In this document: positions 1-64,000 of the stretch, piece by piece
How the letters are laid out: each line of letters starts with the position of its first letter
How positions within the stretch are numbered: position 1 is the first letter of the stretch
Assembly (NCBI RefSeq): GCF_000024405.1
Contig: NC_013517.1
Span: 1,736,001-1,800,000 of the forward strand
From: Sebaldella termitidis ATCC 33386
Lineage (GTDB): Bacteria > Fusobacteriota > Fusobacteriia > Fusobacteriales > Leptotrichiaceae
DNA: 64,000 bases
Direction: 5' to 3'
Notes under the pieces: generated by a model
Seen by the model: the letters and a program-made list of their open reading frames with translations, nothing else
What the model was told of the DNA's origin: nothing
The model's database searches: none
Translations under genes and position numbers: made by a program

Positions 1-1
1 G

Positions 2-415
2 GTTATAGTTGCCGGAGTATTTCTGGTACTGGAACTGGTAATTCCGGGTTTGGTAACAGTGTGGTTCGGACTTGCCGGAATAGTTATGATTTTTTTAGCA
101 CCTTTGATAAGGGATGTGAATGTGGAGTTTTATGTATTTGCCGCAATCTCATTCGTATTGCTTCTTCTTACAAGACCTATAGCGAAGAAATATCTTTATA
201 AAAACAGAAAAGATGATATAAGCTTTGGCAACAGGACTGTGGGAAGGGAAACAAAAATATCAAAAATACTTGATGAAGGTATATATGAAGTAGCTCTTGA
301 TGATAAAATGTGGAGAGCAATTTCCACAGATAATCTTGAGGTTAATGAAAAAGTAATAATAACAGGGATAACAGGAAACAGGCTGATACTGGAAAAAAAG
401 ATAAATAAAAAATAG
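2..415 (+). CDS. NfeD-family membrane protein (5' end outside window)
   Basis: The frame is open from base 2, so the start lies before the window. The visible part has hydrophobic segments with the family's ELVIPG-type turn near the beginning (residues about 11-16 of the visible part) and WFG shortly after, then a soluble C-terminal domain of about 75 residues typical of the NfeD OB-fold. NfeD proteins are partners of SPFH/stomatin-like proteins in membrane organisation, and an SPFH frame begins immediately downstream, overlapping the stop codon by one base. The family call comes from the membrane/OB layout and the gene pairing. The exact length and any N-terminal protease domain cannot be seen; the short membrane part favours the short NfeD1b type. 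Confidence 0.8.
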   Translation, partial: VIVAGVFLVLELVIPGLVTVWFGLAGIVMIFLAPLIRDVNVEFYVFAAISFVLLLLTRPIAKKYLYKNRKDDISFGNRTVGRETKISKILDEGIYEVALDDKMWRAISTDNLEVNEKVIITGITGNRLILEKKINKK

Positions 416-948
416 TGCAGGGGAAGATGAGATTGGATTTACTTATAATAATAGTTTTTTTAGTTCTTTTTACAAGTCTTTTTTTCTCTGTTATAAAAAC
501 AGTACCAGGAAAAATGGAATATATAGTTGAAAGATTAGGACGGTATCACAGAACTTTATATTCAGGTAATAATTTAATATTGCCGTTCATTGACAGAATA
601 GTGAAGAAAGTCCGGAAAAATGAAATGGTACTTGATTTTCCGCCGCATTTTGCTGTTACTAAAGACAAAGCGGAAGTTAAAGCCGGGTTTGTGATTTATT
701 TTCAGGTAATCGATTCATTGAAATATGTGTATATTGTTGAAAATCCTATACAAACACTAGAAGATCTGTGTATTGTCATGTTTAAGGATGTAATATCAAA
801 AAAGAAGCTTCAAGAGTTAGAAGTTTCAAGAGATATTGTAAATGAAGGTTTGAGAAATGAATTCAATGAAAAGGCTGATTTTTTAGGAATAAAGATAAAT
901 AAGGCTGAATTAAAAAAGGTGGTAGTTATTTACGAAAACATAACTTAA
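415..948 (+). CDS. C-terminally truncated SPFH/stomatin paralogue, possibly decaying
   Basis: The product has an N-terminal membrane segment followed by an SPFH domain. It aligns along its whole length with the first half of the next gene (shared IVERLG, PFIDR, DFPP, VIYFQ and SRDI blocks) but stops at residue 177, just where the partner continues with its coiled-coil tail. After the alignable part it runs into a short unrelated tail and a stop. The missing half is not found in the 65 bp before the next gene. The start is uncertain: GTG at 415 overlaps the nfeD stop, ATG is at 427, and TTG at 433 is best spaced from the purine-rich AGGGGAAG at 419-426. It is probably a decayed tandem duplicate, although a short SPFH protein could still be membrane-anchored and act as a modifier of its partner. 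Confidence 0.6.
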   Translation: MQGKMRLDLLIIIVFLVLFTSLFFSVIKTVPGKMEYIVERLGRYHRTLYSGNNLILPFIDRIVKKVRKNEMVLDFPPHFAVTKDKAEVKAGFVIYFQVIDSLKYVYIVENPIQTLEDLCIVMFKDVISKKKLQELEVSRDIVNEGLRNEFNEKADFLGIKINKAELKKVVVIYENIT

Positions 949-1013
949 AATTTTGGAGCATATAAAAAAGTAGAAACAAACATAATATAAATAAAAAAAT
1001 AAGGAGGAAGAAA

Positions 1014-1961
1014 ATGGGATTTTTAGTATTATTAGGATTAGTAATTATAATTTTTATAGTTATTTTTATGACATGTATAAGAATAGTACCGCAGACAAAG
1101 GAGTGTATAGTAGAAAGACTGGGAAAATATAACGGAACTTTGCATGCAGGATTTAATACAATAGCACCGTTTATTGACAGAGTTGCAAGAGTGGTATCTA
1201 CAAAGGAGCAGGTAGTGGACTTTCCGCCGCAGCCGGTTATTACAAAGGATAATGTAACTATGCAGATTGATACAGTAATTTATTTTCAGATAACTGATTC
1301 AAAGCAGTATACATACGGGGTAGAAAGACCGATGTCAGCAATAGAGAATCTTACTGCTACTACATTAAGAAATATAATCGGGGAAATGGAGCTTGATGAA
1401 ACTCTGACTTCAAGAGATATTATTAATACAAAAATGAGAACAGAGCTTGATGTGGCAACGGATCCTTGGGGAATAAAAGTAAACAGAGTAGAGCTTAAGA
1501 ATATATTGCCGCCGGAAGATATCAGAAATTCAATGGAAAGACAGATGAAAGCGGAAAGAGAAAAAAGGGAAATAATCCTGAAAGCTGAAGCGGATAAAGA
1601 ATCTGTGGTTTTAAGAGCAAATGCTGTAAAAGAGCAGAAAATAAGAGAGGCCGAAGGGGAAAAAGAAGCAGCTATCCTGAGAGCAGAAGCTGTAAAAGAG
1701 CAAAAGATAAGAGAAGCCGAAGGGGAAGCGGAAGCTATCCTTGCAGTACAAAGAGCAAATGCCGAGGCTATAAGACTATTGAAAGAGGCAGCACCTACAA
1801 GCGAAATATTATCACTGAAAGGAATGGAAACATTCGAAAAAGTAGCAGATGGAAGAGCCACTAAGATAATAATACCAAGCAATTATCAGAATCTTGCCAG
1901 TATGATAACTACTTTCGCAGAGTTAAATGAAAAATCTACAGATGGAACAGAGGGAGAATAA
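1014..1961 (+). CDS. SPFH/band 7 (QmcA/stomatin-like) membrane protein
   Basis: A 315-residue protein with one N-terminal membrane anchor (residues about 3-24), an SPFH domain (about 25-185) and a long charged alpha-helical tail (about 185-275) that ends in a short hydrophobic region. This is the order and length of the QmcA/HflK-like stomatin family. These proteins oligomerise in the inner membrane and scaffold proteins such as FtsH or NfeD partners. The start is well supported by an AGGAGG motif about eight bases upstream. The tail contains a duplicated 22-residue helix unit (see the repeat entry). The nfeD-type gene and a truncated paralogue lie directly upstream, so the three form one membrane-domain operon, closed by a terminator at 1970-1996. 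Confidence 0.9.
   Translation: MGFLVLLGLVIIIFIVIFMTCIRIVPQTKECIVERLGKYNGTLHAGFNTIAPFIDRVARVVSTKEQVVDFPPQPVITKDNVTMQIDTVIYFQITDSKQYTYGVERPMSAIENLTATTLRNIIGEMELDETLTSRDIINTKMRTELDVATDPWGIKVNRVELKNILPPEDIRNSMERQMKAEREKREIILKAEADKESVVLRANAVKEQKIREAEGEKEAAILRAEAVKEQKIREAEGEAEAILAVQRANAEAIRLLKEAAPTSEILSLKGMETFEKVADGRATKIIIPSNYQNLASMITTFAELNEKSTDGTEGE
1623..1754 (+). repeat. In-frame 66-bp tandem duplication in the SPFH tail
   Basis: Two consecutive 66-bp units (1623-1688 and 1689-1754) both begin GCTGTAAAAGAGCA and encode the same AVKEQKIREAEGE core. They extend the coiled-coil tail by 22 residues without changing frame. The 5' two thirds of the units differ at only a few mostly silent positions, which suggests a fairly recent duplication. 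Confidence 0.8.
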
Positions 1962-1969
1962 ATAAAAGA

Positions 1970-1996
1970 AGGTCCGCCGAAAGGCGGGCTTTTTTA
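1970..1996 (+). terminator. Intrinsic terminator after SPFH gene
   Basis: The inverted repeat GTCCGCC / GGCGGGC with a GAAA-like loop is followed by a run of six T. It lies nine bases after the SPFH stop codon. Confidence 0.85.
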
Positions 1997-2040
1997 GTAT
2001 TTTTTAAATAAAGAATTTATGAATAATATCATAAATATTC

Positions 2041-2080
2041 TGTCGATCCTTGATACAGAATTAAATGCCGGAGATCGACA
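2041..2080 (+). other. Inverted repeat in CRISPR leader region
   Basis: A perfect 8-bp arm pair, TGTCGATC (2041-2048) and GATCGACA (2073-2080), is followed by a short hairpin GACAT/ATGTC around 2128-2141. No gene is visible between 1962 and 2453. These structures sit in the AT-rich stretch in front of the first CRISPR repeat, where a leader would be expected. Function unknown. Confidence 0.4.
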
Positions 2081-2220
2081 ATGCTTTGTTTTATAGCTGT
2101 CTGAATATTATTTTGTTAAAAATAAGACATGATAATGTCATGGTTTGGACAGACGAAAAAAAGTGGTCGACAGAAATGCTTATTTAAGGTATAATAAATA
2201 AAAGGTTTTTGATATGTAAG

Positions 2221-2382
2221 GTATTAATATAACTATCTTAGAATGTAAATGAATAGGAATAGAAAAATAAAAATCTTGTATAGCTTGTATTAATATAACT
2301 ATCTTAGAATGTAAATTAAATCTTTAGATAAAGTATCATAAGATATTTTTTTGTATTAATATAACTATCCTAGAATAAAATC
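2221..2382 (+). CRISPR. Mini-CRISPR array: 3 repeats, 2 spacers, no adjacent cas genes
   Basis: Two identical 30-bp repeats (2221-2250 and 2287-2316) begin GTATTAATATAACTATC and end GAATGTAAAT. A third repeat from 2353 is degenerate: T to C at position 18 and a divergent 3' end, as expected for the terminal repeat. Both spacers (2251-2286 and 2317-2352) are exactly 36 bp and unrelated to each other. The degenerate right end places the leader on the left. A 3' GAATGTAAAT-type end is common in type I-B/III arrays of Fusobacteria and Clostridia (family knowledge). No cas gene lies in this window, so the array would depend on enzymes encoded elsewhere or be a relic. Confidence 0.85.
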
Positions 2383-2407
2383 CAGTTTTAAAAGAAAAAT
2401 ATAAATA

Positions 2408-2450
2408 AAAATGCACCATTTTCATTTTAGAGAAAACAGTGCATTTTTTA
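2408..2450 (-). terminator. Terminator for the minus-strand thioredoxin/DsbD-like gene
   Basis: AAATGCAC and GTGCATTT form an 8-bp stem around an AT-rich loop. On the minus strand the stem is followed by T-rich sequence a few bases past the stop codon. It also lies at the convergent end of the CRISPR region and may work in both directions. Confidence 0.65.
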
Positions 2451-2453
2451 TAT

Positions 2454-3674
2454 TTAAAATACTAATATTTCAGGTTTTATGATAAGCATAAGTCCGAGAA
2501 TAACCATAAGAATTCCGCCGAACAGATTCATGAGCTTTGAATATTTACCAGTAGAGGCTATCTTGTTTATACTGAATAAAGCCAGTGCAAATACTACAAA
2601 ATCATCAATCATATACCCTATAATATAAATAAGATTATAAACCTGTCTGCTGAGAAAAGAAACTGTATTCATCTCGAGAATCTTGGTATAAGTCTGTGGT
2701 ATACCAATAGAACAGGCAAATTCTATTACATTTACCGACAGGGCAAGAGTAATGATACCTAAACCTGTAAGTATAGTGAACGGCTTATGAGCCAGATCCT
2801 GAATTTTTCCGGAAATTTTTGCCTTCTTCTCAAAATCGCCTACTTCACAGGCTATTTCATTACGGTTCTTAATATAACTCTTTATAAATAAAATACCGCC
2901 AATAATACCTATTAATCCTACAAGAGGTGTAATAACCCTGTTTAGTCCGATAAAATCCCATGTGAATATCCATATATTTAATATCAGGTAATACATAACA
3001 GCCTCAGCAAGGATAAAGAGACCTGCTACAAGGAACATTTTTTTCTTATCACCTATAGCTATAAGTGCAGTGAGAAATAAAATCAGAACCCACATTGCAC
3101 AGGGATTAAATCCGTCAATAGTTCCCAGAATAAAAGACATGCTTGGCAGTGAATATTTCATAACATCTACTTTTTTATTCAGAAGCGGAAGCGTGACTAC
3201 ATAGGATTTCTTATCGGCAACCGGTGTAATAGCACAGACCTCATCACCTTCACATGTATTTTGTGTATAACTGGTATTTATATTATCAGGGTCATAATTT
3301 TCAATAAAAACTTTTAGTCCGGGAATAGTGTCTTTGACTTTCCCTGATTCAATAAGCTCTGTAATATCTTTACCGGTAGTATCTCCCGAATCAAAACCCT
3401 GAATAATAGTTTCATTCAGATAGATAACCGGAGTCCCTTTTACCAGCTTTCCTTTTTTGGTAACTTCGTCAAAAAATTCTCTTGCGCTTTTATCTTCGTT
3501 AATATCATATTTCGTAACAGTAAAGTCATTTCTGTCTTTTGAAAGCTCTGTCAGAAATTCTTCCAGACGAACACAGTTTTTACAATCTTTACGTGTAAAT
3601 ATTTCAATATTAACTTTATCAGCTGAAAAACTCATTGTAAATAAAAGCAAAAACATCAGTAATATCTTTTTCAT
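2454..3674 (-). CDS. Secreted glutaredoxin-like domain fused to a DsbD/CcdA-like transmembrane domain
   Basis: A 406-residue protein with a signal peptide (1-18) and a glutaredoxin/thioredoxin-fold domain (about 20-110) carrying the redox motif CKNC at residues 31-34 and the cis-proline block GTPVIYL. A short linker with a further cysteine pair (CEGDEVC) follows, then a polytopic membrane domain from about residue 175 with the DGFNPCA motif and a second cysteine in the FACS block. Membrane cysteine pairs of this kind carry electrons from the cytoplasm in DsbD/CcdA/ScsB-type proteins. The likely role is moving reducing equivalents to the periplasm, with the domains in the reverse order to DsbD. 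It is the last gene of a four-gene minus-strand run (5739 to 2454) with short gaps. Confidence 0.8.
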   Translation of the reverse strand: MKKILLMFLLLFTMSFSADKVNIEIFTRKDCKNCVRLEEFLTELSKDRNDFTVTKYDINEDKSAREFFDEVTKKGKLVKGTPVIYLNETIIQGFDSGDTTGKDITELIESGKVKDTIPGLKVFIENYDPDNINTSYTQNTCEGDEVCAITPVADKKSYVVTLPLLNKKVDVMKYSLPSMSFILGTIDGFNPCAMWVLILFLTALIAIGDKKKMFLVAGLFILAEAVMYYLILNIWIFTWDFIGLNRVITPLVGLIGIIGGILFIKSYIKNRNEIACEVGDFEKKAKISGKIQDLAHKPFTILTGLGIITLALSVNVIEFACSIGIPQTYTKILEMNTVSFLSRQVYNLIYIIGYMIDDFVVFALALFSINKIASTGKYSKLMNLFGGILMVILGLMLIIKPEILVF

Positions 3675-3707
3675 AAGCTGTATTATACTCCTTTAAAAAA
3701 TTCGATT

Positions 3708-4397
3708 TTATCTGCTGTGAACTATCTTCATAATTTTTTCCACAGCTTCAGGGTCCAGATCCAGAATAGGATTTCTGTTTATTTTTGCGGCAGAACCTAT
3801 GTGAATCTGCTGAATATTTGTTTCTTTAACAAGAATTTCCAGATTGTCAAGATTTACGCCGCCGCCGATAATAATATTCAGATCGATTGATTTAGCGTAA
3901 TCAAGATATTCTTTTATTTTGGAAACATCTTTTTTCAGATCCTTTGATCCGAAGGTAGTAAGAATTCTGTTTATTTTAGGATATTTTTTCAGAGTATCCA
4001 TAGCTTTTTTGTAATCAGGCACTTCTTCAAATGCTCTGTGAAATGCTACAGGTGTATTTTCAATATTTGAAAGAAGAAGCTTTAGTGCTTCTTCATCTAT
4101 ATTGTTATTTTCATCAAGAGCTCCGAGAACAAAGCTGTCTACACCCACAGGCTCGATAATTCGGATATCTCTTACCATTGTATCCAGATCATTTTTACTG
4201 TAGACAAAAGATTTTCCATGAGGTCTTATCATTACGACTGAAGGGATTCCAATCTCTTCTTTTATTTTTTTTATAACACCAAGGCTTGGTGTAAGCCCTT
4301 CTTCAAGCATTCCGTTTACCAGTTCGATTCTGTCAGCTCCGTATTTTTTAGCCTGAAGTGCCTGATCAAATGTGGTACTTATTATTTCTACAAGCAT
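3708..4397 (-). CDS. cutC: CutC family protein (copper homeostasis / TIM barrel)
   Basis: A TIM-barrel protein with the CutC hallmarks: an N-terminal VEII strand, GADRIELV, GGLTPS-like EEGLTPS, the VMIRPHG block, HRAFEE (residues about 120-130), ILTTFGS and a late IIIGGGVN loop. Length is the usual 229 residues when started at ATG 4397. The longer GTG at 4406 overlaps the AGGAGAGG ribosome site, whereas ATG 4397 sits eight bases after it, so the shorter start is preferred. CutC was named for copper tolerance in E. coli, but a biochemical role is not firmly established. It lies between the thioredoxin-like gene and two secreted paralogues, in the same orientation with gaps of 18-33 bp. Confidence 0.9.
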   Translation of the reverse strand: MLVEIISTTFDQALQAKKYGADRIELVNGMLEEGLTPSLGVIKKIKEEIGIPSVVMIRPHGKSFVYSKNDLDTMVRDIRIIEPVGVDSFVLGALDENNNIDEEALKLLLSNIENTPVAFHRAFEEVPDYKKAMDTLKKYPKINRILTTFGSKDLKKDVSKIKEYLDYAKSIDLNIIIGGGVNLDNLEILVKETNIQQIHIGSAAKINRNPILDLDPEAVEKIMKIVHSR

Positions 4398-4415
4398 TAA
4401 TTTCACCTCTCCTGA

Positions 4416-5063
4416 TTAAAATAAAGGGGAATAAATAAGCTGGTCCAGAATTTTTTCGTCTAACATCCAGATACCATTTTTCTTATGTACATCAACAATG
4501 CTTTTCTCAGTATTGACATCCTTGATGTTTTTCATATTATCAGAGATTGACCGAAGAAACGAAGCCATTAACACAGGTACGTATTTATCCTGATTAGCTG
4601 TATCTTTATCAACCTGCTGAACTGTTTTTCCTGAAAATTCTTTGAAGTACTGCTCGGCACGTTTCATAAGGGCTGATTCATTGGCACCGGCATATTTGTC
4701 AATATCCGGACTTACTATAGTAATAGTTACTGAAGCAGTATTGGCATCAATATATGAAATTTCGTTTATAGTGTATCTGGTAGCTCCAAGATAGCTCTGC
4801 AGAAAAGCAGAAGCACTGGAAATAAGGATTTCCTCTTCCTTTGTACCTGTAGTCTCTGTAATGCCGAAGGCCTTTCTTATATTTGCCGCTGAATAAGTAT
4901 CGGCACCAAAAGTTTCTGAAAACAGGTTTTCAATTTGTGAATTATTTAGTGCAGCTTCTGTAGTACTCATTTTAAGTTCCTTTGGAATAGTCAGTTTATA
5001 TGTGCTTTCTGAAAACGAAAATGAAAATAAAAATACTGAAAATAATATTAAAAGTTTTTTCAT
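4416..5063 (-). CDS. Secreted protein of unknown function (paralogue of next gene)
   Basis: A 215-residue protein with a clear signal peptide (KKLL then a hydrophobic stretch to about residue 18) and no lipobox cysteine. The mature part aligns with the neighbouring 5104-5739 product across most of its length: IEN near residue 45, a Y-x-I-x-x-I-x-Y-x-D block near 100, then a TA-x-(V/L)-T-(I/L) strand. The alternation of helix and strand resembles small periplasmic NTF2-like/DUF5105-type proteins, but that is only a fold guess. Function not recognised. Co-directional with cutC 18 bp downstream. Confidence 0.7.
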   Translation of the reverse strand: MKKLLILFSVFLFSFSFSESTYKLTIPKELKMSTTEAALNNSQIENLFSETFGADTYSAANIRKAFGITETTGTKEEEILISSASAFLQSYLGATRYTINEISYIDANTASVTITIVSPDIDKYAGANESALMKRAEQYFKEFSGKTVQQVDKDTANQDKYVPVLMASFLRSISDNMKNIKDVNTEKSIVDVHKKNGIWMLDEKILDQLIYSPLF

Positions 5064-5103
5064 AGTATGTACCTCCTGAATTATTATAGTTATTTTTGGT
5101 AAT

Positions 5104-5739
5104 TTAGCCGCCGAAAAAATTTACGGCATTATTTTCAAAATTCCATACATTGCCGTTTTTTTTCATGGTATAAACAGTTTCTTCCTTGTTATAGGTTTTT
5201 ATATTTTTTATTTCTTCGGAAGAAGTTTCCATATAGAGTGTAATTAGTAAAGATTCATATTTTTTCATAAGTTTGTTGTCTTTTTCCAAAGCACTGTAAG
5301 TAATTCCTGTTTTTTCAGTAAATTTTTTCTCTACCTTCTTCTCTATTTCTGCCTGTTTTTCATCGGCAGAAAGCTCGTCAAGATTCGGAATAGAAACTGC
5401 AAGGGTTAATTTTGCAGTATTGCTGTCTGTGTAATTAATTCTTTTGATTTCATATTTAGTATTGGTAAAAAGAGATTTTATGTAATTTATGAATACATCT
5501 GCTTCTTCTGCGGAACTTGAAGTCAAAAGAGGATATTCTCTCCAGATTATGCTTTTTACTTCTTCAGTAGAATACGAATTAATGTCAAAAACAGTTTTTA
5601 CCCTGTTTTCTATCTCCGTGTTATTGGCCTTTAGTTCTTTTTCACTTAATTTTACATTGGCTCCCTGAGTTACAGTATAGTTTCCAAAGACTGTAAGGGA
5701 AAAAATTAAAAATATTACGGATATTAAAGTCTTTTTCAT
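5104..5739 (-). CDS. Secreted protein of unknown function (paralogue of previous gene)
   Basis: A 211-residue protein with an N-terminal signal peptide (residues about 1-19, ending near VFG). It shares the same order of motifs as the 4416-5063 product: IEN, a helix with S-S-A/E, the YEIKRINYTDSNTAKL strand pair, then a lysine/glutamate-rich helix. The pair therefore arose by tandem duplication and has diverged strongly. It is the first gene of the minus-strand run ending at 2454, with a GGAGG-type site just upstream of ATG. No function recognised. Confidence 0.7.
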   Translation of the reverse strand: MKKTLISVIFLIFSLTVFGNYTVTQGANVKLSEKELKANNTEIENRVKTVFDINSYSTEEVKSIIWREYPLLTSSSAEEADVFINYIKSLFTNTKYEIKRINYTDSNTAKLTLAVSIPNLDELSADEKQAEIEKKVEKKFTEKTGITYSALEKDNKLMKKYESLLITLYMETSSEEIKNIKTYNKEETVYTMKKNGNVWNFENNAVNFFGG

Positions 5740-5872
5740 GATTCCTCCATATTTAAAAGGTTGCTTCTCATATTATAACGTATTTTGACAAAAAATAATA
5801 CAATAGTTTTTTTATAACTGAAAGTTTCATTTTACAAGAATAAAAGAGACAAAAAATTTTTGAAAATAGGCT

Positions 5873-5901
5873 TTGACAAAAAGAAATATTTTATATAAGA
5901 T
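5873..5901 (+). promoter_or_regulatory. Candidate sigma-70 promoter for the nuclease gene
   Basis: TTGACA at 5873-5878 and TAAGAT at 5896-5901 are separated by 17 bp. The start of the next plus-strand gene is 180 bp downstream. The region 5740-6079 otherwise has no gene. It carries one further inverted repeat, AGGTGTTT/AAACACC at about 6029-6055, which could form a leader hairpin. Confidence 0.45.
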
Positions 5902-6079
5902 ATTTGTATTAGCGCCTTGTTTTATTTATATTTTGAAAAATAGAAATAAGGTTTCGATATTGGAACTTAGGCAGTTTTTTATTTTGCTCGGGCATTTTAC
6001 AGCCTAAGGTCTATACTTAAAAGGCACAGGTGTTTCAATACTGTAAAAAACACCGGTCTAAAAAAATCAGGAGGAGGAC

Positions 6080-6658
6080 GTGGCTGGAAGCAGAAAAAAA
6101 AGAAGAACAACTGTAAGAAGAAAGAAAAAGAAATTTATAAAAAAGAAATATATAACAACTATAGTATCAGTGATCGTTTTCTTAATCAGCTATTTTGGGG
6201 ATAAATATAATCTCGGTCAGAAAGGGATGCCTTCTGATGATACATACAGAGTTCTAAGCGTAAGTGACGGAGACACTGTGACTATAAATGACCACGGTGA
6301 AAAAAGGAAGCTGAGACTATACGGGATTGATGCTCCTGAAAAGGATCAGGAATACGGAATGGAGTCAAGGCAGTATCTTTATGACAGGATTCAGGGAAAG
6401 GATATAAATATAGATTTTATATCAAAAGACAGATACGGGCGTGATATTTCCATTATCTATATAAACGGGGAAAATATAAATGAAACTATGGTAAAGGAAG
6501 GATATGCATGGTGGTATAAAGAATACTCCAAAAAAGATGTTCAGTACAAAATCTATGAGCAAAAAGCAAAATTCGGGGAAAAAGGACTCTGGAGTAAAAA
6601 AAATCCGGTTCCGCCGTGGGACTTCAGGAAAAAAGATAAGAAAAAAAATAAGAGCTAG
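6080..6658 (+). CDS. Membrane-anchored thermonuclease (SNase-like) domain protein
   Basis: A 192-residue protein starting at GTG 6080, five bases after an AGGAGG site. The first 28 residues are extremely basic and are followed by one membrane segment (about 30-43). The SNase domain begins near residue 60, with the calcium/active-site elements of staphylococcal nuclease: SDGDT, RLYGIDAPE and DRYGR. The acidic, glutamate and two arginine catalytic positions are all present. The YAWWY block near the end is also family-typical. It probably cleaves DNA/RNA outside the cytoplasmic membrane in a calcium-dependent way, for nutrient or uptake purposes. Downstream genes follow in the same direction after 72 bp but are probably a separate functional unit. 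Confidence 0.88.
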   Translation: MAGSRKKRRTTVRRKKKKFIKKKYITTIVSVIVFLISYFGDKYNLGQKGMPSDDTYRVLSVSDGDTVTINDHGEKRKLRLYGIDAPEKDQEYGMESRQYLYDRIQGKDINIDFISKDRYGRDISIIYINGENINETMVKEGYAWWYKEYSKKDVQYKIYEQKAKFGEKGLWSKKNPVPPWDFRKKDKKKNKS

Positions 6659-6730
6659 ATCATTGCTAAAAAGCACTTATGATGGTAAAATAATATAAAA
6701 CAGATTAAATCTAAAGGAGTGGTATGAGTT

Positions 6731-7600
6731 ATGGATAAAAATATCGAAAAATTTTATCTGGACTGGGAAGAGAGTGAAGAACAGGGAATGTCATTGACAG
6801 ATAAAGTAAAGGCATATCTGGATGAATATGGAACATATGAAAGGGAAAAGCTGGTAATAGGAATGTGGGAATCAGCTTATGACAATACACCTGATAAGCT
6901 TGTAAAATATCTTACGGAAAATAAGGATAAGTTCCCTAATCTAAAGGAGCTGTACTTTGGAGATATCTCATGGGAAGAGTGTGAGGTTTCCTGGATACAG
7001 AATACTGATCTGGCACCTTTAGTTAATTCTTTTGATCTGGAGACTTTAACTGTAAAAGGCGGATGCGGTCTGAGATTCAAGGATATGAAAAGCAGTTCAC
7101 TGAAAAAGCTTGAGATTATCTCAGGCGGAACTGGGAAATCTGTATTAAATGATATAATAAACGCTGAGTTGCCGTCACTCGAACATCTGGAAATATACAT
7201 GGGAGTAGATAATTACGGTTTTGACGGAAGTATTCAGGATATAATTCCTTTTACAAAAAAAGAGAATTTTCCGAATTTAAAATATCTGGGATTAAAGAAC
7301 AGTGACATAGAAGATGAAATATGTGAGGCTGTATTAGCAGGGGATATTCTTCCGCAGCTTGAAATACTTGATCTTTCTTATGGAACACTTGGCAATAAAG
7401 GTGTAAATATGCTTCTTGCCAATATTGATAAAATATCACATCTAAAAGAACTAAATATACATTATAATTATGCTGCCGAGGATATTCTGAAACAGCTTCA
7501 GGGCGAGCTGGAAAAGGCAGGGGTAAAATCACACTGTGATCAGGGTGAGGCTGACCTTGACGAGGATGACGACTACAGATATCCATATATAACAGAGTAA
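6731..7600 (+). CDS. STM4015-family leucine-rich-repeat-like protein
   Basis: A 289-residue acidic protein. From about residue 75 it has repeated LKELYFGD / LKKLEII / LEHLEIYMG / LKYLGLKNS / LEILDLS / LKELNIHYN units, the LxxLxL pattern of leucine-rich repeats, and it ends in an acidic DEDDD tail. This layout, and its place directly before ATP-grasp-like, phosphatase-like and two radical SAM genes, matches the STM4015 family of the Salmonella STM4011-STM4015 locus (family knowledge). No catalytic motif is visible. LRRs suggest a binding or scaffold role for the complex or its substrate. The ATG is preceded by TAAAGGAGTGG. It leaves only four bases before the next gene, so translation is probably coupled. 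Confidence 0.75.
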   Translation: MDKNIEKFYLDWEESEEQGMSLTDKVKAYLDEYGTYEREKLVIGMWESAYDNTPDKLVKYLTENKDKFPNLKELYFGDISWEECEVSWIQNTDLAPLVNSFDLETLTVKGGCGLRFKDMKSSSLKKLEIISGGTGKSVLNDIINAELPSLEHLEIYMGVDNYGFDGSIQDIIPFTKKENFPNLKYLGLKNSDIEDEICEAVLAGDILPQLEILDLSYGTLGNKGVNMLLANIDKISHLKELNIHYNYAAEDILKQLQGELEKAGVKSHCDQGEADLDEDDDYRYPYITE

Positions 7601-7604
7601 ATTA

Positions 7605-8732
7605 ATGAAAAATACTTTTTTAATAATAGGGGATAATAAGGGAAGAAGAATAAAGACATTTGCCGGCTGCCTTGAGAAGGAAGGAAATTTTCCTTATTTT
7701 ATTCTTGACTGGACAGATTTGCTGGAAAATCCCGGAATTATTGAGGAATTTTTAGAAAAAAGTAATATTGTGAAAATAGAACCCCCTGAAAAAAATACTG
7801 AAATATACAGAAAATTTCTGGAATTCGGAAACGGAGCGGCTCTGCCCGGGGAGGATAAAACAGGGAAGAAAAACAGTGAGATAATAAGAGCTCCGGGAGT
7901 ATGGTTTGACGGAGTAAAAAATGTATTCGGAAAAATGTCGAAAATATTTGATAATTATAAAAATACATATCTTATGTGTGATATAGAAGAGCTTTTGATT
8001 ATGATGGATAAAAAGGCATCATATGAATATCTTTCAGGAGCAGAAAATAGCTTTTTTCTTCCCGAAAGAACAAAAGATTTTCAGAATTATGATGAATTTT
8101 TTGAAACTGTCAAAAATAAAACTGCAAAGTATTTTATAAAACTGAGATGCGGATCAGGCAGTACAGGGGTACTTGCTTATTCATACAATCCAAAGCTGGA
8201 TGAGGAAAAAATATTTACTTCTCTGAATTATTCGGAAGAAAATGGGAGATTGGATTTTTTCAGTACTTACAGGGTAAAAACATATACTGAAAAAAAGGTT
8301 ATAAGAAATATGGTAAACTGGGTTATAGAAAACGGAGCCCATATAGAAAAATGGCTTCCAAAACTTACATATAAAAAATACGGTTTTGATACAAGAGTTT
8401 TTGTAGCGGGAAAAAAGACGGAGTATATGCTGTCAAGACTCAGTACCGGCCCTATTACAAATCTTCATTTGAAAAATATGAGGAAGGAAAGCAGTGAATT
8501 TATGGAGGAAAAGCAGCTGAAACTTCTCAGTGAGGCTTCCGAAGGTGTAATGAGTGTTTTTGAAAAGTCTCTATATGCCGGAATTGATGTTCTGTTGTCG
8601 AATAATATGAAACCTTATATTATTGATGTGAATCCCTTCGGGGATCTGTTTCATAATCTTACTGACTCACCAAGAAATGTGTATTATGCGGAAATAAGAG
8701 AGGCTTTGAAAGAAGCAGCTTTGAAAAGATAA
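7605..8732 (+). CDS. STM4014-family ATP-grasp-like protein
   Basis: A 375-residue protein. A central KYFIKLRCGSGSTGVLAY segment (about residues 178-195) resembles the ATP-grasp nucleotide-binding lid. The late FDTRVFVAGKK and IIDVNPFGD blocks (about 265-275 and 345-353) match the metal-binding end of ATP-grasp ligases. With its position in the operon this supports the STM4014 family. ATP-grasp enzymes join a carboxylate to an amine or thiol through an acyl-phosphate, so the operon probably makes or modifies an amide-containing small molecule or peptide (inference). No good ribosome site is visible; the start ATG follows the upstream stop by four bases, which suggests coupled translation. Confidence 0.75.
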   Translation: MKNTFLIIGDNKGRRIKTFAGCLEKEGNFPYFILDWTDLLENPGIIEEFLEKSNIVKIEPPEKNTEIYRKFLEFGNGAALPGEDKTGKKNSEIIRAPGVWFDGVKNVFGKMSKIFDNYKNTYLMCDIEELLIMMDKKASYEYLSGAENSFFLPERTKDFQNYDEFFETVKNKTAKYFIKLRCGSGSTGVLAYSYNPKLDEEKIFTSLNYSEENGRLDFFSTYRVKTYTEKKVIRNMVNWVIENGAHIEKWLPKLTYKKYGFDTRVFVAGKKTEYMLSRLSTGPITNLHLKNMRKESSEFMEEKQLKLLSEASEGVMSVFEKSLYAGIDVLLSNNMKPYIIDVNPFGDLFHNLTDSPRNVYYAEIREALKEAALKR

Positions 8733-8810
8733 ATTTAATAACTCTGAATCAAAATACAGCTGTATTTATAAAATGCTGTATTTTTGAATATTTAGGAAAA
8801 GAGGATATAA

Positions 8811-9659
8811 ATGCAGGTAAATATGAATGAAATAGTAGGGAAAAGCGATATTCTTTTTCTTACTCTGGACACTCTCAGATATGATGTGGCAGAGCAGGAA
8901 TATCTGGCGGGAAATCTTCCCAATCTTTGTGCTGACAGCGGCTGGGAAAAAAGGCACAGCCCCGGTGATTACACATATTCTTCTCATCATAGTTTTTTTG
9001 CCGGTTTTCTGCCGACGCCGTCTGAATATGTGCCGTTAAATGAAAGAGAATATTTGTTTTCCATGAAAAACAGCATGTTAAAGTATAAGAATCACAGCAA
9101 TATATATTATTTTGACGCTCCGAATATTGTGAAGGCTATGGAGAAAGAAGGGTATAAGACTGTCTGTATAGGCGGGGTAATATTCTTTAATAAAAGTAAT
9201 GAGCTGTGCAGCGTATTGCCTAATATGTTTGCTGAAAGCTACTGGAATCCGAAATTCGGAGTTACCAATCCAAAATCTGTGGAATATCAGGTAAAGCAGG
9301 CTTTAAAGGTTCTGAAAAGTCTTGGGAAAGATGAGAGGATATTTTTATTTTTAAATATATCAGCCATTCACGGACCGAATTATTATTATCTGGAAGAGTA
9401 TAAGAACAAGATGGATGAGTATGATCCCGGAAAAAATGTTCTTGCATCAAAATATGACGGGACAGAAAGTCAGGCTGCTGCTTTAAGATATGTGGATAAA
9501 TGTCTTGAGCCGCTTTTTGAATATATGAGGGAGAGAAATAAAACATTCTGTATAGCACTGTCTGATCACGGGACATGCTATGGAGAAGACGGATTTGAAG
9601 GGCATAATCTTGCACATGAAGTGGTATGGACGGTACCGTATAAACATTTTTTTCTATAA
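8811..9659 (+). CDS. STM4013/SEN3800-family alkaline-phosphatase-superfamily hydrolase
   Basis: A 282-residue protein with the metal-site order of the sulfatase/phosphopentomutase superfamily. These are the TLDTLRYD block (Asp20/Asp25), a threonine in the nucleophile position (Thr55 in DYTYSSHHSFFAGF), and the late ALSDHG block followed by a further His in EGHN. No signal peptide is present, so it acts in the cytoplasm. Cysteine or serine of the formylglycine sulfatase motif (CxPxR) is absent, so phosphoesterase or phosphotransferase chemistry is more likely than sulfatase. It follows the STM4014-like gene after 78 bp that include a small AAAATACAGC/GCTGTATTTT hairpin (about 8751-8785). ATG 8811 is preceded by GAGGA; ATG 8823 is an alternative. 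Confidence 0.78.
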   Translation: MQVNMNEIVGKSDILFLTLDTLRYDVAEQEYLAGNLPNLCADSGWEKRHSPGDYTYSSHHSFFAGFLPTPSEYVPLNEREYLFSMKNSMLKYKNHSNIYYFDAPNIVKAMEKEGYKTVCIGGVIFFNKSNELCSVLPNMFAESYWNPKFGVTNPKSVEYQVKQALKVLKSLGKDERIFLFLNISAIHGPNYYYLEEYKNKMDEYDPGKNVLASKYDGTESQAAALRYVDKCLEPLFEYMRERNKTFCIALSDHGTCYGEDGFEGHNLAHEVVWTVPYKHFFL

Positions 9660-9680
9660 ATATAATCAGGAGGGATAAAG

Positions 9681-10247
9681 ATGGAAAAACTAAAAGAAGC
9701 AGAGAAAATAACAGGGAAAAAACTGAGAAATTTTATGACAGTTGATTTCGGACGTGAGGAGAAGACTGTTCCTGATACGTATTCCACTGTTGTGGAAAAT
9801 AAAAATCTTTATGATTTTTTTGAGGATATAAAATTTGCTTTAGGCGATGATTACACAGTATTTATAGGAACAACAAATTTTCTTGCGCCGATAAATGATA
9901 CTGATATAAAAAAAGGGAAAAGATACTCAGAGCTAGTGATAACAAAGAAAACAACATGGGATAATGTGCTTAGAATGGCAGAATCAGATGCAATAAATTT
10001 TGGTTTTGAGACAGAAGATCTGATAAATAAAATAAAAGAATATGATGAAAAATACGGAATAAGCATTAGTCATGCCGAAACAGACACTGTGGTTCTGGAA
10101 TTCGGAAAACTTCCGGAGGATCTTGTAGAACTGACAAAGGATATATATGAATTCTGCCCTGATATAGTGGATCAGGGAACCGGGGACATAAATTCCATTG
10201 CTGAAAGTCTCGAAGGTACAAGCAGTATATTTTTATGGTGGGATTAG
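9681..10247 (+). CDS. DUF4253-like protein inserted in the radical SAM operon
   Basis: A 188-residue acidic protein with an ideal GGAGGG site before ATG. The C-terminal half has FCPDIVDQG then a final stretch ending in LWWD, as many DUF4253 proteins do. An internal duplication of ELVITKKTTW-like strand and helix may be present. It sits between the STM4013-like and STM4012-like genes, which in the Salmonella arrangement are adjacent, so it is an accessory gain in this lineage. Four bases separate it from the next start. Similar small immunity-type proteins often accompany SUKH proteins, and one occurs at 12971, but no function can be assigned. The family match is only tentative. Confidence 0.6.
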   Translation: MEKLKEAEKITGKKLRNFMTVDFGREEKTVPDTYSTVVENKNLYDFFEDIKFALGDDYTVFIGTTNFLAPINDTDIKKGKRYSELVITKKTTWDNVLRMAESDAINFGFETEDLINKIKEYDEKYGISISHAETDTVVLEFGKLPEDLVELTKDIYEFCPDIVDQGTGDINSIAESLEGTSSIFLWWD

Positions 10248-10250
10248 TTA

Positions 10251-11582
10251 ATGAAAAATATAAATGAGACACAGATAAACCCTTATAACAGCTATATTTA
10301 CTCATTCCCGCATAAAAAATCCTATAGGAATTTTGAAAAGCCTGAAAATCTTGCCGAGCTTTGGAAAAATAAGGATAAAAGCAATATATCGCTGTATATC
10401 CATATTCCTTTTTGTACTAATAAATGCGGTTACTGTAATCTTATGTCTACTACCTGTTTTTCGGCAGGAAGACTGGAACATTATGTAAATAAGCTGATTG
10501 AGGAAATCAAGTCATACGGGGAAACCGGGATATTAGGAGCAGGAAATAATAAAGCAGAATTTTCAAGTGTTATTTTAGGAGGCGGGACTCCTACTGTTCT
10601 GGATACAGGTTTAATGGAAAAGCTTCTTATGTCATTGGAACAATATCTGGATATAGACTTTGAAAATACCTTTTTTTCAATGGAAACTTCGCCAAAAACA
10701 CTTTCAAATGAGTATTTCCTGCTTTTGAAAAAATATTATCTGAACAGATTAAGCATTGGAGTACAAAGTTTTTTTGATAATGAACTGAAAGCGATATACA
10801 GAAATGAGCTAAAACAGAATATAGACAGCGCTTTGAAAATATTGTTTTCTTCAGAAAACAGCATAGAAATCAGAAATCTTGATCTTATTTACGGACTTCC
10901 GGGACAGACAATGAAAAGCTGGGAGGAGTCGCTCTGCAGAGTGATAAGTCATAAACCAGAGGAAATATTTATATATCCCTTATATGTAAGGGAAAAAACC
11001 AGATTATTTGAAAATTATAAGGCAGATCATGATCTGATGGGGAAAATGTATGATAATGCCGTGAGAATTCTCAGCGAAAACGGATATATACAAACCTCCA
11101 TGCGAAATTTTATATCAGAAGGAATGAAAGATAAATTATACCCGGATTATTCCTGTCAGGAAAATAAAATGCTCGGAATAGGATGCGGTGCAAGGTCATA
11201 CATAGGAAATGTACATTATTCAAGGAAGTATGCAGTGGAGGATAAAAATATAAACAGTATAATAGATGATTATCTTAAGGAAGAAAATTTTGCTTTTGCT
11301 GAGTACGGATATAAATTATCAGAAGAAGAACAGAAAATAAAATATATTTTAAAATCAATATTAAAAATAACCGGATTTAATACTGAAGATTACAGAGAAA
11401 AATTTCATACTGAGCCTTTAGAGGAGTTTAGTGAGCTTGAGAAATTGATAAATGAGGGTTATCTGATCAGGGAAGGAAACAGGATTTTTCCTTCGGCAAA
11501 GGGTTTGAAGTATTCTGACTATATAGGGACATTGTTTATAACTGACGGGATAAAGAGAAAAATGGAAGAATTTACGGAGTAA
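10251..11582 (+). CDS. STM4012-family radical SAM protein (HemN-like)
   Basis: A 443-residue protein with the radical SAM cluster motif CTNKCGYC at Cys55/Cys59/Cys62, preceded by the HemN-type YIHIPFC strand. The SAM-binding GGGTPT (about residue 110), the METSP strand and the SIGVQSF block follow. A HemN-like C-terminal domain (KYILKSILKITG) ends the protein. Family knowledge assigns this architecture to the coproporphyrinogen-III-oxidase-like branch. The operon context (STM4012) makes haem synthesis unlikely, and a methyltransferase or anaerobic modification role is more plausible. The ATG is four bases after the DUF4253-like stop; translation appears coupled and the next gene starts three bases after this one. 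Confidence 0.85.
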   Translation: MKNINETQINPYNSYIYSFPHKKSYRNFEKPENLAELWKNKDKSNISLYIHIPFCTNKCGYCNLMSTTCFSAGRLEHYVNKLIEEIKSYGETGILGAGNNKAEFSSVILGGGTPTVLDTGLMEKLLMSLEQYLDIDFENTFFSMETSPKTLSNEYFLLLKKYYLNRLSIGVQSFFDNELKAIYRNELKQNIDSALKILFSSENSIEIRNLDLIYGLPGQTMKSWEESLCRVISHKPEEIFIYPLYVREKTRLFENYKADHDLMGKMYDNAVRILSENGYIQTSMRNFISEGMKDKLYPDYSCQENKMLGIGCGARSYIGNVHYSRKYAVEDKNINSIIDDYLKEENFAFAEYGYKLSEEEQKIKYILKSILKITGFNTEDYREKFHTEPLEEFSELEKLINEGYLIREGNRIFPSAKGLKYSDYIGTLFITDGIKRKMEEFTE

Positions 11583-11584
11583 TT

Positions 11585-12436
11585 ATGGAATATACAATTT
11601 ATTACAGAAATTATTTAAGATACTGTAATTATAAATGCACTTACTGTCCTTTTTCAAAATATAAATTAAATAATAATGATCTGGAAAAGGATAAGATATA
11701 CTTTAGAAAATTTACCGATTTTTTGAAAAAAAGTACGGATAAATTTAGAATTTTTATTGCACCTAGAGGAGAAGTACTGAATTTCGATTATTATAAATCA
11801 GGAATTCTGATGTTGGCAAATCTGGATAATATCATGGAAATTGTAGTTCAGACTAATTTAAGTGGGGAGCTGAAATGGCTGGAAAATGTTAATAAAGATA
11901 AGGTTATATTATGGACGACATATCATCCCGATGAAACCGGACTTGAAGATTTTTATAAGAATATAGAGTTTCTTGACAGGGAAAATATAAAATTTTCTGT
12001 GGGGACAGTGGGTGTTCATGAAAATTTTGATATGATTTTCAGATTAAAAGAAAAAATGAAGCTTTTGAAAAATACAAGTCCTTATTTATGGATTAATGCT
12101 TATAAGGATGAGAAAAATTATTATTCTGAAAGAGATATAAAATTATTAACAGAAGCAGATCCGTTTTTTGAAATAAATCTGAAAAATTACATATCTGGAG
12201 GGTGTGAATGTAGAACCGGTGAAAATGTATTCTGGATGGAATATAACGGAATAATACATAGATGCTGGCAGGACAGGAAAAATCTGGGGAACATATTTAA
12301 GGAAAATATTAAAGATATGAAGGTCAGTGACGGATGCCGTTATTCCAGATGCACATGTTATATTGGGTATACTAATATGAAAGAACTGAATTTAGGAATG
12401 ATATATAAAAAGAGCCTGCTTGGACGAATGATATAG
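11585..12436 (+). CDS. STM4011-family radical SAM protein
   Basis: A 283-residue protein with the cluster motif CNYKCTYC at Cys14/Cys18/Cys21, very near the N-terminus. It has an IAPRGE strand and a C-terminal cysteine-rich region (CECRTG, HRCWQD, CRYSRCTC) reminiscent of SPASM/Twitch auxiliary iron-sulfur sites. The small size and tail cysteines fit the STM4011 family, which always accompanies STM4012. Together they give the operon two distinct radical SAM chemistries. The gene starts three bases after the preceding stop and is followed within one base by a strong terminator, so it closes the operon. Confidence 0.85.
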   Translation: MEYTIYYRNYLRYCNYKCTYCPFSKYKLNNNDLEKDKIYFRKFTDFLKKSTDKFRIFIAPRGEVLNFDYYKSGILMLANLDNIMEIVVQTNLSGELKWLENVNKDKVILWTTYHPDETGLEDFYKNIEFLDRENIKFSVGTVGVHENFDMIFRLKEKMKLLKNTSPYLWINAYKDEKNYYSERDIKLLTEADPFFEINLKNYISGGCECRTGENVFWMEYNGIIHRCWQDRKNLGNIFKENIKDMKVSDGCRYSRCTCYIGYTNMKELNLGMIYKKSLLGRMI

Positions 12437-12471
12437 GGAAGCACAATAAATGCACAGCTGCTTCCTTTTTT
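12437..12471 (+). terminator. Intrinsic terminator closing the STM4015-STM4011 operon
   Basis: GGAAGCA (12437-12443) pairs with TGCTTCC (12459-12465), followed directly by six T. It begins right after the stop codon of the last radical SAM gene. Confidence 0.85.
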
Positions 12472-12548
12472 CCTCGCAGAGTACTAAAATATTCCGGATT
12501 ATTTAATAAAATGAATCGGATAATATACAAGATTTTTTGGGAGGAATG

Positions 12549-12947
12549 ATGAGGAAAATTATTTTTCTGATATTTTTATGCTTATTTTTGGCTGTTAATG
12601 CAGATACTGAAAATGTAAAATTTATGGATAATATTAAGGAAGAAGCGAAAAAACTCGGAGCCGGTGAGATAAAAAGGTGTAAAATGATGCCTGAAAAAGA
12701 AAGGCAGCTATGGGCTGCGAACTATACAGGAAGAGCTGAGGAGTTGAATTCTGTGATAAAAATATTGGGTGAGGATGTAAAAAAAGCATATGAAGCAAAA
12801 AATAATTTTGCAGCCGAGGAAGGGAAAAAAACAATAGACCTTTTGATAAGAAGGACAGCTGTATATCTTTATTTTAACGGGATATACAGAGATAACTGCA
12901 ATTCTGGAGAAATAGACGAGCTGTTTGATAATATGTTTTTTGAATAA
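12549..12947 (+). CDS. Small secreted protein of unknown function
   Basis: About 132 residues starting at ATG 12549, four bases after GGGAGG; TTG 12537 and ATG 12546 overlap or abut the ribosome site and are unlikely. A signal peptide covers residues about 1-18 (KKI then hydrophobic, cleaved near VNA). The mature part is helical and charged, with two cysteines (in RCKMM and DNCNSG) that could form a disulfide in the periplasm. No family recognised. It lies after the terminator of the radical SAM operon and 23 bp before the SUKH gene, so the two are probably co-transcribed. Confidence 0.6.
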   Translation: MRKIIFLIFLCLFLAVNADTENVKFMDNIKEEAKKLGAGEIKRCKMMPEKERQLWAANYTGRAEELNSVIKILGEDVKKAYEAKNNFAAEEGKKTIDLLIRRTAVYLYFNGIYRDNCNSGEIDELFDNMFFE

Positions 12948-12970
12948 TAGTTACAAAAGGAGAGAATAAA

Positions 12971-13585
12971 ATGAGTTTAGCAGACAGATATTTTGAAGGA
13001 TTGGAAGAATTGATGACAGATGAGCAGATAGAAAAATTTGAAATAATACCGCCGGCAACAGAAGATGAAATATCAAGGCTGGAAAAATTCTATCCTGACT
13101 GCCCGGAGTCGCTTTTGGACTTATGGAGGATGAAGAGGGGAACATACCATGAAGAAATAGATGATGTATATATTTTGCTTCCTGTTTTGAGTTCTGATGT
13201 AGAGGGCGGGGAATATCCCTATTATCTAAAATCCTGTGTTCAAATATTAGAGGAAGCAGAAAAGAATTACAATAAACAAAGTATAGAGGAAATATACGGA
13301 GAAGACTGGATTAAAGAAAACAGCGAAGATTTTGACAAAAGAATAAAAATGAATATTTCACATAATAAATGGCTGAATTTTGCGGATTGTATAAATAATG
13401 GCGGAACATCACGTCTTTTTATAGACTTTGATCCGAAAGGAAAAGGGGTAAAAGGGCAGATAATACGTTATTTACATGATCCTGACAGTTATATTGTCAT
13501 AGCAAACAGCTTTGATGAATATCTGGAGAACATAATAGGAGAAGAGTATCCTTTTAGTCATATATATGAGGAGTGGGATGATTGA
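12971..13585 (+). CDS. SMI1/KNR4 (SUKH) family protein
   Basis: A 204-residue acidic protein with the SUKH layout. An early helix with PPATEDEISRLEKFYP (about residues 27-42) is followed by the short helix ESLLDLWRMKRG, and the strand pair WLNFADCINNGG / RLFIDFDP / GQIIRYLHDPDS occupies residues 132-175. A final SFDEYLENI helix closes the domain. SUKH proteins are widespread immunity proteins for polymorphic toxins and also occur as housekeeping regulators. No toxin is adjacent here, so it may be an orphan immunity protein. The GGAGA site is eight bases upstream of ATG. Confidence 0.75.
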   Translation: MSLADRYFEGLEELMTDEQIEKFEIIPPATEDEISRLEKFYPDCPESLLDLWRMKRGTYHEEIDDVYILLPVLSSDVEGGEYPYYLKSCVQILEEAEKNYNKQSIEEIYGEDWIKENSEDFDKRIKMNISHNKWLNFADCINNGGTSRLFIDFDPKGKGVKGQIIRYLHDPDSYIVIANSFDEYLENIIGEEYPFSHIYEEWDD

Positions 13586-13649
13586 TCAAATAAAATGATT
13601 TTAAAAATATCTGGAAAAGAAATTTGTCTGGTTTTAAATATAAAATAAC

Positions 13650-13681
13650 GGGTTGTACTAAAAATTGTACAACCCTGTTTA
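13650..13681. terminator. Bidirectional terminator between convergent genes
   Basis: A perfect 9-bp stem, GGGTTGTAC (13650-13658) and GTACAACCC (13667-13675), with T-rich sequence on both sides. It separates the plus-strand SUKH gene from the minus-strand HAD gene. Confidence 0.8.
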
Positions 13682-13705
13682 TATAATGATAAAAAAGAGT
13701 TTCTG

Positions 13706-14359
13706 CTAAATATCAAATAATTCTAAAATTTCATAAGGAGCAGTGAAAATATAGTCGGCATTATTTTCTTCAAATTCTTTTCTATCTCTGAACCCCCATA
13801 AAACTCCTGCCGACCCCATACCAGCATTATGTCCTGTCAGAATATCCGTTTTGGAATCACCGATATAGAGAATTTCATCAGGATTCAGATTCATTAGTTC
13901 TGCGATTTCCAATGCGGAGTCAGGAGCCGGTTTTTTCGGAATATTATTTCTTTCACCAAAAACCCCGAAAAAATCTATGTCAGAAAAAAATTTTTCAACC
14001 AGTTTATTGGTATAATCATTTCTTTTATTTGAATTGATTCCTAGTTTTATATTATTTGCTGTAAGAACTTTTAATACTTCACAAATGCCGTCATAAGGTC
14101 TTGTATCATTCATATAAGATCTGTCATATATTTCAAGAAAGTCCTTTAAAGCCTGCTCCAGTATAATTTCTTCCGTCATTTCGGGAAAGCTTCTTTTTAT
14201 CAAATCCCTGAATCCTTTTCCTATTTTCTTTTTATATTCTTCATAGGTATGGAGCGGCTGGCCGTATTTTTCAAGTGTGCTGTTTACACTGTTTCCTAAA
14301 TCATAAATAGTATCCAGAATTGTGCCGTCAAGATCGAATATTACACCTTTATATTTCAT
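13706..14359 (-). CDS. HAD-superfamily phosphatase (phosphoglycolate phosphatase-like)
   Basis: A 217-residue protein with HAD motif I FDLDGTILDT (residues 8-17; the two aspartates are the nucleophile and acid/base). Motif II is in GINSNKRND and motif III/IV is the KKPAPDS then IGDSKTDI block. The cap helix pattern KIGKGFRDLIKRSFPE is that of the Gph/PGPase subgroup. It lies 104 bp after the PTS EIIC stop on the same strand, so it may dephosphorylate sugar or aldolase products of that pathway (inference), but it could also be a general phosphoglycolate phosphatase. An AGAGAGG site precedes ATG. Confidence 0.85.
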   Translation of the reverse strand: MKYKGVIFDLDGTILDTIYDLGNSVNSTLEKYGQPLHTYEEYKKKIGKGFRDLIKRSFPEMTEEIILEQALKDFLEIYDRSYMNDTRPYDGICEVLKVLTANNIKLGINSNKRNDYTNKLVEKFFSDIDFFGVFGERNNIPKKPAPDSALEIAELMNLNPDEILYIGDSKTDILTGHNAGMGSAGVLWGFRDRKEFEENNADYIFTAPYEILELFDI

Positions 14360-14463
14360 ATTTACCTCTCTTAAATGAATTTAACTGATTAAGTAAGCCG
14401 GACTGCAGTTTATAAATATGAATTATACATTTTTATAAGCTGCCGTCTGCTGTAGATATTAAG

Positions 14464-15495
14464 TTATGCGGCTTCCGGGTCTTCGGTTGGTGCCTTTTTA
14501 AACAGAAGAATTAAAGCTGTGCTTACTGCCGTCCCTGCTGCAAGAGAAAGCAGGAATAACGGAATGTTATTACATAAGAAGATAACAAACATGCCGCCAT
14601 GCGGTGCTTTCAGAGTAAGACCGAAAAGATGTGAGAGAGTAGCACCTACAGCACCTCCAGCCATAAAGCAAGGTATGTATAAGAGCGGACTTCCTGCTGC
14701 AAATGGTATGGCGAATTCACTGATCATGGCAAAGCCGCCTATAATACAACCGGAAGTAGTACCTCTTTCAGCTGTGGTAAAACGTTTTTTGGCAATGAGC
14801 ATTGCAATACCTACTGCAAAAGGCGGAATCATAGAGGCTATAAAATTAGCAGCCATCGGAGCATAATTGCCTGCCTCGAAGGCAGCTATGGCAAAAGCAT
14901 AAGCAGCTTTATTAACAGGTCCTCCAAGATCGAAGGCAAGCATACAGCCCTGAATTATACCAAGTATAATAAGGCTGCTTCCACTCATACTTCCAAGGGT
15001 AGTAACCATAGTTTTATTAAGCCAAGCACAAGGCTGTCCCAGAATATACTGCATCAAAATACCAATGGCAAGAACGCTTATAACCGGTATGATCAAAGTA
15101 GGAAGCAGTGATCTTAACACAATAGGGATAGGTATTTTTTTCAGAGCCTTAACCAGATAACCGGCACATATACCGGCTATAAGTCCGCCGAAAAATCCTG
15201 CACCTATATCATCGGCAAGCATACCGCCGAAAAGTCCTGCAAGAAGAGCAGGCTTGTCTGCTATAGAATAAGCTATATAAGCAGAAAGTATTGGAACCAT
15301 CATGGCAAATGCCTTTTTCCCCCAGAAAAACATATCAGCTACAAATCCCTTACTGTCATAAACATATATTCCGCCCAATGCAAAGGCAACTGCAATAAGA
15401 ATCCCCCCGGCCACGACAAATGGAAGCATATATGATACACCTGTCAGCATGGACTGTTTTAATTCATGAAAAATTTCTTTAACATTATCTTTCAT
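14464..15495 (-). CDS. PTS fructose-family IIC permease
   Basis: A 343-residue polytopic membrane protein. It starts with the amphipathic HELKQSMLTGVSYMLPFVVAGG segment seen in FruA-type IIC domains. GLFGGMLADDIGAGFFGGLIAG and the APHGG substrate-site motif appear later, and the protein ends in a short cytosolic tail. The sugar is unknown; fructose-family members also carry mannose, 2-O-mannosylglycerate and others. It is the fourth gene of a minus-strand operon (aldolase, IIA, IIB, IIC) in which each PTS domain is a separate gene. Confidence 0.88.
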   Translation of the reverse strand: MKDNVKEIFHELKQSMLTGVSYMLPFVVAGGILIAVAFALGGIYVYDSKGFVADMFFWGKKAFAMMVPILSAYIAYSIADKPALLAGLFGGMLADDIGAGFFGGLIAGICAGYLVKALKKIPIPIVLRSLLPTLIIPVISVLAIGILMQYILGQPCAWLNKTMVTTLGSMSGSSLIILGIIQGCMLAFDLGGPVNKAAYAFAIAAFEAGNYAPMAANFIASMIPPFAVGIAMLIAKKRFTTAERGTTSGCIIGGFAMISEFAIPFAAGSPLLYIPCFMAGGAVGATLSHLFGLTLKAPHGGMFVIFLCNNIPLFLLSLAAGTAVSTALILLFKKAPTEDPEAA

Positions 15496-15605
15496 TCATT
15501 TACCCTCTCTTTCTTGTTTAAAAAATACAATTCATTTTATTTATTCAGACTGCAGACGATTTTGCGGTTAAATTTTCAAATTAAATATAAAATTTTAAAT
15601 ATTAA

Positions 15606-15902
15606 CTATTCAAAAATAATATCAGGTTTTTTTATAATTTCATGAGGCGAAAACTTCCTGATTTTTTCTTTTGGAACATTTTCAAAACGTTCAGCTTTAG
15701 TAAGACCTACATCATTTGCCAGAATAACAAGATCTGCTGAATCAATATCTTTTTTTGAGAGCTGGTTTTCTATTCCGAGAGCTCCCTGAATCTCTACTTT
15801 ACAACTGTGTCCTTTTGCTTTGGCAGCTTTTTTAATTGCTTCAGCGGACATATAAGAGTGTGCGATACCTGTGGCACATGATGTAACAGCAATAATTTTC
15901 AT
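15606..15902 (-). CDS. PTS fructose-family IIB protein
   Basis: A 98-residue cytoplasmic phosphocarrier. The active cysteine is Cys9 in the N-terminal VTSCATGIAHS loop, characteristic of the fructose-type IIB domain, and the following helix AEAIKKAAKAKG and the LILANDVGL strand match the family. It accepts phosphate from IIA and hands it to the sugar carried by IIC. 79 bp separate it from the IIA gene and 110 bp from IIC. Confidence 0.9.
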   Translation of the reverse strand: MKIIAVTSCATGIAHSYMSAEAIKKAAKAKGHSCKVEIQGALGIENQLSKKDIDSADLVILANDVGLTKAERFENVPKEKIRKFSPHEIIKKPDIIFE

Positions 15903-15981
15903 AATATACCTCCCTTGGCATAACCGGCAGAATAGTCAGCCGGATTATGCATAAAATTTTAAGTTTTGGAGAATTTCATTT

Positions 15982-16461
15982 TTAATCATCAGTACCTGCA
16001 GTTTCTATTAATGTCATAAGCTCACTGTGATTATTTACCAGATCCAGTGCTTTTACAAATTCGTCGTTTGCCAGAAGACCGGCAAGTTTTGCCAGAATGC
16101 GGAGATGATTGTTAGAAATATCATTTTCCGATATGGCAAGCATAAATATATATCTGACATCACCTTTTTCGTCATAAGATTCATAAGGAAATATATCAGA
16201 ACATCTGCAAAAAGCCATTCCTGGTTTTAGGACTTCTTTACATCTGCCGTGCGGAAGTGCGATAAGATTTCCCATATATGTGGATCCCAGAGTTTCCCGA
16301 TGTTCCAGTGAATGCTTAAATGCACAGGCATCAGAAACAATTCCGGATTTTTCAAATTTTTTGGATAATATATCAAACATTGTTTCTTTGTTTTGAAATG
16401 GTTCATGATTTAGAATAACCAGATTATTCGGAATCACATCTGATAAATTAATTTCTTTCAC
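15982..16461 (-). CDS. PTS IIA protein, fructose/mannitol type
   Basis: A 159-residue protein with the IIA-Fru/Mtl fold. The phosphorylated histidine is His71 in the LIALPHGR motif, preceded by the SLEHRETLGSTYMG block. Downstream it has the FMLAISENDISNNHLRILAKLAGLL pattern typical of the family. It is phosphorylated by HPr and feeds the IIB protein encoded next. It lies 26 bp after the aldolase stop, so it is co-transcribed. Confidence 0.9.
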   Translation of the reverse strand: MKEINLSDVIPNNLVILNHEPFQNKETMFDILSKKFEKSGIVSDACAFKHSLEHRETLGSTYMGNLIALPHGRCKEVLKPGMAFCRCSDIFPYESYDEKGDVRYIFMLAISENDISNNHLRILAKLAGLLANDEFVKALDLVNNHSELMTLIETAGTDD

Positions 16462-16487
16462 AAATGTACATCTCCTTTAAAAATAAG

Positions 16488-17357
16488 TTATTTTCCGTTT
16501 TTGAAAGCTTTTATAACATTTTTAGCATAATCTTTCATAAATTCAAATGTTGCTTCCTGCAGTTCGTGATATGGGATTTTGCCATTTGTTTCAGCAGTTT
16601 TTTCCATAACAAATTTTGTAGTAGCTTTGGCCATATACGAATAATAGTTTATTTTAGAGCATCCTGCGTTTATGGCATTCTGTACTTCCGAAAACTCCAC
16701 TCCCGATGCACCGTGCATTACCACTCTGCAGCTTTTAGGCAGGGCAGCTCGGATTTCTGTTACTCTTGTAATATCTAATTTAGGAGGCTCGGCATAAATT
16801 CCGTGCATAGTACCAAAGCATACAGCAAGAGCATCGCATCCTGTTTTTTCAGCAAATTCTGCCGCCTGTTTAGGATCTGTAAAATACTTTCTGATCTCTT
16901 CATTCGTAAGAGCTTTTCCGCCATGTGAATCTTCCTCAGAAGAAGCCATGATACCAAGCTCGGCTTCTACAGTAATTCCAAGATTATGAGCAATTTTTGT
17001 AAATTCTTTTACATTTTTGAGATTTTCCTCGTAAGGGAGCTCGCTGCAGTCATACATAATAGACGGAAATCCCACTCTGATTGCTCTCATGACAAAGTTA
17101 TAGTCGCTTCCGTGGTCAAGGTGGACACAAACGGGTACTTTGGCTTTTTTCGCATATGCAATCATTTCCGGTCCTGTTCTTTCAATAGGTATAAGCGAGT
17201 CATGTACCTGAGCATGATCGATGATGACAGGAGTATTAAGCTCTTCCGCTGCACCTATGACAGCTCTTATAGTTTCTACATTAGGTGTATTTATACATCC
17301 TATGGCATATTGGTTTTTCTCTGCTGTTTCCAGAATTTCTTTCATGTTAACTAACAT
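16488..17357 (-). CDS. Class II ketose-bisphosphate aldolase
   Basis: A 289-residue TIM-barrel aldolase. Zinc and catalytic elements are visible: VHLDHGSD (about residue 78-85), VEAELG, GTMHGIY and VVMHGASG. This is the GatY/KbaY/FbaA class II layout, in which zinc polarises the ketose carbonyl. The ATG at 17357 is preferred over 17363 because it lies seven bases after AGGAGG. As the first gene of the PTS operon it probably cleaves the phosphorylated sugar made from the imported substrate, giving dihydroxyacetone phosphate and an aldehyde. The operon shows no separate 1-phosphofructokinase-type kinase, so the substrate could be a ketose-1,6-bisphosphate produced elsewhere. Confidence 0.85.
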   Translation of the reverse strand: MLVNMKEILETAEKNQYAIGCINTPNVETIRAVIGAAEELNTPVIIDHAQVHDSLIPIERTGPEMIAYAKKAKVPVCVHLDHGSDYNFVMRAIRVGFPSIMYDCSELPYEENLKNVKEFTKIAHNLGITVEAELGIMASSEEDSHGGKALTNEEIRKYFTDPKQAAEFAEKTGCDALAVCFGTMHGIYAEPPKLDITRVTEIRAALPKSCRVVMHGASGVEFSEVQNAINAGCSKINYYSYMAKATTKFVMEKTAETNGKIPYHELQEATFEFMKDYAKNVIKAFKNGK

Positions 17358-17944
17358 TATCATTCCTCCTAAAATAGTTTTTTTATATATTAAGGGCCCT
17401 GTTAATATCGGTGATTTTACTGTAAACTTTTTTTATTTGTAATTGTGTATATGACAGATATGTATTTTTTTGAAATTTTAATATTTTTTTATTAATATTT
17501 TCTGTATGGTAGAAATGAAATTATGTATTTATTTTGAACAATAATATATTACCTTAAAATTTTTCAAAGTAAAGAAATGATAAAATCTATTTTTGCACCA
17601 ACTTTGGGAATAAAAATGCAAAAAATTTTTATTTGGTTTATTTAATAAAGTAAAGTTTTTAATAATCATATTTATGTTTTTTAAATTGTTTTACAGCAGT
17701 GCATATATTATATTGTGTTGTCAGATTTTTTAGTGATTTTTATATATTGCATTTTTATATCTTAAAAAATAGAATAAATATTCTATAATTTATTCAACTA
17801 ATAAATTGATAATTAATATTAAAAATAATTGAAATATATTTATAGTTATGATAAAATTATTAAAATGAATATAAATGAAAGAAATTATAAAAGTTATGAT
17901 TTTTATATTGTTGATTTAAAGTAAGGTGTACTGGAGGGGGGCGT
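17358..17944. other. 587-bp AT-rich divergent intergenic region
   Basis: No reading frame with a ribosome site is visible. It separates the minus-strand PTS operon from the plus-strand injection-type island and must hold both promoters. A TATAAT at 17784-17789 lies inside the palindrome GAATAAAT (17772-17779) / ATTTATTC (17788-17795), possibly an operator overlapping a -10 box. No convincing -35 was found. Confidence 0.4.
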
Positions 17945-20900
17945 ATGGTATACACTGAATATAAGGGAAAAAAGCTTAATGAAGATGCAGTAGATTTTTT
18001 TGAAAAATTAGGCTGTCATGAAAGTACGAATAATTACAGACTGTTGAATTCTTACGGATATATGGGGAAATATCAGGTAGGCAGAGATATTATGGAAGAT
18101 TTGAATTGGTACAGTTCAAATACAGGCTACACCGGGGATGCCAGAAAAAAATGGGGTATAAAAAGCAGGGAAGATTTCTTGGGAAATTCGGCCGCACAAG
18201 ATGATTTGATAATGAAATCAATGCTGAAAAGATGGGATTATCTGGATGCATATCTTAAAAAGCATACAAATAAAGGCATTATGGATTATGTATGTAAAGA
18301 AATAACAGTAAGTCCGTCTGCAATATACACAAATACCAGTGGTGCTCCAAAGTATGGAAAAGATCTTTTAAAAGTGCTGAAAAACGGTAAAAATAAAAAA
18401 TTAGGCAATCCCAAAGGAAAGAAGTTTCTTATAACGATATCCGGTCTTCTTGCCGGCAGCCATTTAACCGGTCAGGGAGGAATGGGAATTTTTTTTACAT
18501 CGGAAGGAAGAAAAATTCCCACAGATGGTAACGGTACTATGGTTTTAGTGTATCTGGAAGAATTAAAAGGTCATGATTTATCAATGATATGCGGTCATAA
18601 GGACAACTGTAAGCTGGACAGCAAAGCAGTAATAAAAAACAATTCATTCAAGGATGAGATCATTCTGAATGGGGAAATGAACAAAGGAAGTAATAAGACA
18701 GGTGCTGGGAATACATCATCAAAAACATCTGAAATAGAAGAAAAGGGTATATATGAATTTAAAGGGCAGAAATATGAAGAAGTATGGGAAACCGAATTTT
18801 ACAAACAGGATATGACTGGAAGGAAACAGCTGCCTGCTGCAGGTTATGTAAAAGCAGAGGAAGCTGTGATAAAAAGACTGGAAGAAAAGTTCGTAAATCC
18901 TGATTTATACAGTGGTGACTATATTAAATATGTGGAAAGTAAAACAGGAAAAACAGTTTTTGAAGAAAATAAAGAGGAAATAAACGTAATGCTTACCTTG
19001 TATGATAAAGCTACAGGTACAGGGAAAAAATCAGGAAATATTGTGAGGCAGTACGGATTTGATATATTGAGAGGGCGGAATGAAAAAGCTGAATCACTGA
19101 GAATACAGGATATAGCATATTATATGTATTATTACCCCATTCCCAAAATGGGACAGCTGGAAACACTTGAGTATGTATTTGGGAAATTTGCTGCTAAATA
19201 TATAAAGTTTCCTGATGTTCACTATACTGAAAATAATAAAACAGGTGAATATCAAATTTCACAGATAGCACAATTAATAAAGGATGCGGGGAAGAAACAG
19301 GAAGAACCTGTAATAAAATATAACCTTCCGGAGAAGTATAACAAGTATATGGAAGGAATAAAAGATATAGATGAAATTATCCTGAGAATTCCAAAAAAAT
19401 CAAAGCAGGATTTTCATAAGATGAGAAGTGAAAATTTATTAAGAGGGCTTGAAATGGCAGGAGAGCATAAGAGAAGTTTTTCTGTTGACGAAAACGGTGT
19501 GAGAAAATATCCTTTGACAAGAAGATTTCTGGATAATCTTTTGATAGAGTTCATAAAAGTAGAAACAGGCTTTAAGGAGGAAAAAGAAGAAAAGTATTTT
19601 GACGGGCATAAATATCGTGATAGTAATGTATTGAGGAATTATCTTTTATGGTATGATGAAAATTTTGGAAGAATAGAACTGCCTCATCCGAAAGGAAGCG
19701 GAATGTATGCTGAGCTTGAGAAGCTGGGTAAAGATATGAGAATTACAGCAATGCTTGATATATGGGTAAATTCCAAAGAGAGGGGTAAAATAAAATATAT
19801 AAGAAAAATACATAATCTGATAATTGATAATTATGGGGATTATACAGACGGGAAAACGACAGGTAGGGACAGGGAAATAATAACAGGACACTTTTATGAT
19901 TTGAAAGAATTAAGAGATTATGCGGCAGGAAAAGACTCTATGAATTTATATTCTTTTTACAGGGAATTTTATGATTTGAAAAATGTTATTACACCAAATA
20001 ATGAGTTTTATGTAAATGATAATTGTATTTTGAAATGTACACTCGGAGAAAATATAAGCAGAATAAATGTGGACAGGGATAGTGTAGTTCTCAGGGGAGG
20101 CAGACAGGCTAACATAAAGGATACTAATATACTGCCGTTTAAGAGCTGTAAAGTTTCTTCAGAATGCAAGCCGGAGTTTTCGGAGATTTGGGAAAAAAAT
20201 ACTGATGTGGAGATCGGAGGAGCACCTGCTCTTCTTGATATATCTACAATAAAGTGCAGATACGGCGGGATTATAAGTATAGATGATTCAGGGCAGAGAC
20301 AATCTAGGTCGCAATTAGATTCAAAAGGTAATGATACAAAGCCGGCAGCAGAAGGCAAAAGTCAAAGTTACGGGAAAAACAGCAATTTTTCAGCTTCAGT
20401 TGGAACAGCCAAAACAAATAATATAAATTCCAAGCTCGGAAAAAGAGAGGTAGACTGCGGTTACAGACCTCTTTTGGAAATATGTAGTGCCTTAAACAAA
20501 AATTTTATGCAGACACCGCTGAAAAAGGAGTGTCAGGAATATAAGGGGTATAAAAAGGATCATACAGCCTTGGAAAATGAGAGAAAAAGGCTTGAGAGTT
20601 TAGTAAAGACGGCAGAGAAAGAATTCGTTATACCCGGAAATTATTTGGGTGACAGAATAAAAAGAGAAAATATAAGAAACGCAAAAGAAAAATATGATAA
20701 ATTTATAGAGAAAAATGAGAGAATAGCAATGATAGCTTCAAAAAATTCATCAAACAGCAGAAAGAATCAGCTATTAAGTAAGATTATGCTTGCTATGCTT
20801 GAAGCCAATAAAAAATCAGGAGATATGTCAGTTCCTAAAAAAGACAGTAAAGGAGTTCACAAAAAATATGGAATTTCAGCCTGTGATTATGAGAAAAGAA

Positions 20901-22459
20901 ATTTTTACATTACAGCTACACTTGGAGGTATAGTCTACGGATATTTGAAAGCCGCAATGGGTGAAAAAACAGATGAGAAAACATTGAAAGAAATAGAAAG
21001 AGAAGTTAATGAAAAGGAAGCGGAAGAGAAAAAAGTCAGAAATACTTATCCGAATATCAGATCGGGATTATCAAATTATGAATCATACGATAAAATACAG
21101 TCAAGAGAAGCAGAAAAAAGGCAGGAAATAAAGAGAAAGACTGATGTTCAGACTCTTGATAAAATCGGCTATGAGCTGTATCAGCTGACATCTGAAGTTC
21201 CTACAGGCAGCTCGATACTTGCGAAAATCAGAGAGAAAATAAAACCTGTAACAGAGTGTCCCTTTGAAGAAGTAGAAAGGAAGACGAATCATGGAGAGAG
21301 TTTTTTCGGTCAGGAGACAGGGGAGGCAGAAGCTTCTTTGGGGAAAGGTGATAATTACGAAAATAGTAAATTACGTGATGGTGAGATATCAGCAGCTAGA
21401 AGGACTGACGACAGTCATAATAGATTTGGTACCGGGCGTGTAAGGACTTCAAATGAACATGAGAATTTTAATCGTCAGGGATGGGAGGATAGTAATAACC
21501 ATATGTCTGATACTCCTAGCAGAAAATCTGATATTCATGAAAGTAAAGGAAGGAATTCATCTGATGAAGCAGAAACTCGAATTGATACCGGTTTATATCA
21601 AAATCTGATAGTTGGGAGTGAATTGACAGATATTATTGGTAAAACTGCTATAAATGCAGAAGGAAGCGGGCAGGAAAGCGGTTTGAAAATACCTGATCTT
21701 GAAAATAATACTCAGATAGTAAAACCTGAAAAGAAGGGGAAAAAAGATAAAGCTGCTTGTTTAGAAGATAGATGTCCGAATAGCAGCAAAGGGAGAGATA
21801 TTTTTGTTATCCTGTCTGTCGGGCACGGGATGAAAAATAAAACTACATATGATCCCGGAAGTTCTTCGGAATGGAATAAAAATACTGAAATAACGAATGG
21901 TTTTTTTTATGTTAAGTATTCACCACCTTCATCGGTGAAATATATTGAGAGCCCTTTAATTACAGAGTTTCAAACTAATGATATATTACTTAAGAATTAT
22001 TTGATACCAGCTATGAAAACAAATAATATAAATGGTGATATACTCATATACAGAACAAATGGAATAACTAATCATGCCCAAATGTTAAATAAGAAAGCAA
22101 TAGAACTAAAAAAAGTGTATAGAAAAGTCATAGTTTTAGAATTTCATTTTAATTCAGCAAAATCTGGTGGTAGCGGTACTGAAATGCTTTATCATAGCGG
22201 AGTAAAGCCAACAAAAAAATTAGCAGAGTGTATGCAAGTAGAAATTGTAAAAAAATTAGGATTAAAAGATCGAGGAATAAAGGATTGTAGTAATGGACGT
22301 GGTGGTGGTTTTATGGAAGGAATGCCAAATATACCATCAATAATGTTAGAACCATTTTTTATTTCAACAAAGAGTGATACAAAAACTTTTTTTGAAAAAA
22401 TTCCTGAATATATTGAAGGTATTATGAATGGAATAATAAAATATGATAATGAAACATAA
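17945..22459 (+). CDS. Large DUF4280/PAAR-like effector with lysozyme-like head and amidase tail
   Basis: A 1504-residue protein with no signal peptide. Residues about 13-50 carry a lysozyme-like ES-x(3)-Y...N-x-YGYMGKYQ pattern (Glu26 candidate catalytic residue). A DUF4280 domain, the PAAR-like spike-tip family, occupies about 685-780 (NCILKCTLGE, VVLRGGRQANIKD, KSCKVSSECKPEF, GAPALLDISTIKCRYGG). Charged helical and low-complexity linkers follow at about 860-1280. The C-terminus (about 1285-1504) is an N-acetylmuramoyl-L-alanine amidase of the Amidase_3 type, with SVGHG, a HFNSA histidine and IMLEPFF glutamate at the zinc/catalytic positions. The combination suits a toxin loaded on a contractile spike and delivered to cleave peptidoglycan. 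The last ~700 bp look more AT-rich, suggesting a swapped toxin tip. The next gene is a signal-peptide protein, a candidate immunity factor. Confidence 0.8.
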   Translation: MVYTEYKGKKLNEDAVDFFEKLGCHESTNNYRLLNSYGYMGKYQVGRDIMEDLNWYSSNTGYTGDARKKWGIKSREDFLGNSAAQDDLIMKSMLKRWDYLDAYLKKHTNKGIMDYVCKEITVSPSAIYTNTSGAPKYGKDLLKVLKNGKNKKLGNPKGKKFLITISGLLAGSHLTGQGGMGIFFTSEGRKIPTDGNGTMVLVYLEELKGHDLSMICGHKDNCKLDSKAVIKNNSFKDEIILNGEMNKGSNKTGAGNTSSKTSEIEEKGIYEFKGQKYEEVWETEFYKQDMTGRKQLPAAGYVKAEEAVIKRLEEKFVNPDLYSGDYIKYVESKTGKTVFEENKEEINVMLTLYDKATGTGKKSGNIVRQYGFDILRGRNEKAESLRIQDIAYYMYYYPIPKMGQLETLEYVFGKFAAKYIKFPDVHYTENNKTGEYQISQIAQLIKDAGKKQEEPVIKYNLPEKYNKYMEGIKDIDEIILRIPKKSKQDFHKMRSENLLRGLEMAGEHKRSFSVDENGVRKYPLTRRFLDNLLIEFIKVETGFKEEKEEKYFDGHKYRDSNVLRNYLLWYDENFGRIELPHPKGSGMYAELEKLGKDMRITAMLDIWVNSKERGKIKYIRKIHNLIIDNYGDYTDGKTTGRDREIITGHFYDLKELRDYAAGKDSMNLYSFYREFYDLKNVITPNNEFYVNDNCILKCTLGENISRINVDRDSVVLRGGRQANIKDTNILPFKSCKVSSECKPEFSEIWEKNTDVEIGGAPALLDISTIKCRYGGIISIDDSGQRQSRSQLDSKGNDTKPAAEGKSQSYGKNSNFSASVGTAKTNNINSKLGKREVDCGYRPLLEICSALNKNFMQTPLKKECQEYKGYKKDHTALENERKRLESLVKTAEKEFVIPGNYLGDRIKRENIRNAKEKYDKFIEKNERIAMIASKNSSNSRKNQLLSKIMLAMLEANKKSGDMSVPKKDSKGVHKKYGISACDYEKRNFYITATLGGIVYGYLKAAMGEKTDEKTLKEIEREVNEKEAEEKKVRNTYPNIRSGLSNYESYDKIQSREAEKRQEIKRKTDVQTLDKIGYELYQLTSEVPTGSSILAKIREKIKPVTECPFEEVERKTNHGESFFGQETGEAEASLGKGDNYENSKLRDGEISAARRTDDSHNRFGTGRVRTSNEHENFNRQGWEDSNNHMSDTPSRKSDIHESKGRNSSDEAETRIDTGLYQNLIVGSELTDIIGKTAINAEGSGQESGLKIPDLENNTQIVKPEKKGKKDKAACLEDRCPNSSKGRDIFVILSVGHGMKNKTTYDPGSSSEWNKNTEITNGFFYVKYSPPSSVKYIESPLITEFQTNDILLKNYLIPAMKTNNINGDILIYRTNGITNHAQMLNKKAIELKKVYRKVIVLEFHFNSAKSGGSGTEMLYHSGVKPTKKLAECMQVEIVKKLGLKDRGIKDCSNGRGGGFMEGMPNIPSIMLEPFFISTKSDTKTFFEKIPEYIEGIMNGIIKYDNET

Positions 22460-22477
22460 TATTAAAATTCTAATCTG

Positions 22478-23302
22478 GTGGTGATTACAATAAAAAAAAA
22501 TAATGTTTTGATGATTTTATTTGCAACAATCTTAGTATTTTTTTCTTTTTCAGAAAGTATTGAAAAAGAAAAAAAAATATATATAAAAAAAATAGAAGAC
22601 AAGCTTATTAATGGTGATAAAATTGATTGGAATAATGAAAAAATAGAATTTTACTATTGTGGTTGGGAAGATGTAGATTCTAATGTTTATACAATGCAAT
22701 ATTATTCCCCGGAAATATCAAAAAATAAATTTGAAAGATTAGATGTTGCTGATGGAATCCATCCATTTTTTGTAAGGAAAAGCTACGGAAAGTCTAAAGA
22801 TGGGAGAGATATTATTGCAGATTTTGAACTGACTTCTGATAAAGGAATAATTTTAGTGAGAATTCTTAAGACCTATAATGAAAAATATGTAAATTATGAT
22901 GATTTTGAATTAAAGACTACAGTGTATTCTTTTGAAAGGATGGAAAATTATAAATACCCTGATACTTTTATCATTATAGAAGAATACGAAAATGTACGGA
23001 CAAATCTTGTGAATAGCGAAATAATAGATGAAAGAACACCTTTGAAACCAAAAGGAATTATAAAGGAATACAGTAAAGCCGGTAATTTGACAGCAAAAAT
23101 TTCAAGAATTAAGCCAGAATTTCAAATACATCAAGTATATTTGTCTACAGGGAAATTATATAAAATAGAAACATTTAACGGGGTACATGAAAAGTTGAAA
23201 ACTTTTTGGAAAGAAACTAATTTGATTTCAAGTGAGAGAATAGAAGCTGAGAAGATAGAAAAATATGAGAAAGATTACATATATTTTTTAAAAAATAGAT
23301 AA
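22478..23302 (+). CDS. Candidate periplasmic immunity protein with YwqK/MORN-like segment
   Basis: About 270 residues with an N-terminal hydrophobic signal (NNVLMILFATILVFFSFS) and a soluble remainder. A central stretch, GIIKEYSKAGNLTAKIS then LSTGKLYKIETFNG, has the spacing of the MORN-like YwqK antitoxin family. It starts 18 bp after the amidase-tailed gene, the usual place for an immunity gene. Its exported location would suit protection of the periplasmic cell wall in a Gram-negative cell. The start is uncertain: GTG 22478/22481 lie inside the GGTGGTGATT ribosome-site match, while ATA 22490 is eight bases after it (see findings). Immunity function is inference. Confidence 0.6.
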   Translation: MVITIKKNNVLMILFATILVFFSFSESIEKEKKIYIKKIEDKLINGDKIDWNNEKIEFYYCGWEDVDSNVYTMQYYSPEISKNKFERLDVADGIHPFFVRKSYGKSKDGRDIIADFELTSDKGIILVRILKTYNEKYVNYDDFELKTTVYSFERMENYKYPDTFIIIEEYENVRTNLVNSEIIDERTPLKPKGIIKEYSKAGNLTAKISRIKPEFQIHQVYLSTGKLYKIETFNGVHEKLKTFWKETNLISSERIEAEKIEKYEKDYIYFLKNR

Positions 23303-23561
23303 AAGATTTAATATGAGTTAAAAAATGAAAGAAATTTTATGAACAAATATCTGCTTTTAATATTATTATTTTTACTTTGACAAAATACAGCTACAACATA
23401 AAAGAATCAAAATTAGAAATTTTAGATAAAGTAAATTTAAAAAACTGTTTCTAAAAAAGTATAAAAGAACATAGAAGGGGTCAATAATGAGGTTAATATC
23501 ATAATTATTTATAACAATAAATAATTTGAAAAAGCAGAGATAATAAATAATGGAGGTTAGC

Positions 23562-24683
23562 ATGAGAAAAGTTATTGTGATTTTGCATATTTTACTTTTT
23601 ATGAAAGTATGTTCTGATTTTATATTTAATGATAAAATAATATTAAGAGAAATATATAAGGATAAAAAAATTTATACAGATGTTGAATCAAAAAAATTCA
23701 TTTTGACAAAAAATAAAGAAAAGAGATATAAACGAACACAGATTGCAGATTATAAAATAACAGGAAATAAAATATTTGTTTTGTTAGAATCCAAAGAAGC
23801 AGCTGATAATGGGAAAATTCTTGATTATAATGGAAATATAGGGGGATTTGATTATGCTGTTTTAGAAATATCAAAAGACAAAAATATTATCATGAAAAAA
23901 AGAGGAGAAATCGGAGTTTTTGGTGCAGGGACAGATATTTTTACAGGTAATGGGAATATAAGGTTTATTCCTGTAGGTAAAGAAACTGAAGGTATGGAAA
24001 TAAGCATGAAATTTTCAAAGGATAGTGAGTATACTAATTCAACAGTATTTGAATTTGATCTGGAAAAGAATAATATGAGCCAGCTTTTTTCTGTGGAAGG
24101 ATATTCTTATTGTTCATTTCTATGTGAAATAACAGAAGAAAATTATGAATTCAGTGAAGAGGGAGAAAAAAGGAATTATGATTTAAAGATTGAAAATAAC
24201 TTTTATATTGAAGATACAGGTCTTAAGAATGCAGCTGAAAAAACATTTATTTTCAAAAAAACAATAAAGTATTATGCTTTTGAGAATGGAAAGTATATTT
24301 TAAAAAAAGAGGAGAAGTCACCTAAATATTTATTTTCAAAAAATGATGAAGCTGTTTTAGCTTATTTATATGGTATTCATAATTGGGATACCAATTCACT
24401 CTATGATAAATACTATATTAATCAGGATATGGAAGATTTTACTAAATTGTTTAAAACCATTCCGAAAGTGAAAAAAAATTTGGAAATAAAAACTTATATT
24501 TCGCATATAGAAGACAGAAAAGACGGTCTTTTGGTTACTTTGAAGCATATTTTGCATAAAGAAGAAAATAGTATGGAATTTGATATTGAAAATGTAGAAA
24601 TAATAGAAGAACAAGAGGAAAGAGTATTCTTTAAAAAAGAAGCAAAAAGCAGATGGGTTTTGGACGATATGAAGAAAAATTAA
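23562..24683 (+). CDS. Secreted protein of unknown function (possible second immunity/accessory gene)
   Basis: About 373 residues from ATG 23562, which lies after a GGAGG that overlaps the alternative ATG at 23550. The first 20 residues form a signal peptide. The rest is rich in Lys/Glu with predicted strands, and repeats such as ILDYNGNIGGFDYAVLEISKDK. The C-terminal part resembles a small alpha/beta domain. No family recognised. It stands between the amidase/immunity pair and the baseplate-like genes, and its strongly AT-rich codon use matches the preceding gene rather than the spike gene. It may be another immunity or lipid-interacting accessory. Confidence 0.55.
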   Translation: MRKVIVILHILLFMKVCSDFIFNDKIILREIYKDKKIYTDVESKKFILTKNKEKRYKRTQIADYKITGNKIFVLLESKEAADNGKILDYNGNIGGFDYAVLEISKDKNIIMKKRGEIGVFGAGTDIFTGNGNIRFIPVGKETEGMEISMKFSKDSEYTNSTVFEFDLEKNNMSQLFSVEGYSYCSFLCEITEENYEFSEEGEKRNYDLKIENNFYIEDTGLKNAAEKTFIFKKTIKYYAFENGKYILKKEEKSPKYLFSKNDEAVLAYLYGIHNWDTNSLYDKYYINQDMEDFTKLFKTIPKVKKNLEIKTYISHIEDRKDGLLVTLKHILHKEENSMEFDIENVEIIEEQEERVFFKKEAKSRWVLDDMKKN

Positions 24684-24749
24684 AGTTTTAGTGGATGCTT
24701 ATTTATCAAAATTAAAAGGCACAGATTTTTTGTGAAAGGAGGATTCAAA

Positions 24750-25853
24750 ATAGTAAAAGCATTTATTCAATATATAAAGACACAAAAAGAACTTTTAATC
24801 AATCTGATGAATAAGAAAAAATCAGATAGAGAAAAAGTACTGAATGAAATAAATGATAAAATTGAAAAAATGAATTTAGAAATAAAAATATCAGAGTTAG
24901 ACGACAGAATAGTAATTATCTCAGCTACTCGAGATAAATTTAAAGGGAAAATACTGAACTTATTTCTGATAAAGATATTCGGCGAAGAATACAGAAATAA
25001 TGTATGGGAAATACAGGAAGAATATGAAAATCAAAAATATGCGGAAATAAATAATTTTTTTGATTTATTAGCGAAAAAATATGAAGAGGGGAATAGTGTT
25101 TTTATAGAAGAAATATCAGAGGAAAATTTTGATATTAAAGAGAAGTCAGATCCAGTAAAGCTAATAAAAACAAATAATAACCTGAATGGTAATGCGGAAA
25201 GTACAGGGGAAGCTATAAATTTGAAAACAAAATATGGAAAACAAAAAAATTCTGTATTTAATACAGAGGATGTATTTTTGAAGCATCCTCATAAATATGA
25301 AGAAAATATAGAAGAAATAAATAATAGCAGCCAAAGGGAAAAAATAGACCAAGAAATAAGAAATAATATTAAGAATTTATCTGAGAATAGCTTTTTAGGT
25401 TTTGTGGAATCTGAATTAAAAAATGACATAAATAATAAGTCACAAGAAAATCCACTAGTATTTAACGATATAAAGTTTAAAAAATATGAAAAGCTAAAAA
25501 GAGAAATTGAAATAAAAGAAGAAAAATTGTTGGAATTAATAAACGAAACTAAATTTTTTCTTGAAGAAAAAAAGTTTTACAAAGCAGTTCAAAATGTGAA
25601 TATACTGGCAAAAGCAGATAAATCAGCAGTTTTAAATGAAGAAAGGATAAAATACTCACTGGAGGGGGTTCTTTTGAGAGTAATTAGGTTTTTTGTTCAA
25701 AGAAATATGAAAAATAGTGAATATTGGAGATATTTTACAGACAGATATGAAGAGAAAAGAAAATTTTATAATGATATTGTTAATCTCAGAGAATACTGCG
25801 GACTTAGGTTAAATCTTGAAAATGAAGAATATGAAGTCAAGAGAAGGGACTAA
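24750..25853 (+). CDS. Hypothetical charged protein of the injection island
   Basis: About 368 residues, very rich in Lys, Glu, Asn. There is an N-terminal helical domain (about 1-125), a low-complexity linker (about 130-245) and a C-terminal helical domain (about 255-368) with KAVQNVNILAKADKSAV and EGVLLRVIRFF. A TssA-like adaptor is conceivable but unsupported. The open frame begins with GTG 24732, which overlaps the AGGAGG ribosome site (24737-24742). ATA at 24750 is seven bases after the site, so a non-canonical start is possible. The stop is 61 bp before the next likely start. Function not recognised. Confidence 0.5.
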   Translation: MVKAFIQYIKTQKELLINLMNKKKSDREKVLNEINDKIEKMNLEIKISELDDRIVIISATRDKFKGKILNLFLIKIFGEEYRNNVWEIQEEYENQKYAEINNFFDLLAKKYEEGNSVFIEEISEENFDIKEKSDPVKLIKTNNNLNGNAESTGEAINLKTKYGKQKNSVFNTEDVFLKHPHKYEENIEEINNSSQREKIDQEIRNNIKNLSENSFLGFVESELKNDINNKSQENPLVFNDIKFKKYEKLKREIEIKEEKLLELINETKFFLEEKKFYKAVQNVNILAKADKSAVLNEERIKYSLEGVLLRVIRFFVQRNMKNSEYWRYFTDRYEEKRKFYNDIVNLREYCGLRLNLENEEYEVKRRD

Positions 25854-25914
25854 GAGTGTAAGCAGATCAAATTATTTTCAGAATATAAAAAAATGCGTAA
25901 TAAGGAGGAGGGAA

Positions 25915-27189
25915 TTGAAATATTTTCAGAAGCTTATAGATAATGAATTAAAAGATATGAGTGCAGAAGAGAGGGACACATACAGAAAAACTTCCCTGAT
26001 AACATTTCAGATGCTGGCCGAAGAACTGGAAGACAGAAAAAAAGAGTTTGAACAGAGAATTTTTGATTCAGTGAGAGTAAAAGAAAAAGAAACAATAATA
26101 TATACAGCATTGATTCCGGAAAAAAATTATTATCTGTATGAGGATTTTATGTATCCAATAGTGAAAAAATCTGTTTTGACAGCTGACAGACTGGAGCCGC
26201 TGGCTGATAAAGAAAGAATTTTTAAAACAGTATTTATAAAAAAATCATATTCAGAATTAAAAGAATTAGAGGGTAGAATATTTGAAGCCAACATTGTAGG
26301 AAATAAAAGATATTATGATATAAATGTAAAGCTGGTACCTGATGAAAGATTTATAAAAAAAATGCATGAGCTTTATGATGTATTTGATGTAAACGGGATA
26401 AAATGGAGAACGCTTAACACAGCATATGCAATGAAAATGTATAAAGTAGTTCAGGCAGAGGAAAATCCTGATATGGAATCAGATATTTCAATGTTTGCTG
26501 ATTTTGAGGTTTATGTGGACTTTGAAGAGCTGGAGGGGAGTATTTATGAGGAGCATATGCTTGTATGGAATATAGAGGAAAGAGATATAATAAGTACACA
26601 TCTTGTGAGACCCACAGAAGACAGAATTCACTATGAACATACGATAAAACTGAATAATGAAAAAGGAGTGTATATTTATCCGAGGGAGCATATATTTCTG
26701 AGTTATAAAGAAAAGGAAACGCTGTATGTCATAACAGATAATAAAGAAGGCAGTATTTGGAAAACCTGGATAATCAAAGAAAATATAAATAAAAAAAGAT
26801 TTGAAAATGCAGAATTTCCTCTTTTGAATAATGAAAAAAATTATAATTTCCTGAATTCATTGAGGGCGGAATCTGAAGTAAAAATGAGAAGTGAAGCTGA
26901 AATCAAAAGAATAATAACAAGCTATAAGGCATTGGAAAATAAAATCCTTTATAAAGATTATTATATGACGGATAAAAGGCTGGAGAATACATTGGAATAC
27001 TATGATATGAACAGTTTTTTGACAGATGAATTTAGGCTGAAAGGAAGAGGTGAAAATCTTTATATTTATTTTGAAATAAATAAACGGGATTACCTTACAG
27101 AGGATTTTCTCAGTTTCATAATTTCAGATATCCAGCTTAAGTTTCATGAATATAACTGCATAGGGGTGGAATATGGAAGAACGGTTTAA
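25915..27189 (+). CDS. Baseplate-like structural protein of the injection island
   Basis: About 425 residues from TTG 25915, about six bases after AGGAGGAGG. Upstream in-frame ATGs from 25816 overlap the preceding gene and lack a site. The protein is rich in strands, with many aromatic residues and repeated FVDFEELEG/IYTALIPEKNYYLYEDF segments and no catalytic motif. Its end overlaps the next gene by 17 bp. In anaerobe genomes similar long unannotated proteins stand next to VgrG-like and DUF4280 genes, so I infer a baseplate or wedge role, possibly analogous to TssK/TssF. The assignment rests on context only. Confidence 0.5.
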   Translation: MKYFQKLIDNELKDMSAEERDTYRKTSLITFQMLAEELEDRKKEFEQRIFDSVRVKEKETIIYTALIPEKNYYLYEDFMYPIVKKSVLTADRLEPLADKERIFKTVFIKKSYSELKELEGRIFEANIVGNKRYYDINVKLVPDERFIKKMHELYDVFDVNGIKWRTLNTAYAMKMYKVVQAEENPDMESDISMFADFEVYVDFEELEGSIYEEHMLVWNIEERDIISTHLVRPTEDRIHYEHTIKLNNEKGVYIYPREHIFLSYKEKETLYVITDNKEGSIWKTWIIKENINKKRFENAEFPLLNNEKNYNFLNSLRAESEVKMRSEAEIKRIITSYKALENKILYKDYYMTDKRLENTLEYYDMNSFLTDEFRLKGRGENLYIYFEINKRDYLTEDFLSFIISDIQLKFHEYNCIGVEYGRTV

Positions 27190-27901
27190 TAAAGAAAATT
27201 TTCAGTATATATGGTCTTTGCTGCTGAATGATAACGGTCTGGAAAAAGAGAAAATAAAATTTGTGAAAAGCCGCATGATATCACCTTATTTTGAGCTGAA
27301 CCAGAAAAATATAAATGATGTTATAACAGAAAAAAATAAAAAAGGATATACAATAGAAACTAATCCTTTTTTCAGATTTGATAATATCTACAGTCTTTTA
27401 TTAAATCCAGATGCAGAAGCAGAGGATAAAAATCTAAAGGAAAGTCTTTTGAATATAACTTTGCATTTATTGGGAAATTTTGATTTATATGCGGGACAGA
27501 CAAAAAAAGATTTTTACTGTAAAGAAATAGTGCGCGATATGGAAAGCGGAGCTGTCGGAGAAAAGGTGAGAAATAATCTTTTGTTTTTGAATATGAAAGA
27601 AAAACTTATTATAGCTGAGGTATTTTTAGAATATGACGAAGGCAGAAATCAGATAAAATGTCTGAAGAAAATAGTAAAAAAATTTTTCTCTGAATCTATT
27701 GTGTATGATAATAAGTATTCAGATAAAAATATAGTTATTTATCTGGGGCATAAAAAGGATATTAAAACCAGAAAAATAACGGGAATTATTAATGAACTGT
27801 TTATCCCTCTGGGTCTGAAACCTAAGTATTTCTATGAATATCATTTTGGTGTTTTGGGAATAGGGGAAACATTAGTAATTGGAAATATGGCAGTTTATTG
27901 A
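27173..27901 (+). CDS. TssG/baseplate-like protein
   Basis: A 242-residue protein with GGGGTGG four bases before ATG and a 17-bp overlap with the upstream gene, so the pair is translationally coupled. Its C-terminal end, IGETLVIGNMAVY, recalls the closing GxxxxLG segment of TssG-like baseplate proteins, and an LGNFDLY block sits mid-protein. No enzyme motif. Position between a long structural gene and a small adaptor plus spike gene supports a baseplate component. Similarity to TssG is weak and only by eye. Confidence 0.45.
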   Translation: MEERFNKENFQYIWSLLLNDNGLEKEKIKFVKSRMISPYFELNQKNINDVITEKNKKGYTIETNPFFRFDNIYSLLLNPDAEAEDKNLKESLLNITLHLLGNFDLYAGQTKKDFYCKEIVRDMESGAVGEKVRNNLLFLNMKEKLIIAEVFLEYDEGRNQIKCLKKIVKKFFSESIVYDNKYSDKNIVIYLGHKKDIKTRKITGIINELFIPLGLKPKYFYEYHFGVLGIGETLVIGNMAVY

Positions 27902-27931
27902 TAATAATCTTTATAATACCGGGGTGAAAAA

Positions 27932-28534
27932 ATGAAGTTAAAAATAAGTATATTCAGCAGCAATACTGATGGTGAAAATCAGGATGGGATAATCCTTACT
28001 TTCGATGAAATAATTTCTGTAAAATATAAAACAAGAACAGCAGAATACAGAAATTTTGCAAATACAGACAGTGAAGTGAGAGTAAGAATAAAGGGAAGGA
28101 TGCTTTCAGTACTAAAAGGATCAGATGATGAACCCCTTTTTTCCGGAGTGAGCTCAGCGCTGGAGGAATATAAAAACAATAATTTTGAAAGCAGTACGGA
28201 AGGTCTGAAAAAAGAATATGCAGGGAAGCTGAAGTTTTTGAACGAAAAAGTATTTCAGGGAATTGAAAAATTTGATACTGATAATTTTTATGAACACAAT
28301 AAAAAAAATATTGCGGATCTAACAAAATGGGCACTTGATTATAAAAGCAGCAGTGAATACAAAAATATAATAATGGAAATAAATCTTGGAAATGAAAAAA
28401 CAATGGATCTGCTGTTTGAAAATATGTATGTGGAAAATTTTGAACAGGAATTTGATATAGAAAAGGGAAACGGGGAATTTCTTCTTGAGCTGAAGCAAAA
28501 ATATTACAGCGGTAATAAAATAAGAATAGAATAG
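27932..28534 (+). CDS. Small tail-adaptor-like protein before the spike gene
   Basis: A 200-residue protein. Its N-terminal domain (1-75) has the ILTFDEIISVKY strand pattern. Its C-terminal segment (VENFEQEFDIEKGNGEFLLELKQK) resembles the end of XkdP/LysM-type baseplate proteins, where an E-x-[FYN]-D-x(3)-G segment precedes an ELKE/ELKQ strand. A GGGGTG site precedes ATG, and it leaves nine bases before the spike gene. Such proteins typically bridge the tube and the spike hub. A peptidoglycan-binding LysM domain is not clearly visible, so this is a structural guess from length, position and C-terminal motif. Confidence 0.5.
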   Translation: MKLKISIFSSNTDGENQDGIILTFDEIISVKYKTRTAEYRNFANTDSEVRVRIKGRMLSVLKGSDDEPLFSGVSSALEEYKNNNFESSTEGLKKEYAGKLKFLNEKVFQGIEKFDTDNFYEHNKKNIADLTKWALDYKSSSEYKNIIMEINLGNEKTMDLLFENMYVENFEQEFDIEKGNGEFLLELKQKYYSGNKIRIE

Positions 28535-28543
28535 GGGGTAAAA

Positions 28544-29992
28544 ATGAATTTTGAAAGATATGAAAAAAAGGACCTGACTGTTATACTTAACGAAAATGAG
28601 GTAAAAGGAGGAATGATCAGGGAATTTCTTATGAAAGGGGATATTAACAGACATAAAACTTTGAAATTAAGAATAGAAACTGCTGAAGAAGATGAAGGAG
28701 CGTACAAAGAATTAAATCAGATAAAAGACTGTAAAATAGAAATCTGCATGGATAAAAACAATGGAAATGAAAAAACAGAAAAAGTAATAGTTTTCAGCGG
28801 ATATATAAAAAGATCGCGATATATAAGCTACGGCAGCAGAGGGAGACAATTCGAAGCCGAAGCATATTCAAAAAGTGAAAAAATGGACAGAGAAGAAAAA
28901 TACAGAGTATTTCAGGATATCAGAATGACATTCAGACAGGTAGCCGAGGAATTGCTGAAAGATTATAAAAATGAAAGAATAAATATGTTATTTTCAGAAG
29001 AAGCAGAAATTTCAATAAATGAACTGACAGTGCAGTTTGGTGAAACTGACTGGGAATTTTTGCTGCGTCTGGCTTCACATAAGGGACTGGGAATACTGTC
29101 TGTACACGGAGGAACTCTCACTTTTGGCTTTGTTAATGCCGGAATTGCCAAAAATGAAGATATGAAATATACAGATTATGAAATGATCAGAGAAGATGAA
29201 CAGATGATTTATAAAATTTATTCAACACAGATATTTAATATCGGAGAAAGTGTAAATATAAAAACTCCCGAGGGTGAGAATGAATTTATGATAAAAAGCG
29301 GTAAAACAGAACTGAGACACTCAGTTTTTCTGGGTGAATATGAATTGGTTCACATGGATTATAAAATGAAAAGAATAAGAAATAAAAATATAAAAGGCTG
29401 TGTAATAGAAGGAAAGGTAGAAAAAGTATTTCAAAGAGACAATATAGCTGTTATGCACGTGGAATTTTCCAAGGGACTTGCAAAACTGGGCAAAAGCTAT
29501 GATGATTACGGTTTTGAGAGATATACCATTCCTTATAGTGTTTTTTACAGCACTACTAATACAGGTCTGTTTTGTACACCGGAAATTAATGATACAGTCG
29601 ATGTATTTTTTCCGAATGAGGAAGAAAAATTTGTGCGTGTAAACTGGAGTGTAAATAATACAGGAAGCGGCAGATTCAGTGATCATAGCAAAAGAAACTT
29701 TCATATAAATGAAGGGGATTTTAATATGATAATAGATAGAAATGAAGTAAATGTACTATCGGGAAAATCGTATATGATGAAATCTCCGAATATTACAGAA
29801 GAAGCTGACAAGTTAATACACAGAGGGATACAGAGTTATATTGCAGTGTCTGACGGTATCATGGGGATAGAGGCATTGGAGGATCTGCTTCTTTACGGGA
29901 AAAATCTCGTTCTGAAAGGAAAAGAAGAATCTGTGGTCATTGAATCTAAAGAAGACATCAGATTAAAGGGGGAAAAAATACATAATAACTGA
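28544..29992 (+). CDS. VgrG/gpD-like spike protein with gp5-type OB domain
   Basis: A 482-residue protein with the phage gpD/VgrG order. A gp27-like hub (about 1-250) contains the hallmark FGETDWEFLLRLASHKGLGI, followed by a gp5-like OB domain (about 280-400; CVIEGKVEKVF, TPEINDTVDVFFPNEEEKFVRV). A repeat-like beta segment (about 400-482; INRNEVNVLSGKS, SVVIESKEDIRLKGEK) could form the needle. It is preceded by GGGGGT and followed by a terminator at 30030-30060, so it closes the island. The spike would carry the DUF4280 protein at its tip. No sheath, tube or ClpV gene is in the window, so it must use machinery elsewhere or be a satellite locus. Confidence 0.85.
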   Translation: MNFERYEKKDLTVILNENEVKGGMIREFLMKGDINRHKTLKLRIETAEEDEGAYKELNQIKDCKIEICMDKNNGNEKTEKVIVFSGYIKRSRYISYGSRGRQFEAEAYSKSEKMDREEKYRVFQDIRMTFRQVAEELLKDYKNERINMLFSEEAEISINELTVQFGETDWEFLLRLASHKGLGILSVHGGTLTFGFVNAGIAKNEDMKYTDYEMIREDEQMIYKIYSTQIFNIGESVNIKTPEGENEFMIKSGKTELRHSVFLGEYELVHMDYKMKRIRNKNIKGCVIEGKVEKVFQRDNIAVMHVEFSKGLAKLGKSYDDYGFERYTIPYSVFYSTTNTGLFCTPEINDTVDVFFPNEEEKFVRVNWSVNNTGSGRFSDHSKRNFHINEGDFNMIIDRNEVNVLSGKSYMMKSPNITEEADKLIHRGIQSYIAVSDGIMGIEALEDLLLYGKNLVLKGKEESVVIESKEDIRLKGEKIHNN

Positions 29993-30029
29993 ATTATACT
30001 AATTACGAAAGAAATATTTATACAGCAGA

Positions 30030-30060
30030 AAAAGAAGTCAGAATAAAGACTTCTTTTATA
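30030..30060 (+). terminator. Terminator after the spike gene
   Basis: AAAGAAGTC pairs with GACTTCTTTT around an eight-base loop and is followed by TATAATA. It lies 40 bp after the VgrG-like stop. Confidence 0.7.
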
Positions 30061-30093
30061 ATATATATTAATTAAGAAGGTAGCAACAAAGCA

Positions 30094-30336
30094 TTATCCC
30101 GAAAATTCTTCAATAACATTTCCTGCAAGGATACCATAAAGAAAATAGCTGTATTTTATTTCACCGCACAGCTCGTGAATAAGATCAGTGACAGCTTCAA
30201 AATCAGTATTCTCTGCGGTACTTAATTTTTCAAAAAGCTTCTTTTCAATTTTGTTAATAGAGGAATTATCAGTATTATTTTCAAAAATACTTTCCAAAAA
30301 TTGAAACAGCAAATTTTTTTCCCTGAATTCATCCAT
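30094..30336 (-). CDS. Small hypothetical protein
   Basis: An 80-residue acidic helical protein (EFREKNLLFQFLESIF, TEAVTDLIHELCGEI-like helices) with a GGGGAGGT site before ATG on the minus strand. The tail ends in IPEEFSG-like residues after a short hydrophobic stretch. It stands alone between the island's terminator and a small membrane gene. No family recognised; size and charge recall small regulatory or immunity proteins. Confidence 0.5.
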   Translation of the reverse strand: MDEFREKNLLFQFLESIFENNTDNSSINKIEKKLFEKLSTAENTDFEAVTDLIHELCGEIKYSYFLYGILAGNVIEEFSG

Positions 30337-30474
30337 AAAGTAAAATACCTCCCCTGTACATTTGTGTATAAAATTATTTAATCATTAAAATTAAATATAA
30401 TGATATAATATCATTTTTCTCTGAAATACGCAAATCCAGTGATAGAAAGTAATCTACTATACTTTGGTAAGAAA

Positions 30475-30545
30475 AAAGGGACTGTTTAAAACAGATTTTC
30501 ACATGACATTCTCAGTCGTAAAATCTTATATCAAACAGTCCCTTT
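30475..30545 (-). terminator. Long-stem terminator downstream of the 53-residue membrane gene
   Basis: AAAGGGACTGTTT (about 30475-30488) pairs with AAACAGTCCCTTT (about 30533-30545) and encloses about 45 bases. On the minus strand the stem follows the stop at 30562 and is followed by T-rich sequence. Confidence 0.65.
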
Positions 30546-30561
30546 AATTTATAATAATACG

Positions 30562-30723
30562 TTACCATAATACAAGGAAAGAGCCGATTAACGGTATAGT
30601 GAGCATAAATATGAGGGCTAATTCCACGATAGTAGGTTTATTTTTATTTCTGATATGAAATTTTATGATCATTAAAATAATAAACCATATAAAAACGCTA
30701 ATAATCACTAATAATTCAAACAT
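30562..30723 (-). CDS. Short membrane protein (53 residues)
   Basis: ATG at 30723 follows GGAGGTGGG by six bases. The 53-codon frame encodes two membrane segments (LLVIISVFIWFIILMII and VELALIFMLTIPLIGSFLVLW) joined by a basic turn (KFHIRNKNKP). A strong terminator follows. The good site, clean topology and terminator support a real gene. No family recognised. Similar two-helix small proteins act as phage holins or membrane regulators, but nothing here proves that. Confidence 0.65.
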   Translation of the reverse strand: MFELLVIISVFIWFIILMIIKFHIRNKNKPTIVELALIFMLTIPLIGSFLVLW

Positions 30724-30923
30724 AATCCCACCTCCGGAAAGAAAATCTTTCTCTGTTTTTATTATACATTATTTTTATTTATATTTAAAGTGAATACTTG
30801 TATATGAAAAATAAAAATACACAGCGGAAAATCTAAACAAAATGAAAAACAAAATAAATTAAAAAAAATAAATTTATTTTTTATTTTTTTAAACAAAAAA
30901 TAATTCATTTATTAATCGAAAAA

Positions 30924-30952
30924 TTGACTAAAAGGCAGATACATGTTATATT
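30924..30952 (+). promoter_or_regulatory. Strong sigma-70-like promoter
   Basis: TTGACT (30924-30929) and TATATT (30947-30952) with exactly 17 bp between them. About 35 bp downstream is an AGGAGG site that opens the 33-codon frame at 30989. Confidence 0.6.
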
Positions 30953-30988
30953 TTAAGGATGGGAAGCATAAGGAAAGGAGGATTTTAT

Positions 30989-31090
30989 ATAAATTACAGC
31001 GCTTTAACTAAAGTAATGCTTATTTTAAGAAAAATTACTAAGAATATCAGTTTTTGGTTCCCATTCAAAAGTGGAAAATATAATATATAA
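30989..31090 (+). CDS. Candidate 33-residue peptide with AUA start
   Basis: An ideal AGGAGG (30976-30981) is followed after seven bases by ATA and 32 further sense codons to TAA at 31088. The peptide begins NYSALTKVML and is basic and amphipathic (LILRKITKNISFWF), with a conventional but less well placed ATG internal at 31016. With a consensus promoter just upstream this looks like a small expressed peptide or a leader peptide of the selD unit. Coding status is unproven. Confidence 0.3.
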   Translation: MNYSALTKVMLILRKITKNISFWFPFKSGKYNI

Positions 31091-31290
31091 AAAGTTACAG
31101 AAAAATTGTAACAGATTTTTTCAAATAATTGAACAAATTTTTTGAAGTGAATAAAATGTAGTTCACTGGAAACAAAAAATATTTTTTTGCTTTATCTGTA
31201 GAAAACACATAAATAAAGGCTTTTATAGTATTTTTTTATATTAAGAAATGAAAAAAAGTGAAATGAATGAAAAAAAATACAAAAAACATA

Positions 31291-31318
31291 TTGACAAATA
31301 AAAAAATTAGGGTACAAT
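31291..31318 (+). promoter_or_regulatory. Promoter of selD
   Basis: TTGACA (31291-31296) and TACAAT (31313-31318) separated by 16 bp. The leader to the selD start is about 110 nt and contains a TCTGC/GCAGA hairpin with an AGTGTACA loop near 31386-31403. Confidence 0.6.
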
Positions 31319-31437
31319 GAAATAAAGATCATTCATATTAAAAAAATACAGCATTATATTTAAAAGAGCTAAATAACGTGGGTTTCTGCAGTGTACAGCA
31401 GATAATGAATTTAATTTTAGAGAATGAGGTGTGAAAA

Positions 31438-32466
31438 TTGGAAATAAAATTAACAGAATACGCAAGAAAATGTGGCTGCGGAGCAAAGCTTTCTTCTAAA
31501 AAGCTTTCGGAAGTGCTGGAAAAATTACCTAAAGTACACAATGAAAATTTAATTGTAGGAACAGAAACTTCTGATGACGCAGGAGTTTACAAATTAAATG
31601 ATCAGATGGCAATAATCCAGACTGTAGATTTTTTTACCCCGATAGTAGATGACCCTTATACATTCGGCGTTATAGCAGCGACTAATGCTCTGAGCGATGT
31701 TTATGCAATGGGCGGAGATCCTGTAACGGCATTAAATATAGTCTGTTTTCCAAATCGTATTGACCTTTCAGTATTAGGGGAGATTTTAAGAGGAGGCATC
31801 GATAAAGCTAAAGAAGCCGGTGCTATTATAGTAGGGGGCCATACCATTGAGGACGAAGAGCCGAAATACGGCATGGCAGTAACAGGTATTATTTCTCCTG
31901 ACAAAGTATTAAAAAATTATGGTGCCAGAGTTGGGGAAGTCCTCATACTGACAAAGCCGCTTGGAATAGGAATTATAAGTACGGCGATGAAAGGCGGAAA
32001 GGCATCAGACCATTCTAAAGAGGCTGTTATTAAGTCAATGACAACTCTAAATAAATATTCTTCAGAAATAGTAAGAAAATATAATATCTCAGCCTGTACA
32101 GACGTAACGGGATTCGGACTTATGGGTCACTCATATGAAATGGCGAGTTCTTCAGGTGTTACGATAGTACTGGACAAAGAAAAAATTCCATATATAAAAG
32201 AAGCGGAAGAGTATTCAAAACAGGGACTTGTACCCGGCGGTATGTTTAATAACATGGAATACCTGAAAGATAAGTATGAGTTTATTGACATTCCGGAATA
32301 CTTAAGCAATATTGTATTTGACCCGCAGACATCAGGGGGACTTTTGGTATCATGCAGCAGTGAAGATGCCGAAAAGATGCTGGAAGAATTAAATAAACTC
32401 GAAATCAAATCGCACATAATAGGAACTGTAGCAGAAAAGCAGGAAAAATCAATTTTATTCAAATAG
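31438..32466 (+). CDS. selD: Selenide, water dikinase (selenophosphate synthase)
   Basis: A 342-residue protein starting at TTG 31438 after GAGGTG. Active residues are Cys14 and Lys17 in the GCGAKL motif; the Cys replaces selenocysteine of other SelD forms. The N-terminal ATP site and AIRS-type domain follow (DDAGVYKLND, DFFTPIVDDPYTFG, GGHTIEDEEPKYG, GFGLMGH, DPQTSGGLL). It makes selenophosphate from selenide and ATP. No selA, selB or tRNA-Sec is in the window. The downstream genes are the purine block with a selenium-dependent xanthine dehydrogenase and YqeC, so SelD here probably supplies selenium as a labile molybdenum-enzyme cofactor (orphan-selD pattern). A perfect 17-bp hairpin follows at 32491. 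Confidence 0.93.
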   Translation: MEIKLTEYARKCGCGAKLSSKKLSEVLEKLPKVHNENLIVGTETSDDAGVYKLNDQMAIIQTVDFFTPIVDDPYTFGVIAATNALSDVYAMGGDPVTALNIVCFPNRIDLSVLGEILRGGIDKAKEAGAIIVGGHTIEDEEPKYGMAVTGIISPDKVLKNYGARVGEVLILTKPLGIGIISTAMKGGKASDHSKEAVIKSMTTLNKYSSEIVRKYNISACTDVTGFGLMGHSYEMASSSGVTIVLDKEKIPYIKEAEEYSKQGLVPGGMFNNMEYLKDKYEFIDIPEYLSNIVFDPQTSGGLLVSCSSEDAEKMLEELNKLEIKSHIIGTVAEKQEKSILFK

Positions 32467-32490
32467 TTATAAACTAGATTTATATATAAA

Positions 32491-32531
32491 TTTCTTTATC
32501 TTCATAAAAAGTTCTTATGAAGATAAAGAAA
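32491..32531 (+). other. Perfect 17-bp hairpin after selD
   Basis: TTTCTTTATCTTCATAA (32491-32507) and its exact complement (32515-32531) are separated by seven bases. The following bases are A-rich rather than T-rich on the plus strand, so this may be an attenuator or RNA processing site rather than a simple terminator. A second 8-bp hairpin (ACATGCCG/CGGTATGT) lies near 32548-32572. Confidence 0.6.
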
Positions 32532-32681
32532 AAATTAACAATGAAAGACATGCCGGGAAATATGCGGTATGTGAATAAGTTACTGTACAAACATGTACTT
32601 TATAGCCGGTATTTTTAAATACTGAGTTTACATATAAAGTTAATAAAAAAAAATCTTTTAGAGAGGGGAATACCAGAGACA

Positions 32682-33899
32682 ATGGAAGAAATCAGATGGC
32701 GTATGAATACAATGCCTAAATCAAACAAAGAGGAAAGTATAAAAATATTAGGAGAGGAAGAAATAATAAAAGTAAAAAACTTCCACCAAAGCTTTCCGCA
32801 ATATGAGGAAACTCCGCTTGCAGACCTGAAAAATCTGTCAAAAGAATTAGGAGTCGGGGGTATTTATGTAAAAGACGAGTCGTACAGATTTGGTCTGAAT
32901 GCGTTTAAAGTGTTAGGCGGATCATTTGCAATGGCGAAATACCTGGCAGAAAAATTAGGAAAAGATATATCAGAGTTAGATTATAATAAGCTTATTTCTG
33001 ATGAAACTAAAAAACAGTTGGGTGATATAACATTTTATACAGCAACAGACGGCAATCATGGTAGAGGTGTAGCTTGGACTGCCAACAGATTAAAGCAGAA
33101 ATCTGTAGTATATATGCCTAAAGGGTCATCACAAATAAGACTTGATAATATAAAGGCAGAAGGTTCTGATGCTAGTATTACTGATATGAACTACGATGAT
33201 GCTGTAAGACTTGCCGCTAAAAATGCTGAGGCTACTAATGGAGTAGTAGTACAGGATACTGCATGGGAAGGTTATGAAGACATACCCGTGTGGATAATGC
33301 AGGGATACGGAACAATGGCTCTTGAAGCATTAGAACAGCTTAAAAAAGCCGGTGTAGACAGACCAACTCATATCTTTATACAGGCAGGTGTAGGATCGCT
33401 TGCAGCAGCAGTACAAGGTTTCTTCGCTTCTGTATTCAAAGATAATGTACCAGTTACTGTAGTGGTTGAACCTGATCTTGCTAACTGCTATTATGAATCA
33501 GCAGTTCAAAATGACGGAAAACCTGTAAATGTAGGCGGGGATATGCAGACTATAATGGCCGGTCTTGCTTGCGGCGAACCTAACATAATAGGATTTGAAA
33601 TATTGAAAAACTATGCAAGTGCATTTTTATCATGTCCTGATTATGTAGCTGCGAAAGGTATGAGAATGCTTGGAGCGCCTATGAAAGGTGATAAGCAGGT
33701 TACATCAGGTGAATCTGGTGCAGTTACATTAGGTGTAGTAGCACTGCTTATGAAAGATGAAAGATATAAAGAATTAAGAGAAAAACTGAACTTAAATAAA
33801 GATTCAAAAATATTGCTATTTAGTACAGAAGGAGATACAGATCCGGATAAATACAAATCAATAGTGTGGGATGGAGACGTACCAAGCATTGATTTATAA
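32682..33899 (+). CDS. dpaL: Diaminopropionate ammonia-lyase (YgeX type)
   Basis: A 405-residue PLP enzyme. The lysine that binds PLP is Lys76 in the SYRFGLNAFKVLGG motif, equivalent to Lys77 of E. coli YgeX. The ATDGNHGRG (asparagine loop) and GVGSLAAAVQGFF (phosphate-binding) segments are typical of fold-type II lyases. It converts 2,3-diaminopropionate to pyruvate and two ammonia by way of aminoacrylate. In this locus it is proposed to act on diaminopropionate derived from opened purine ring carbons. It is the first gene of the ygeX-ygeY-ygeW-yqeA run. A GAGAGGGGA site is about 13 bases upstream; ATG 32703 is an alternative but lacks a site. Confidence 0.92.
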   Translation: MEEIRWRMNTMPKSNKEESIKILGEEEIIKVKNFHQSFPQYEETPLADLKNLSKELGVGGIYVKDESYRFGLNAFKVLGGSFAMAKYLAEKLGKDISELDYNKLISDETKKQLGDITFYTATDGNHGRGVAWTANRLKQKSVVYMPKGSSQIRLDNIKAEGSDASITDMNYDDAVRLAAKNAEATNGVVVQDTAWEGYEDIPVWIMQGYGTMALEALEQLKKAGVDRPTHIFIQAGVGSLAAAVQGFFASVFKDNVPVTVVVEPDLANCYYESAVQNDGKPVNVGGDMQTIMAGLACGEPNIIGFEILKNYASAFLSCPDYVAAKGMRMLGAPMKGDKQVTSGESGAVTLGVVALLMKDERYKELREKLNLNKDSKILLFSTEGDTDPDKYKSIVWDGDVPSIDL

Positions 33900-33976
33900 A
33901 AACAGTTAATAAAATATGGATAGCGGGCTATCTGATTTTAGATAAATAATTAAATTAAATATGGAGGTTTATTAAA

Positions 33977-35287
33977 ATGGATTTTGATGCAATTAAAGCA
34001 AAAGCAGAAGGTTACAGAGCTGACATGACTAAATTTCTTAGGGATCTTATAAGAATACCCGGAGAAAGTGCTGATGAAGAAGGTCACTCAAGAAGAATTA
34101 AAGAAGAAATGGAAAAACTAGGTTTTGATAAAGCTGAAATTGATCCTATGGGTAACGTACTTGGGTACATGGGAACAGGAAAAACTTTAATAGCTTTTGA
34201 CGGACACATAGATACAGTTGGTATAGGAGAAATTACTAACTGGAAGTTTGATCCGTATGAAGGATACGAAGATGACGAAAGTATCGGTGGAAGAGGAACT
34301 TCTGACCAGCTTGGCGGAATAGTTTCAGCAGTATACGGTGCTAAAATTATGAAAGACTTAGGAATGCTAAGTGATAAATATACAGTATTAGTAGCAGGAA
34401 CAGTTCAGGAAGAAGACTGCGACGGTCTATGCTGGGAATATATGATAAAAGAAAGCAAAATCCGTCCGGAATTCGTAGTTTCTACAGAACCAACTGACGG
34501 AGGTATCTACAGAGGACAGCGTGGACGTATGGAAATCCGTGTAGATGTTAAAGGTGTATCTTGCCATGGATCAGCTCCTGAACGTGGAGATAACGCAATC
34601 TACAAAATGGCTGATATTCTTCAGGACATTCGTGCTCTGAATGAAAATGACGCAGCAGATGACAAAGAAATAAAAGGTCTTGTAAAAATGCTTGATGAAA
34701 AGCATAATCCGCAATGGAAAGAAGCTCAGTTTTTAGGACGTGGAACAGTTACTACTTCTGAAATCTTCTTTACATCACCAAGCCGTTGCGCAGTAGCAGA
34801 TTCTTGTGCAGTTTCATTAGACCGTCGTATGACTGCCGGTGAAACATGGGAAAGCTGCCTTGAGGAAATCCGTAACCTGCCGAATGTAAAAAAATACGGA
34901 AATGATGTAAAAGTTTCTATGTATGAATATTCTCGTCCGTCATTTACAGGACTTGTTTATCCAATAGAGTGCTATTTCCCGACTTGGGTAATACCAGAAG
35001 ATCATAAAGTAACAGCTGCTTTAGAAGAAGCTTACAAAGGTCTTTACGGAGATACACGTATAGGTTCAAAAGAAACAGAAGCTATGAGAAAAGCTCGTCC
35101 GCTTACAGATAAATGGACATTCTCTACAAACGGAGTTTCTATCATGGGACGTAACGGAATACCTTGTATTGGTTTTGGACCGGGTGCAGAAGCTCAGGCT
35201 CATGCTCCGAATGAAAAAACTTGGAAAGACGACTTAGTAGTATGTGCTGCTATGTACGCTGCAATTCCGTCAACTTACACAAAGTAA
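33977..35287 (+). CDS. ygeY: YgeY-family M20 metallohydrolase
   Basis: A 436-residue M20 peptidase-type hydrolase. Metal ligands are visible in the FDGHIDTVG (about residue 77), [10 protein letters not shown] (aspartate bridge) and VQEEDCDG (glutamate pair) blocks. The AHAPNEKTW tail contains the last histidine. [14 protein letters not shown] dimerisation-region block is also present. The YgeY family is linked to selenium-dependent purine degradation loci and probably hydrolyses an amide or ureido bond of a purine breakdown intermediate; the exact substrate is not settled. A TGGAGG site precedes ATG 33977. Codons include more CGT arginine than neighbouring genes. Confidence 0.9.
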
Positions 35288-35374
35288 CAGAAATATTATA
35301 TAAAAGGGTGTTTATATAATAAATACGGGATTATGAAGAATAATAAAATAAAATTATAAAGGAGAAAATTAATA

Positions 35375-36580
35375 ATGGATAAAATGAAACAATTTGAAGA
35401 GATAATAGCAAGACTGGAAAAATTAGATTATAAAGATATGTTAAATGATGATTTCTTTTTAACATGGGACAAATCAACAGACGAGTTAAATTCAGTTTTT
35501 GCAGTAGCAGACGCTTTACGTAACTTAAGAGAACAAAACATATCTACTAAAGTATTTGACAGCGGATTAGGAATTTCATTATTTAGAGATAATTCTACAA
35601 GAACTAGATTTAGTTTTGCAAGTGCTTGTAATCTTTTAGGTCTTGAAGTACAGGATCTTGATGAAGGAAAATCACAGATTGCTCATGGGGAAACAGTAAG
35701 AGAAACTGCAAATATGATCTCTTTTATGGCTGATATAATCGGTATCAGAGATGATATGTATATCGGAAAAGGACATACTTACATGCAGGAAGTATCACAG
35801 GCTGTTCAGGAAGGACACAAAGACGGCGTGTTAGAGCAAAGACCAACTTTAGTTAACTTACAGTGTGATATAGATCACCCTACTCAAAGTATGGCTGATA
35901 TGTTACATATTATCCATGAATTCGGAGGGGTAGAAAACTTAAAAGGAAAGAAAATAGCTATGACTTGGGCATATTCTCCGTCATACGGAAAGCCTCTGTC
36001 TGTTCCTCAAGGGATCATAGGTCTAATGAGCAGATTTGGTATGGAAGTAGTACTTGCTCACCCTGAAGGATATGAAGTAATGCCTGAAGTAGAAGAAGTA
36101 GCTAGAAAGAACGCTGAAGCTTCTGGAGGAAGTTTCGTAAAAACTAATAATATGGCTGAAGCATTTAAAGATGCAGATATAGTTTATCCAAAGAGCTGGG
36201 CTCCATTTGCTGCTATGGAAAAAAGAACTAATCTTTACGGAGAAGGAAAATTCGACGAAATTAATGTTTTAGAGAAAGAATTATTAGCTCAAAATGCTAA
36301 CCATAAAGATTGGGAGTGTACTGAAGAGTTAATGAAGACAACAACTGAAGGAAAAGCTCTTTACATGCACTGTTTACCAGCAGATATAACAGGAGTAAGC
36401 TGCAAAGAGGGAGAAGTAGAAGCATCAGTATTCGACAGATACAGAGTACCTTTATATAAAGAGGCTGGATATAAACCTTATATCATAGCTGCAATGATGT
36501 TCTTAAGTAAAGTAAAAGATCCTGTGGCTACATTAAAAGCTCTTAGTGAAGGTAAAAAACCAAGATTTTTTGAAAAATAA
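35375..36580 (+). CDS. ygeW: YgeW-type knotted carbamoyltransferase
   Basis: A 401-residue member of the aspartate/ornithine carbamoyltransferase superfamily. The carbamoyl-phosphate site appears as FRDNSTRTRFSF (about residues 70-81). The DEGKSQIAHGET block and the HCLPADI motif (about 333-339) are conserved. An insertion typical of the knotted C-terminal domain of YgeW is present between them. Family knowledge: YgeW does not use ornithine or aspartate, and its partner in purine fermentation is presumably a ureido compound. It probably phosphorolyses the substrate to carbamoyl phosphate, which the carbamate kinase 130 bp downstream turns into ATP. A GGAG site precedes ATG. Confidence 0.92.
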   Translation: MDKMKQFEEIIARLEKLDYKDMLNDDFFLTWDKSTDELNSVFAVADALRNLREQNISTKVFDSGLGISLFRDNSTRTRFSFASACNLLGLEVQDLDEGKSQIAHGETVRETANMISFMADIIGIRDDMYIGKGHTYMQEVSQAVQEGHKDGVLEQRPTLVNLQCDIDHPTQSMADMLHIIHEFGGVENLKGKKIAMTWAYSPSYGKPLSVPQGIIGLMSRFGMEVVLAHPEGYEVMPEVEEVARKNAEASGGSFVKTNNMAEAFKDADIVYPKSWAPFAAMEKRTNLYGEGKFDEINVLEKELLAQNANHKDWECTEELMKTTTEGKALYMHCLPADITGVSCKEGEVEASVFDRYRVPLYKEAGYKPYIIAAMMFLSKVKDPVATLKALSEGKKPRFFEK

Positions 36581-36631
36581 GAATATTTAGTATTATTTAG
36601 GTGTTAGCGCACATTTTATATAAAATCCATA

Positions 36632-36690
36632 GGACTGCCTAAAGAGTTGCACAACATCTTACATCATAAAAAAGGCAGTCTTATTTTAAT
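36632..36690 (+). terminator. Terminator or attenuator between ygeW and carbamate kinase
   Basis: GGACTGCCT (36632-36640) and AGGCAGTC (36673-36680) form a stem with a 32-base loop, followed by TTATTTTAA. It ends about 20 bp before the carbamate kinase ATG, so it may limit rather than block read-through. Confidence 0.6.
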
Positions 36691-36710
36691 TCAAAATTTT
36701 GGAGGAAATA

Positions 36711-37652
36711 ATGAAAAATAGAATCGTAGTTGCATTAGGTGGAAATGCACTTGGGAACAGTGCTAAAGAACAAAGAGATGCAGTAAGAGAAACGGCAATA
36801 CCGATAGTTGATCTGATTGAAGCAGGACACGAAGTAATACTTGCCCATGGGAATGGTCCGCAGGTAGGAATGATAAATCTGGCGATGGATTCTGCTACAA
36901 AAAATCTTCCGAGCTTTGCAGAAATGCCGATAACTGAATGTGTGGCAATGAGTCAGGGATATATAGGCTATCATTTGCAGAGATTCATAAGAGATGAATT
37001 AAAAAGAAGAAATATTGATAAAGAAGTAGCTACTATAGTTACTGAAGTATTAGTAGACGGGGATGATCCTGCATTCAAAAGTCCTAATAAACCAATAGGC
37101 GCATTCTATACTAAGGAAGAAGCAGAAAAGCTGGAAAAACAGGGATATACTATGATGGAGGATGCCGGAAGAGGATACAGAAGAGTGGTAGCTTCTCCAA
37201 AACCTGTGGATATAGTACAAAAGAAAACAATTAAAACATTAATTGATAATTCGCAAATAGTTATAACTGTCGGCGGTGGGGGAATTCCCGTAAAATATGT
37301 AGAAGGAAAAGGAACTCTCGGGGAATTTGCAGTAATTGACAAAGATTTCGCATCTGCAAAGCTGGCTGAATTAATAGATGCAGATTATCTGATAATATTA
37401 ACAGCAGTAGAAAAAATAGCTATTAACTATGGTAAGGAAAATGAGCAGTGGCTTGATAAATTATCAATAGATGATGCTAAAAAATATATAAAAGAAGGAC
37501 ATTTTGCTCCGGGATCAATGCTTCCGAAGGTAGAAGCCGCTTTAGGTTTTGCTGCGTCAAAACAGGGAAGAAGAGCGCTTGTTACATCATTGGAAAAAGC
37601 AAAGGACGGGATAGCAGGATTAACAGGAACAGTAATAGTAGATGAAAAATAA
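36711..37652 (+). CDS. arcC: Carbamate kinase
   Basis: A 313-residue protein of the amino-acid-kinase fold, started at ATG 36711, six bases after GGAGG (the TTG 36699 overlaps the site). Family blocks include ALGGNALG near residue 10, the HGNGPQVG loop, SQGYIGYHLQ, and VGGGGIPV with the DADYLIILTAV end. It transfers phosphate from carbamoyl phosphate to ADP, giving ATP, ammonia and CO2. With YgeW and YgeY it forms the energy-yielding end of purine fermentation. In E. coli the equivalent gene is yqeA in the same type of locus. Confidence 0.93.
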   Translation: MKNRIVVALGGNALGNSAKEQRDAVRETAIPIVDLIEAGHEVILAHGNGPQVGMINLAMDSATKNLPSFAEMPITECVAMSQGYIGYHLQRFIRDELKRRNIDKEVATIVTEVLVDGDDPAFKSPNKPIGAFYTKEEAEKLEKQGYTMMEDAGRGYRRVVASPKPVDIVQKKTIKTLIDNSQIVITVGGGGIPVKYVEGKGTLGEFAVIDKDFASAKLAELIDADYLIILTAVEKIAINYGKENEQWLDKLSIDDAKKYIKEGHFAPGSMLPKVEAALGFAASKQGRRALVTSLEKAKDGIAGLTGTVIVDEK

Positions 37653-37718
37653 AATGTTATAAAAAGTTATGTAATAAATATAATTTAACTTTATACAACA
37701 TACTTCCAGGCTAAATCA

Positions 37719-37781
37719 AATATACTTTTAAGTATATTGAAATAAAAAAAGGGCACGAATAAATCAGCCGGGGAAACCCGG
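37719..37781 (+). other. Two hairpins in the ORF92/permease leader
   Basis: AATATACTT (37719-37727) and AAGTATATT (37730-37738) form a perfect 9-bp stem. CCGGG (37768-37772) and CCCGG (37777-37781) form a 5-bp stem closed by a GAAA tetraloop. They lie in the 147-bp gap after carbamate kinase, and an AGAGGTG site follows the tetraloop hairpin directly. Confidence 0.5.
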
Positions 37782-37799
37782 TGAAAGAGGTGTAGAAAT

Positions 37800-38078
37800 A
37801 TGAGCGATGGTGAAGTAAGAGGAAGACTTAAGAGTGAAAGAAATTTTCAGATAAAAAAAATTAAGTCATTTAGGATTAGAAAAAGTCCAGGAGAAGAGAA
37901 TTTACCATTTGAGAGAGATAATTTAATAAACAGACAAGTGAAAATAAATTCAAATCCATTCTATTTCGGACTTCCACAATTAAATATTGCAGCGATTCCT
38001 GTACTCTTGCCAAGCTTGTCATTTTTTACAAATGCAGCAAGGAGAGGAAGGATTCGCCGGAAGTTTATGGCACTTTGA
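37800..38078 (+). CDS. Hypothetical 92-residue basic protein, may be non-coding
   Basis: ATG 37800 has a good AGAGGTG site upstream, which is the main support. The product is strongly basic (many Arg/Lys, ending NAARRGRIRRKFMAL) and resembles no family I know. A membrane-like stretch IPVLLPSLSFF lies near the end. The DNA of its 3' part has GC-rich patches (about 38029-38070) unlike the flanking AT-rich genes. It could instead be a structured RNA or a decayed gene fragment between carbamate kinase and the first permease. Coding evidence is weak. Confidence 0.3.
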   Translation: MSDGEVRGRLKSERNFQIKKIKSFRIRKSPGEENLPFERDNLINRQVKINSNPFYFGLPQLNIAAIPVLLPSLSFFTNAARRGRIRRKFMAL

Positions 38079-38148
38079 AAAATTGATTATTTTTTTTAAA
38101 AATTAAGAATGATTAATTTTTTGAGAAGAAGTAGAATGGAGGAAAGAC

Positions 38149-39501
38149 GTGAGTAAAACAGCAAGTAATTCAGTATTTGACATAGACGGCAAACCGTCAT
38201 TTAAGGCAGCTTTTCCACTTTCATTACAGCATGTGCTGGCTATGGTAGTGGGAAATATTACACCGGCAATAATAGTTGCCAATGTGTGTAAATTAAGTCA
38301 GGCCGATAAGACTTTATTAGTACAGTGTGCATTTTTTATAGCCGGTATAGCAACATTGCTTCAGCTTTATCCTGTATGGAAATTCGGAGCCAGATTACCG
38401 GTAATAATGGGTGTTAGTTTTGCATATGTTCCGACACTGACTACATTGGGAAGCCAGTATGGAATAAAAGCCATTTTTGGAGCCCAGCTTGTAGGAGGGG
38501 TAGTAGCTATATTCGTGGGAATATTTTTGAAACATCTCAGAAAGTATTTTCCGCCGATAGTAGCCGGGACCGTAGTGCTTACGATAGGGCTTTCATTATA
38601 TACAATAGCTATAAAATATATGGCAGGCGGGGCCAATCTTCCTCCGGAAGAGTTTGGTTCGCTGAAACACTGGGGAGTAGCAGTCTTAACATTAGTAGTA
38701 GTGCTTATATGCAACCAGTTTGGTAAGGGTTATGTGAAGCTTGCTTCTATATTAATAGGGATTGTCGTAGGATATGTAGTGGCATTCATGCTTGGAATGG
38801 TTAATTTTGCTAGTATAGGTCAGGCGGGATGGTTCTCTGTACCAAAACCTATGCATTTCGGCTTGGAATTTCCAATAAATGCCATTATATCAATGTCAAT
38901 AATATATATTGTAAACTCTGTACAGGCAGTGGGAGACATTTCTGCTACTACGGTAGGAGGAATGGGAAGGGAAGCCACAGATGAGGAACTCGCGGGAGGA
39001 ATCATGGGAAATGGATTATCCAGCGTAGTCGCTTCGTTTTTCGGCGGACTCCCTACAGCGACATACAGTCAGAATGTAGGAATAGTAGCAATGACAAAAG
39101 TGGTCAGCCGGTATATTTTAGGTTTGGCAGCAGTAGTAATTCTGCTTGCAGGATTTATACCTAAAATAGGGGCAGTAATGACAACAATTCCGCAGTCTGT
39201 TCTTGGAGGAGCTACAATAACTGTCTTTGGAATGATAACAATGACAGGAATAAGATTAATTATTCAGGATGAATTATCAAATAGAAATGTTACAATAGTC
39301 GGTTTATCATTAGCATTAGGTATGGGTATTTCACTGGTACCCGAATCTCTCAGTCACTTTCCCGAATCTATAAGAATAATATTCGGAAGTTCGGCTGTAG
39401 TAATCTCTTCACTATTAGCGTTCACGCTCAATATTATTTTACCTAAAGCAACAATAGTTGATGAAGAAAAAGAACGTAAAAAGTTCGAAAGCAAAAGTTA
39501 A
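38149..39501 (+). CDS. NCS2-family nucleobase permease (first copy)
   Basis: A 450-residue membrane protein of the uracil/xanthine permease (NCS2/NAT) family starting at GTG after GGAGGAAAGAC. Family signatures: a conserved LQHVLAMVVGN in the first helix, an VMGVSFAYVP block (helix 3), and the NAT motif QNVGIVAMTK with the AVVILLAGFIPKIGAVMTTIPQ part after it. It probably imports xanthine, urate or another purine by proton symport. It is closely related to the next permease (same RxATDEEL/REATGEET region) but diverged. The pair follows the carbamate kinase gene and may be separately regulated. Confidence 0.9.
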   Translation: MSKTASNSVFDIDGKPSFKAAFPLSLQHVLAMVVGNITPAIIVANVCKLSQADKTLLVQCAFFIAGIATLLQLYPVWKFGARLPVIMGVSFAYVPTLTTLGSQYGIKAIFGAQLVGGVVAIFVGIFLKHLRKYFPPIVAGTVVLTIGLSLYTIAIKYMAGGANLPPEEFGSLKHWGVAVLTLVVVLICNQFGKGYVKLASILIGIVVGYVVAFMLGMVNFASIGQAGWFSVPKPMHFGLEFPINAIISMSIIYIVNSVQAVGDISATTVGGMGREATDEELAGGIMGNGLSSVVASFFGGLPTATYSQNVGIVAMTKVVSRYILGLAAVVILLAGFIPKIGAVMTTIPQSVLGGATITVFGMITMTGIRLIIQDELSNRNVTIVGLSLALGMGISLVPESLSHFPESIRIIFGSSAVVISSLLAFTLNIILPKATIVDEEKERKKFESKS

Positions 39502-39555
39502 AAAATTCATTTATAAATATTTTTATATAAAAACTATTGTTGGAGGGAAAATTTT

Positions 39556-40953
39556 ATGGGTAAAAAAAATCAGAACGATCATGAATTGATCTATCAGTTG
39601 GATGGGAAACCAAGTTTTGGAGTAGCGTTTCCTTTAGGATTACAGCATGTGCTTGCGATGTTTACAGGAAATCTGGCACCGGTGTTGATTCTTATCGGGG
39701 TGCTGAAATTACCTCAGGATCAAAGCTTGAGAATGATACAGTGTGCGATGTTTGTTTCGGGGTTAACTACATTTGTTCAGTTATATCCAATAAAAATCGG
39801 GAAATTTCAGATCGGGGCAGGTCTGCCGATAGTAATGGGAACTTCATTTGCATTTGTACCGACTGCTAAAAACATAGGCTTGCAGTACGGACTTGCAGGA
39901 GTACTGGGCGGAGCACTTTTAGGAAGCTTGGTAGAGGTGGTTATGGGATTTTTCTATAAACCGCTGAAAAAATTCTTTCCGCCGTTAGTAGTAGGAGCTG
40001 TATTAATAACTATAGGAATTCATTTGCTGAAAGTAGGAGTAGATTACTTCGCAGGGGGAGTAGGATCGAGTGATTACGGATCACCGAAGAATCTTTTCTT
40101 AGGATTCTTAGTATTCGCAGTAATAATGTCATTACAAAGATTTGGAAAAGGAATGTGGAAGATATCTGCAATATTAATAGGGCTGATAGTAGGTTATCTG
40201 GTGGCAATACCGCTTGGTAAAGTAGATTTCAGCCATATTACCGAAGCAGGATGGCTTGCACTTCCGGTACCATTGGTAATGCCTTGGGAATTTGAATTTC
40301 ATTTAGAGGCTATTCTGAGTTTTGCAGCTATATATATAGTTTCAGGACTGGAAACAATAGGTAATACTTCCGGTATTACAATAGCAGGATTTAACAGAGA
40401 GGCTACAGGGGAAGAAACTTCGGGAGGAATACTTGCCGATGCCCTTGGATCTACAACTGCTACATTGTTTAATGCTTTGCCGAACACGGCTTTCGGACAG
40501 AATGCAGGAATAGTTTCTATGACTAAGGTAGTAAATAAATGGTGTATAGCTATGGGAGCTTTTGTTTTAATGGGTGCGGCTCTTTTCCCGAAAATCGGTG
40601 CAATATTTAATGCAATGCCAAGCAGCGTTCTTGGCGGTGCAGTAATTACAGTTTTTGCAATGATACTGATAAACGGGATAAAAATGATAGCTAAAGCAGG
40701 ATTTAGTGAAAGAAATGTTATAATTTTAGGTGTAACTTTTGGTATTGGTCTTGGACTCGGGGGAGATCCAAATGTAACTGCACAATTACCAGGTTTTATA
40801 AGCTTTATATTTAAGGATACAGTAGCATGTGTATGTATAGTTTCTATAATTGCGAATTTAATATTCCCGCCAAGCAAAGAGGATAAGGAACTGGCCAAGG
40901 CAGCTATGCTTGAGGAAGAAATCAAGGAAGAGAAAGCTCTTGTTTTGGAATAA
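39556..40953 (+). CDS. NCS2-family nucleobase permease (second copy)
   Basis: A 465-residue permease paralogous to the first, with LQHVLAMFTGN in helix 1, GLPIVMGTSFAFVP in helix 3 and the NAT motif QNAGIVSMTK. An acidic tail (EEEIKEEKALVLE) follows the last helix. Differences from the first copy in the NAT motif suggest different base specificity. TGGAGGG precedes ATG 39556. 54 bp separate the two genes, so they are co-transcribed; a hairpin-plus-T tract follows (40978-41000). Confidence 0.9.
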   Translation: MGKKNQNDHELIYQLDGKPSFGVAFPLGLQHVLAMFTGNLAPVLILIGVLKLPQDQSLRMIQCAMFVSGLTTFVQLYPIKIGKFQIGAGLPIVMGTSFAFVPTAKNIGLQYGLAGVLGGALLGSLVEVVMGFFYKPLKKFFPPLVVGAVLITIGIHLLKVGVDYFAGGVGSSDYGSPKNLFLGFLVFAVIMSLQRFGKGMWKISAILIGLIVGYLVAIPLGKVDFSHITEAGWLALPVPLVMPWEFEFHLEAILSFAAIYIVSGLETIGNTSGITIAGFNREATGEETSGGILADALGSTTATLFNALPNTAFGQNAGIVSMTKVVNKWCIAMGAFVLMGAALFPKIGAIFNAMPSSVLGGAVITVFAMILINGIKMIAKAGFSERNVIILGVTFGIGLGLGGDPNVTAQLPGFISFIFKDTVACVCIVSIIANLIFPPSKEDKELAKAAMLEEEIKEEKALVLE

Positions 40954-40977
40954 AAATTGCAATATTTGAGGGATAAG

Positions 40978-41143
40978 CTGATTTAATTTTTAATCAGTTT
41001 TGGGGAAAAGCCTAGTATAATATCTCATTTTCAAAAACTAATCTGATTAGATGTGAACGAGATATTATACCAAAAGCATGTCAGAAAATGAAACAGCCAG
41101 ACTTCGATAAAAAAAAGTGCTGTCTGTTTCGTTCATGCTTTTT
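40978..41143 (+). promoter_or_regulatory. Multi-hairpin leader/terminator array before the 8-oxoguanine deaminase
   Basis: Three structures stand in the 281-bp gap. CTGATT/AATCAG with a short T run at 40978-41001 is a likely permease terminator. A perfect 12-bp inverted repeat (GTATAATATCTC at 41015-41026, GAGATATTATAC at 41059-41070) follows. AAAAGCATG at 41072-41080 pairs with CATGCTTTTT at 41134-41143, with an inner GAAACAG/CTGTTTC pair, and is an intrinsic terminator. The tandem helix-then-terminator order before a gene is what an attenuation control element would look like. Confidence 0.55.
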
Positions 41144-41234
41144 AATAAGGCAGAAATACTATACTAAAAATTCTTATAAAGGCTAAAATTGAGGTCTTCT
41201 TAATTTCTAAACTAAATTTGAAGGAGAAGCGCCC

Positions 41235-42623
41235 ATGTCAAAATTACTGTTAAAAAATGTTGATTATCTGGTAACCTTTAACGATAAAGATGAAATTTTG
41301 AGAAATTATGATATTCTCGTTGAGGGAAATAAGATAACAAAAATAGGAAAAGATATCCAGACGGATGAAACAGGCGATACAGAGATAATCGATGCGACTG
41401 GAAAAGTAGTTCTTCCGGGTTTTGTAAATACTCACCACCATTTGTACCAGACAATGTTCCGGGGAATAGATGAGGTACAGGAAATGCCTCTTTTTCCATG
41501 GTTGGAAGGACTGTATGAATTTTGGAAATATCTAAATGAAGAAACTGTATATTACGGTTCGATGGTAGGGTTTTCAGAATTACTGAAAACAGGATGTACT
41601 ACAACAATGGATCATCACTATGTATTTCCGAATACTAGTAAAAGTACGTTAATAGACGAACAATTCAGAGCGTCAGAAGAAATAGGTATAAGATTTCATG
41701 CGACAAGAGGTTCTATGTCACGTGGAAAAGAACAGGGAGGACTGCCGCCTGACAGTGTAGTTCAGAGTGAAGAAGAGATACTGTTAGACTCGGAAAGGTT
41801 AATAGATAAGTTTCATGATTCTGAGGACTATGCTATGAAAAGAGTGGCTCTGGCTCCATGTTCACCGTTCTCGGTTACAAAAAGCCTGATGAAAAGTTCG
41901 GCTGAATTAGCCAGAAAAAAAGGAGTAATGCTGCATACACATCTGGCTGAAACTATGGATGAAGAAGAATTTTGTATTTCAGTATACGGTATGAGACCGG
42001 TAGAGCTTATGGAGGATACCGGATGGATCGGACCGGATGTATGGTTCGCCCACGGAATATATTTTAACGATGATGAATTAAAAAGATTGAAAGGCAGCGG
42101 AATAGCCCACTGTCCGAGTTCAAATATGAAATTAAACAGCGGAATATGCAGAACTACAGAATTAGTCAGAGCAGGAGTAAATATTGGAATAGCAGTGGAC
42201 GGAAGTGCTTCTAATGACGGGTCAAATATGTGGGAAGAAGTCAGAAGGGCGTATCTGCTGAATCATTTAAAATATGGAGTAAACGGTTTAAATGCATATG
42301 AAATATTGAAAATGGCAACAAAAGGCGGAGCAAGAGTATTGGGAAGAAATGATATAGGAACACTTGAAGTAGATAAGGCAGCAGACATTGTTGTATACGA
42401 TCTGTCTGATATAGCGTATGCGGGATGCCATAATCCGCTGACTTCCTTGGTATGCTGCGGAAACAGCAGTTTGGTTGATATGACAATAGTCAATGGAAAA
42501 GTAGTAGTGAAAAATGGTATAGTCTTAACTATAAATACGCAGGAAACTGCAATAAAAGCTCACAGTCATGCATCAAAATTAGTGGAAAGAAGAAGAGAGG
42601 AAATACTATCAAATAAAAACTAA
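41235..42623 (+). CDS. 8-oxoguanine deaminase/amidohydrolase
   Basis: A 462-residue amidohydrolase-superfamily deaminase. The metal-binding NTHHHLYQT (HxH) motif is near residue 67. CTTTMDHH follows, and HTHLAE near 240 holds the third histidine. The VDGSASND aspartate near 320 completes the site. The long GYxR-type N-terminal block and LFPWLEGLYEFW segment are typical of 8-oxoguanine deaminases, which release ammonia to give urate. It could also act on guanine. A GGAG site precedes ATG. In a purine-fermentation locus it would feed oxidised guanine into the urate pool. Confidence 0.85.
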   Translation: MSKLLLKNVDYLVTFNDKDEILRNYDILVEGNKITKIGKDIQTDETGDTEIIDATGKVVLPGFVNTHHHLYQTMFRGIDEVQEMPLFPWLEGLYEFWKYLNEETVYYGSMVGFSELLKTGCTTTMDHHYVFPNTSKSTLIDEQFRASEEIGIRFHATRGSMSRGKEQGGLPPDSVVQSEEEILLDSERLIDKFHDSEDYAMKRVALAPCSPFSVTKSLMKSSAELARKKGVMLHTHLAETMDEEEFCISVYGMRPVELMEDTGWIGPDVWFAHGIYFNDDELKRLKGSGIAHCPSSNMKLNSGICRTTELVRAGVNIGIAVDGSASNDGSNMWEEVRRAYLLNHLKYGVNGLNAYEILKMATKGGARVLGRNDIGTLEVDKAADIVVYDLSDIAYAGCHNPLTSLVCCGNSSLVDMTIVNGKVVVKNGIVLTINTQETAIKAHSHASKLVERRREEILSNKN

Positions 42624-42678
42624 TATTTTATATTTTACAGATATTAAAAAAATGTCCGGAAAAATACTAAGATATTAG

Positions 42679-42784
42679 CCTCTTTCGGAATGTTTTACAT
42701 GAAAGAGGGTATTAATGCTCTGATTTGGTTATAGAAAGTCAGGGCAGTTGTACCATATTTGGCCGGTTTAATCATAATAAACCG
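42679..42784 (+). promoter_or_regulatory. Triple-hairpin leader before third permease
   Basis: CCTCTTTC/GAAAGAGG (42679-42708), GCTCTGATTT/AAGTCAGGGC (42717-42745, with G-T pairs) and CGGTTTA/TAAACCG (42764-42784) are consecutive stems without a T run, in the 345-bp gap between the deaminase and permease. The remainder of the gap (42785-42968) is AT-rich with no visible frame. This is a candidate structured RNA, possibly base-sensing. Confidence 0.5.
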
Positions 42785-42968
42785 ATCAGATAACAGTAGT
42801 TATTTCGATATATCTTCGTCTTTAGTTTGTTACTATTATTTTTGCTGATTGCTCAAACCAAATATATTAATAAAGTAAAGAAAATAAAATATAAAAGTTG
42901 ATATTATTAGACAATATAAAAAGGCACATAATTATATAATAATAGCGGACTATTTGGATAGGAGATAT

Positions 42969-44351
42969 ATGGATAACGAAAAAACAATGGAAAATTCATT
43001 AGATCAAACAAAAGTCAAGACTGTAAATTATGAAGACGTAAAAACAACAGCACCTGTAGATGAAAAACTTCCATTAGGAAAAACACTGGCATTTGCACTG
43101 CAGCATGTACTTGCAATGTGTGCCGGAGCGGTAGCAGTACCACTGATAGTAGGGAGTGCAGCCGGACTTTCACAAAGTGAGATTTTATTTCTTATAAATG
43201 CAGATTTATTAATAGCTGGTATAGCAACTCTGACACAGTCACTCGGTATAGGAAAATTCATCGGCGGGAAAATACCAATGATAGAAGGAACAAGCTTTGC
43301 ATCGGTGAATGCCATGGTAGCAATTGCGGGTACTTACAAAGGAGATCCTTATACAGCAATTACCACTATTTTTGGTGCTGTTCTAATAGCAGGACTGTTT
43401 GTATTTCTGGTGGCTCCTTTCTTTGGAAAATTTCTGAAATTCTTTCCGGAAGTAGTAACAGGAACAGTGGTTACAATAATAGGTGTATCCTTACTGCCGG
43501 TGGCTATAAAGTGGTCAGCTGGAAATGGAGCAGAAGCCGGAAGGGCAAATATTTTTCTGGCAATGGGAACCTTAATTTTCATTTTGCTTCTAAATAAATT
43601 TTTAAAGGGAAATTTAGGAAATCTTGCTATAATGTTCGGGTTACTGGGAGGAACTCTGGCAGCCTATGCATTCGGCATGGTAGATTTTACCCTGGTAAAA
43701 GAAGCAAAAGCACTAGGCTTTGTGATGCCTTTTCATTTCGGACTTCCCCGTTTTGAAATCACTGCTATTATCTCCCTGCTTCTGGTAATGCTGGTAACTA
43801 TGACTGAGGCAACCGGGAATATAATAGCCGTTCATAAAATAAGCGGAAGAAAGCTTGATGATAAAAATTTGACAAGATCATTAAGAACAGATGGTTTTGC
43901 TACTATGCTGGCTGCTGTTTTTAATACGTTTCCGCATACTGCTTTTTCACAAAATATCGGACTGCTCAGCCTTACGGGAATAAAAAGCCGTTATGTAGTA
44001 GCGGTTTCGGGAATTATGTTGCTTGCACTGGGTCTTTTGCCAAAAATGGCAGGAATAATAGCTTCTGTGCCATATCCCGTTTTAGGGGGAGCCGGCTTTG
44101 TCTTATTCGGAATGGTAGCTGCAAATGGAATAAAATCTTTGTCTAAGGTGAAATTTGACGGAACTAAAAACGGAATGATAGTAGCTGTAAGTATAGGGCT
44201 AGCTTTGATTCCCGTGGCAGTGCCGGGATTTTACGACAATTTCCCCGAATGGGTAGGAACACTTTTTCACAGCGGAATAACTACCGGAAGTTTAAGTGCA
44301 ATACTGCTGAATCTCTTGTTTAACGGTGTAGGAGAAAAGGAGCAGGAATAA
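42969..44351 (+). CDS. NCS2-family xanthine/urate permease (third copy)
   Basis: A 460-residue permease from ATG 42969, four bases after AGGAG; the upstream TTG 42954 overlaps no site. It has LQHVLAMCAGAVAVPL in helix 1 and EGTSFASVNAM in helix 3. The NAT motif is QNIGLLSLTGIKSRYVV, closer to bacterial xanthine/urate transporters (PucJ/PucK/XanP) than the motifs of the other two copies. It therefore probably carries urate or xanthine (inference). 139 bp separate it from ygfK, with an imperfect TTTTAGA/TCTAAAA hairpin region. Confidence 0.9.
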   Translation: MDNEKTMENSLDQTKVKTVNYEDVKTTAPVDEKLPLGKTLAFALQHVLAMCAGAVAVPLIVGSAAGLSQSEILFLINADLLIAGIATLTQSLGIGKFIGGKIPMIEGTSFASVNAMVAIAGTYKGDPYTAITTIFGAVLIAGLFVFLVAPFFGKFLKFFPEVVTGTVVTIIGVSLLPVAIKWSAGNGAEAGRANIFLAMGTLIFILLLNKFLKGNLGNLAIMFGLLGGTLAAYAFGMVDFTLVKEAKALGFVMPFHFGLPRFEITAIISLLLVMLVTMTEATGNIIAVHKISGRKLDDKNLTRSLRTDGFATMLAAVFNTFPHTAFSQNIGLLSLTGIKSRYVVAVSGIMLLALGLLPKMAGIIASVPYPVLGGAGFVLFGMVAANGIKSLSKVKFDGTKNGMIVAVSIGLALIPVAVPGFYDNFPEWVGTLFHSGITTGSLSAILLNLLFNGVGEKEQE

Positions 44352-44490
44352 AAACTGAAATAAACAGCATCCTGAAAATTTTAGATTTTATGTTCGGATT
44401 TTGAAATATAAAGTCTAAAAAAGGACAGTTAACTTAAGTTTATAGATTTTTGTAAGAAGATAAATAAAAAAATGTTGGAGGATAAAGAGA

Positions 44491-47400
44491 ATGAGTGATT
44501 TAATGAGATTAATCCCGTTTGGTACAATGGTAGAATGGATTTTTCAGGAATATGAAGAACAGGGAACTATTTTCGGAGTAAGAAAAAATAAATTTTATAA
44601 AAATAACAGCGGTACCAATATAGTAATGTTTGGTGATAAACTAAGCACTCCTATAGGACCTGCTGCAGGACCGAATTCACAGCTTGCACAGAATATAGTG
44701 GCAGCATATCTGACTGGATCACGTTTTGTAGAATTGAAAACAGTACAGCAGATGGATGGTGAAGATCTGAGAAAATGTGTGGCAAAGCCTTGTATAAATG
44801 CTGAGGATGAATGTTATAACGTGGAATGGTCAACAGAGCTTACTGTTCCTGAAGCTTATAATGAATATATAAAAGCATGGTTTGCACTGCATGTGGTAGG
44901 AAAAGAACTCGGGATCAGCGATAAGAGAGATTTTGCTTTTAATATGAGTGTGGGATATGATCTTGACGGTATAAAGTCGCCTAAAATCGATGCTTTTATA
45001 GAAGGACTGAAAGATGCCTCTACTACAGAAATATGGAAAGAATGTAAGGAATATTTATTAAATAATATTGATAAGTTTCAAAGACTTACAAAAGAAGATG
45101 TGGAAAATATTTCATCAAGCGTTTGTCCTTCAATATGTTTATCAACATTACACGGATGTCCTCCTGCTGAAATAGAAAGAATAGCAAGATATCTTCTGGA
45201 AGAGAAGAAGCTTCATACTTTCATAAAGTGTAATCCTACACTTCTAGGGTATGAATTCGCAAGAGGAATTCTGGATAAAATGGGATATGATTATATTTCA
45301 TTTGATGACCACCACTTTAAGAATGACCTTCAGTACGGAGATGCTATAGCAATGCTTACTCGTCTGATAGAATTCTCAAAAGAGCTTGGTCTTGAATTCG
45401 GTGTTAAGCTGACTAATACATTCCCTGTAAAAATAGCAAGAAAAGAGCTTCCGGGTGAAGAAATGTATATGTCGGGAAGATCACTGTTCCCGCTTACTAT
45501 AAGTCTGGCTAATAAATTATCACAGGAATTCAAGGGACTTCTTCCTATATCATTCTCAGGAGGAGCTGATTTCTTTAATATAGAAGAAATTATAAAAACA
45601 GGAATACAGCCTATAACTATAGCGACTACTATTCTAAAGCCGGGAGGATATGAAAGAACTACACAGCTTGCAGAGAAAATAGAGCCGTTACTTGCAGGAA
45701 AATTTCATGGTATAGATCTGGAAAGTCTGGAACGTCTTGCTGAAAGCGTTACAATAAATAAATATCATGTAAAAAGTGCAAGACCAGTAGGATCAAGAAA
45801 AACAAAATCAATACTTCCTTTATATGACTGTGCAAAAGCACCTTGTAAAGACGGAGGATGTCCTATAGAGCAGCAGATACCGGAGTATTTGAAGCTGGTA
45901 AGCGAAGGAAATTATGAAGAAGCATTTAAGGTAATAGTAAATGACAATGCGTCACCTGCTGTTACAGGTACAATCTGTGACCATCAGTGTCAGCATAAAT
46001 GTACGAGACTTGACTATGATTCTCCGCTTGAAATAAGAAATGCAAAAAAGATAGCAGTTTTAAATGCGCAGGATAAATATCTGGCAAATATGAAAAAAGC
46101 AAAAATAGTAACTAAGAAAAAAGCTGTAGTAATAGGGGCAGGACCTGCCGGAGTGGCTATTTCGTTCTTTTTAAGAAGAAACGGAATGGAAGTTACTGTT
46201 CTGGAAAAAAGAGATCGTCCTTACGGAATAGTGGAATATATAATACCTGAATTCAGAATTTCATCAGAAATGATAAACAGAGATTATCAGCTTGCAGTAA
46301 ATGCGGGTGTAAACTTTGTTTATAATGTAAATGAAAATTATGATATAGAAGAGCTGAAAAAGGAATATGACTTTGTGGTAGTAGCTACCGGAGCATGGAA
46401 AGAAGGAATAATTCCTGTAAAAGAAGGCGGGGAGAATCTGCGTGATGCGTTAGAATTCCTTGAAGATGCCAAAAAGAATGACATAAATATCTCTTTAGGT
46501 AAAAAAGTAGCTGTACTTGGTGGCGGAGACGTGGCAATGGACTGCTCGAGAACTGCCAAAAGAGCTCCGGGAGTAGAAAGTGTATCTATAGTATACAGAA
46601 GAACAAGAGAATTCATGCCAGCAGAACCTGAAGAAAAAGAACAGGCTCTGGGTGACGGAGTAATATTCCAGGAATTATTATCGCCTGTGTCATATGACGG
46701 TAAGAATCTTGTGTGTGAAGTTATGGAACTTGCTGATATAGATGAATCTGGAAGAAGAGGAATAAAAGGTACAGGACAGATGAAAACACTGGAATTCGAT
46801 ACAGTGGTAAGTGCTGTAGGTGCCAGAGTAGATACTTCTTTATTTGAAAAGAATAATTTAAAATTAAATGATAAAGGTTATGTAAATATTAACCAGTTTA
46901 ATGAGTCAAGCTCTGCTGATGTTTATATAGCCGGTGACTGTAAATCGGGAACATCTACAATAGTAAAAGCTATAGCAGATGCTAAGGTAATAGCTAAGGA
47001 TATTCTGGATAAAGCCGGATTAACAGTAGATTTTGAAAGATATAATGTAGTTCAGAAAGAAGAAACATTATATGAAAGAAAAGGAATACTAAAAGCAAAC
47101 ACTAAAACTAAAGAAGACGGTGCACGTTGCCTGACTTGTGACCAGGTATGCGAGCTTTGCTGTGATGTTTGTCCTAACAGAGCAAATGTAATGGTAAGAA
47201 TAAATAACGGTCCGTTCAACCAAACACACCAGATAGTCCATTTAGACGGAATGTGTAATGAATGCGGAAACTGCGGTGTTTTCTGTCCGCATACAGGAAA
47301 TCCATATAAAGATAAAATAACTGTATTCTGGACAGAGGAAGACTTTGTCGACAGTACTAACAAAGGATTCCTTCCTCTTGGAAATGATACATTCAGAGTC

Positions 47401-47520
47401 AGAAAAGAGGACGGAAGCATAATAGATCATGTATTGGGAGACGGTCAGATTTCCCGTGAAATGAATGAAGTGTTAAATACAATACTAAAAGACTACTCAT
47501 ACTATATGATGAGTTTATAG
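44491..47520 (+). CDS. ygfK: YgfK: flavin/iron-sulfur oxidoreductase
   Basis: A 1009-residue protein, close to the ~1030 of E. coli YgfK. An N-terminal FMN/TIM-barrel-like half (about 1-440) precedes a GltD-like half. The latter has a cysteine cluster CAKAPCKDGGC ... CDHQCQHKC (about 450-500), an FAD motif VVIGAGPAGVA (about 547), an NAD-type GGGDVAMDC (about 680) and a GDCKSGTSTIVKA block (about 818). Two ferredoxin-type clusters close the protein (CLTCDQVCELCCDVCP and CNECGNCGVFCP, about 875-930). Once annotated as a selenate reductase subunit, it is now linked to the reduction of urate-derived intermediates. It probably couples electron carriers to a reductive step; the substrate remains inferred. 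It stands nine bases before ssnA. Confidence 0.9.
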   Translation: MSDLMRLIPFGTMVEWIFQEYEEQGTIFGVRKNKFYKNNSGTNIVMFGDKLSTPIGPAAGPNSQLAQNIVAAYLTGSRFVELKTVQQMDGEDLRKCVAKPCINAEDECYNVEWSTELTVPEAYNEYIKAWFALHVVGKELGISDKRDFAFNMSVGYDLDGIKSPKIDAFIEGLKDASTTEIWKECKEYLLNNIDKFQRLTKEDVENISSSVCPSICLSTLHGCPPAEIERIARYLLEEKKLHTFIKCNPTLLGYEFARGILDKMGYDYISFDDHHFKNDLQYGDAIAMLTRLIEFSKELGLEFGVKLTNTFPVKIARKELPGEEMYMSGRSLFPLTISLANKLSQEFKGLLPISFSGGADFFNIEEIIKTGIQPITIATTILKPGGYERTTQLAEKIEPLLAGKFHGIDLESLERLAESVTINKYHVKSARPVGSRKTKSILPLYDCAKAPCKDGGCPIEQQIPEYLKLVSEGNYEEAFKVIVNDNASPAVTGTICDHQCQHKCTRLDYDSPLEIRNAKKIAVLNAQDKYLANMKKAKIVTKKKAVVIGAGPAGVAISFFLRRNGMEVTVLEKRDRPYGIVEYIIPEFRISSEMINRDYQLAVNAGVNFVYNVNENYDIEELKKEYDFVVVATGAWKEGIIPVKEGGENLRDALEFLEDAKKNDINISLGKKVAVLGGGDVAMDCSRTAKRAPGVESVSIVYRRTREFMPAEPEEKEQALGDGVIFQELLSPVSYDGKNLVCEVMELADIDESGRRGIKGTGQMKTLEFDTVVSAVGARVDTSLFEKNNLKLNDKGYVNINQFNESSSADVYIAGDCKSGTSTIVKAIADAKVIAKDILDKAGLTVDFERYNVVQKEETLYERKGILKANTKTKEDGARCLTCDQVCELCCDVCPNRANVMVRINNGPFNQTHQIVHLDGMCNECGNCGVFCPHTGNPYKDKITVFWTEEDFVDSTNKGFLPLGNDTFRVRKEDGSIIDHVLGDGQISREMNEVLNTILKDYSYYMMSL

Positions 47521-47529
47521 GAGGTAGAA

Positions 47530-48858
47530 ATGATTTTAATCGGTAACGGAAGAGTTTTTACACGTGATGAAAATAATCCATATATTGAAAATGGTGCGGT
47601 GTTAATAGACGGAAAAGTTATTAAAGAAATAGGGAAAACTGATGAGCTTAAAGCCAAGTATCCTGATGCCCAGTATAAGGATGCAAAAGGGCATCTGGTA
47701 ATGCCCGGATTTATAAATCCTCATATGCATTATTACAGTACATTCGCAAGAGGGATGTTTTTGGACAATCCTCCGGCAACTATGTTCAGCGATATACTGA
47801 AAGGGCTGTGGTGGAGACTTGACAGAGCTCTGACTCTGGAGGATGTATATTATAGTGCGGCTATGCCTATGATAGAGCAAATAAAAAGCGGTGTTACTAC
47901 GGTAATAGATCACCATGCCAGTGCATATGCAGTAGAAGGAAGTCTTTTTAAGATAGCTGATGCTGCACGTGAATTCGGAATCAGAAGCAACTTGTGTTAT
48001 GAAACTTCGGACAGAGACGGGGAAGCTATAGCAAAAGCCGGAATTAAAGAAAATGCAGACTTTATAAAATATTGCAACGAGCAAAAAGATGATATGATAA
48101 AAGGACTTTTTGGATTTCATGCTTCTATGACTGTATCGGATAAAACACTTGACGAAAGCCTTGCTGCAGCAGCAAATGTTAATGGAGGATTTCATGTACA
48201 CTGTGCCGAAGGTATAGAAGATGTGGCAGACTCTCTTGCCAAGTATAACCAGAGAGTAATAGAAAGATGGTATAAAAGAGGAGTACTGAATGAAAAGAGT
48301 ATAGCAGTACACTGTATCCATCTAAGCAGTGATGAAATAGATATGTTAAAAGAAAGCAATGTAGCTGTAGTTCATAACCCTGAGTCAAATATGGGAAATG
48401 CAGTAGGAATAGCTCCGATTCTTGAAATGATGAAAAGAGGAGTATTAGTAGGACTGGGAACTGACGGTTACACTGCTGATATGACTGAATCATATAAAGT
48501 AGCAAATATTATTCATAAGCATGTAAATAAGCTTCCAAGCGTGGGATGGACTGAACCGCCTCAAATGTTATTTGATAATAACAGAAAAATAGTAAACAGA
48601 TTTATTGATGGAACAACAGGAATTCTAAAAGAAGGAGCTTATGCGGATATTATCATAGTAGATTATAAAGGACCTACACCTGTGAATGAAACAAATCTGA
48701 ACAGTCATATTCTGTTCGGCGTAACAGGAAGAAATGTAGATACTACAATAATAAACGGACGTGTGGTAATGGACGAAAGAAAACTAGTAGACATTGATGA
48801 AGACAGAGTAGCTGCAAAGAGTGTAGAACTGGCACAAAAATTATGGAATCGTATATAG
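47530..48858 (+). CDS. ssnA: SsnA-type aminohydrolase
   Basis: A 442-residue amidohydrolase-superfamily protein with NPHMHYYST (about residue 65, HxH), HHASAYAVEGS, VHCAEG (about 217) and VHCIHLSSDE. The GTDGYTADMTE aspartate near 315 completes the metal site. It is found next to ygfK in most selenium/purine loci and is presumed to hydrolyse a cyclic amide or amidine of the purine breakdown route. The name derives from stationary-phase survival in E. coli, but its substrate is not firmly known. A TAGGAGGT site is present six bases before ATG. Together with ygfK it forms a two-gene unit. Confidence 0.9.
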   Translation: MILIGNGRVFTRDENNPYIENGAVLIDGKVIKEIGKTDELKAKYPDAQYKDAKGHLVMPGFINPHMHYYSTFARGMFLDNPPATMFSDILKGLWWRLDRALTLEDVYYSAAMPMIEQIKSGVTTVIDHHASAYAVEGSLFKIADAAREFGIRSNLCYETSDRDGEAIAKAGIKENADFIKYCNEQKDDMIKGLFGFHASMTVSDKTLDESLAAAANVNGGFHVHCAEGIEDVADSLAKYNQRVIERWYKRGVLNEKSIAVHCIHLSSDEIDMLKESNVAVVHNPESNMGNAVGIAPILEMMKRGVLVGLGTDGYTADMTESYKVANIIHKHVNKLPSVGWTEPPQMLFDNNRKIVNRFIDGTTGILKEGAYADIIIVDYKGPTPVNETNLNSHILFGVTGRNVDTTIINGRVVMDERKLVDIDEDRVAAKSVELAQKLWNRI

Positions 48859-48978
48859 AGCTTAATTGTAAAATGGTATCCTGATACTCTGACCTGTTTT
48901 ATATAAATACAGGATCGGGTATAAGTGTTTCGGCATTGACAGATATTTAAAACTGGATATAAGTCGGTCAAGGCACTG

Positions 48979-49003
48979 GTACAGTGTTTATGAAACACTG
49001 TAC
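48979..49003 (+). other. Perfect 11-bp hairpin before xdh
   Basis: GTACAGTGTTT (48979-48989) and AAACACTGTAC (48993-49003) flank a three-base loop, preceded by CCTGT/ACAGG around 48893-48913. No T run follows. The hairpins stand 90-200 bp upstream of the xanthine dehydrogenase start. Confidence 0.5.
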
Positions 49004-49105
49004 TATGAATAATGGTTTATAAATACATTATCAACACTTTACAGCAAGGTATACTAAAGATAGTCGTTTTATATAATCTTAATAATTGGCAAGATGGAGG
49101 AAAAA

Positions 49106-51682
49106 ATGACTTATACTTTTAATATTAATGGTAAAGAATATGGAACCGAGATAAAGAAGAACTTATTGGATTACTTAAGAGATGATTTAGAATTAACAGG
49201 AACAAAAAACGGGTGCAGCGAAGGAGCATGCGGTACCTGTACGGTAATACTGGACGGGAAAGCAATGAGAGCCTGTGTGCTTACTACTGAAAAAATAAAC
49301 GGGAAAAGTATTATAACTATAGAGGGATTAAGTGAAAGAGAAAGGGAAGTTTATGCTTACGCATTTAGTAAGACAGGAGCCGTACAGTGCGGCTTCTGTA
49401 TCCCGGGAATGGTAATAAGCAGTAAAGTGCTGCTTGATAAAAACCAGAATCCTACTCTTGATGAAATAAAAACAGCCCTTAGAGGAAATATATGCAGATG
49501 TACAGGATATATCAAGATTTTTGATGCGGTAAATCTGGCAGCGGAAATATTCAGAGAAAACAGGGAAGTTCCAAAGGTACAATGCAAAGGTCTTGTGGGA
49601 GAAAATCTTGAAAGAGTGGATGCAGTGGAAAAAACACTTGGAACAGGAGTGTATGTGGATGATATCCATATAGAAGGAATGCTTCACGGTTCATGTGTAA
49701 GACCGGAATTTCCGAGAATTCTTGTGAAAAAAATTGATATACAGAAAGCAAAAGAGTATCCCGGAGTAGTAGAAGTATTTACTAAGCAGAATCTTCCGGA
49801 GCTTCAGAATCTCGGTCACCTGGTAAAGGACTGGCCTGCACTTATAGGTGAAGGCGAGGAAACAAGATATGTGGGAGATGCTCTGGCACTGGTAGTAGCT
49901 GAATCGGAAGAAATTCTTGAAGAAGCAAAAAAACTGGTAGTCGTGGAGTATGAAAAGCTGGAGCCTGTTAGAAATCCTGCAGAAGCCATGAAAGAAGGAG
50001 CTCCTAAGATACATGAAAAAGGAAATCTGTTATTTCATCAGGATTTGTACAGGGGAAATCCAGAAGAAAAAATAGCAAAGTCAAAATATGTGGTAAAGGA
50101 TCATTTTTCTGTTCCGTTTACAGACCATGCATTTATGGAGCCTGAATGTGCAATAGCTATGCCTGACGGTGACGATAAGCTTTTGATGTATACTGCTTCA
50201 CAAAATATTTTTGATGAGCAGAGAGAAATTGCACAAATGCTGAGTATAGAGCCTGATCGTATAAGAATACAAAGTAAACTCGTAGGAGGAGGCTTTGGAG
50301 GAAAGGAAGATATGTCTGTTCAGCACCATGCAGCTTTGGCGGCATATATGCTGAAAAGACCCGTAAAGGTAAAATTCTCAAGACAGGAAAGTATAATGTA
50401 TCACACAAAGCGTCACCCGATGGAAATGGACTTTACTGTGGGCTGTGATGAAAATGGTATTTTACAGGGACTGGTTGCCACTATAATTTCTGATACAGGA
50501 GCCTATGCTTCACTGGGAGGACCGGTATTGCAGAGAGCATGTACACATGCTGCAGGACCGTATAACTTTCAGGATATAAATATACAGGGAAGTGCATATT
50601 ACACTAATAATCCTCCAGCAGGAGCATACAGAGGATTCGGGGTAACGCAGTCATTATTTGCCATGGAAGCATGTCTTAATAAACTGGCAGATATGGTAGG
50701 AATATCACATTGGGAAATGAGATACAGAAATGCAATCAAGCCGGGAGATATACTTCCAAATGGTCAGATAGCAGATGAAAGTACAGCTTTTATAGAAACT
50801 CTGGAAGCTGTAAAAGAAGAATATGATAATGCCAAATATGTAGGAATAGGATGCGGAATCAAAAACAGCGGTCTTGGTGTGGGAATACCCGATACCGGAA
50901 GATGTAAGGCTTCTGTGGAAAATGGAAAGGTGCATGTAAGAACAGCAGCTGCATGTATAGGACAGGGGCTTGCCACTGTAATGCTGCAGATAGCTGCTCA
51001 AACACTTGATATAGCCACCGACCTAATCGTAATGGAAGCTCCTGATACAGCAAGAACACCAAATTCAGGAACAACAACAGCTTCAAGACAGACACTCGTT
51101 ACAGGAGAGGCTGTAAGAAAAGTAACACAAATGGTAAAAGATGAGCTGGATAAGGGAAAAACACTGGCAGATCTTGAAGGTCAGGAATTTTATGCAGAAT
51201 ATCTGGCTAAAACGGATCCTATGGGAACAGATGTTCCAAATCCTGTAAGTCACGTAGGATACGGTTATGCAACACAAATAGTAATCCTTGATGATAACGG
51301 AATGCTTAAAAGGGTAGTTGCCGCACATGATGTGGGAACTCCTATAAACCCTATAAACGTAGAAGGACAAATAGAAGGCGGTGTGGTTATGTCGCTTGGA
51401 TATGCCTTAACAGAGGATTATCCGCTTGTAGATTCTATGCCAAAGGTAAAATACGGTACTCTCGGGCTCTTCAGAGCTACACAGGTACCGGAAATAAAAG
51501 CCGTTATAGTAAAAAAGGACGAACAGAATCCTATGGCCTACGGTGCAAAAGGCGTGGGAGAAATAGCAAGTATACCTACAGCACCGGCAGTACAGGATGC
51601 TTACTATATGTTTGATAAAAAATTCAGAACAAAGCTTCCTTTAGGGGAAACACCTTATAATAAAAAGAAAATAGAAGATTAA
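49106..51682 (+). CDS. Selenium-dependent xanthine dehydrogenase, fused [2Fe-2S]/molybdenum protein
   Basis: About 858 residues from ATG 49106 after GGAGG (the ATG at 49094 overlaps the site). An N-terminal [2Fe-2S] ferredoxin-like domain has CSEGACGTC (about residue 40). A second cluster domain follows with CGFCIPGM and NICRCTGY (about 100-140). The molybdopterin domain runs from about 170 with GGGFGGKED, AYRGFGV, GQGLATVM and AYGAKGVGE (catalytic glutamate) blocks. No FAD domain is present, so the electron partner is separate (YgfK or ferredoxin). This fusion matches the Se-dependent xanthine dehydrogenase family, in which labile selenium is the terminal ligand on molybdenum. It would interconvert hypoxanthine, xanthine and urate. 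Confidence 0.9.
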   Translation: MTYTFNINGKEYGTEIKKNLLDYLRDDLELTGTKNGCSEGACGTCTVILDGKAMRACVLTTEKINGKSIITIEGLSEREREVYAYAFSKTGAVQCGFCIPGMVISSKVLLDKNQNPTLDEIKTALRGNICRCTGYIKIFDAVNLAAEIFRENREVPKVQCKGLVGENLERVDAVEKTLGTGVYVDDIHIEGMLHGSCVRPEFPRILVKKIDIQKAKEYPGVVEVFTKQNLPELQNLGHLVKDWPALIGEGEETRYVGDALALVVAESEEILEEAKKLVVVEYEKLEPVRNPAEAMKEGAPKIHEKGNLLFHQDLYRGNPEEKIAKSKYVVKDHFSVPFTDHAFMEPECAIAMPDGDDKLLMYTASQNIFDEQREIAQMLSIEPDRIRIQSKLVGGGFGGKEDMSVQHHAALAAYMLKRPVKVKFSRQESIMYHTKRHPMEMDFTVGCDENGILQGLVATIISDTGAYASLGGPVLQRACTHAAGPYNFQDINIQGSAYYTNNPPAGAYRGFGVTQSLFAMEACLNKLADMVGISHWEMRYRNAIKPGDILPNGQIADESTAFIETLEAVKEEYDNAKYVGIGCGIKNSGLGVGIPDTGRCKASVENGKVHVRTAAACIGQGLATVMLQIAAQTLDIATDLIVMEAPDTARTPNSGTTTASRQTLVTGEAVRKVTQMVKDELDKGKTLADLEGQEFYAEYLAKTDPMGTDVPNPVSHVGYGYATQIVILDDNGMLKRVVAAHDVGTPINPINVEGQIEGGVVMSLGYALTEDYPLVDSMPKVKYGTLGLFRATQVPEIKAVIVKKDEQNPMAYGAKGVGEIASIPTAPAVQDAYYMFDKKFRTKLPLGETPYNKKKIED

Positions 51683-51692
51683 AACCGGCACC

Positions 51693-51873
51693 CGGCAGAT
51701 TACAAATAATAACTGCCGTAGTGCTTTAATAAAAGCTTTAGGATAGTAAATGAAATTAAAAATTCAGATACGGAAAATAATTCGTATCCTGTTACATCTG
51801 ACAGTTGGGGTGTATATGGTAAAGCACAGATGCTTGAAAAGGGATCTGTCAAATATTACACCGGTAATTTTTT
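51693..51873 (+). promoter_or_regulatory. Four-hairpin leader with candidate terminator before ridA
   Basis: CGGCAG/CTGCCG (51693-51718), GATACGGA/TTCGTATC (51767-51788), ACAGAT/ATCTGT (51826-51849) and a compact ATTAC-ACCG-GTAAT hairpin directly followed by T6 (51855-51873). GACAG at 51800-51804 could alternatively pair with CTGTC at 51846-51850, so two mutually exclusive folds exist before the terminator. This is the layout of a transcriptional riboswitch or attenuator; no known class is recognised. No gene lies in 51683-52032. Confidence 0.5.
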
Positions 51874-52032
51874 CTTATTGTAATCAGACAATTGAAAGAA
51901 AAATATACATATAAAAATTGTTATATTTTCTGTCAGAAAGTTGATTTTAAAGAAAGTTTATGCTAAGCTTAGTAGCTATATATAAAATAAAAAAATTCAA
52001 AATTAATTAATTACAAAAATTAGGAGGAAATA

Positions 52033-52416
52033 ATGGAAAAAATAGTAATAAGTACGCCAAATGCTCCAGCAGCAATTGGTCCATATGCACAAGGAATCAG
52101 ATTAGGAGACGTGGTTTATACTTCGGGACAGCTTCCTATTGATCCAAAAACAGGTGAACTTGTAAGTGATGATATAAAGAAAGCCACAAGACAAAGTCTT
52201 GAAAATGTAAAGGCTGTTTTAGAAGCAGGGGGAAGCTCTGTAGGGAAAATAGTAAAGGTACTTATCCTGTTAAATGATATCAATGATTTTGCAGCAATGA
52301 ACGAGGTATATAATGAGTTCTTCGAAGGAACAGAATATCCTGCAAGATCAGCTTTTGAAGTAGCAACACTGCCTAAAAATGCTCTTATAGAGATAGAAGC
52401 AGTAGGGCACATTTAA
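52033..52416 (+). CDS. ridA: RidA-family enamine/imine deaminase
   Basis: A 127-residue trimeric YjgF/YER057c/UK114 protein. Typical blocks: NAPAAIGPYAQG near residue 10, YTSGQLPID, the LEAGGSS loop and PARSAFEVATLP with the active arginine (about 105-116). RidA hydrolyses 2-aminoacrylate and related reactive imines to keto acids. DpaL in this block makes such an intermediate, so a local detoxification role is likely. A TAGGAGG site precedes ATG. A terminator follows at 52434. Confidence 0.93.
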   Translation: MEKIVISTPNAPAAIGPYAQGIRLGDVVYTSGQLPIDPKTGELVSDDIKKATRQSLENVKAVLEAGGSSVGKIVKVLILLNDINDFAAMNEVYNEFFEGTEYPARSAFEVATLPKNALIEIEAVGHI

Positions 52417-52433
52417 ATAAATTTTATTTACAT

Positions 52434-52476
52434 TACTCCCCTTAGTATGTTTAATACATCTTGGGGAGTACTTTTA
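52434..52476 (+). terminator. Terminator after ridA
   Basis: TACTCCCC (52434-52441) pairs with GGGGAGTA (52463-52470), followed by CTTTT. It stands 18 bp after the stop. A TATAAT at 52520-52525 may be the -10 of the following moeA unit, but the -35 is unclear. Confidence 0.75.
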
Positions 52477-52578
52477 AATAATAAAGAAAATTTGATTTTT
52501 TGCAAAATAGTGGTAAACTTATAATGATCAATAATTATGTAAAATAACTAAAAAAAAGTTTACTATACAGGAGATAAG

Positions 52579-53790
52579 ATGAAATTATTCAAAATAGCTG
52601 ATTTGGAAGATGTATTGAAAATATTGAAAGAACAGAAATCAGAAGATATTTGCGAGGAAATTACAATTGAGGAATCTTTGGGAAGAATTCTATATGAAGA
52701 TATATTGTCGGATATTAATATTCCCCACTTTGACAGGTCAACAGTGGACGGATACGCGGTTCATCATAAATCTGTGAATGGTGCATCTGAAATGATGCCT
52801 ATTATTACAAAAATAACAGAAAAAATAAAAATGAACAGTATTCCTGAAAAAGAAATAAAAACCGGGGAAAGCTCATATATTCCCACTGGAGGAATGATGC
52901 CGAAGGGTGCGGATTCTGTGGTTATGATGGAGTACACGGAAAAATTGTCAGAAAATGATGTTTTGATAGGGAAAACCGTTAGTCCGCTTGAAAATGTAAA
53001 TTCTACAGGTGAAGATATAGAGAAGGGAGAATTAGTATTAGAAGCATTTCGTAAAATAAAGGCATATGATATGGGACTTTTAGCAGCTTTGGGAATAAAA
53101 AATATAAAAGTACTTAAAAAACTAAAAATTGGAATAATCTCTACAGGAGATGAAATAATAGAATATTATGAAATGCCCTTACCGGGACAGGTAAGAAATA
53201 GTAATTCTCTGTCACTCTACGGGATGACAGAAAGAGCAGGGGCTGTTCCGTATAATTTCGGAATAGTAAAAGATGATGAGGAGGCTGTAAAAAAGGCTTT
53301 GAATGAAGCTCTTTCAAAGTGTGATATAGTTTTAATATCAGGAGGAAGCTCTGTCGGCGAAAGAGATCATACGATAAGTGCAGTAGAAAGTATACCGGAA
53401 GCAGAGGTTCTGGTTCACGGCATAGCCATAAAACCAGGAAAACCTACAATTATAGCAAGAAGCGGCAGCAAAATGATATTCGGGCTTCCGGGAAATCCTT
53501 TTGCAGTACTGGTGATTTTTAGAACAATAATAGAAAAATATATAAACAGATTTTCTGAAAAGGAAAAATTCGTAACAGCACTGTTTGATACTAATTATCA
53601 TAAGGCAATGGGAAGAAGTGAATTTCTTCCTGTAAAGCTTGAAGAACGCGATGATGAAGTATACGCGCTGCCCCTGAGGGTGAAATCATCTTCAGTAGCA
53701 GTACTGGCTAAAGCGGACGGATTTGTGATTATAGAAAAGAATAAAGAAGGACTTTACAGCGGGGAAAAAATAAAAGTTTATGAATTATAG
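52579..53790 (+). CDS. moeA: MoeA: molybdopterin molybdenumtransferase (first copy)
   Basis: A 403-residue MoeA with the PHFDRSTVDGYAVH motif near residue 55. It has an IGIISTGDE stretch (about residue 185), the SGGSSVGERDH MPT-binding loop (about 255) and LPGNPFAVLVIF (about 310). It catalyses insertion of the metal into molybdopterin. Another MoeA with an extra domain follows only nine bases downstream, so the two are co-transcribed, and one may serve molybdate (for xanthine dehydrogenase) and one tungstate (for the aldehyde oxidoreductase). No obvious ribosome anomaly: AGGAG lies eight bases before ATG. Confidence 0.93.
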   Translation: MKLFKIADLEDVLKILKEQKSEDICEEITIEESLGRILYEDILSDINIPHFDRSTVDGYAVHHKSVNGASEMMPIITKITEKIKMNSIPEKEIKTGESSYIPTGGMMPKGADSVVMMEYTEKLSENDVLIGKTVSPLENVNSTGEDIEKGELVLEAFRKIKAYDMGLLAALGIKNIKVLKKLKIGIISTGDEIIEYYEMPLPGQVRNSNSLSLYGMTERAGAVPYNFGIVKDDEEAVKKALNEALSKCDIVLISGGSSVGERDHTISAVESIPEAEVLVHGIAIKPGKPTIIARSGSKMIFGLPGNPFAVLVIFRTIIEKYINRFSEKEKFVTALFDTNYHKAMGRSEFLPVKLEERDDEVYALPLRVKSSSVAVLAKADGFVIIEKNKEGLYSGEKIKVYEL

Positions 53791-53798
53791 GAGTATTT

Positions 53799-55700
53799 AT
53801 GAATAATAAGGCATATCTTACCAATTATGATATAAACGAAGCATTGGATAAATATATAAAATTATTAAATATAAAAGAAAGTACAGAAGAGACAGAAACT
53901 AAAGACAGTCTCGGAAGAATAAGTGCCGAAGGCGTTTATGCCAAAATATCCAATCCTTTTTATAATTGCTCTGCAATGGACGGTATTGCGGTAAAAGCAG
54001 TAAAAACCCACGGAGCAAACGAAAAAAATCATATAATACTGGAAAAAGGGACAGACTACGAGGAAGTAGATACGGGAGATCCTATTCCTGAAAGTTTTGA
54101 TGCGGTAATAATGGTGGAAGATATAATAAAGGAAAGCGAAACATCTGTGAAAATCCATAAAAGCGCAGCAAGATGGGAAAATATAAGGTCACTTGGAGAG
54201 GATATAGTGGAATCTACCCTTATTATAGGAAAAAACCATAAAATAAGACCGGTAGATATAGGAGCTATGATTGCCGGAGGCATTTCAAAAGTACATGTTT
54301 ACAAAAAGCCCTTGGTGGGAATTATTCCAACAGGAGACGAAATAGTAGAATTGAATGATAACCTGAAAATAGGTGATATTATAGAGTTTAACAGTAAGAT
54401 GTTTGCGGCACAGGTAAATGAATGGGGAATGGAATCAAAAGTTTACGGTATCGCAAAGGATAAAAAGGAAGATATTATTGCTGCTCTGGAAAAAGCTTAT
54501 AAAGAGTGTGATGTGGTAATAATCAATGCCGGCTCTTCAGCAGGCAGGGAAGATTATACATATGATGCTGTGAGTGCGCTGGGGAAAGTTCATATCCATG
54601 GAATAGCGATAAAACCGGGGAAACCGGCTATATTGGGTGAAATAAACGGAAAACCTGTGATAGGAGTTCCCGGCTATCCTGTATCGGCATACTTTGTAAT
54701 GGAAAACATAGTAAAACCGGTAATTTCAAAATATATTAATTTTTTTGATGAAAAAGAAGAGATAGAAGCGGTGTTATCAAGAAGAGTAATGTCTTCACTG
54801 AAATATCTCGAATTTATAAGAGTAAAAATAGGTCTTGTAGATGAAAAATATATCGCCACGCCGCTGCAGAGAGGTGCAGGGACTACAATGTCCCTGGTAA
54901 ACTGTGACGGTGTTTTGGAAGTACCGCAGAATTATGAAGGATATGAAAAAGGTGAAACTGTAAAATTAAAGCTTTTGAAAACTCAAAAAGAGATAAAAAA
55001 TACTCTTGTTCTTATAGGAAGCCATGATCCTATACTGGATACCGCATCTGATATGATGAAAAACAGAAATTTCAGATACACGCTTTCATCAGCGCATGTG
55101 GGAAGCATGGGAGGAATTACTGCCCTCAGAAATGAAGAATGTCACATAAGCACAATGCACCTTTTGGATGAAGAAACAGGGGAATACAATATTCCTTTTA
55201 TAAAAAAATATATTCCCGGAAAAGAACTGGTTCTTATAAAATTCGTAAAGCGGACACAGGGAATTATGGTCAGAAAAGACAGAAAGTTTTCTGTGAGTTC
55301 AATAGAGGATATAAAAAATAATAATCTAAGCTTTGTAAACAGACAAAAAGGATCAGGGACAAGACTTTTATTCGATTATGAGCTGAAAAAAGCAGGAATA
55401 AATCCGGAAGAGATAACAGGCTATGAAAGAGAAGAGCTGACACACCTTGCAGTAGCAGCAGCGGTGAAGAATGGAGATGCTGACTGCGGTATTGGTGTTT
55501 ATTCAGCTGCTAATATAATGAATCTTGATTTTATACCAATAGGCGACGAGCATTATGATTTGGTTATGCCTGTTAAGTATCTCGGATTAGAATCATTTTT
55601 GGAGTTTCTTAACACCATAAAAAGTGATGAATATAAAAAACAGCTTGATAAAATGGGGGGATATGCCTATGATGAATTAGGAAAAATGATATACCTGTAG
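53799..55700 (+). CDS. MoeA fused to a periplasmic-binding-protein-like domain
   Basis: A 633-residue protein. MoeA domains (about 1-400) carry NCSAMDGIAVKA, PTGDEIVELND, NAGSSAGREDY and GVPGYPVSAYFV. A C-terminal domain (about 405-633) resembles the PBP-like ligand-binding domain seen in MoeA/LysR-type fusions: IGSHDPILDTASDMM, HVGSMGGITALRNEECHISTMHLLDEETGEYN and a QKGSGTRLLFDYEL loop. Such fused proteins often accompany a normal MoeA in molybdate/tungstate users. The binding domain could sense oxyanion or cofactor, but this is inference. GGAG overlaps the end of the first moeA and the gap is nine bp. Confidence 0.9.
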   Translation: MNNKAYLTNYDINEALDKYIKLLNIKESTEETETKDSLGRISAEGVYAKISNPFYNCSAMDGIAVKAVKTHGANEKNHIILEKGTDYEEVDTGDPIPESFDAVIMVEDIIKESETSVKIHKSAARWENIRSLGEDIVESTLIIGKNHKIRPVDIGAMIAGGISKVHVYKKPLVGIIPTGDEIVELNDNLKIGDIIEFNSKMFAAQVNEWGMESKVYGIAKDKKEDIIAALEKAYKECDVVIINAGSSAGREDYTYDAVSALGKVHIHGIAIKPGKPAILGEINGKPVIGVPGYPVSAYFVMENIVKPVISKYINFFDEKEEIEAVLSRRVMSSLKYLEFIRVKIGLVDEKYIATPLQRGAGTTMSLVNCDGVLEVPQNYEGYEKGETVKLKLLKTQKEIKNTLVLIGSHDPILDTASDMMKNRNFRYTLSSAHVGSMGGITALRNEECHISTMHLLDEETGEYNIPFIKKYIPGKELVLIKFVKRTQGIMVRKDRKFSVSSIEDIKNNNLSFVNRQKGSGTRLLFDYELKKAGINPEEITGYEREELTHLAVAAAVKNGDADCGIGVYSAANIMNLDFIPIGDEHYDLVMPVKYLGLESFLEFLNTIKSDEYKKQLDKMGGYAYDELGKMIYL

Positions 55701-55733
55701 ATTTACGGGAAAATCCTAAACTGATTGATTACT

Positions 55734-55883
55734 TAGTGTAGTATCTCACTTATAATTAATAAAATAACATTGCCGGCTTTGTCAGCTGCTGTGTCATTAT
55801 TGGTCAATATTTATGTTGGGTGTTCTGCGGAACAGTAAAATATTCTGCGCCTTTTAACTAATTATGATTGAGACACTACACTA
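55734..55883 (+). promoter_or_regulatory. 25-nt inverted-repeat-bounded region upstream of aor
   Basis: The arm at 55734-55758 (begins TAGTGTAGTATCTCAC) is complementary to 55859-55883 (ends GAGACACTACACTA) at about 21 of 25 positions. It encloses about 100 bases with a GCCGGC-type patch and CTGTTCCGCAGAAC-like internal pairing (about 55820-55836). A closing stem of this size suggests a folded leader RNA of about 150 nt or a small mobile relic. It ends 41 bp before the tungsten enzyme start. Confidence 0.5.
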
Positions 55884-55924
55884 AAATTTCACATAAATAC
55901 AAAAAATTAATTAGGAGGATAAGT

Positions 55925-57748
55925 ATGAAAGGATATGTTGGGAAAATATTAAGAGTAAACTTAAGTGACTCGAGTATCAGCGAAGAGAATCTGGACATTG
56001 AAAAAGCAAAAAAGTTCATTGGTGCCCGTGGGCTGGGAGCCAAAATAATGTTTGAGGAGGTAGATCCTAAGGTAGATGCGTTAAGTCCTGAAAATAAGCT
56101 TATTATAGCTACAGGGCCTTGTACTGGGTATACAATGCCGACAGGCGGAAGATATATGGTTATGACCAAATCACCGCTTACAGGAACATTAGCTTTTGCC
56201 AATTCAGGAGGAAGATGGGGTGCAGAGTTCAAATTTACCGGAAATGATGTGATTATCTTTGAAGGAAAGGCAGAAAAACCTGTTTATCTTTATATAGAGG
56301 ATGATAAGGTAGAAATCAGAGATGCAGGTCATTTATGGGGAAAAAGAGTAAGTGAAACTACTGAAATCCTGAAAAATGAAACTGATAAAAATGCAAAGGT
56401 AATGTGTATAGGACCGGCAGGTGAAAGATTATCGCTTATTTCGGCAATTATGAATGATGTAGACAGAGCAGCCGGGCGTGGAGGAGTAGGAGCAGTAATG
56501 GGTTCCAAAAATCTGAAAGCTGTGGTAGTAAGAGGAACTAAAAAGCTGGAATATGCAGATCCTGCTAAGTCAAAAGCTGTAGCAATGGAGAAAATAAAGA
56601 TATTAAAGGATAATCCTGTGGCAGGAAACGGGCTTCCTACATATGGAACAGCAGTACTGGTAAACATTATTAATGAAAACGGAGTACTCCCTGTAAAAAA
56701 CTTTCAGGGATCATATGCACCAAAAGCAGATGATATAAGCGGGGAAACTCTGAGAGAAACAAGTCTGGTAAGAAATTCTGCATGCTACAGATGTACAATA
56801 GGGTGCGGAAGATGGGTAAAATTAAAAGACGGAAGAGAAGTAGGAGGTCCGGAATACGAAACAATATGGGCATTTGGTTCTGACTGTGATAACTACGATC
56901 TGGAATCTATTAATGAAGCAAACGAGCTTTGCAATGAGTACGGTCTGGATACAATTTCAGCAGGAGCTACTATAGCTGCTGCAATGGAACTGAGAGAAAA
57001 AGGTCTTATAAAGGACGAAGAAATAGCCGGAGACGGTCTCAGTCTTGGCTGGGGAGACAGTAAGGCAATCGTGGAATGGACAAGAAAAATGGGAGAAAGA
57101 GAAGGATTCGGATATGAGCTGGCAAAGGGTTCATACAGACTGTGTGACGAACACGGAGCACCCGAGCTTTCAATGACTGTAAAGAAACAGGAGCTTCCTG
57201 CTTATGATCCGAGAGGAATACAGGGACACGGGATTACATATGCAGTAAGTAACAGAGGTGCTTGTCACGTAAAAGGATATATGATCAGTCCTGAAATACT
57301 AGGACAGCCTGAAAAGCTTGACAGATTTGAGCTGAAAGGGAAGCCTGCATATGCCAAGGTTTTCCATGATCTTACTGCTGTGGTTGATTCATTGGGGCTT
57401 TGTATATTTACGACTTTTGGTCTTGGGGCACAGGATTTCGTGGATATGGCAAATGCCTGCTACGGAGAAGAAGTATTTGATGTAAACAGTCTTATGGAAG
57501 CAGGAGACAGAATATGGACGCTTGAAAAGCTTTATAATCTGCGTGCAGGAATAGATAAAGATGACGACACACTTCCAAAAAGACTTCTGGAAGACGAAAT
57601 AGCTGACGGACCGTCAAAAGGATGGGTACATAAGCTTTCAGAACTCCTTCCGGAATATTATGAGGTAAGAGGATGGGACAGAACAACAAGTGTTCCTACA
57701 GATGAAACATTAAAAAAACTAGGTATAGAGGAATATTCATGGAAATAG
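55925..57748 (+). CDS. aor: Tungsten aldehyde:ferredoxin oxidoreductase family protein
   Basis: A 607-residue protein from ATG 55925, with TAGGAGG eight bases before it (longer frames upstream are not genes). N-terminal RGLGAKIMFEEV and TMPTGGRYMVMTKSPLTG blocks bind the bis-pterin. The 4Fe-4S ligands are in CYRCTIGC (about 291-298) with the distal DSLGLC cysteine (about 497). This is the AOR family, which oxidises aldehydes to acids with ferredoxin and uses tungsten. The TupABC tungstate importer is 1.1 kb downstream. MoaD overlaps the end of this gene by 10 bp, which couples enzyme and cofactor-sulfur-carrier production. Confidence 0.92.
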   Translation: MKGYVGKILRVNLSDSSISEENLDIEKAKKFIGARGLGAKIMFEEVDPKVDALSPENKLIIATGPCTGYTMPTGGRYMVMTKSPLTGTLAFANSGGRWGAEFKFTGNDVIIFEGKAEKPVYLYIEDDKVEIRDAGHLWGKRVSETTEILKNETDKNAKVMCIGPAGERLSLISAIMNDVDRAAGRGGVGAVMGSKNLKAVVVRGTKKLEYADPAKSKAVAMEKIKILKDNPVAGNGLPTYGTAVLVNIINENGVLPVKNFQGSYAPKADDISGETLRETSLVRNSACYRCTIGCGRWVKLKDGREVGGPEYETIWAFGSDCDNYDLESINEANELCNEYGLDTISAGATIAAAMELREKGLIKDEEIAGDGLSLGWGDSKAIVEWTRKMGEREGFGYELAKGSYRLCDEHGAPELSMTVKKQELPAYDPRGIQGHGITYAVSNRGACHVKGYMISPEILGQPEKLDRFELKGKPAYAKVFHDLTAVVDSLGLCIFTTFGLGAQDFVDMANACYGEEVFDVNSLMEAGDRIWTLEKLYNLRAGIDKDDDTLPKRLLEDEIADGPSKGWVHKLSELLPEYYEVRGWDRTTSVPTDETLKKLGIEEYSWK

Positions 57749-57963
57749 AAGTAAGATTATTTGCATATTTCAGAGAAGGCAGAGGAAAGATATTAAAGTT
57801 TCCCATAGACGGAAATACTACTCCTCTTGATGTTCTGGATGAATTGAAAATAGACATAAAAGATGTGGCAATACTGTTAGTGAACGGAATTGACGGTAAG
57901 ACAGACTATAAGTTCAAGGATAATGACAGGCTTTCTTTGTTTCCGCCGGTGGGAGGTGGATAA
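57739..57963 (+). CDS. MoaD/ThiS-family sulfur-carrier protein
   Basis: A 74-residue ubiquitin-like protein that ends in the diagnostic Gly-Gly (FPPVGGG). Its ATG overlaps the end of the aldehyde oxidoreductase by 10 bases. The C-terminal glycine would be adenylated and sulfurated by the ThiF/MoeB-like protein encoded next, and donate sulfur for molybdopterin/tungstopterin. It could alternatively be dedicated to thiamine, but position and neighbours favour pterin synthesis. No moaE is visible in the window. Confidence 0.88.
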   Translation: MEIEVRLFAYFREGRGKILKFPIDGNTTPLDVLDELKIDIKDVAILLVNGIDGKTDYKFKDNDRLSLFPPVGGG

Positions 57964-57968
57964 GAAAT

Positions 57969-58649
57969 TTGAAAGAACGATATATAAGAAATATCGAGGC
58001 AATATCCGAAGAGGAAAATGCAGCTCTCTTTGATAAAAAGGTGTGTATAATCGGCTGCGGGGGATTAGGCGGGTATATTACCGAGATTCTCGCGAGAATA
58101 GGCGTAGGAAACCTTATTGTAGTGGACGGCGATGTATTTGAAGAGTCTAATCTGAACAGACAGCTGTATTCAAAAATAGATCTTTTGGGAAAAAGCAAGG
58201 CAGAAGCGTCATATAAACGTATACTGGAAATAAATCCCGAAGTAAAAGCAAAATATATATATGATTTTTTTGATGAGAGTAATTATTCTGAAATAATAAA
58301 TGACAGTGATGTAGTAGTAGATGCTCTTGATAATATAAAGACCAAAAAGTTTCTGCAGAAGGTATGTGAGGAATTGGGAAAACCTTTTGTTCACGGGGCA
58401 ATAGCAGGATGGTACGGGCAGGTTGCTACAGTATTTCCCGGTGACAGAACTCTTGATAAAATTTATAAAGGAAAAGAAGAAAAGGGTGTGGAAAAAATAC
58501 TGGGAAATCTTCCGTTTACTGCATCATATACAGCATCTCAGCAGAGTGCCGAAGTAATAAAGCTGCTTATTAAGCGTGGAGATCTGCTGAGAAAAAAGGT
58601 CTTATTCATGGATCTTTTGAATAATGAGTCTGAAATAATAAACTTATAA
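57969..58649 (+). CDS. ThiF/MoeB-like adenylyltransferase
   Basis: A 226-residue protein starting at TTG 57969 about 12 bases after GGGAGGTGG. An IIGCGGLGGYITEILARIGVG nucleotide-binding Rossmann motif lies near residue 30. LVVDGDVFEESNLNRQLYS (about 55-75) and GIAGWYGQVATVFPG (about 140) are characteristic of the E1-like family. No CxxC zinc pair is seen and the protein is short, closer to ThiF/HesA-like MoeB forms. It should adenylate the C-terminus of the small carrier encoded 5 bp upstream. The frame ends before the tungstate transporter leader. Confidence 0.88.
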   Translation: MKERYIRNIEAISEEENAALFDKKVCIIGCGGLGGYITEILARIGVGNLIVVDGDVFEESNLNRQLYSKIDLLGKSKAEASYKRILEINPEVKAKYIYDFFDESNYSEIINDSDVVVDALDNIKTKKFLQKVCEELGKPFVHGAIAGWYGQVATVFPGDRTLDKIYKGKEEKGVEKILGNLPFTASYTASQQSAEVIKLLIKRGDLLRKKVLFMDLLNNESEIINL

Positions 58650-58655
58650 AAACAA

Positions 58656-58718
58656 TGCGGTATCCAGTTTATGAATAGGATTCCGCACAGGGAAAGGTGC
58701 CGCACACACTTTTCCCTG
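58656..58718 (+). promoter_or_regulatory. Double-hairpin leader before the tungstate transporter
   Basis: TGCGG...ATCC with GGAT...CCGCA (58656-58687) and a 12-bp stem CAGGGAAAGGTG/CACTTTTCCCTG (58688-58718) are adjacent and followed by A-rich bases, in the 239-bp gap before tupA. A TATAAT at 58801-58806 could be a promoter -10. The element may be a terminator for the ThiF gene or an oxyanion/cofactor-responsive leader; no known motif is recognised. Confidence 0.5.
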
Positions 58719-58888
58719 ATAAAAAAATTCCGAAATTTATTAAATTACAAAATAAAAAATTCTGTACTTTTATAAATTTTAAAAAATGAAATATAAAAGG
58801 TATAATTAATGTCACGCCTGTATTTTGCAGATGATCAGATTTACTTCCGGGAAGGCATTTTTATAATTAATATATTAGGAGGAAAGAG

Positions 58889-59773
58889 ATGAAACTGTAT
58901 TTAAAAACAATGCTGCTGATAACGCTGTTACTGGGGGTTCTGTCATGCGGAAAAAAAGAGGAAACTAAAGAACAGCCGCAGACAGCAGAGACACAAACTG
59001 AGCAGAAGCAGGAAGAAAACGGGAAAAGAATAATATTAGCAACGACTACAAGTACTCAGGATTCAGGACTTCTGGATTATCTGCTTCCTGAATTTACAAA
59101 AGATACAGGAATAGAAGTAAGTGTAGTAGCTAAAGGTACCGGAGAAGCATTAAAGATCGGAGAAAACGGAGATGCCGATGTATTAATGGTGCATGCCAAA
59201 GCAAAAGAAGAGGAATTCGTAAAAAATGAATTCGGGACTGAAAGAATAGAATTTATGTATAATGATTTTATACTTGTAGGACCTGAGAATGACAGTCTGA
59301 ACCTGAAAGAAAAGGCAGCTGAAAATATAGACGAAGCTTTTAAGCTTATCGCTGAGAAAAAAGCAGAATTCATATCAAGAGGAGATGAATCAGGAACTGA
59401 TGTTAAGGAAAAAGGTATCTGGAAAGCTGTAAATATTACTCCGCAGGCACCGTGGTATGTAGAAGCAGGAAAAGGAATGGGTGCTGTTCTTCAGATGGCT
59501 GATGAGAAAAAAGCATATACCCTTACTGACAGAGCAACATATCTTTCTATGAAGGATAAACTCGAGCTGGCAATTCTTGTGCAAAACGATAAAAAATTAT
59601 ATAACCAGTACAGCCTGATAAGACTAAACTATGATAAACTTGGAATAAAAAATAAAGAGGAAGCTGATAAATTTATAGAGTGGATGACAAGTGACAAAGC
59701 TCTTGAAATGATTAAAAATTTCGGAGTGGAAAAATACGGAGATTCACTTTTTACGCCAAATTTTAAAAAATAA
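58889..59773 (+). CDS. tupA: Tungstate ABC transporter substrate-binding lipoprotein
   Basis: A 294-residue lipoprotein with signal peptide and lipobox LSCGK (Cys20). The oxyanion-binding TTTSTQDSG (about 51-59) follows the Gln/Glu-rich linker, and later KGTGEALKIGENGDADVLMVHAK and SRGDESGTDVKEKG blocks match TupA/WtpA. It delivers tungstate to the TupB/TupC pair encoded next. Tungstate fits the tungsten oxidoreductase upstream. GGAGG lies upstream of ATG. Confidence 0.93.
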   Translation: MKLYLKTMLLITLLLGVLSCGKKEETKEQPQTAETQTEQKQEENGKRIILATTTSTQDSGLLDYLLPEFTKDTGIEVSVVAKGTGEALKIGENGDADVLMVHAKAKEEEFVKNEFGTERIEFMYNDFILVGPENDSLNLKEKAAENIDEAFKLIAEKKAEFISRGDESGTDVKEKGIWKAVNITPQAPWYVEAGKGMGAVLQMADEKKAYTLTDRATYLSMKDKLELAILVQNDKKLYNQYSLIRLNYDKLGIKNKEEADKFIEWMTSDKALEMIKNFGVEKYGDSLFTPNFKK

Positions 59774-59785
59774 CCGGAGAATATA

Positions 59786-60415
59786 ATGAATGAAATTATT
59801 TCAATAATATTACTGTCATTATTTGTAAGTGTAATTTCTACACTGGCTGCTACGGTTTTTGGAGTTTTGATCTCACTGGTCATTTTATTTAAAGATTTCA
59901 GATTAAAAAAATTAGTTATAAAACTGACCAATACATTTATGAGTATGCCGCCTGTATTAATGGGGCTTCTCATGTATCTGCTGTTATCAAGAAAAGGACC
60001 TTTCGGGTCCTTTAGACTCCTTTTTACACCTACAGCAATAGTGATTACACAGACATTCCTGATATTACCTATTATTATTTCACTGACATACAGCTACTTG
60101 AACAGCATAGAGGAAGATATAAGAAGAAATTGTGCTGCTCTGGGAATCTCAAAAAAGCACACTGTTTATATTATGATAAAAGAGAGTCTGCCGCAGATGA
60201 TCTCTATTGTTTCCACAGGTTTTGGAAGGGGTATCTCCGAAGTGGGGGCTGCTATGATGATAGGCGGGAATATAAAGGGATATACAAGGATTATGACTAC
60301 ATATATAGCAATGGAGACAGGAAAAGGAAATTTCAATGAAAGTATAATACTGGGACTGGTTTTATTATTTATATCATTCTCCATAAATTTCTTTCTCGGA
60401 TACTTAGAACAGTGA
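59786..60415 (+). CDS. tupB: Tungstate ABC transporter permease
   Basis: A 209-residue permease with five or six membrane segments, an MPPVLMGLLMYLLLSRKGP loop, and the cytoplasmic EAA-like loop ALGISKKHTVYIMIKESLPQM near residues 110-140. This is the expected length and pattern for TupB. It follows tupA by 12 bp and precedes the ATPase by 62 bp; the three genes form a transporter unit. Confidence 0.9.
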   Translation: MNEIISIILLSLFVSVISTLAATVFGVLISLVILFKDFRLKKLVIKLTNTFMSMPPVLMGLLMYLLLSRKGPFGSFRLLFTPTAIVITQTFLILPIIISLTYSYLNSIEEDIRRNCAALGISKKHTVYIMIKESLPQMISIVSTGFGRGISEVGAAMMIGGNIKGYTRIMTTYIAMETGKGNFNESIILGLVLLFISFSINFFLGYLEQ

Positions 60416-60477
60416 CAGAATATTCTGTGAAAAATAAATAGGTCACTGAGCTGAATTCAAAATTAAGAGGTGTACAT

Positions 60478-61170
60478 TTGAATATAAAAATTAAATATGC
60501 AAAAAAAAGATATGATGATAAAATAGTATTAGATGTGGAGAATATAGATATAAAATCTAATAACATATATGCAGTGGTAGGAATGAACGGAAGCGGGAAA
60601 TCCACTCTTATAAACGGGATGGCAGGTGTGGAGGAATTTAGTGAGTGCAGTATTACTTATGACGGAAAGCAGTTTGAGGAAGTGAAGGATAATATCTCTC
60701 TTATGCTGCAGAACTTTTATATTTTTAATGATACTGTCAGAAATAATATACTGCTTCCTGTAAAATACTCGAAAAAGAAGATAGATTTTCAAAAAAATTT
60801 GGAAAAATATATGAAGTTTTTTAATTTAGAGCCGCTGCTTGATAAAAATGCCAGAAAGCTCTCCGGCGGGGAGAAAACAAAGACAGCTCTTCTGAGGGCG
60901 CTTATCAGAAATACTGATCTGGTGATTCTGGACGAGCCGACCAATAATATGGATGTAGATGGCATAAAAGCAGTGGAAGAGCTGATAATGTACCTGAAAG
61001 AAGAAGGGAAAACGGTTATTTTGATTACACATAATATAATGCAGGTAGAAAGAACCGCAGATTATGTACTCTTTATAGATAAAGGAAGAGTCGTCGAATG
61101 TGTAGAAAGAAAAAATATAAAAAATATTTTTGATAATTTATCTTTAAAAGAGATACTGAAGGTTCTCTAA
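60478..61170 (+). CDS. tupC: Tungstate ABC transporter ATP-binding protein
   Basis: A 230-residue ATPase from TTG 60478, five bases after GAGGTG. Walker A is GMNGSGKST (about residue 37-45), signature LSGGEKTK (about 130), Walker B LVILDEPT (about 152) and the H-loop ITHNIMQ (about 185). Length matches TupC. It powers tungstate import by TupAB. Its end is 27 bp before moaA. Confidence 0.92.
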   Translation: MNIKIKYAKKRYDDKIVLDVENIDIKSNNIYAVVGMNGSGKSTLINGMAGVEEFSECSITYDGKQFEEVKDNISLMLQNFYIFNDTVRNNILLPVKYSKKKIDFQKNLEKYMKFFNLEPLLDKNARKLSGGEKTKTALLRALIRNTDLVILDEPTNNMDVDGIKAVEELIMYLKEEGKTVILITHNIMQVERTADYVLFIDKGRVVECVERKNIKNIFDNLSLKEILKVL

Positions 61171-61197
61171 ATAAATAAACTGGCAGAGGTGTAAATT

Positions 61198-62181
61198 ATG
61201 ATAGATCAATTTAACAGAGATATAAATTATTTGAGAGTATCTGTTACCGACAGGTGTAATCTCAGGTGTGTATACTGTCTTCCGGAATTTTCGAAAGATT
61301 TTATAGATGAGTCAAAGCTCCTTACAATAGATGAGTATTTCAGACTTATAAGAATTTTGGGAAATCTGGGGATAAAGAAGGTACGTATAACCGGCGGGGA
61401 ACCGCTTGTAAGGCGAGGGATTCCCGGACTTATAAAAAGCATAAATAATCTTGAAAATATAGAAGAAACAGCTATGACAACAAACGGAATCCTGCTGGAA
61501 AAATATCTTGACGAGCTGGCGGAAAATGGTCTTTCATCGCTGAATATAAGTCTTGATATACTTGATGAAAAAAAATATAACTATATTACAAGAGGCGGAG
61601 AACTGGAAAAGGTAGTCAGATCAATTGAAAAGGCAATAGAATATAAAATAAAAATCAAGTTAAATTCTGTGATAATAGATGATTTTAACAAAAATGACAT
61701 AAAAAGTCTTGTAGATTTTGCAGTTGATAAAAATATTGATATCCGGTTTATAGAATTAATGCCTATAGGATGCGGGCAGAATCTAAAAGGAGTATCAAAT
61801 GAAGAAATACTTGAGATAATATCAAAAGACAGAAAAACAGCAGAGATGAACAGCAGCGGAACAATCTCGGGACCTGCGGCATATCATAAAATAGAAGGAA
61901 CCAATACAAGAATAGGCTTTATATCCCCTCTAAGCAGCTGTTTCTGCGAAACCTGCAACAGAATAAGGATAACTTCTGAAGGTAAGTTAAAGCAGTGTCT
62001 TTACTATGATTCAAAACTTGATCTGATGAAGATGCTGAGAACAGAAACAAGTGATAAAAAACTTATGGAAGAAATAAAAAATGAAATATATTTTAAAAAT
62101 AAACAGCATAATTTTACTGGAAGCCCGGAAGATAAAGAGAAGGAAAAAGAAAAAAATACTATGAGTGTAATAGGAGGTTAG
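61198..62181 (+). CDS. moaA: GTP 3',8-cyclase
   Basis: A 327-residue radical SAM enzyme. The first [4Fe-4S] is CNLRCVYC at Cys20/24/27. The ITGGEPL block (about 67) is the SAM region. The C-terminal cluster is in SSCFCETCNR and QCLYY (about 240-260), and the protein ends in the family's GG tail (VIGG). It makes 3',8-H2GTP in the first step of molybdopterin synthesis. moaC, moaE and mogA are not visible in the window. It follows tupC by 27 bp and precedes the dihydropyrimidinase by four, with the GGAGG of its own end serving that gene. Confidence 0.93.
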   Translation: MIDQFNRDINYLRVSVTDRCNLRCVYCLPEFSKDFIDESKLLTIDEYFRLIRILGNLGIKKVRITGGEPLVRRGIPGLIKSINNLENIEETAMTTNGILLEKYLDELAENGLSSLNISLDILDEKKYNYITRGGELEKVVRSIEKAIEYKIKIKLNSVIIDDFNKNDIKSLVDFAVDKNIDIRFIELMPIGCGQNLKGVSNEEILEIISKDRKTAEMNSSGTISGPAAYHKIEGTNTRIGFISPLSSCFCETCNRIRITSEGKLKQCLYYDSKLDLMKMLRTETSDKKLMEEIKNEIYFKNKQHNFTGSPEDKEKEKEKNTMSVIGG

Positions 62182-62185
62182 GGTA

Positions 62186-63580
62186 ATGCTAATAAAAAAC
62201 GGGTTGATTGCAACAGCAGGAGATTTATATCAGGGGGATATTTATATTGAGGACGGAATTATCAAAGAGATAGGAAAAGATCTGAATATAGAGGATTCTG
62301 AAATTATAGATGCGGACGGGAAATATGTTATCCCCGGAGGAATTGACGTACATACACACTTTCATCTTGATGTGGGAATAGCTGTTTCCAGCGATGACTT
62401 CAGAACAGGAACAATTGCGGCAGCGTGCGGAGGAACTACATCTATTGTAGATCATATAGGACAGGGACCGAGAGGAACTACACTTCATGATCCGATTAAT
62501 CATTATCATAAACTGGCTGACGGAAAAGCAGTAATAGATTACGGCTTTCACGGGGTAATTCCATATGAAGTGGATGATGACAGGCTGAAAGAAATGGATC
62601 AGCTTTTGGAAGACGGTATAGAAAGCTTTAAGATATATATGACTTATGGTCAGATGGTACATGATGAGGATTCCATAAAGGTCTTGAAGAAGGCTAAGGA
62701 AAAAGGCGGGATTATTGCAGTTCATCCCGAAAATAACGATACTGTAAATTATTTGAAAAAATATTACAGTGAAAACGGAATGACTGCACCGATATATCAT
62801 GCCAAAAGCAGACCGGAAGAATGTGAAGGAGAGGCAATAAACAGAATTCTGAATATAGCTCACCTTGTGGGTGATGCCCCTATCTATATTGTCCATCTTT
62901 CAGCTAAGCTTGGTCTTGATTATATAAAAATGGCAAGAGACAGGGGACAGGAAAATATATATGCCGAAACATGCCCGCAGTATCTTGTTCTGGATGAAGA
63001 AAAATATAATCTTCCGGGAACTGAAGGGCTAAAATATGTAATCAGTCCGCCGCTAAGAAATAAAGCAAATCAGGAACCGCTGTGGAGAGCTGTAAGAGAA
63101 GGAGATATACAGGTAATAGCCACAGATCACTGCCCGTTTCTTTTTGAAAAAGAAAAGGAAGCAATGGGAAAGGATGATTTTACAAAGTGTCCTAACGGGG
63201 CTCCGGGTGTGGAAACAAGAATGCCTGTGATTTTTTCTGAGGGAGTAATGAAGGGCAGAATATCTATAAATAAATTTGTAGAGGTAACAAGTACCAATCC
63301 TGCGAAAATATACGGGATGTATCCCCAAAAAGGGACAATTGCCGTGGGAAGTGATGCAGATATAGTAATTATTGATAAGGATAAGGAAGTTACCATAACG
63401 AAATCAATGCTTCATGAAAATGTAGATTACACTCCTTATGAAGGAATGAAAGTAAAAGGCTATCCTGTAATGACCATAGTCAGAGGAAAGGTAATAGTTA
63501 AGGATAATGAATTCATAGGTGAAGAAGGATACGGAAAATTTATCAAAAGATATAAAAACGATGAATTAGTAAGATTTTAG
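62186..63580 (+). CDS. Dihydropyrimidinase/hydantoinase-family amidohydrolase
   Basis: A 464-residue amidohydrolase of the D-hydantoinase family. GGIDVHTHFHLD (about 50-61; HxH) gives two metal ligands, ESFKIYMTYG (about 145-154) carries the lysine that is normally carbamylated, and HPEN, HLSAK and ATDHCPF (about 310-316) supply the remaining ligands. It hydrolyses a cyclic amide such as dihydropyrimidine or hydantoin. In purine loci (hyuA/hydA-like) the real substrate is probably a urate-derived imidazolone or hydantoin. The start follows an AGGAGGTTAG site within the moaA end. Confidence 0.92.
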   Translation: MLIKNGLIATAGDLYQGDIYIEDGIIKEIGKDLNIEDSEIIDADGKYVIPGGIDVHTHFHLDVGIAVSSDDFRTGTIAAACGGTTSIVDHIGQGPRGTTLHDPINHYHKLADGKAVIDYGFHGVIPYEVDDDRLKEMDQLLEDGIESFKIYMTYGQMVHDEDSIKVLKKAKEKGGIIAVHPENNDTVNYLKKYYSENGMTAPIYHAKSRPEECEGEAINRILNIAHLVGDAPIYIVHLSAKLGLDYIKMARDRGQENIYAETCPQYLVLDEEKYNLPGTEGLKYVISPPLRNKANQEPLWRAVREGDIQVIATDHCPFLFEKEKEAMGKDDFTKCPNGAPGVETRMPVIFSEGVMKGRISINKFVEVTSTNPAKIYGMYPQKGTIAVGSDADIVIIDKDKEVTITKSMLHENVDYTPYEGMKVKGYPVMTIVRGKVIVKDNEFIGEEGYGKFIKRYKNDELVRF

Positions 63581-63587
63581 ATATAGT

Positions 63588-63657
63588 AAACCTCTTTGAA
63601 AATAGGTTTGGCAGAGTTGCTCTGCGATTATCGTTGGGTAAAAAAATAATAACGATA
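63588..63657 (+). promoter_or_regulatory. Three consecutive hairpins before yqeC
   Basis: AAACCT/AGGTTT (63588-63609), GCAGAG/CTCTGC (63611-63625) and TATCGTT/AACGATA (63629-63657) follow one another with no T run, in the gap before yqeC. It could be a terminator array or a regulatory leader. Confidence 0.5.
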
Positions 63658-63713
63658 CATTATGAAAGATACCAAAACAGAATGCTTTGATAGGGGGTAT
63701 AACGATAGAACCT

Positions 63714-64000
63714 TTGAAAATGAAATATTTATATAAAGCTCTCGGACTGAAGAAAAATGATACTGTAGTGGTAACGGGAGCCGGAGGAAAGACTTCTTTT
63801 TGTCTGGAATTATGTGAAGAATTAAAAAGTAATAACAGGATAATTTTTACTACTACTACAAAGATATTTTTCCCAGAAGTCAGAAAAAATTATAAAATAT
63901 ATGTGGGTAATGACTTTTTACATAAGACTCTAACAGAAAACGGGGCATATATAACAGGGAAAGAAGAAAATGGACAGGGGAAGCTCCTTCCTTTCAGTCT
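63714..64000 (+). CDS. yqeC: YqeC: selenium-dependent hydroxylase accessory protein (3' end outside window)
   Basis: An open frame without stop to the window edge (about 95 codons). A Walker-type GAGGKTS near the start and TTTTKIFFP downstream match the P-loop YqeC proteins of the selenium-hydroxylase maturation set. The start is unclear: TTG 63714 is 16 bases and ATG 63720 22 bases after the AGGGGGT site (63692-63698), while ATA 63705 sits seven bases after it. YqeC is presumed to help load selenium onto the molybdenum cofactor. Its presence beside the xanthine dehydrogenase locus supports the selenium assignment; yqeB may lie beyond the window. Confidence 0.85.
   Translation, partial: MKMKYLYKALGLKKNDTVVVTGAGGKTSFCLELCEELKSNNRIIFTTTTKIFFPEVRKNYKIYVGNDFLHKTLTENGAYITGKEENGQGKLLPFS

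Follow-up and report, generated by a model that had tools for sequence, protein, structure and literature searches.

The operon at positions 6731-12436 of the window, the whole stretch of 64,000 nucleotides of Sebaldella termitidis DNA analysed here, probably builds a chemical group on the tail of a leucine-rich-repeat (LRR) protein with radical enzymes. The LRR protein belongs to the STM4015 family and ends in a short tail with a C-terminal glutamate; this terminal-Glu tail is a new observation of the present analysis. We put the probability that the second gene product, the ATP-grasp ligase STM4014, acts on the C-terminal Glu of STM4015 at about 0.6. The earlier note on this DNA, made from the letters alone, had suggested the LRR protein as a possible substrate scaffold. 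Comparison supports this guess strongly, through the invariant Glu tail, the RimK/LysX-type partner and the dispersed tailed paralogues.

Make-up and distribution of the operon

The five core proteins were assigned with NCBIfam models at curated cut-offs, and each scored above the cut-off of its own family. All genes lie on the plus strand, in the order STM4015 (LRR protein, proposed carrier or substrate; 6731-7600, 289 aa, NF038076, 304.6 bits against a cut-off of 275), STM4014 (RimK/LysX-like ATP-grasp ligase, proposed tail-loading enzyme; 7605-8732, 375 aa, NF038074, 291 against 175), STM4013/SEN3800 (hydrolase of the alkaline-phosphatase/sulfatase superfamily; 8811-9659, 282 aa, NF038075, 399 against 250), a DUF4253 protein (9681-10247, 188 aa, PF14062, E-value 4e-26), STM4012 (HemN-like radical SAM enzyme; 10251-11582, 443 aa, NF006067, 526 against 380) and STM4011 (radical SAM enzyme with SPASM/twitch-like auxiliary cysteines; 11585-12436, 283 aa, NF038073, 341 against 200). 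The reading frames and family calls of the earlier note hold at the positions that it gave, with scores far above chance, and its identification of the locus as STM4015-STM4011 is borne out by the five models. The intergenic gaps are 4, 78, 21, 3 and 2 bp in gene order, so that its figure of 3-4 bp for three of the junctions was slightly off.

The order 4015-4014-4013-4012-4011 is collinear with that of loci L002-L005 and L007 and of most surveyed loci, the DUF4253 gene being the sole insertion. The Salmonella STM4015-STM4011 locus shows the same five families in the same order and strand; the window differs from it by DUF4253 between STM4013 and STM4012 and by having no HAD gene directly after STM4011. 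The loci of the Salmonella plasmid and of E. coli LF82 represent the same five-gene set plus HAD. The same gene set was found in Bacillota, Actinomycetota, Cyanobacteriota, Myxococcota, Deinococcota, Chloroflexota, Planctomycetota, Bacteroidota and Pseudomonadota; among complete E. coli genomes, 154 of 5,426 carry it. Of 249 genomes, 6 had STM4014 above its cut-off, and precisely these 6 also had STM4015 above its own. The neighbourhood survey and the domain search, both suggested in the earlier note, thus point to a co-occurring family set and not to known unrelated families. The anaerobic expression that was also suggested does not seem obviously needed, because the operon is found in many organisms with an aerobic life, Streptomyces, Deinococcus and cyanobacteria among them.

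In the literature library searched, no functional study of the STM4015-STM4011 locus was retrieved. The Salmonella literature on STM4011-4015 gave table mentions only (STM4015 in a positive-selection screen and a sigma54 binding site in STM4013), and a Bacteroides iron-starvation paper (PMC10434189) was found to be unrelated.

The C-terminal tail of STM4015 and its partner ligase

The AF2 model of STM4015 (pLDDT 93.8) matches best in the PDB with 2ra8 (B. fragilis Q64V53, TMq 0.86), whose C-terminus, YPMITE, is a tail of the same type. In the window the protein ends with DLDEDDDYRYPYITE, including an acidic linker, EADLDEDDD (residues 273-281, 7547-7573, plus strand), followed by the tail RYPYITE (7577-7597, plus strand), in which the codon of Glu289, the predicted site of an amide or isopeptide bond, is at 7595-7597. 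Among 118 distinct STM4015 proteins across phyla, 116 terminate with E after an acidic linker, while R at position -7 and Y at -6 are each present in 106. The region from -22 to -8 carries a mean D+E fraction of 0.39, as opposed to 0.17 for the whole protein, with a mean charge of -5.2. Of 19 LRR proteins that lie outside the family and are weakly related to it, none has a terminal E, and in the other four families at most about 10% of the members do. The two exceptions within STM4015 are cyanobacterial paralogues (loci L068 and L108). In several members that look functional (tails Salmonella NAMYTE, E. coli MNPMFTE, WKTPMLTE and WRSPSMTE), the Tyr is replaced and the Glu kept, and only the last residue is near-invariant.

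STM4014 retains the ATP-grasp catalytic residues, with K136, K179, E248, K253, D262, R264, R278, T285, N286, D328 and N343 being invariant. When its AF2 model was compared by Foldseek with 350,542 chains, the top matches were 3vpb (ArgX with LysW) and 5k2m (LysX/ArgX with LysW-gamma-AAA), and 5zk6 (RimK with RpsF) was at rank 13. Inositol-pyrophosphate kinases (PPIP5K, Asp1) were near the top with similar E-values and lower TMt, and graspetide ligases, also of ATP-grasp type, came further down. For 51 STM4014 members, the NCBIfam matches after their own family were rimK_fam (28 members, best 1.6e-9), MptN (24), LysX_arch (19) and CofF (19). In PDB profile searches RimK came first and LysX next, and the TNLHL segment was aligned to SNLHRGG of RimK. 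Matches to TIGR02144 were weak (best 1e-6), and STM4014 makes a family of its own. Sequence and predicted fold together place STM4014 nearest to the amino acid:terminal-glutamate ligases, refining the generic ATP-grasp assignment of the earlier note. Ligases of the RimK/LysX type join amines to terminal glutamates. In LysW and S6, the modification takes place at the C-terminal Glu end (PMC10433800, PMC9303977, PMC4741518).

Paralogues, proposed remodelling enzymes and possible alternative roles of the tail

The tailed proteins are not confined to the operon. In one Myxococcales genome, six STM4015 paralogues, mutually 27-44% identical, are encoded on six contigs apart from the enzyme genes, and all of them end with R[YF]xxxxE; the closed long reading frames fitting the tail pattern in this genome were all STM4015 paralogues. 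Cyanobacterial operons carry three to four LRR paralogues each. The bodies of the paralogues vary and in some cases include WGR domains or HEAT repeats. STM4014 is present as a single copy per genome in the genomes inspected, including that of Myxococcales. These features, together with the lack of a release peptidase in the loci inspected, would also be expected if the LRR proteins themselves were the end product, bearing a permanent C-terminal modification or cofactor matured by radical SAM enzymes, with nothing released, as is the case for RimK on S6. We consider this possible but rather unlikely, as STM4015 is the only one of its kind in many genomes, and it would be unusual for one protein modification to need phosphatases and two radical SAM enzymes. 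On non-LRR proteins the tail was rejected as a candidate in the window's genome, where the DNA tail pattern gave 28 matches against 25 in the control, the level of chance; of 19 matches inspected among the 28, STM4015 alone united a long reading frame, an LRR body and an acidic linker.

STM4012 contains the invariant motif C55xxxC59xxC62 and is alignable over its length with both HemN (best PDB match, 6e-58) and the class-C radical SAM methyltransferases (NocN, 4e-37; the class also includes NosN). HemN possesses a fourth Cys after CxxxCxxC, for which the STM4012 family has Leu. In STM4011, C14, C18 and C21 are invariant, as are C209-x12-G222-x4-C227, C251, C256 and C258, and the PDB match is to the auxiliary-cluster region of SkfB (1e-4). 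A SPASM/twitch-type enzyme akin to the peptide maturases SkfB and PapB, the conserved R-Y and E of the tail, and the ATP-grasp nature of graspetide ligases would fit RiPP or peptide-cofactor logic, in which tail residues are cross-linked or excised and the product derives from the tail itself. This is improbable in view of an LRR body far exceeding leader size and of the absence of a protease or transporter in the loci inspected. A PQQ-like Tyr-Glu cross-link was set aside because Tyr varies while Glu stays, and a graspetide-like macrocycle because tails such as RYVAVGE offer no Thr, Ser or Lys acceptor.

STM4013 (Pfam Sulfatase, 3.6e-13) keeps D20, T55, H59, H187, D252, H253, H265 and H269 invariant, which by analogy fit a metal site with a Thr nucleophile. 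As a sixth component, a HAD phosphatase recurs in the system; its gene overlaps STM4013 or STM4011 or is fused to STM4011. It was recruited twice and is in one case fused; the phosphatase theme of the earlier note is therefore wider than the single protein that it named. The window itself contains a HAD gene at 13706-14359 on the opposite strand, which was left out of the system.

The tail might instead serve as a docking motif, with STM4015 as a non-catalytic scaffold and STM4014 as a ligase or kinase of a free metabolite. LRR proteins usually bind partners, a kinase role of STM4014 may be entertained from the PPIP5K/Asp1-like fold alone, and the AF2 model is moderately confident about where the tail lies (pLDDT 82 for the last nine residues), so that the tail may dock on STM4015 itself. 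The odds of this arrangement appear low to us: docking rarely needs an exact last residue with its free carboxylate, as retained in 116 of the 118 proteins, and the sequence profiles prefer RimK, MptN, LysX and CofF over kinases.

The DUF4253 gene occupies the same place in a sister species (locus L090), and no match to it was found in any other surveyed locus. It is a lineage-specific insertion outside the core system, as the earlier note had proposed for the inserted 188-residue gene, since it is present in both Sebaldella-type genomes that carry the operon. A SUKH gene lies 0.5 kb downstream of the operon. Although DUF4253 and SUKH are of the kinds seen in polymorphic-toxin immunity arrays and PADLOC gave one generic match (STM4012, as radical SAM), it is very improbable that the genes form an ordinary grouping without mutual relation, or an anti-phage or immunity locus, because the five genes stay together, without DUF4253 or SUKH, in 79 of the 86 loci surveyed in different phyla and PADLOC gave no specific match, with none at all for STM4015, STM4014, STM4013 and STM4011.

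Two RNA hairpins were predicted on the plus strand. The one in the gap between STM4014 and STM4013 (8743-8796), followed by a U-run, is a possible attenuator or processing site; its stability (MFE -13.9, z -4.0) was reached by none of 200 shuffles, and its stem, AAATACAGC/GCTGTATTTTT, is identical in the sister species. The other, 3' of STM4011 (about 12436-12470), has a 9-bp stem, a 15-nt loop and T6, making the terminator of the earlier note plausible, but its MFE of -11.2 (z -2.1) is not strong, with 7 of 200 shuffles folding as well, and in the sister species the next gene begins about 16 bp past STM4011, leaving no space for a terminator.

Proposed scheme and relation to known systems

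Our best explanation, in which STM4014 loads the Glu of STM4015 and the radical SAM enzymes and phosphatases remodel the group there, is held slightly above even odds, and the complete scheme with less confidence than the action of STM4014 on the Glu. STM4015 would be a folded LRR protein with an acidic flexible tail ending in a strictly required Glu. STM4014 would activate a carboxylate of this Glu and attach an amine to it; the likeliest candidates are an amino acid and a phosphorylated amine. The tethered group would then be remodelled by STM4012 (HemN/NosN-like) and STM4011 (SPASM/twitch-like) and dephosphorylated by STM4013, plus the extra HAD phosphatase in many lineages. The tail would be recognized in trans, and several LRR proteins could share a single set of enzymes. 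The finished group might be released, as in LysW systems, or might stay as a lasting C-terminal modification.

The STM4015 system is best read as working like LysW without being a member of that group. The likeness lies in the acidic C-terminal extension ending in Glu and in the partner ligase, LysX (ArgX) being the closest solved fold to STM4014. In LysW systems the substrate is built while tethered (PMC10433800, PMC9303977). The STM4015 carrier is an LRR protein and not a small zinc-binding Cys domain, the tail is RYPYITE and not EDWGE, STM4014 is not an orthologue of LysX/ArgX, and the core genes include no LysZ, LysY, LysJ or LysK, having radical SAM enzymes and phosphatases instead. Two further points speak against our explanation: the operon has neither a LysK-like hydrolase for release nor a kinase or reductase, and a single shared carrier, as found in LysW systems, is not the rule, the LRR paralogues numbering as many as four or six. 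With RimK-S6 the system shares a RimK-family ligase and a protein substrate with C-terminal modification, as proposed for STM4015; here the substrate is an LRR protein from the same operon, accompanied by four more enzymes. Pearlins (3-thiaglutamate, 3-thiahomoleucine) likewise have an amino-acid-derived product on the carrier C-terminus and a radical SAM step (PMC9303977). Their loading depends on PEARL (peptide aminoacyl-tRNA ligase) and aminoacyl-tRNA, in contrast to the ATP-grasp ligase here, and no PEARL is present among the operon proteins.

More tentatively, and with odds below even, we propose a trans-acting C-terminal modification system, in which one ligase and two radical SAM enzymes build a new protein-bound group on the terminal Glu of one or several LRR proteins; this would be a so far undescribed kind of carrier chemistry or post-translational modification, present in at least ten phyla. 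If true, a repeat-protein carrier would be added to protein-tethered biosynthesis and tied to radical SAM chemistry. The tail would also give a use to 2ra8, a structure solved but unexplained. The locus is known by the place-holder names STM4011-STM4015, though it is widespread and carried by some E. coli and Salmonella, and the pairing of tail and ligase makes the function of this operon directly testable.

The operon and its distribution

The genome (4,486,650 bases, three contigs) carries on the plus strand, between 6731 and 12436, six genes separated by gaps of 4, 78, 21, 3 and 2 bp; the 21- and 78-bp gaps agree with the earlier note, while one of the three short gaps, given there as 3-4 bp, is 2 bp. 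Five of the six, STM4015 (LRR protein), STM4014 (ATP-grasp ligase), STM4013/SEN3800, STM4012 and STM4011, each exceeded the curated NCBIfam cut-off, in support of the five-family assignment made in that note. The fourth gene (9681-10247, plus strand) encodes a DUF4253 protein. Since the gene order in the sister species of the same genus (L090) is identical, DUF4253 included, and no DUF4253 match was detected in any other surveyed locus, this gene represents a lineage-specific insertion, as had been proposed.

Folding against shuffled sequences identified a stable hairpin with a U-run in the STM4014/STM4013 gap (8743-8796, z -4.0), its stem being identical in the sister species. This possible attenuator or processing site may keep the expression of later genes lower. 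The predicted terminator after the last gene was detected as a weaker, modest hairpin 3' of STM4011 (z -2.1), but it is not conserved in the sister species. Directly upstream on the same strand is a gene for a membrane-anchored staphylococcal-nuclease-like protein (6080-6658), and downstream are genes for a small predicted secreted protein without family (12546-12947) and a SUKH (SMI1_KNR4) protein (12971-13585). All three also adjoin the operon in the sister species; there the gene for the secreted protein begins about 16 bp after STM4011.

Genome contigs were searched with the STM4013 profile, giving at least 563 confirmed relatives among at least 591 candidates, from which 80 loci were kept, covering Bacillota, Cyanobacteriota, Myxococcota, Chloroflexota, Planctomycetota, Verrucomicrobiota, Actinomycetota, Bacteroidota and Pseudomonadota. 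With six annotated plasmid loci added, this neighbourhood survey, suggested earlier, found all five genes together in 79 of 86 loci, several of the seven exceptions being cut by contig ends. Few genomes of a given phylum carry the system: about 3 of 98 in Fusobacteriota, 3 of 149 in the Streptomyces phylum, and 2/247, 4/146 and 6/249 in further scans. In the last of these, the six genomes with STM4014 over the cut-off are precisely those with STM4015 over it. In E. coli it occurs in 154 of 5,426 complete genomes, LF82 showing the order 4015-4014-4013-4012-4011-HAD with overlapping gene ends.

Two loci are degraded. In a Bacteroides finegoldii plasmid record (L006, 5642-9656) an internal deletion leaves STM4013 and STM4012 as fragments, while STM4015, STM4014 and an STM4011-HAD fusion are kept; in a planctomycete (L126, genome G1245) fragments of STM4015, STM4014 and STM4011 contain stops. 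In aerobic lineages (Actinomycetota, Deinococcota, Chloroflexota, a planctomycete and Methylobacterium) a DUF6745 protein and a partner of about 100 aa (GEVTGHxH...HEEH...RQREY) adjoin the operon, often divergently (L002, L003, L007, L067, L074, L078, L080, L082, L083, L087, L088 and L089).

The STM4015 tail and the STM4014 ligase

Terminal glutamate was found in every STM4015 of the first alignment (seven genera) and in 116 of 118 distinct proteins from all loci, the two exceptions being extra paralogues of multi-copy cyanobacterial operons. Arg at -7 and Tyr at -6 were each present in 106 of the 118, and acidic residues make up 39% of positions -22 to -8, compared with 17% of the whole protein. 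The E. coli and Salmonella proteins (MNPMFTE, MNAMYTE) have no Tyr at -6 but retain Glu, and the 2007 structural-genomics structure 2ra8 shows the same tail (...YPMITE) ahead of an inferred purification tag. No comparable end was found in the STM4014, STM4013, STM4012 or STM4011 families, and none of 19 LRR proteins outside the family, weak matches of the STM4015 profile, ends in Glu.

In 51 STM4014 sequences K136, K179, E248, K253, D262, R264, R278, T285, N286, D328 and N343 are invariant, a pattern predicted for an active ATP-grasp enzyme. Scanned singly, these members matched, after their own family, rimK_fam (28), MptN (24), LysX_arch (19) and CofF (19), followed by D-Ala ligase models (6), and a PDB profile search placed RimK first and LysX second. 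Foldseek comparison of the AF2 model (pLDDT 91.6) with 350,542 chains gave as best matches the ArgX-LysW complex and LysX/ArgX with LysW-gamma-AAA; inositol-pyrophosphate kinases ranking close to the best matches call for caution. RimK extends the S6 C-terminus with Glu (PMC4741518), LysX attaches alpha-aminoadipate to LysW through the gamma-carboxyl of its C-terminal Glu (PMC10433800), and such carrier proteins use acidic C-terminal extensions (PMC9303977). Two independent lines, the terminal Glu of STM4015 and the kinship of STM4014 itself, therefore indicate the same reaction.

Accompanying enzymes

STM4012 is HemN/NocN-like with CxxxCxxC intact. STM4011 has, besides the radical SAM triad, five auxiliary cysteines that are invariant (CX12GX4C...CX4CXC), resembling SPASM/twitch peptide maturases (SkfB, PapB). 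In STM4013, of the sulfatase/alkaline-phosphatase superfamily, probable metal ligands are conserved and Thr occupies the nucleophile position. A HAD phosphatase is the recurrent sixth part: an HAD_2-type gene abuts or overlaps STM4013 (L062, L069, L071, L072, L076 and L079), in Bacteroides, Clostridia and one other Fusobacteriota genome STM4011 carries a fused Cof-type domain, and in Salmonella and E. coli a separate Cof-type gene comes after STM4011. The presence of two HAD subfamilies, each at its own place, suggests that they were recruited independently, and thus a phosphorylated intermediate or substrate would be expected. STM4014 would join an amine to Glu289, the last residue of STM4015, STM4012 and STM4011 would modify the attached group, and STM4013 and/or HAD would remove phosphate.

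Dispersed tails and the fate of the product

In the Myxococcales genome of L081, a single enzyme locus lacks adjoining STM4015, and six STM4015 paralogues lie on six other contigs. Their bodies are 27-44% identical, two carry a WGR domain and one is on an ORF with HEAT repeats, and all six end in R[YF]xxxxE. Five of 11 matches to the DNA pattern of the tail in this genome are STM4015 paralogues, and none of the remainder closes a long ORF. The simplest reading of these tails is that selection keeps them so that the single enzyme set can recognise or modify them; the STM4015 tail would then act in trans.

Cyanobacterial loci L056, L060, L066 and L068 contain 3-4 STM4015 paralogues each, in some interleaved with WD40-type repeat proteins, and tail remnants of about 40 aa remain in L059 and L066, as if tandem copies were gained and lost. 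In a Bacteroidetes locus (L079), a gene at 1652-2695, just ahead of two STM4015 genes, encodes a protein with WGR and DNA/RNA-ligase-like domains; in other loci WGR is fused to STM4015 itself.

None of the loci inspected showed a release peptidase, and a single enzyme set can act for several LRR proteins; the product may therefore stay on the LRR protein, a tentative and rather unlikely rival reading. Three LysW-family tests, for EDWGE with the zinc domain, for LysX orthology and for LysZ/Y/J/K, were negative, and the system is therefore not classed as a LysW member. It is nevertheless like the LysW carrier in its proposed way of working, in which a covalent adduct would form on the STM4015 glutamate.

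What the first reader, a model, noticed from the sequence alone, without database searches (positions are those of the whole stretch)
17945..29992. Orphan contractile-injection island with a two-headed peptidoglycan hydrolase effector
A VgrG/gpD-like spike, a small adaptor-like gene, two baseplate-like genes and a 1504-residue DUF4280 protein lie together without sheath, tube or ATPase genes. The DUF4280 protein carries a lysozyme-like head and an amidase tail, an unusual pair of wall-cleaving activities on one PAAR-like tip. In a diderm anaerobe this suggests a satellite locus that borrows a T6SS- or eCIS-like machine coded elsewhere, or a new variant of such a machine.
Basis: partly seen in the sequence, partly recalled or inferred. 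Interest (0 to 1): 0.78.

Follow-up and report, generated by a model that had tools for sequence, protein, structure and literature searches.

The report
Wall-cutting tip of unnamed injection machine
These genes look like the detached tip and base of a phage-tail-like injection machine whose relatives occur in many Gram-positive bacteria, where papers had guessed at such a machine without finding its body; the tip carries two wall-cutting enzymes, and the second is swapped between relatives.

Summary
The island is real: eight same-strand genes, including a 1504-residue DUF4280 (PAAR-like) protein with a tail-lysozyme-like head and an Amidase_3 tail, two exported proteins, a gene whose predicted fold best matches T6SS TssF and phage baseplate wedges, its constant partner, a tube-like gene and a gpD/VgrG spike. 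It is not a satellite of a classical T6SS or eCIS. A core operon about 440 kb away codes a 720-residue protein whose N-terminus aligns with the T6SS sheath subunit TssB (E 3e-5; far above 200 shuffles), a tube-like protein, DnaJ, an Hsp70-like protein, FHA, PP2C and kinase genes. In some Leptotrichiaceae and Fusobacteriaceae, island and core are contiguous. The core also occurs in Paenibacillus, Brevibacillus, Lysinibacillus and Clostridium, beside VgrG and DUF4280 genes: probably the 'unknown phage-like translocation system' a 2021 survey speculated about. The DUF4280 protein behaves as a polymorphic toxin: a largely constant delivery part plus exchanged tails (amidase, VanY/M15, CHAP, DUF5675). 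Sheath and tube identity rest on remote similarity and gene order; the sheath model failed to fold, and the tube-like proteins match no known tube. Nothing has been tested at the bench.

The parts
17945..22459 (+). 1504-aa tip effector: lysozyme-like head, DUF4280 PAAR-like point, long linker, amidase tail
   Evidence: 15 long homologues conserve residues 1 or 222 to about 1116-1146, only one (L163) also the tail
17984..18220 (+). tail-lysozyme-like head
   Evidence: phrog_27932 E 1.6e-8, also in 5 of 7 homologous heads scanned; no Pfam or PDB sequence match
20018..20296 (+). DUF4280 (PAAR-like) domain
   Evidence: Pfam E 6.9e-15, over cut-off
21758..21781 (+). C-x-CPN junction motif in front of the exchanged tail
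   Evidence: motif in 15 of 16 proteins; found by eye first
21803..22438 (+). N-acetylmuramoyl-L-alanine amidase tail
   Evidence: Amidase_3 E 6.4e-12 (profile positions 56-173 of 174), phrog_435 endolysin E 7.1e-22, PDB amidase 4rn7 E 8.9e-7; catalytic H/E/H/E seen by eye, motif recalled
22478..23302 (+). 274-aa protein with N-terminal hydrophobic segment, candidate immunity
   Evidence: hydrophobic segment 2-29; homologue only beside the other amidase-tailed effector, L163
23550..24683 (+). 377-aa protein with N-terminal hydrophobic segment, candidate immunity or accessory
   Evidence: hydrophobic segment 3-27; homologue only in L163
24732..25853 (+). 373-aa protein of unknown role
   Evidence: no family; homologue in L163 and a weak paralogue at 498584-500218
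25816..27189 (+). baseplate wedge protein, TssF/gp6-like
   Evidence: AlphaFold pLDDT 72.5; best structural match 6n38_I Z 8.3, 333 aligned, rmsd 7.3; no sequence-profile match to TssF
27173..27901 (+). 242-aa partner of the wedge, presumed baseplate
   Evidence: homologues in 60 of 80 core loci, next to the wedge in the maps printed; no match to TssG or PDB
27932..28534 (+). tube-like protein, paralogue of the 145-aa core protein
   Evidence: phmmer E 2.8e-10, hhalign 98.8-99%; no match to Hcp or phage tubes
28544..29992 (+). gpD/VgrG spike
   Evidence: Phage_GPD E 7e-12, TIGR03361 E 4.6e-9 below cut-off; family against E. coli VgrG 85.9%

Best explanation
The island is the baseplate, spike and tip module of a contractile injection machine of Fusobacteriota and Firmicutes. 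Shown: homology of the module, its conserved gene order, its genomic companions, the exchange of effector tails. Inferred: assembly and firing. The 720-aa protein coded at 1,308 kb is most likely a single-chain sheath (TssB-like N-terminus, then a TssC-sized remainder). It would assemble round a tube of the 145/200-aa proteins on a baseplate containing 25816-27189 and probably 27173-27901; VgrG (28544-29992) would form the spike and DUF4280 its point. On contraction the tip would pierce a neighbour's envelope, helped by the lysozyme-like head, and deliver the amidase tail, which cleaves stem peptides from glycan. One or both exported proteins (22478-23302, 23550-24683) would protect sister cells. 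DnaJ and the Hsp70-like protein may do the remodelling that ClpV does in T6SS; FHA, PP2C and kinase would regulate firing, as in some T6SSs (recalled).
For: Wedge: all five of the 50 shown matches with more than 200 aligned residues are contractile-tail baseplates, best T6SS TssF complex Z 8.3. Sheath: first 250 residues of the 720-aa family against TssB, probability 73, E 3.1e-5, score 38.8; best of 200 column shuffles 22.1, reversed 13.6; TssB against 15 other families E 0.08 or more. Spike and tip. Co-occurrence in 98 Fusobacteriota genomes: 720-aa 34, DUF4280 34, both 31; wedge 30, 28 with 720-aa. Firmicutes: 23 of 24 core-bearing genomes searched have DUF4280; VgrG in 13 of 14 fetched stretches. 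Contiguity of island and core in L151-L152 and L177. Tail exchange.
Against: The 720-aa model failed (pLDDT 36) and its C-terminal two thirds match neither TssC nor phage sheaths. The reciprocal TssB run is weaker (E 8.5e-4), and the match came after about 180 profile pairs. The tube-like family matches no known tube. Foldseek alone found nothing for the wedge at E 0.001, and Z 8.3 with rmsd 7.3 is borderline. G089 has the island but no detected 720-aa gene (290 contigs). The Hsp70-like label rests on motifs seen by eye and weak matches (E 0.036). Fisher p values ignore kinship. No experiment exists.
Confidence: 0.75

Rival explanations
1. A satellite or orphan spike island that borrows a classical T6SS or eCIS coded elsewhere in the genome.
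For: The island lacks a sheath gene. G089 has the island and no detected 720-aa gene. Two prophage-like regions with sheath-type genes exist.
Against: No VipB match and no ClpV over cut-off in the genome. The PF04984 sheath lies in a prophage-like region. Relatives have island and core contiguous.
Confidence: 0.08
2. The 720-aa/145-aa operon is not a contractile tail but some other secretion or scaffold complex (a non-contractile delivery system) that uses VgrG/DUF4280 spikes.
For: Neither core protein matches a sheath or tube over its length; the Hsp70-like/DnaJ/kinase setting is unusual; no ClpV.
Against: TssB-like N-terminus, wedge fold and gpD spike with PAAR-like tip, which elsewhere serve contractile tails (recalled).
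Confidence: 0.14
3. The two-headed hydrolase is mainly a wall-piercing tool of the machine, like phage tail lysozyme, rather than an antibacterial toxin with immunity.
For: The head matches a phage tail lysozyme. Of 10 other tails scanned, 6 have wall-enzyme families (5 CHAP, 1 VanY) and 4 DUF5675; no cytoplasmic toxin family was seen.
Against: Tails differ between relatives, and homologues of the two exported neighbours were found with the other amidase tail but not around the 14 other effectors, which is usual for effector-immunity pairs (recalled).
Confidence: 0.25

Closest known systems
Type VI secretion system (T6SS)
   Same: VgrG/gpD spike, PAAR-like DUF4280 tip, TssF-like wedge fold, TssB-like N-terminus of the sheath candidate, FHA/PP2C/kinase genes
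   Different: One 720-aa chain instead of a TssB plus TssC pair; TssC profile and ClpV over cut-off absent; Hsp70-like and DnaJ genes in the operon; occurs in Firmicutes; tube matches no Hcp
Extracellular contractile injection systems and contractile phage tails
   Same: General parts list: spike, tip, wedge, presumed sheath and tube
   Different: The 720-aa family has no match in 50,697 phage or 72,556 plasmid records and no profile match to phage sheaths
Unknown phage-like translocation system of Gram-positive bacteria (speculated in PMC8651086, passages read, and PMC5349215, whole text read)
   Same: Phage_GPD next to DUF4280 in Firmicutes without T6SS or eCIS genes
   Different: Those texts name no sheath, tube, baseplate or operon; this report proposes one
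Polymorphic toxins with PAAR delivery; T4-type tail lysozyme (recalled)
   Same: Largely constant delivery part, exchanged C-terminal enzyme, adjacent candidate immunity genes; lysozyme-like domain at the tip
   Different: A wall hydrolase at each end; tails identified so far are wall enzymes or DUF5675, behind a C-x-CP[HN] motif

Membership tests
Type VI secretion system | TssC/VipB large sheath subunit (PF05943) | tested here: not met
   0 matches in the own genome; rings in E. coli control
Type VI secretion system | TssB-type small sheath subunit | tested here: inconclusive
   no separate TssB was sought by family; N-terminus of the 720-aa protein aligns with TssB, E 3.1e-5, reciprocal 8.5e-4
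Type VI secretion system | ClpV ATPase (TIGR03345) | tested here: not met
   best match 806 bits, below cut-off 885, as in other genomes without T6SS; over cut-off in 1 of 14 controls
Type VI secretion system | VgrG spike | tested here: met
   Phage_GPD over cut-off; family against E. coli VgrG hhalign 85.9%; VgrG models themselves below cut-off
Type VI secretion system | PAAR or PAAR-like tip | tested here: met
   DUF4280 over cut-off; PAAR-like role from PMC5349215
Type VI secretion system | TssF/gp6-type wedge | tested here: met
   fold only, borderline: Z 8.3 over 333 residues, rmsd 7.3; sequence profile no
Type VI secretion system | Hcp tube | tested here: inconclusive
   tube-like family against Hcp: E 0.07 and worse; PF05638 not searched
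Type VI secretion system | TssJLM membrane complex | not tested
   no search was run; HlyD-like and membrane proteins lie at the end of the core operon
Extracellular contractile injection system | Phage-type sheath (PF04984) belonging to the cluster | tested here: not met
   the one match, at 1,509 kb, is in a prophage-like region
Extracellular contractile injection system | AAA+ ATPase in the cluster | not tested
   no search for this family was run
Polymorphic toxin | constant N-terminal part, variable C-terminal enzyme | tested here: met
   15 long homologues; 10 tails scanned: 5 CHAP, 4 DUF5675, 1 VanY; window tail Amidase_3
Polymorphic toxin | adjacent cognate immunity gene | tested here: inconclusive
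   exported neighbours co-vary with the amidase tail in the stretches seen; no functional test
Amidase_3 N-acetylmuramoyl-L-alanine amidase | family profile | tested here: met
   46.3 bits against cut-off 27; activity not testable here

The most novel reading that the evidence does not exclude
A separate lineage of contractile injection systems in Gram-positive bacteria and Fusobacteriota, with a single-chain TssB-TssC-like sheath recycled by a dedicated DnaJ/Hsp70-like pair instead of ClpV. One sheath gene serves several interchangeable baseplate-spike-tip modules (in this genome one 720-aa gene against five tube-like genes, four intact wedge genes, at least seven spikes and eleven DUF4280 places), with tips that carry a wall hydrolase at each end.
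Probability: 0.35. Interest if true: 0.93.

Novelty: new variant of a known kind. Interest (0 to 1): 0.8.

Why it matters
[quoted passage not shown] A defined, conserved gene set with a sheath candidate makes that directly testable by gene deletion and cryo-tomography. If right, contact-dependent contractile injection would extend across many Firmicutes and Leptotrichia, possibly with a different way to recycle the sheath, and the exchanged wall-hydrolase tails with their candidate immunity proteins would be a new set of antibacterial effectors.

Tried and rejected
Sequence searches of the 720-aa, 145-aa, wedge and 242-aa families against PDB sequences gave nothing credible; two parvovirus NS1 hits (E 0.0026 and 0.0035, about 39 residues) were taken as chance. 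The 720-aa protein was folded from 24 similar sequences and failed (pLDDT 36), so no fold search was made with it. Foldseek with the wedge model found nothing at E 0.001 or less in PDB and BFVD. hhalign against phage sheaths and tubes (55 pairs) and single E. coli T6SS proteins (88 pairs) gave only the expected w200-tube and VgrG-VgrG matches; low values without other support were w242-tube E 0.018 and Hsp70-like-TssG E 0.023. Adding five T6SS loci gave the TssB match (36 pairs): the whole 720-aa protein E 2e-4, the only value under 0.05 in that panel apart from a control pair. So it is the best new match of about 180 pairs; the shuffle control was run on the N-terminal cut chosen afterwards. 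PADLOC gave nothing. Weak below-cut-off matches left aside: DUF1948 for 27173-27901 (E 0.0038), baseplate-wedge phrog_7145 for 27932-28534 (E 0.077). No 720-aa match in plasmids or phages. Dropped ideas: island unique to this genome (L163); amidase tail a fixed part.

Papers searched: (Sebaldella + contractile injection; Paenibacillus + Lysinibacillus + contractile injection system; contractile injection + Gram-positive + Paenibacillus + VgrG) returned 0 papers; some searches returned lists in which no title or shown start of abstract describes this operon. Preprints and most subscription papers are not held, so an earlier description cannot be excluded.
Full report
WHAT IS THERE. The window is G000:C1:1736001-1800000 of a 4.49-Mb genome in three contigs. 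Eight genes lie head to tail on the + strand between 17945 and 29992, with gaps of 48 bases or less or small overlaps, except 247 bases after the second gene. Pfam recognises, over cut-off, only the first and the last: DUF4280 and Amidase_3 in the 1504-aa protein, Phage_GPD in the 482-aa protein. PHROGs adds a tail-lysozyme match in the head.

THE MIDDLE GENES. 25816-27189 was folded with 22 relatives (pLDDT 72.5). Its best structural match is the T6SS TssK-TssF-TssG baseplate complex, Z 8.3 over 333 residues at rmsd 7.3; of the 50 rows shown, all five with more than 200 aligned residues are contractile-tail baseplates (6n38, 5hx2, 9vzk, 9f4a, 9ay5). Z 8.3 is borderline by the tool's own note, and Foldseek alone had nothing at E 0.001 or less. 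27173-27901 follows it in the relatives whose maps were printed, where both were found; its own identity is open. 27932-28534 is a paralogue of a 145-aa protein of the core operon (E 2.8e-10; hhalign 98.8-99%).

THE REST OF THE MACHINE. At 1,308-1,331 kb of the same chromosome lie a 720-aa protein, the 145-aa protein, a 259-aa protein, DnaJ, two FHA proteins, a PP2C protein, a kinase, a 926-aa Hsp70-like protein, a VgrG-type spike, a DUF4280 protein, a HlyD-like protein and membrane proteins. A cluster at 458-467 kb has two more wedge-like genes, a homologue of the 242-aa gene, a second Hsp70-like gene, a spike and a tip. The genome has one 720-aa gene, five tube-like genes (six matches at five places), four intact wedge genes and one broken, and 11 DUF4280 places, one with a stop inside; seven VgrG-type genes lie in the stretches I fetched, the window's included. 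There is no VipB match. The one PF04984 sheath lies among prophage-like genes (judged by eye). The only strong ClpV match is under the cut-off.

DISTRIBUTION. The 720-aa protein is found in 34 of 98 Fusobacteriota genomes, two of them fragments only (G050, G076). In the bacterial genome collection 352 stretches encode a relative; the best 80 were kept and are mostly Paenibacillus, Brevibacillus and Lysinibacillus, with two Leptotrichia, one Fusobacteriaceae MAG, Clostridium and others. In those 80 loci phmmer found the 145-aa protein in 65, the wedge in 70, the 242-aa protein in 60, the Hsp70-like protein in 56, the two FHA proteins in 60 and 60, the kinase in 68, DnaJ in 52 and the 259-aa protein in only 3. 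Some loci are cut by contig ends and my ORF filter loses genes in GC-rich ones, so these are lower bounds. Of 25 such genomes asked, 24 are held and 23 have DUF4280; 0 of 14 named control genomes do. Of 14 stretches fetched round DUF4280 or just past the core, 13 hold a VgrG-type gene. For 13 of the 24 genomes, picked because tip and core share a contig, the nearest tip lies 13.9-20.1 kb from the 720-aa gene, 12 of them within 16.2 kb.

CO-OCCURRENCE. DUF4280 occurs in 34 of the 98 Fusobacteriota genomes, 31 of them with the 720-aa protein. 720-aa without DUF4280: G076 (broken), G083, G046. DUF4280 without 720-aa: G089, G068, G053. The wedge family occurs in 30, 28 with the 720-aa protein. Fisher p is 1e-18 and 2e-16, overstated because the genomes are related. 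G089, of the window's own genus, has all eight island genes in order between the same neighbour genes (L163) but no detected 720-aa gene in a 290-contig assembly, and two tube-like matches of the longer type only: an assembly gap or a real orphan.

CONTIGUITY IN RELATIVES. In one Leptotrichiaceae genome (L151-L152) the order is effector, exported protein, wedge, 242-aa, tube-like, spike, two small ORFs, 720-aa, tube-like, DnaJ, FHA, FHA, PP2C, kinase, Hsp70-like. In five further Leptotrichiaceae stretches (L167, L168, L169, L172, L173) the same type of effector lies upstream of the 720-aa gene, with one 194-195-aa ORF between in four and none in L167. In Fusobacteriaceae (L177) Hsp70-like, wedge, 242-aa, tube-like, spike and DUF4280 genes form one run with a few unlabelled ORFs between. 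In other Leptotrichiaceae the wedge module is away from the 720-aa gene, as in the window's genome (L174; coordinates). So the island is a part of a machine that is one cluster in some relatives and split in others.

IS THE 720-AA PROTEIN A SHEATH? Its first 250 residues align with TssB (six T6SS loci) at probability 73, E 3.1e-5, score 38.8; the best of 200 column-shuffled TssB alignments scores 22.1, the reversed one 13.6; the reciprocal run gives E 8.5e-4. TssB against 15 other families gives E 0.08 or more. The remaining residues (240-720) are about as long as TssC but show no similarity to it; TssC against phage sheaths, a true relationship (recalled), fails in the same way, so this says little. 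The AlphaFold model failed. I put a sheath role at about 0.8; a tube role for the 145-aa protein rests on gene order and size only.

THE TIP EFFECTOR. Fifteen homologues of 1280-1508 aa align with the window protein from residue 1 (12), 6 (1) or 222 (2) to about 1116-1146; only the one in L163 continues through the amidase tail (71% identity to residue 1483). Ten other tails were scanned with Pfam: five CHAP, four DUF5675, one VanY/Peptidase_M15; of the four not scanned, two (L150, L170) look VanY-like and two (L171, L175) DUF5675-like by eye. A C-x-CP[HN] motif precedes the tail in 15 of 16 proteins. Heads: phrog_27932 in the window protein and 5 of 7 homologous heads, one of them weakly (E 0.0033); the other two (L151, L174) match phrog_181 endolysin (E 9.3e-39 and 6e-32). 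Against a clean reading: blastp joins the 14 non-Sebaldella tails into one cluster, probably through the shared linker, so the exchange rests on the Pfam assignments; and DUF5675 as a wall enzyme is a guess from one weak Tlde1 match (E 0.093).

IMMUNITY. The 274- and 377-aa proteins each have one N-terminal hydrophobic segment (a simple hydropathy script). Homologues were found beside the other amidase-tailed effector (L163) and not in the stretches round the 14 other effectors.

LITERATURE. [quoted passage not shown] PMC5349215 (whole text read) raises the same possibility from DUF4280. PMC4431377 (passages and one section): CDC123-like genes in T6SS toxin loci; Sebaldella termitidis among its sequences. 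PMC8213781 (passages): eCIS-linked toxins from some Firmicutes, one Paenibacillus included, so classical eCISs also occur in this phylum. PMC11566945 (passages): haloarchaeal Cis11 is closest to Bacillota relatives. PMC9230969 and PMC3482391 (passages) name neither Sebaldella nor Leptotrichia as far as searched (Sebaldella only in the latter). None of the passages seen describes this operon.

VERDICT. A real and conserved module, best filed as a new variant of contractile injection systems. It fails two tested T6SS features (TssC profile, ClpV over cut-off) and meets spike, tip and, by fold, wedge features. It probably works like a T6SS; the mechanism is inference.

Noticed in passing
G000:C1:466000-500000 (L021, L022), same genome: An array of many small paralogous genes between two spike/tip clusters, some repeats looking like HINT-type toxin fragments with possible immunity genes (read by eye).
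   Followed up: no
L026:12818-14173 and L026:14198-15106 (genome 1327818-1330106): HlyD-like and membrane proteins at the end of the core operon, with homologues after the Hsp70-like gene in two other Leptotrichiaceae: possible envelope anchor or diderm-specific addition.
   Followed up: partly
G076:C1:1178572-1178904: Fragments of the 720-aa and 145-aa genes with stops inside: a decayed core in a genome without DUF4280.
   Followed up: no
L153-L154 (G063), between the wedge and 145-aa genes: A tandem series of near-identical N-terminal segments ('MERGNVKDLEFLVLADLAYERY...'), each alternating with a lipoprotein-like gene: looks like an effector-immunity cassette array (by eye).
   Followed up: no
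G000:C1:2678542-2678793 (L006) and G000:C1:506264-506938: A DUF4280 frame with an in-frame stop and a wedge-like stretch with five stops: decayed spare modules.
   Followed up: no
G053 (DUF4280 at C4, C58, C107): A Fusobacteriaceae genome with four DUF4280 places but no detected 720-aa, wedge or tube-like gene: a possible true orphan set.
   Followed up: no
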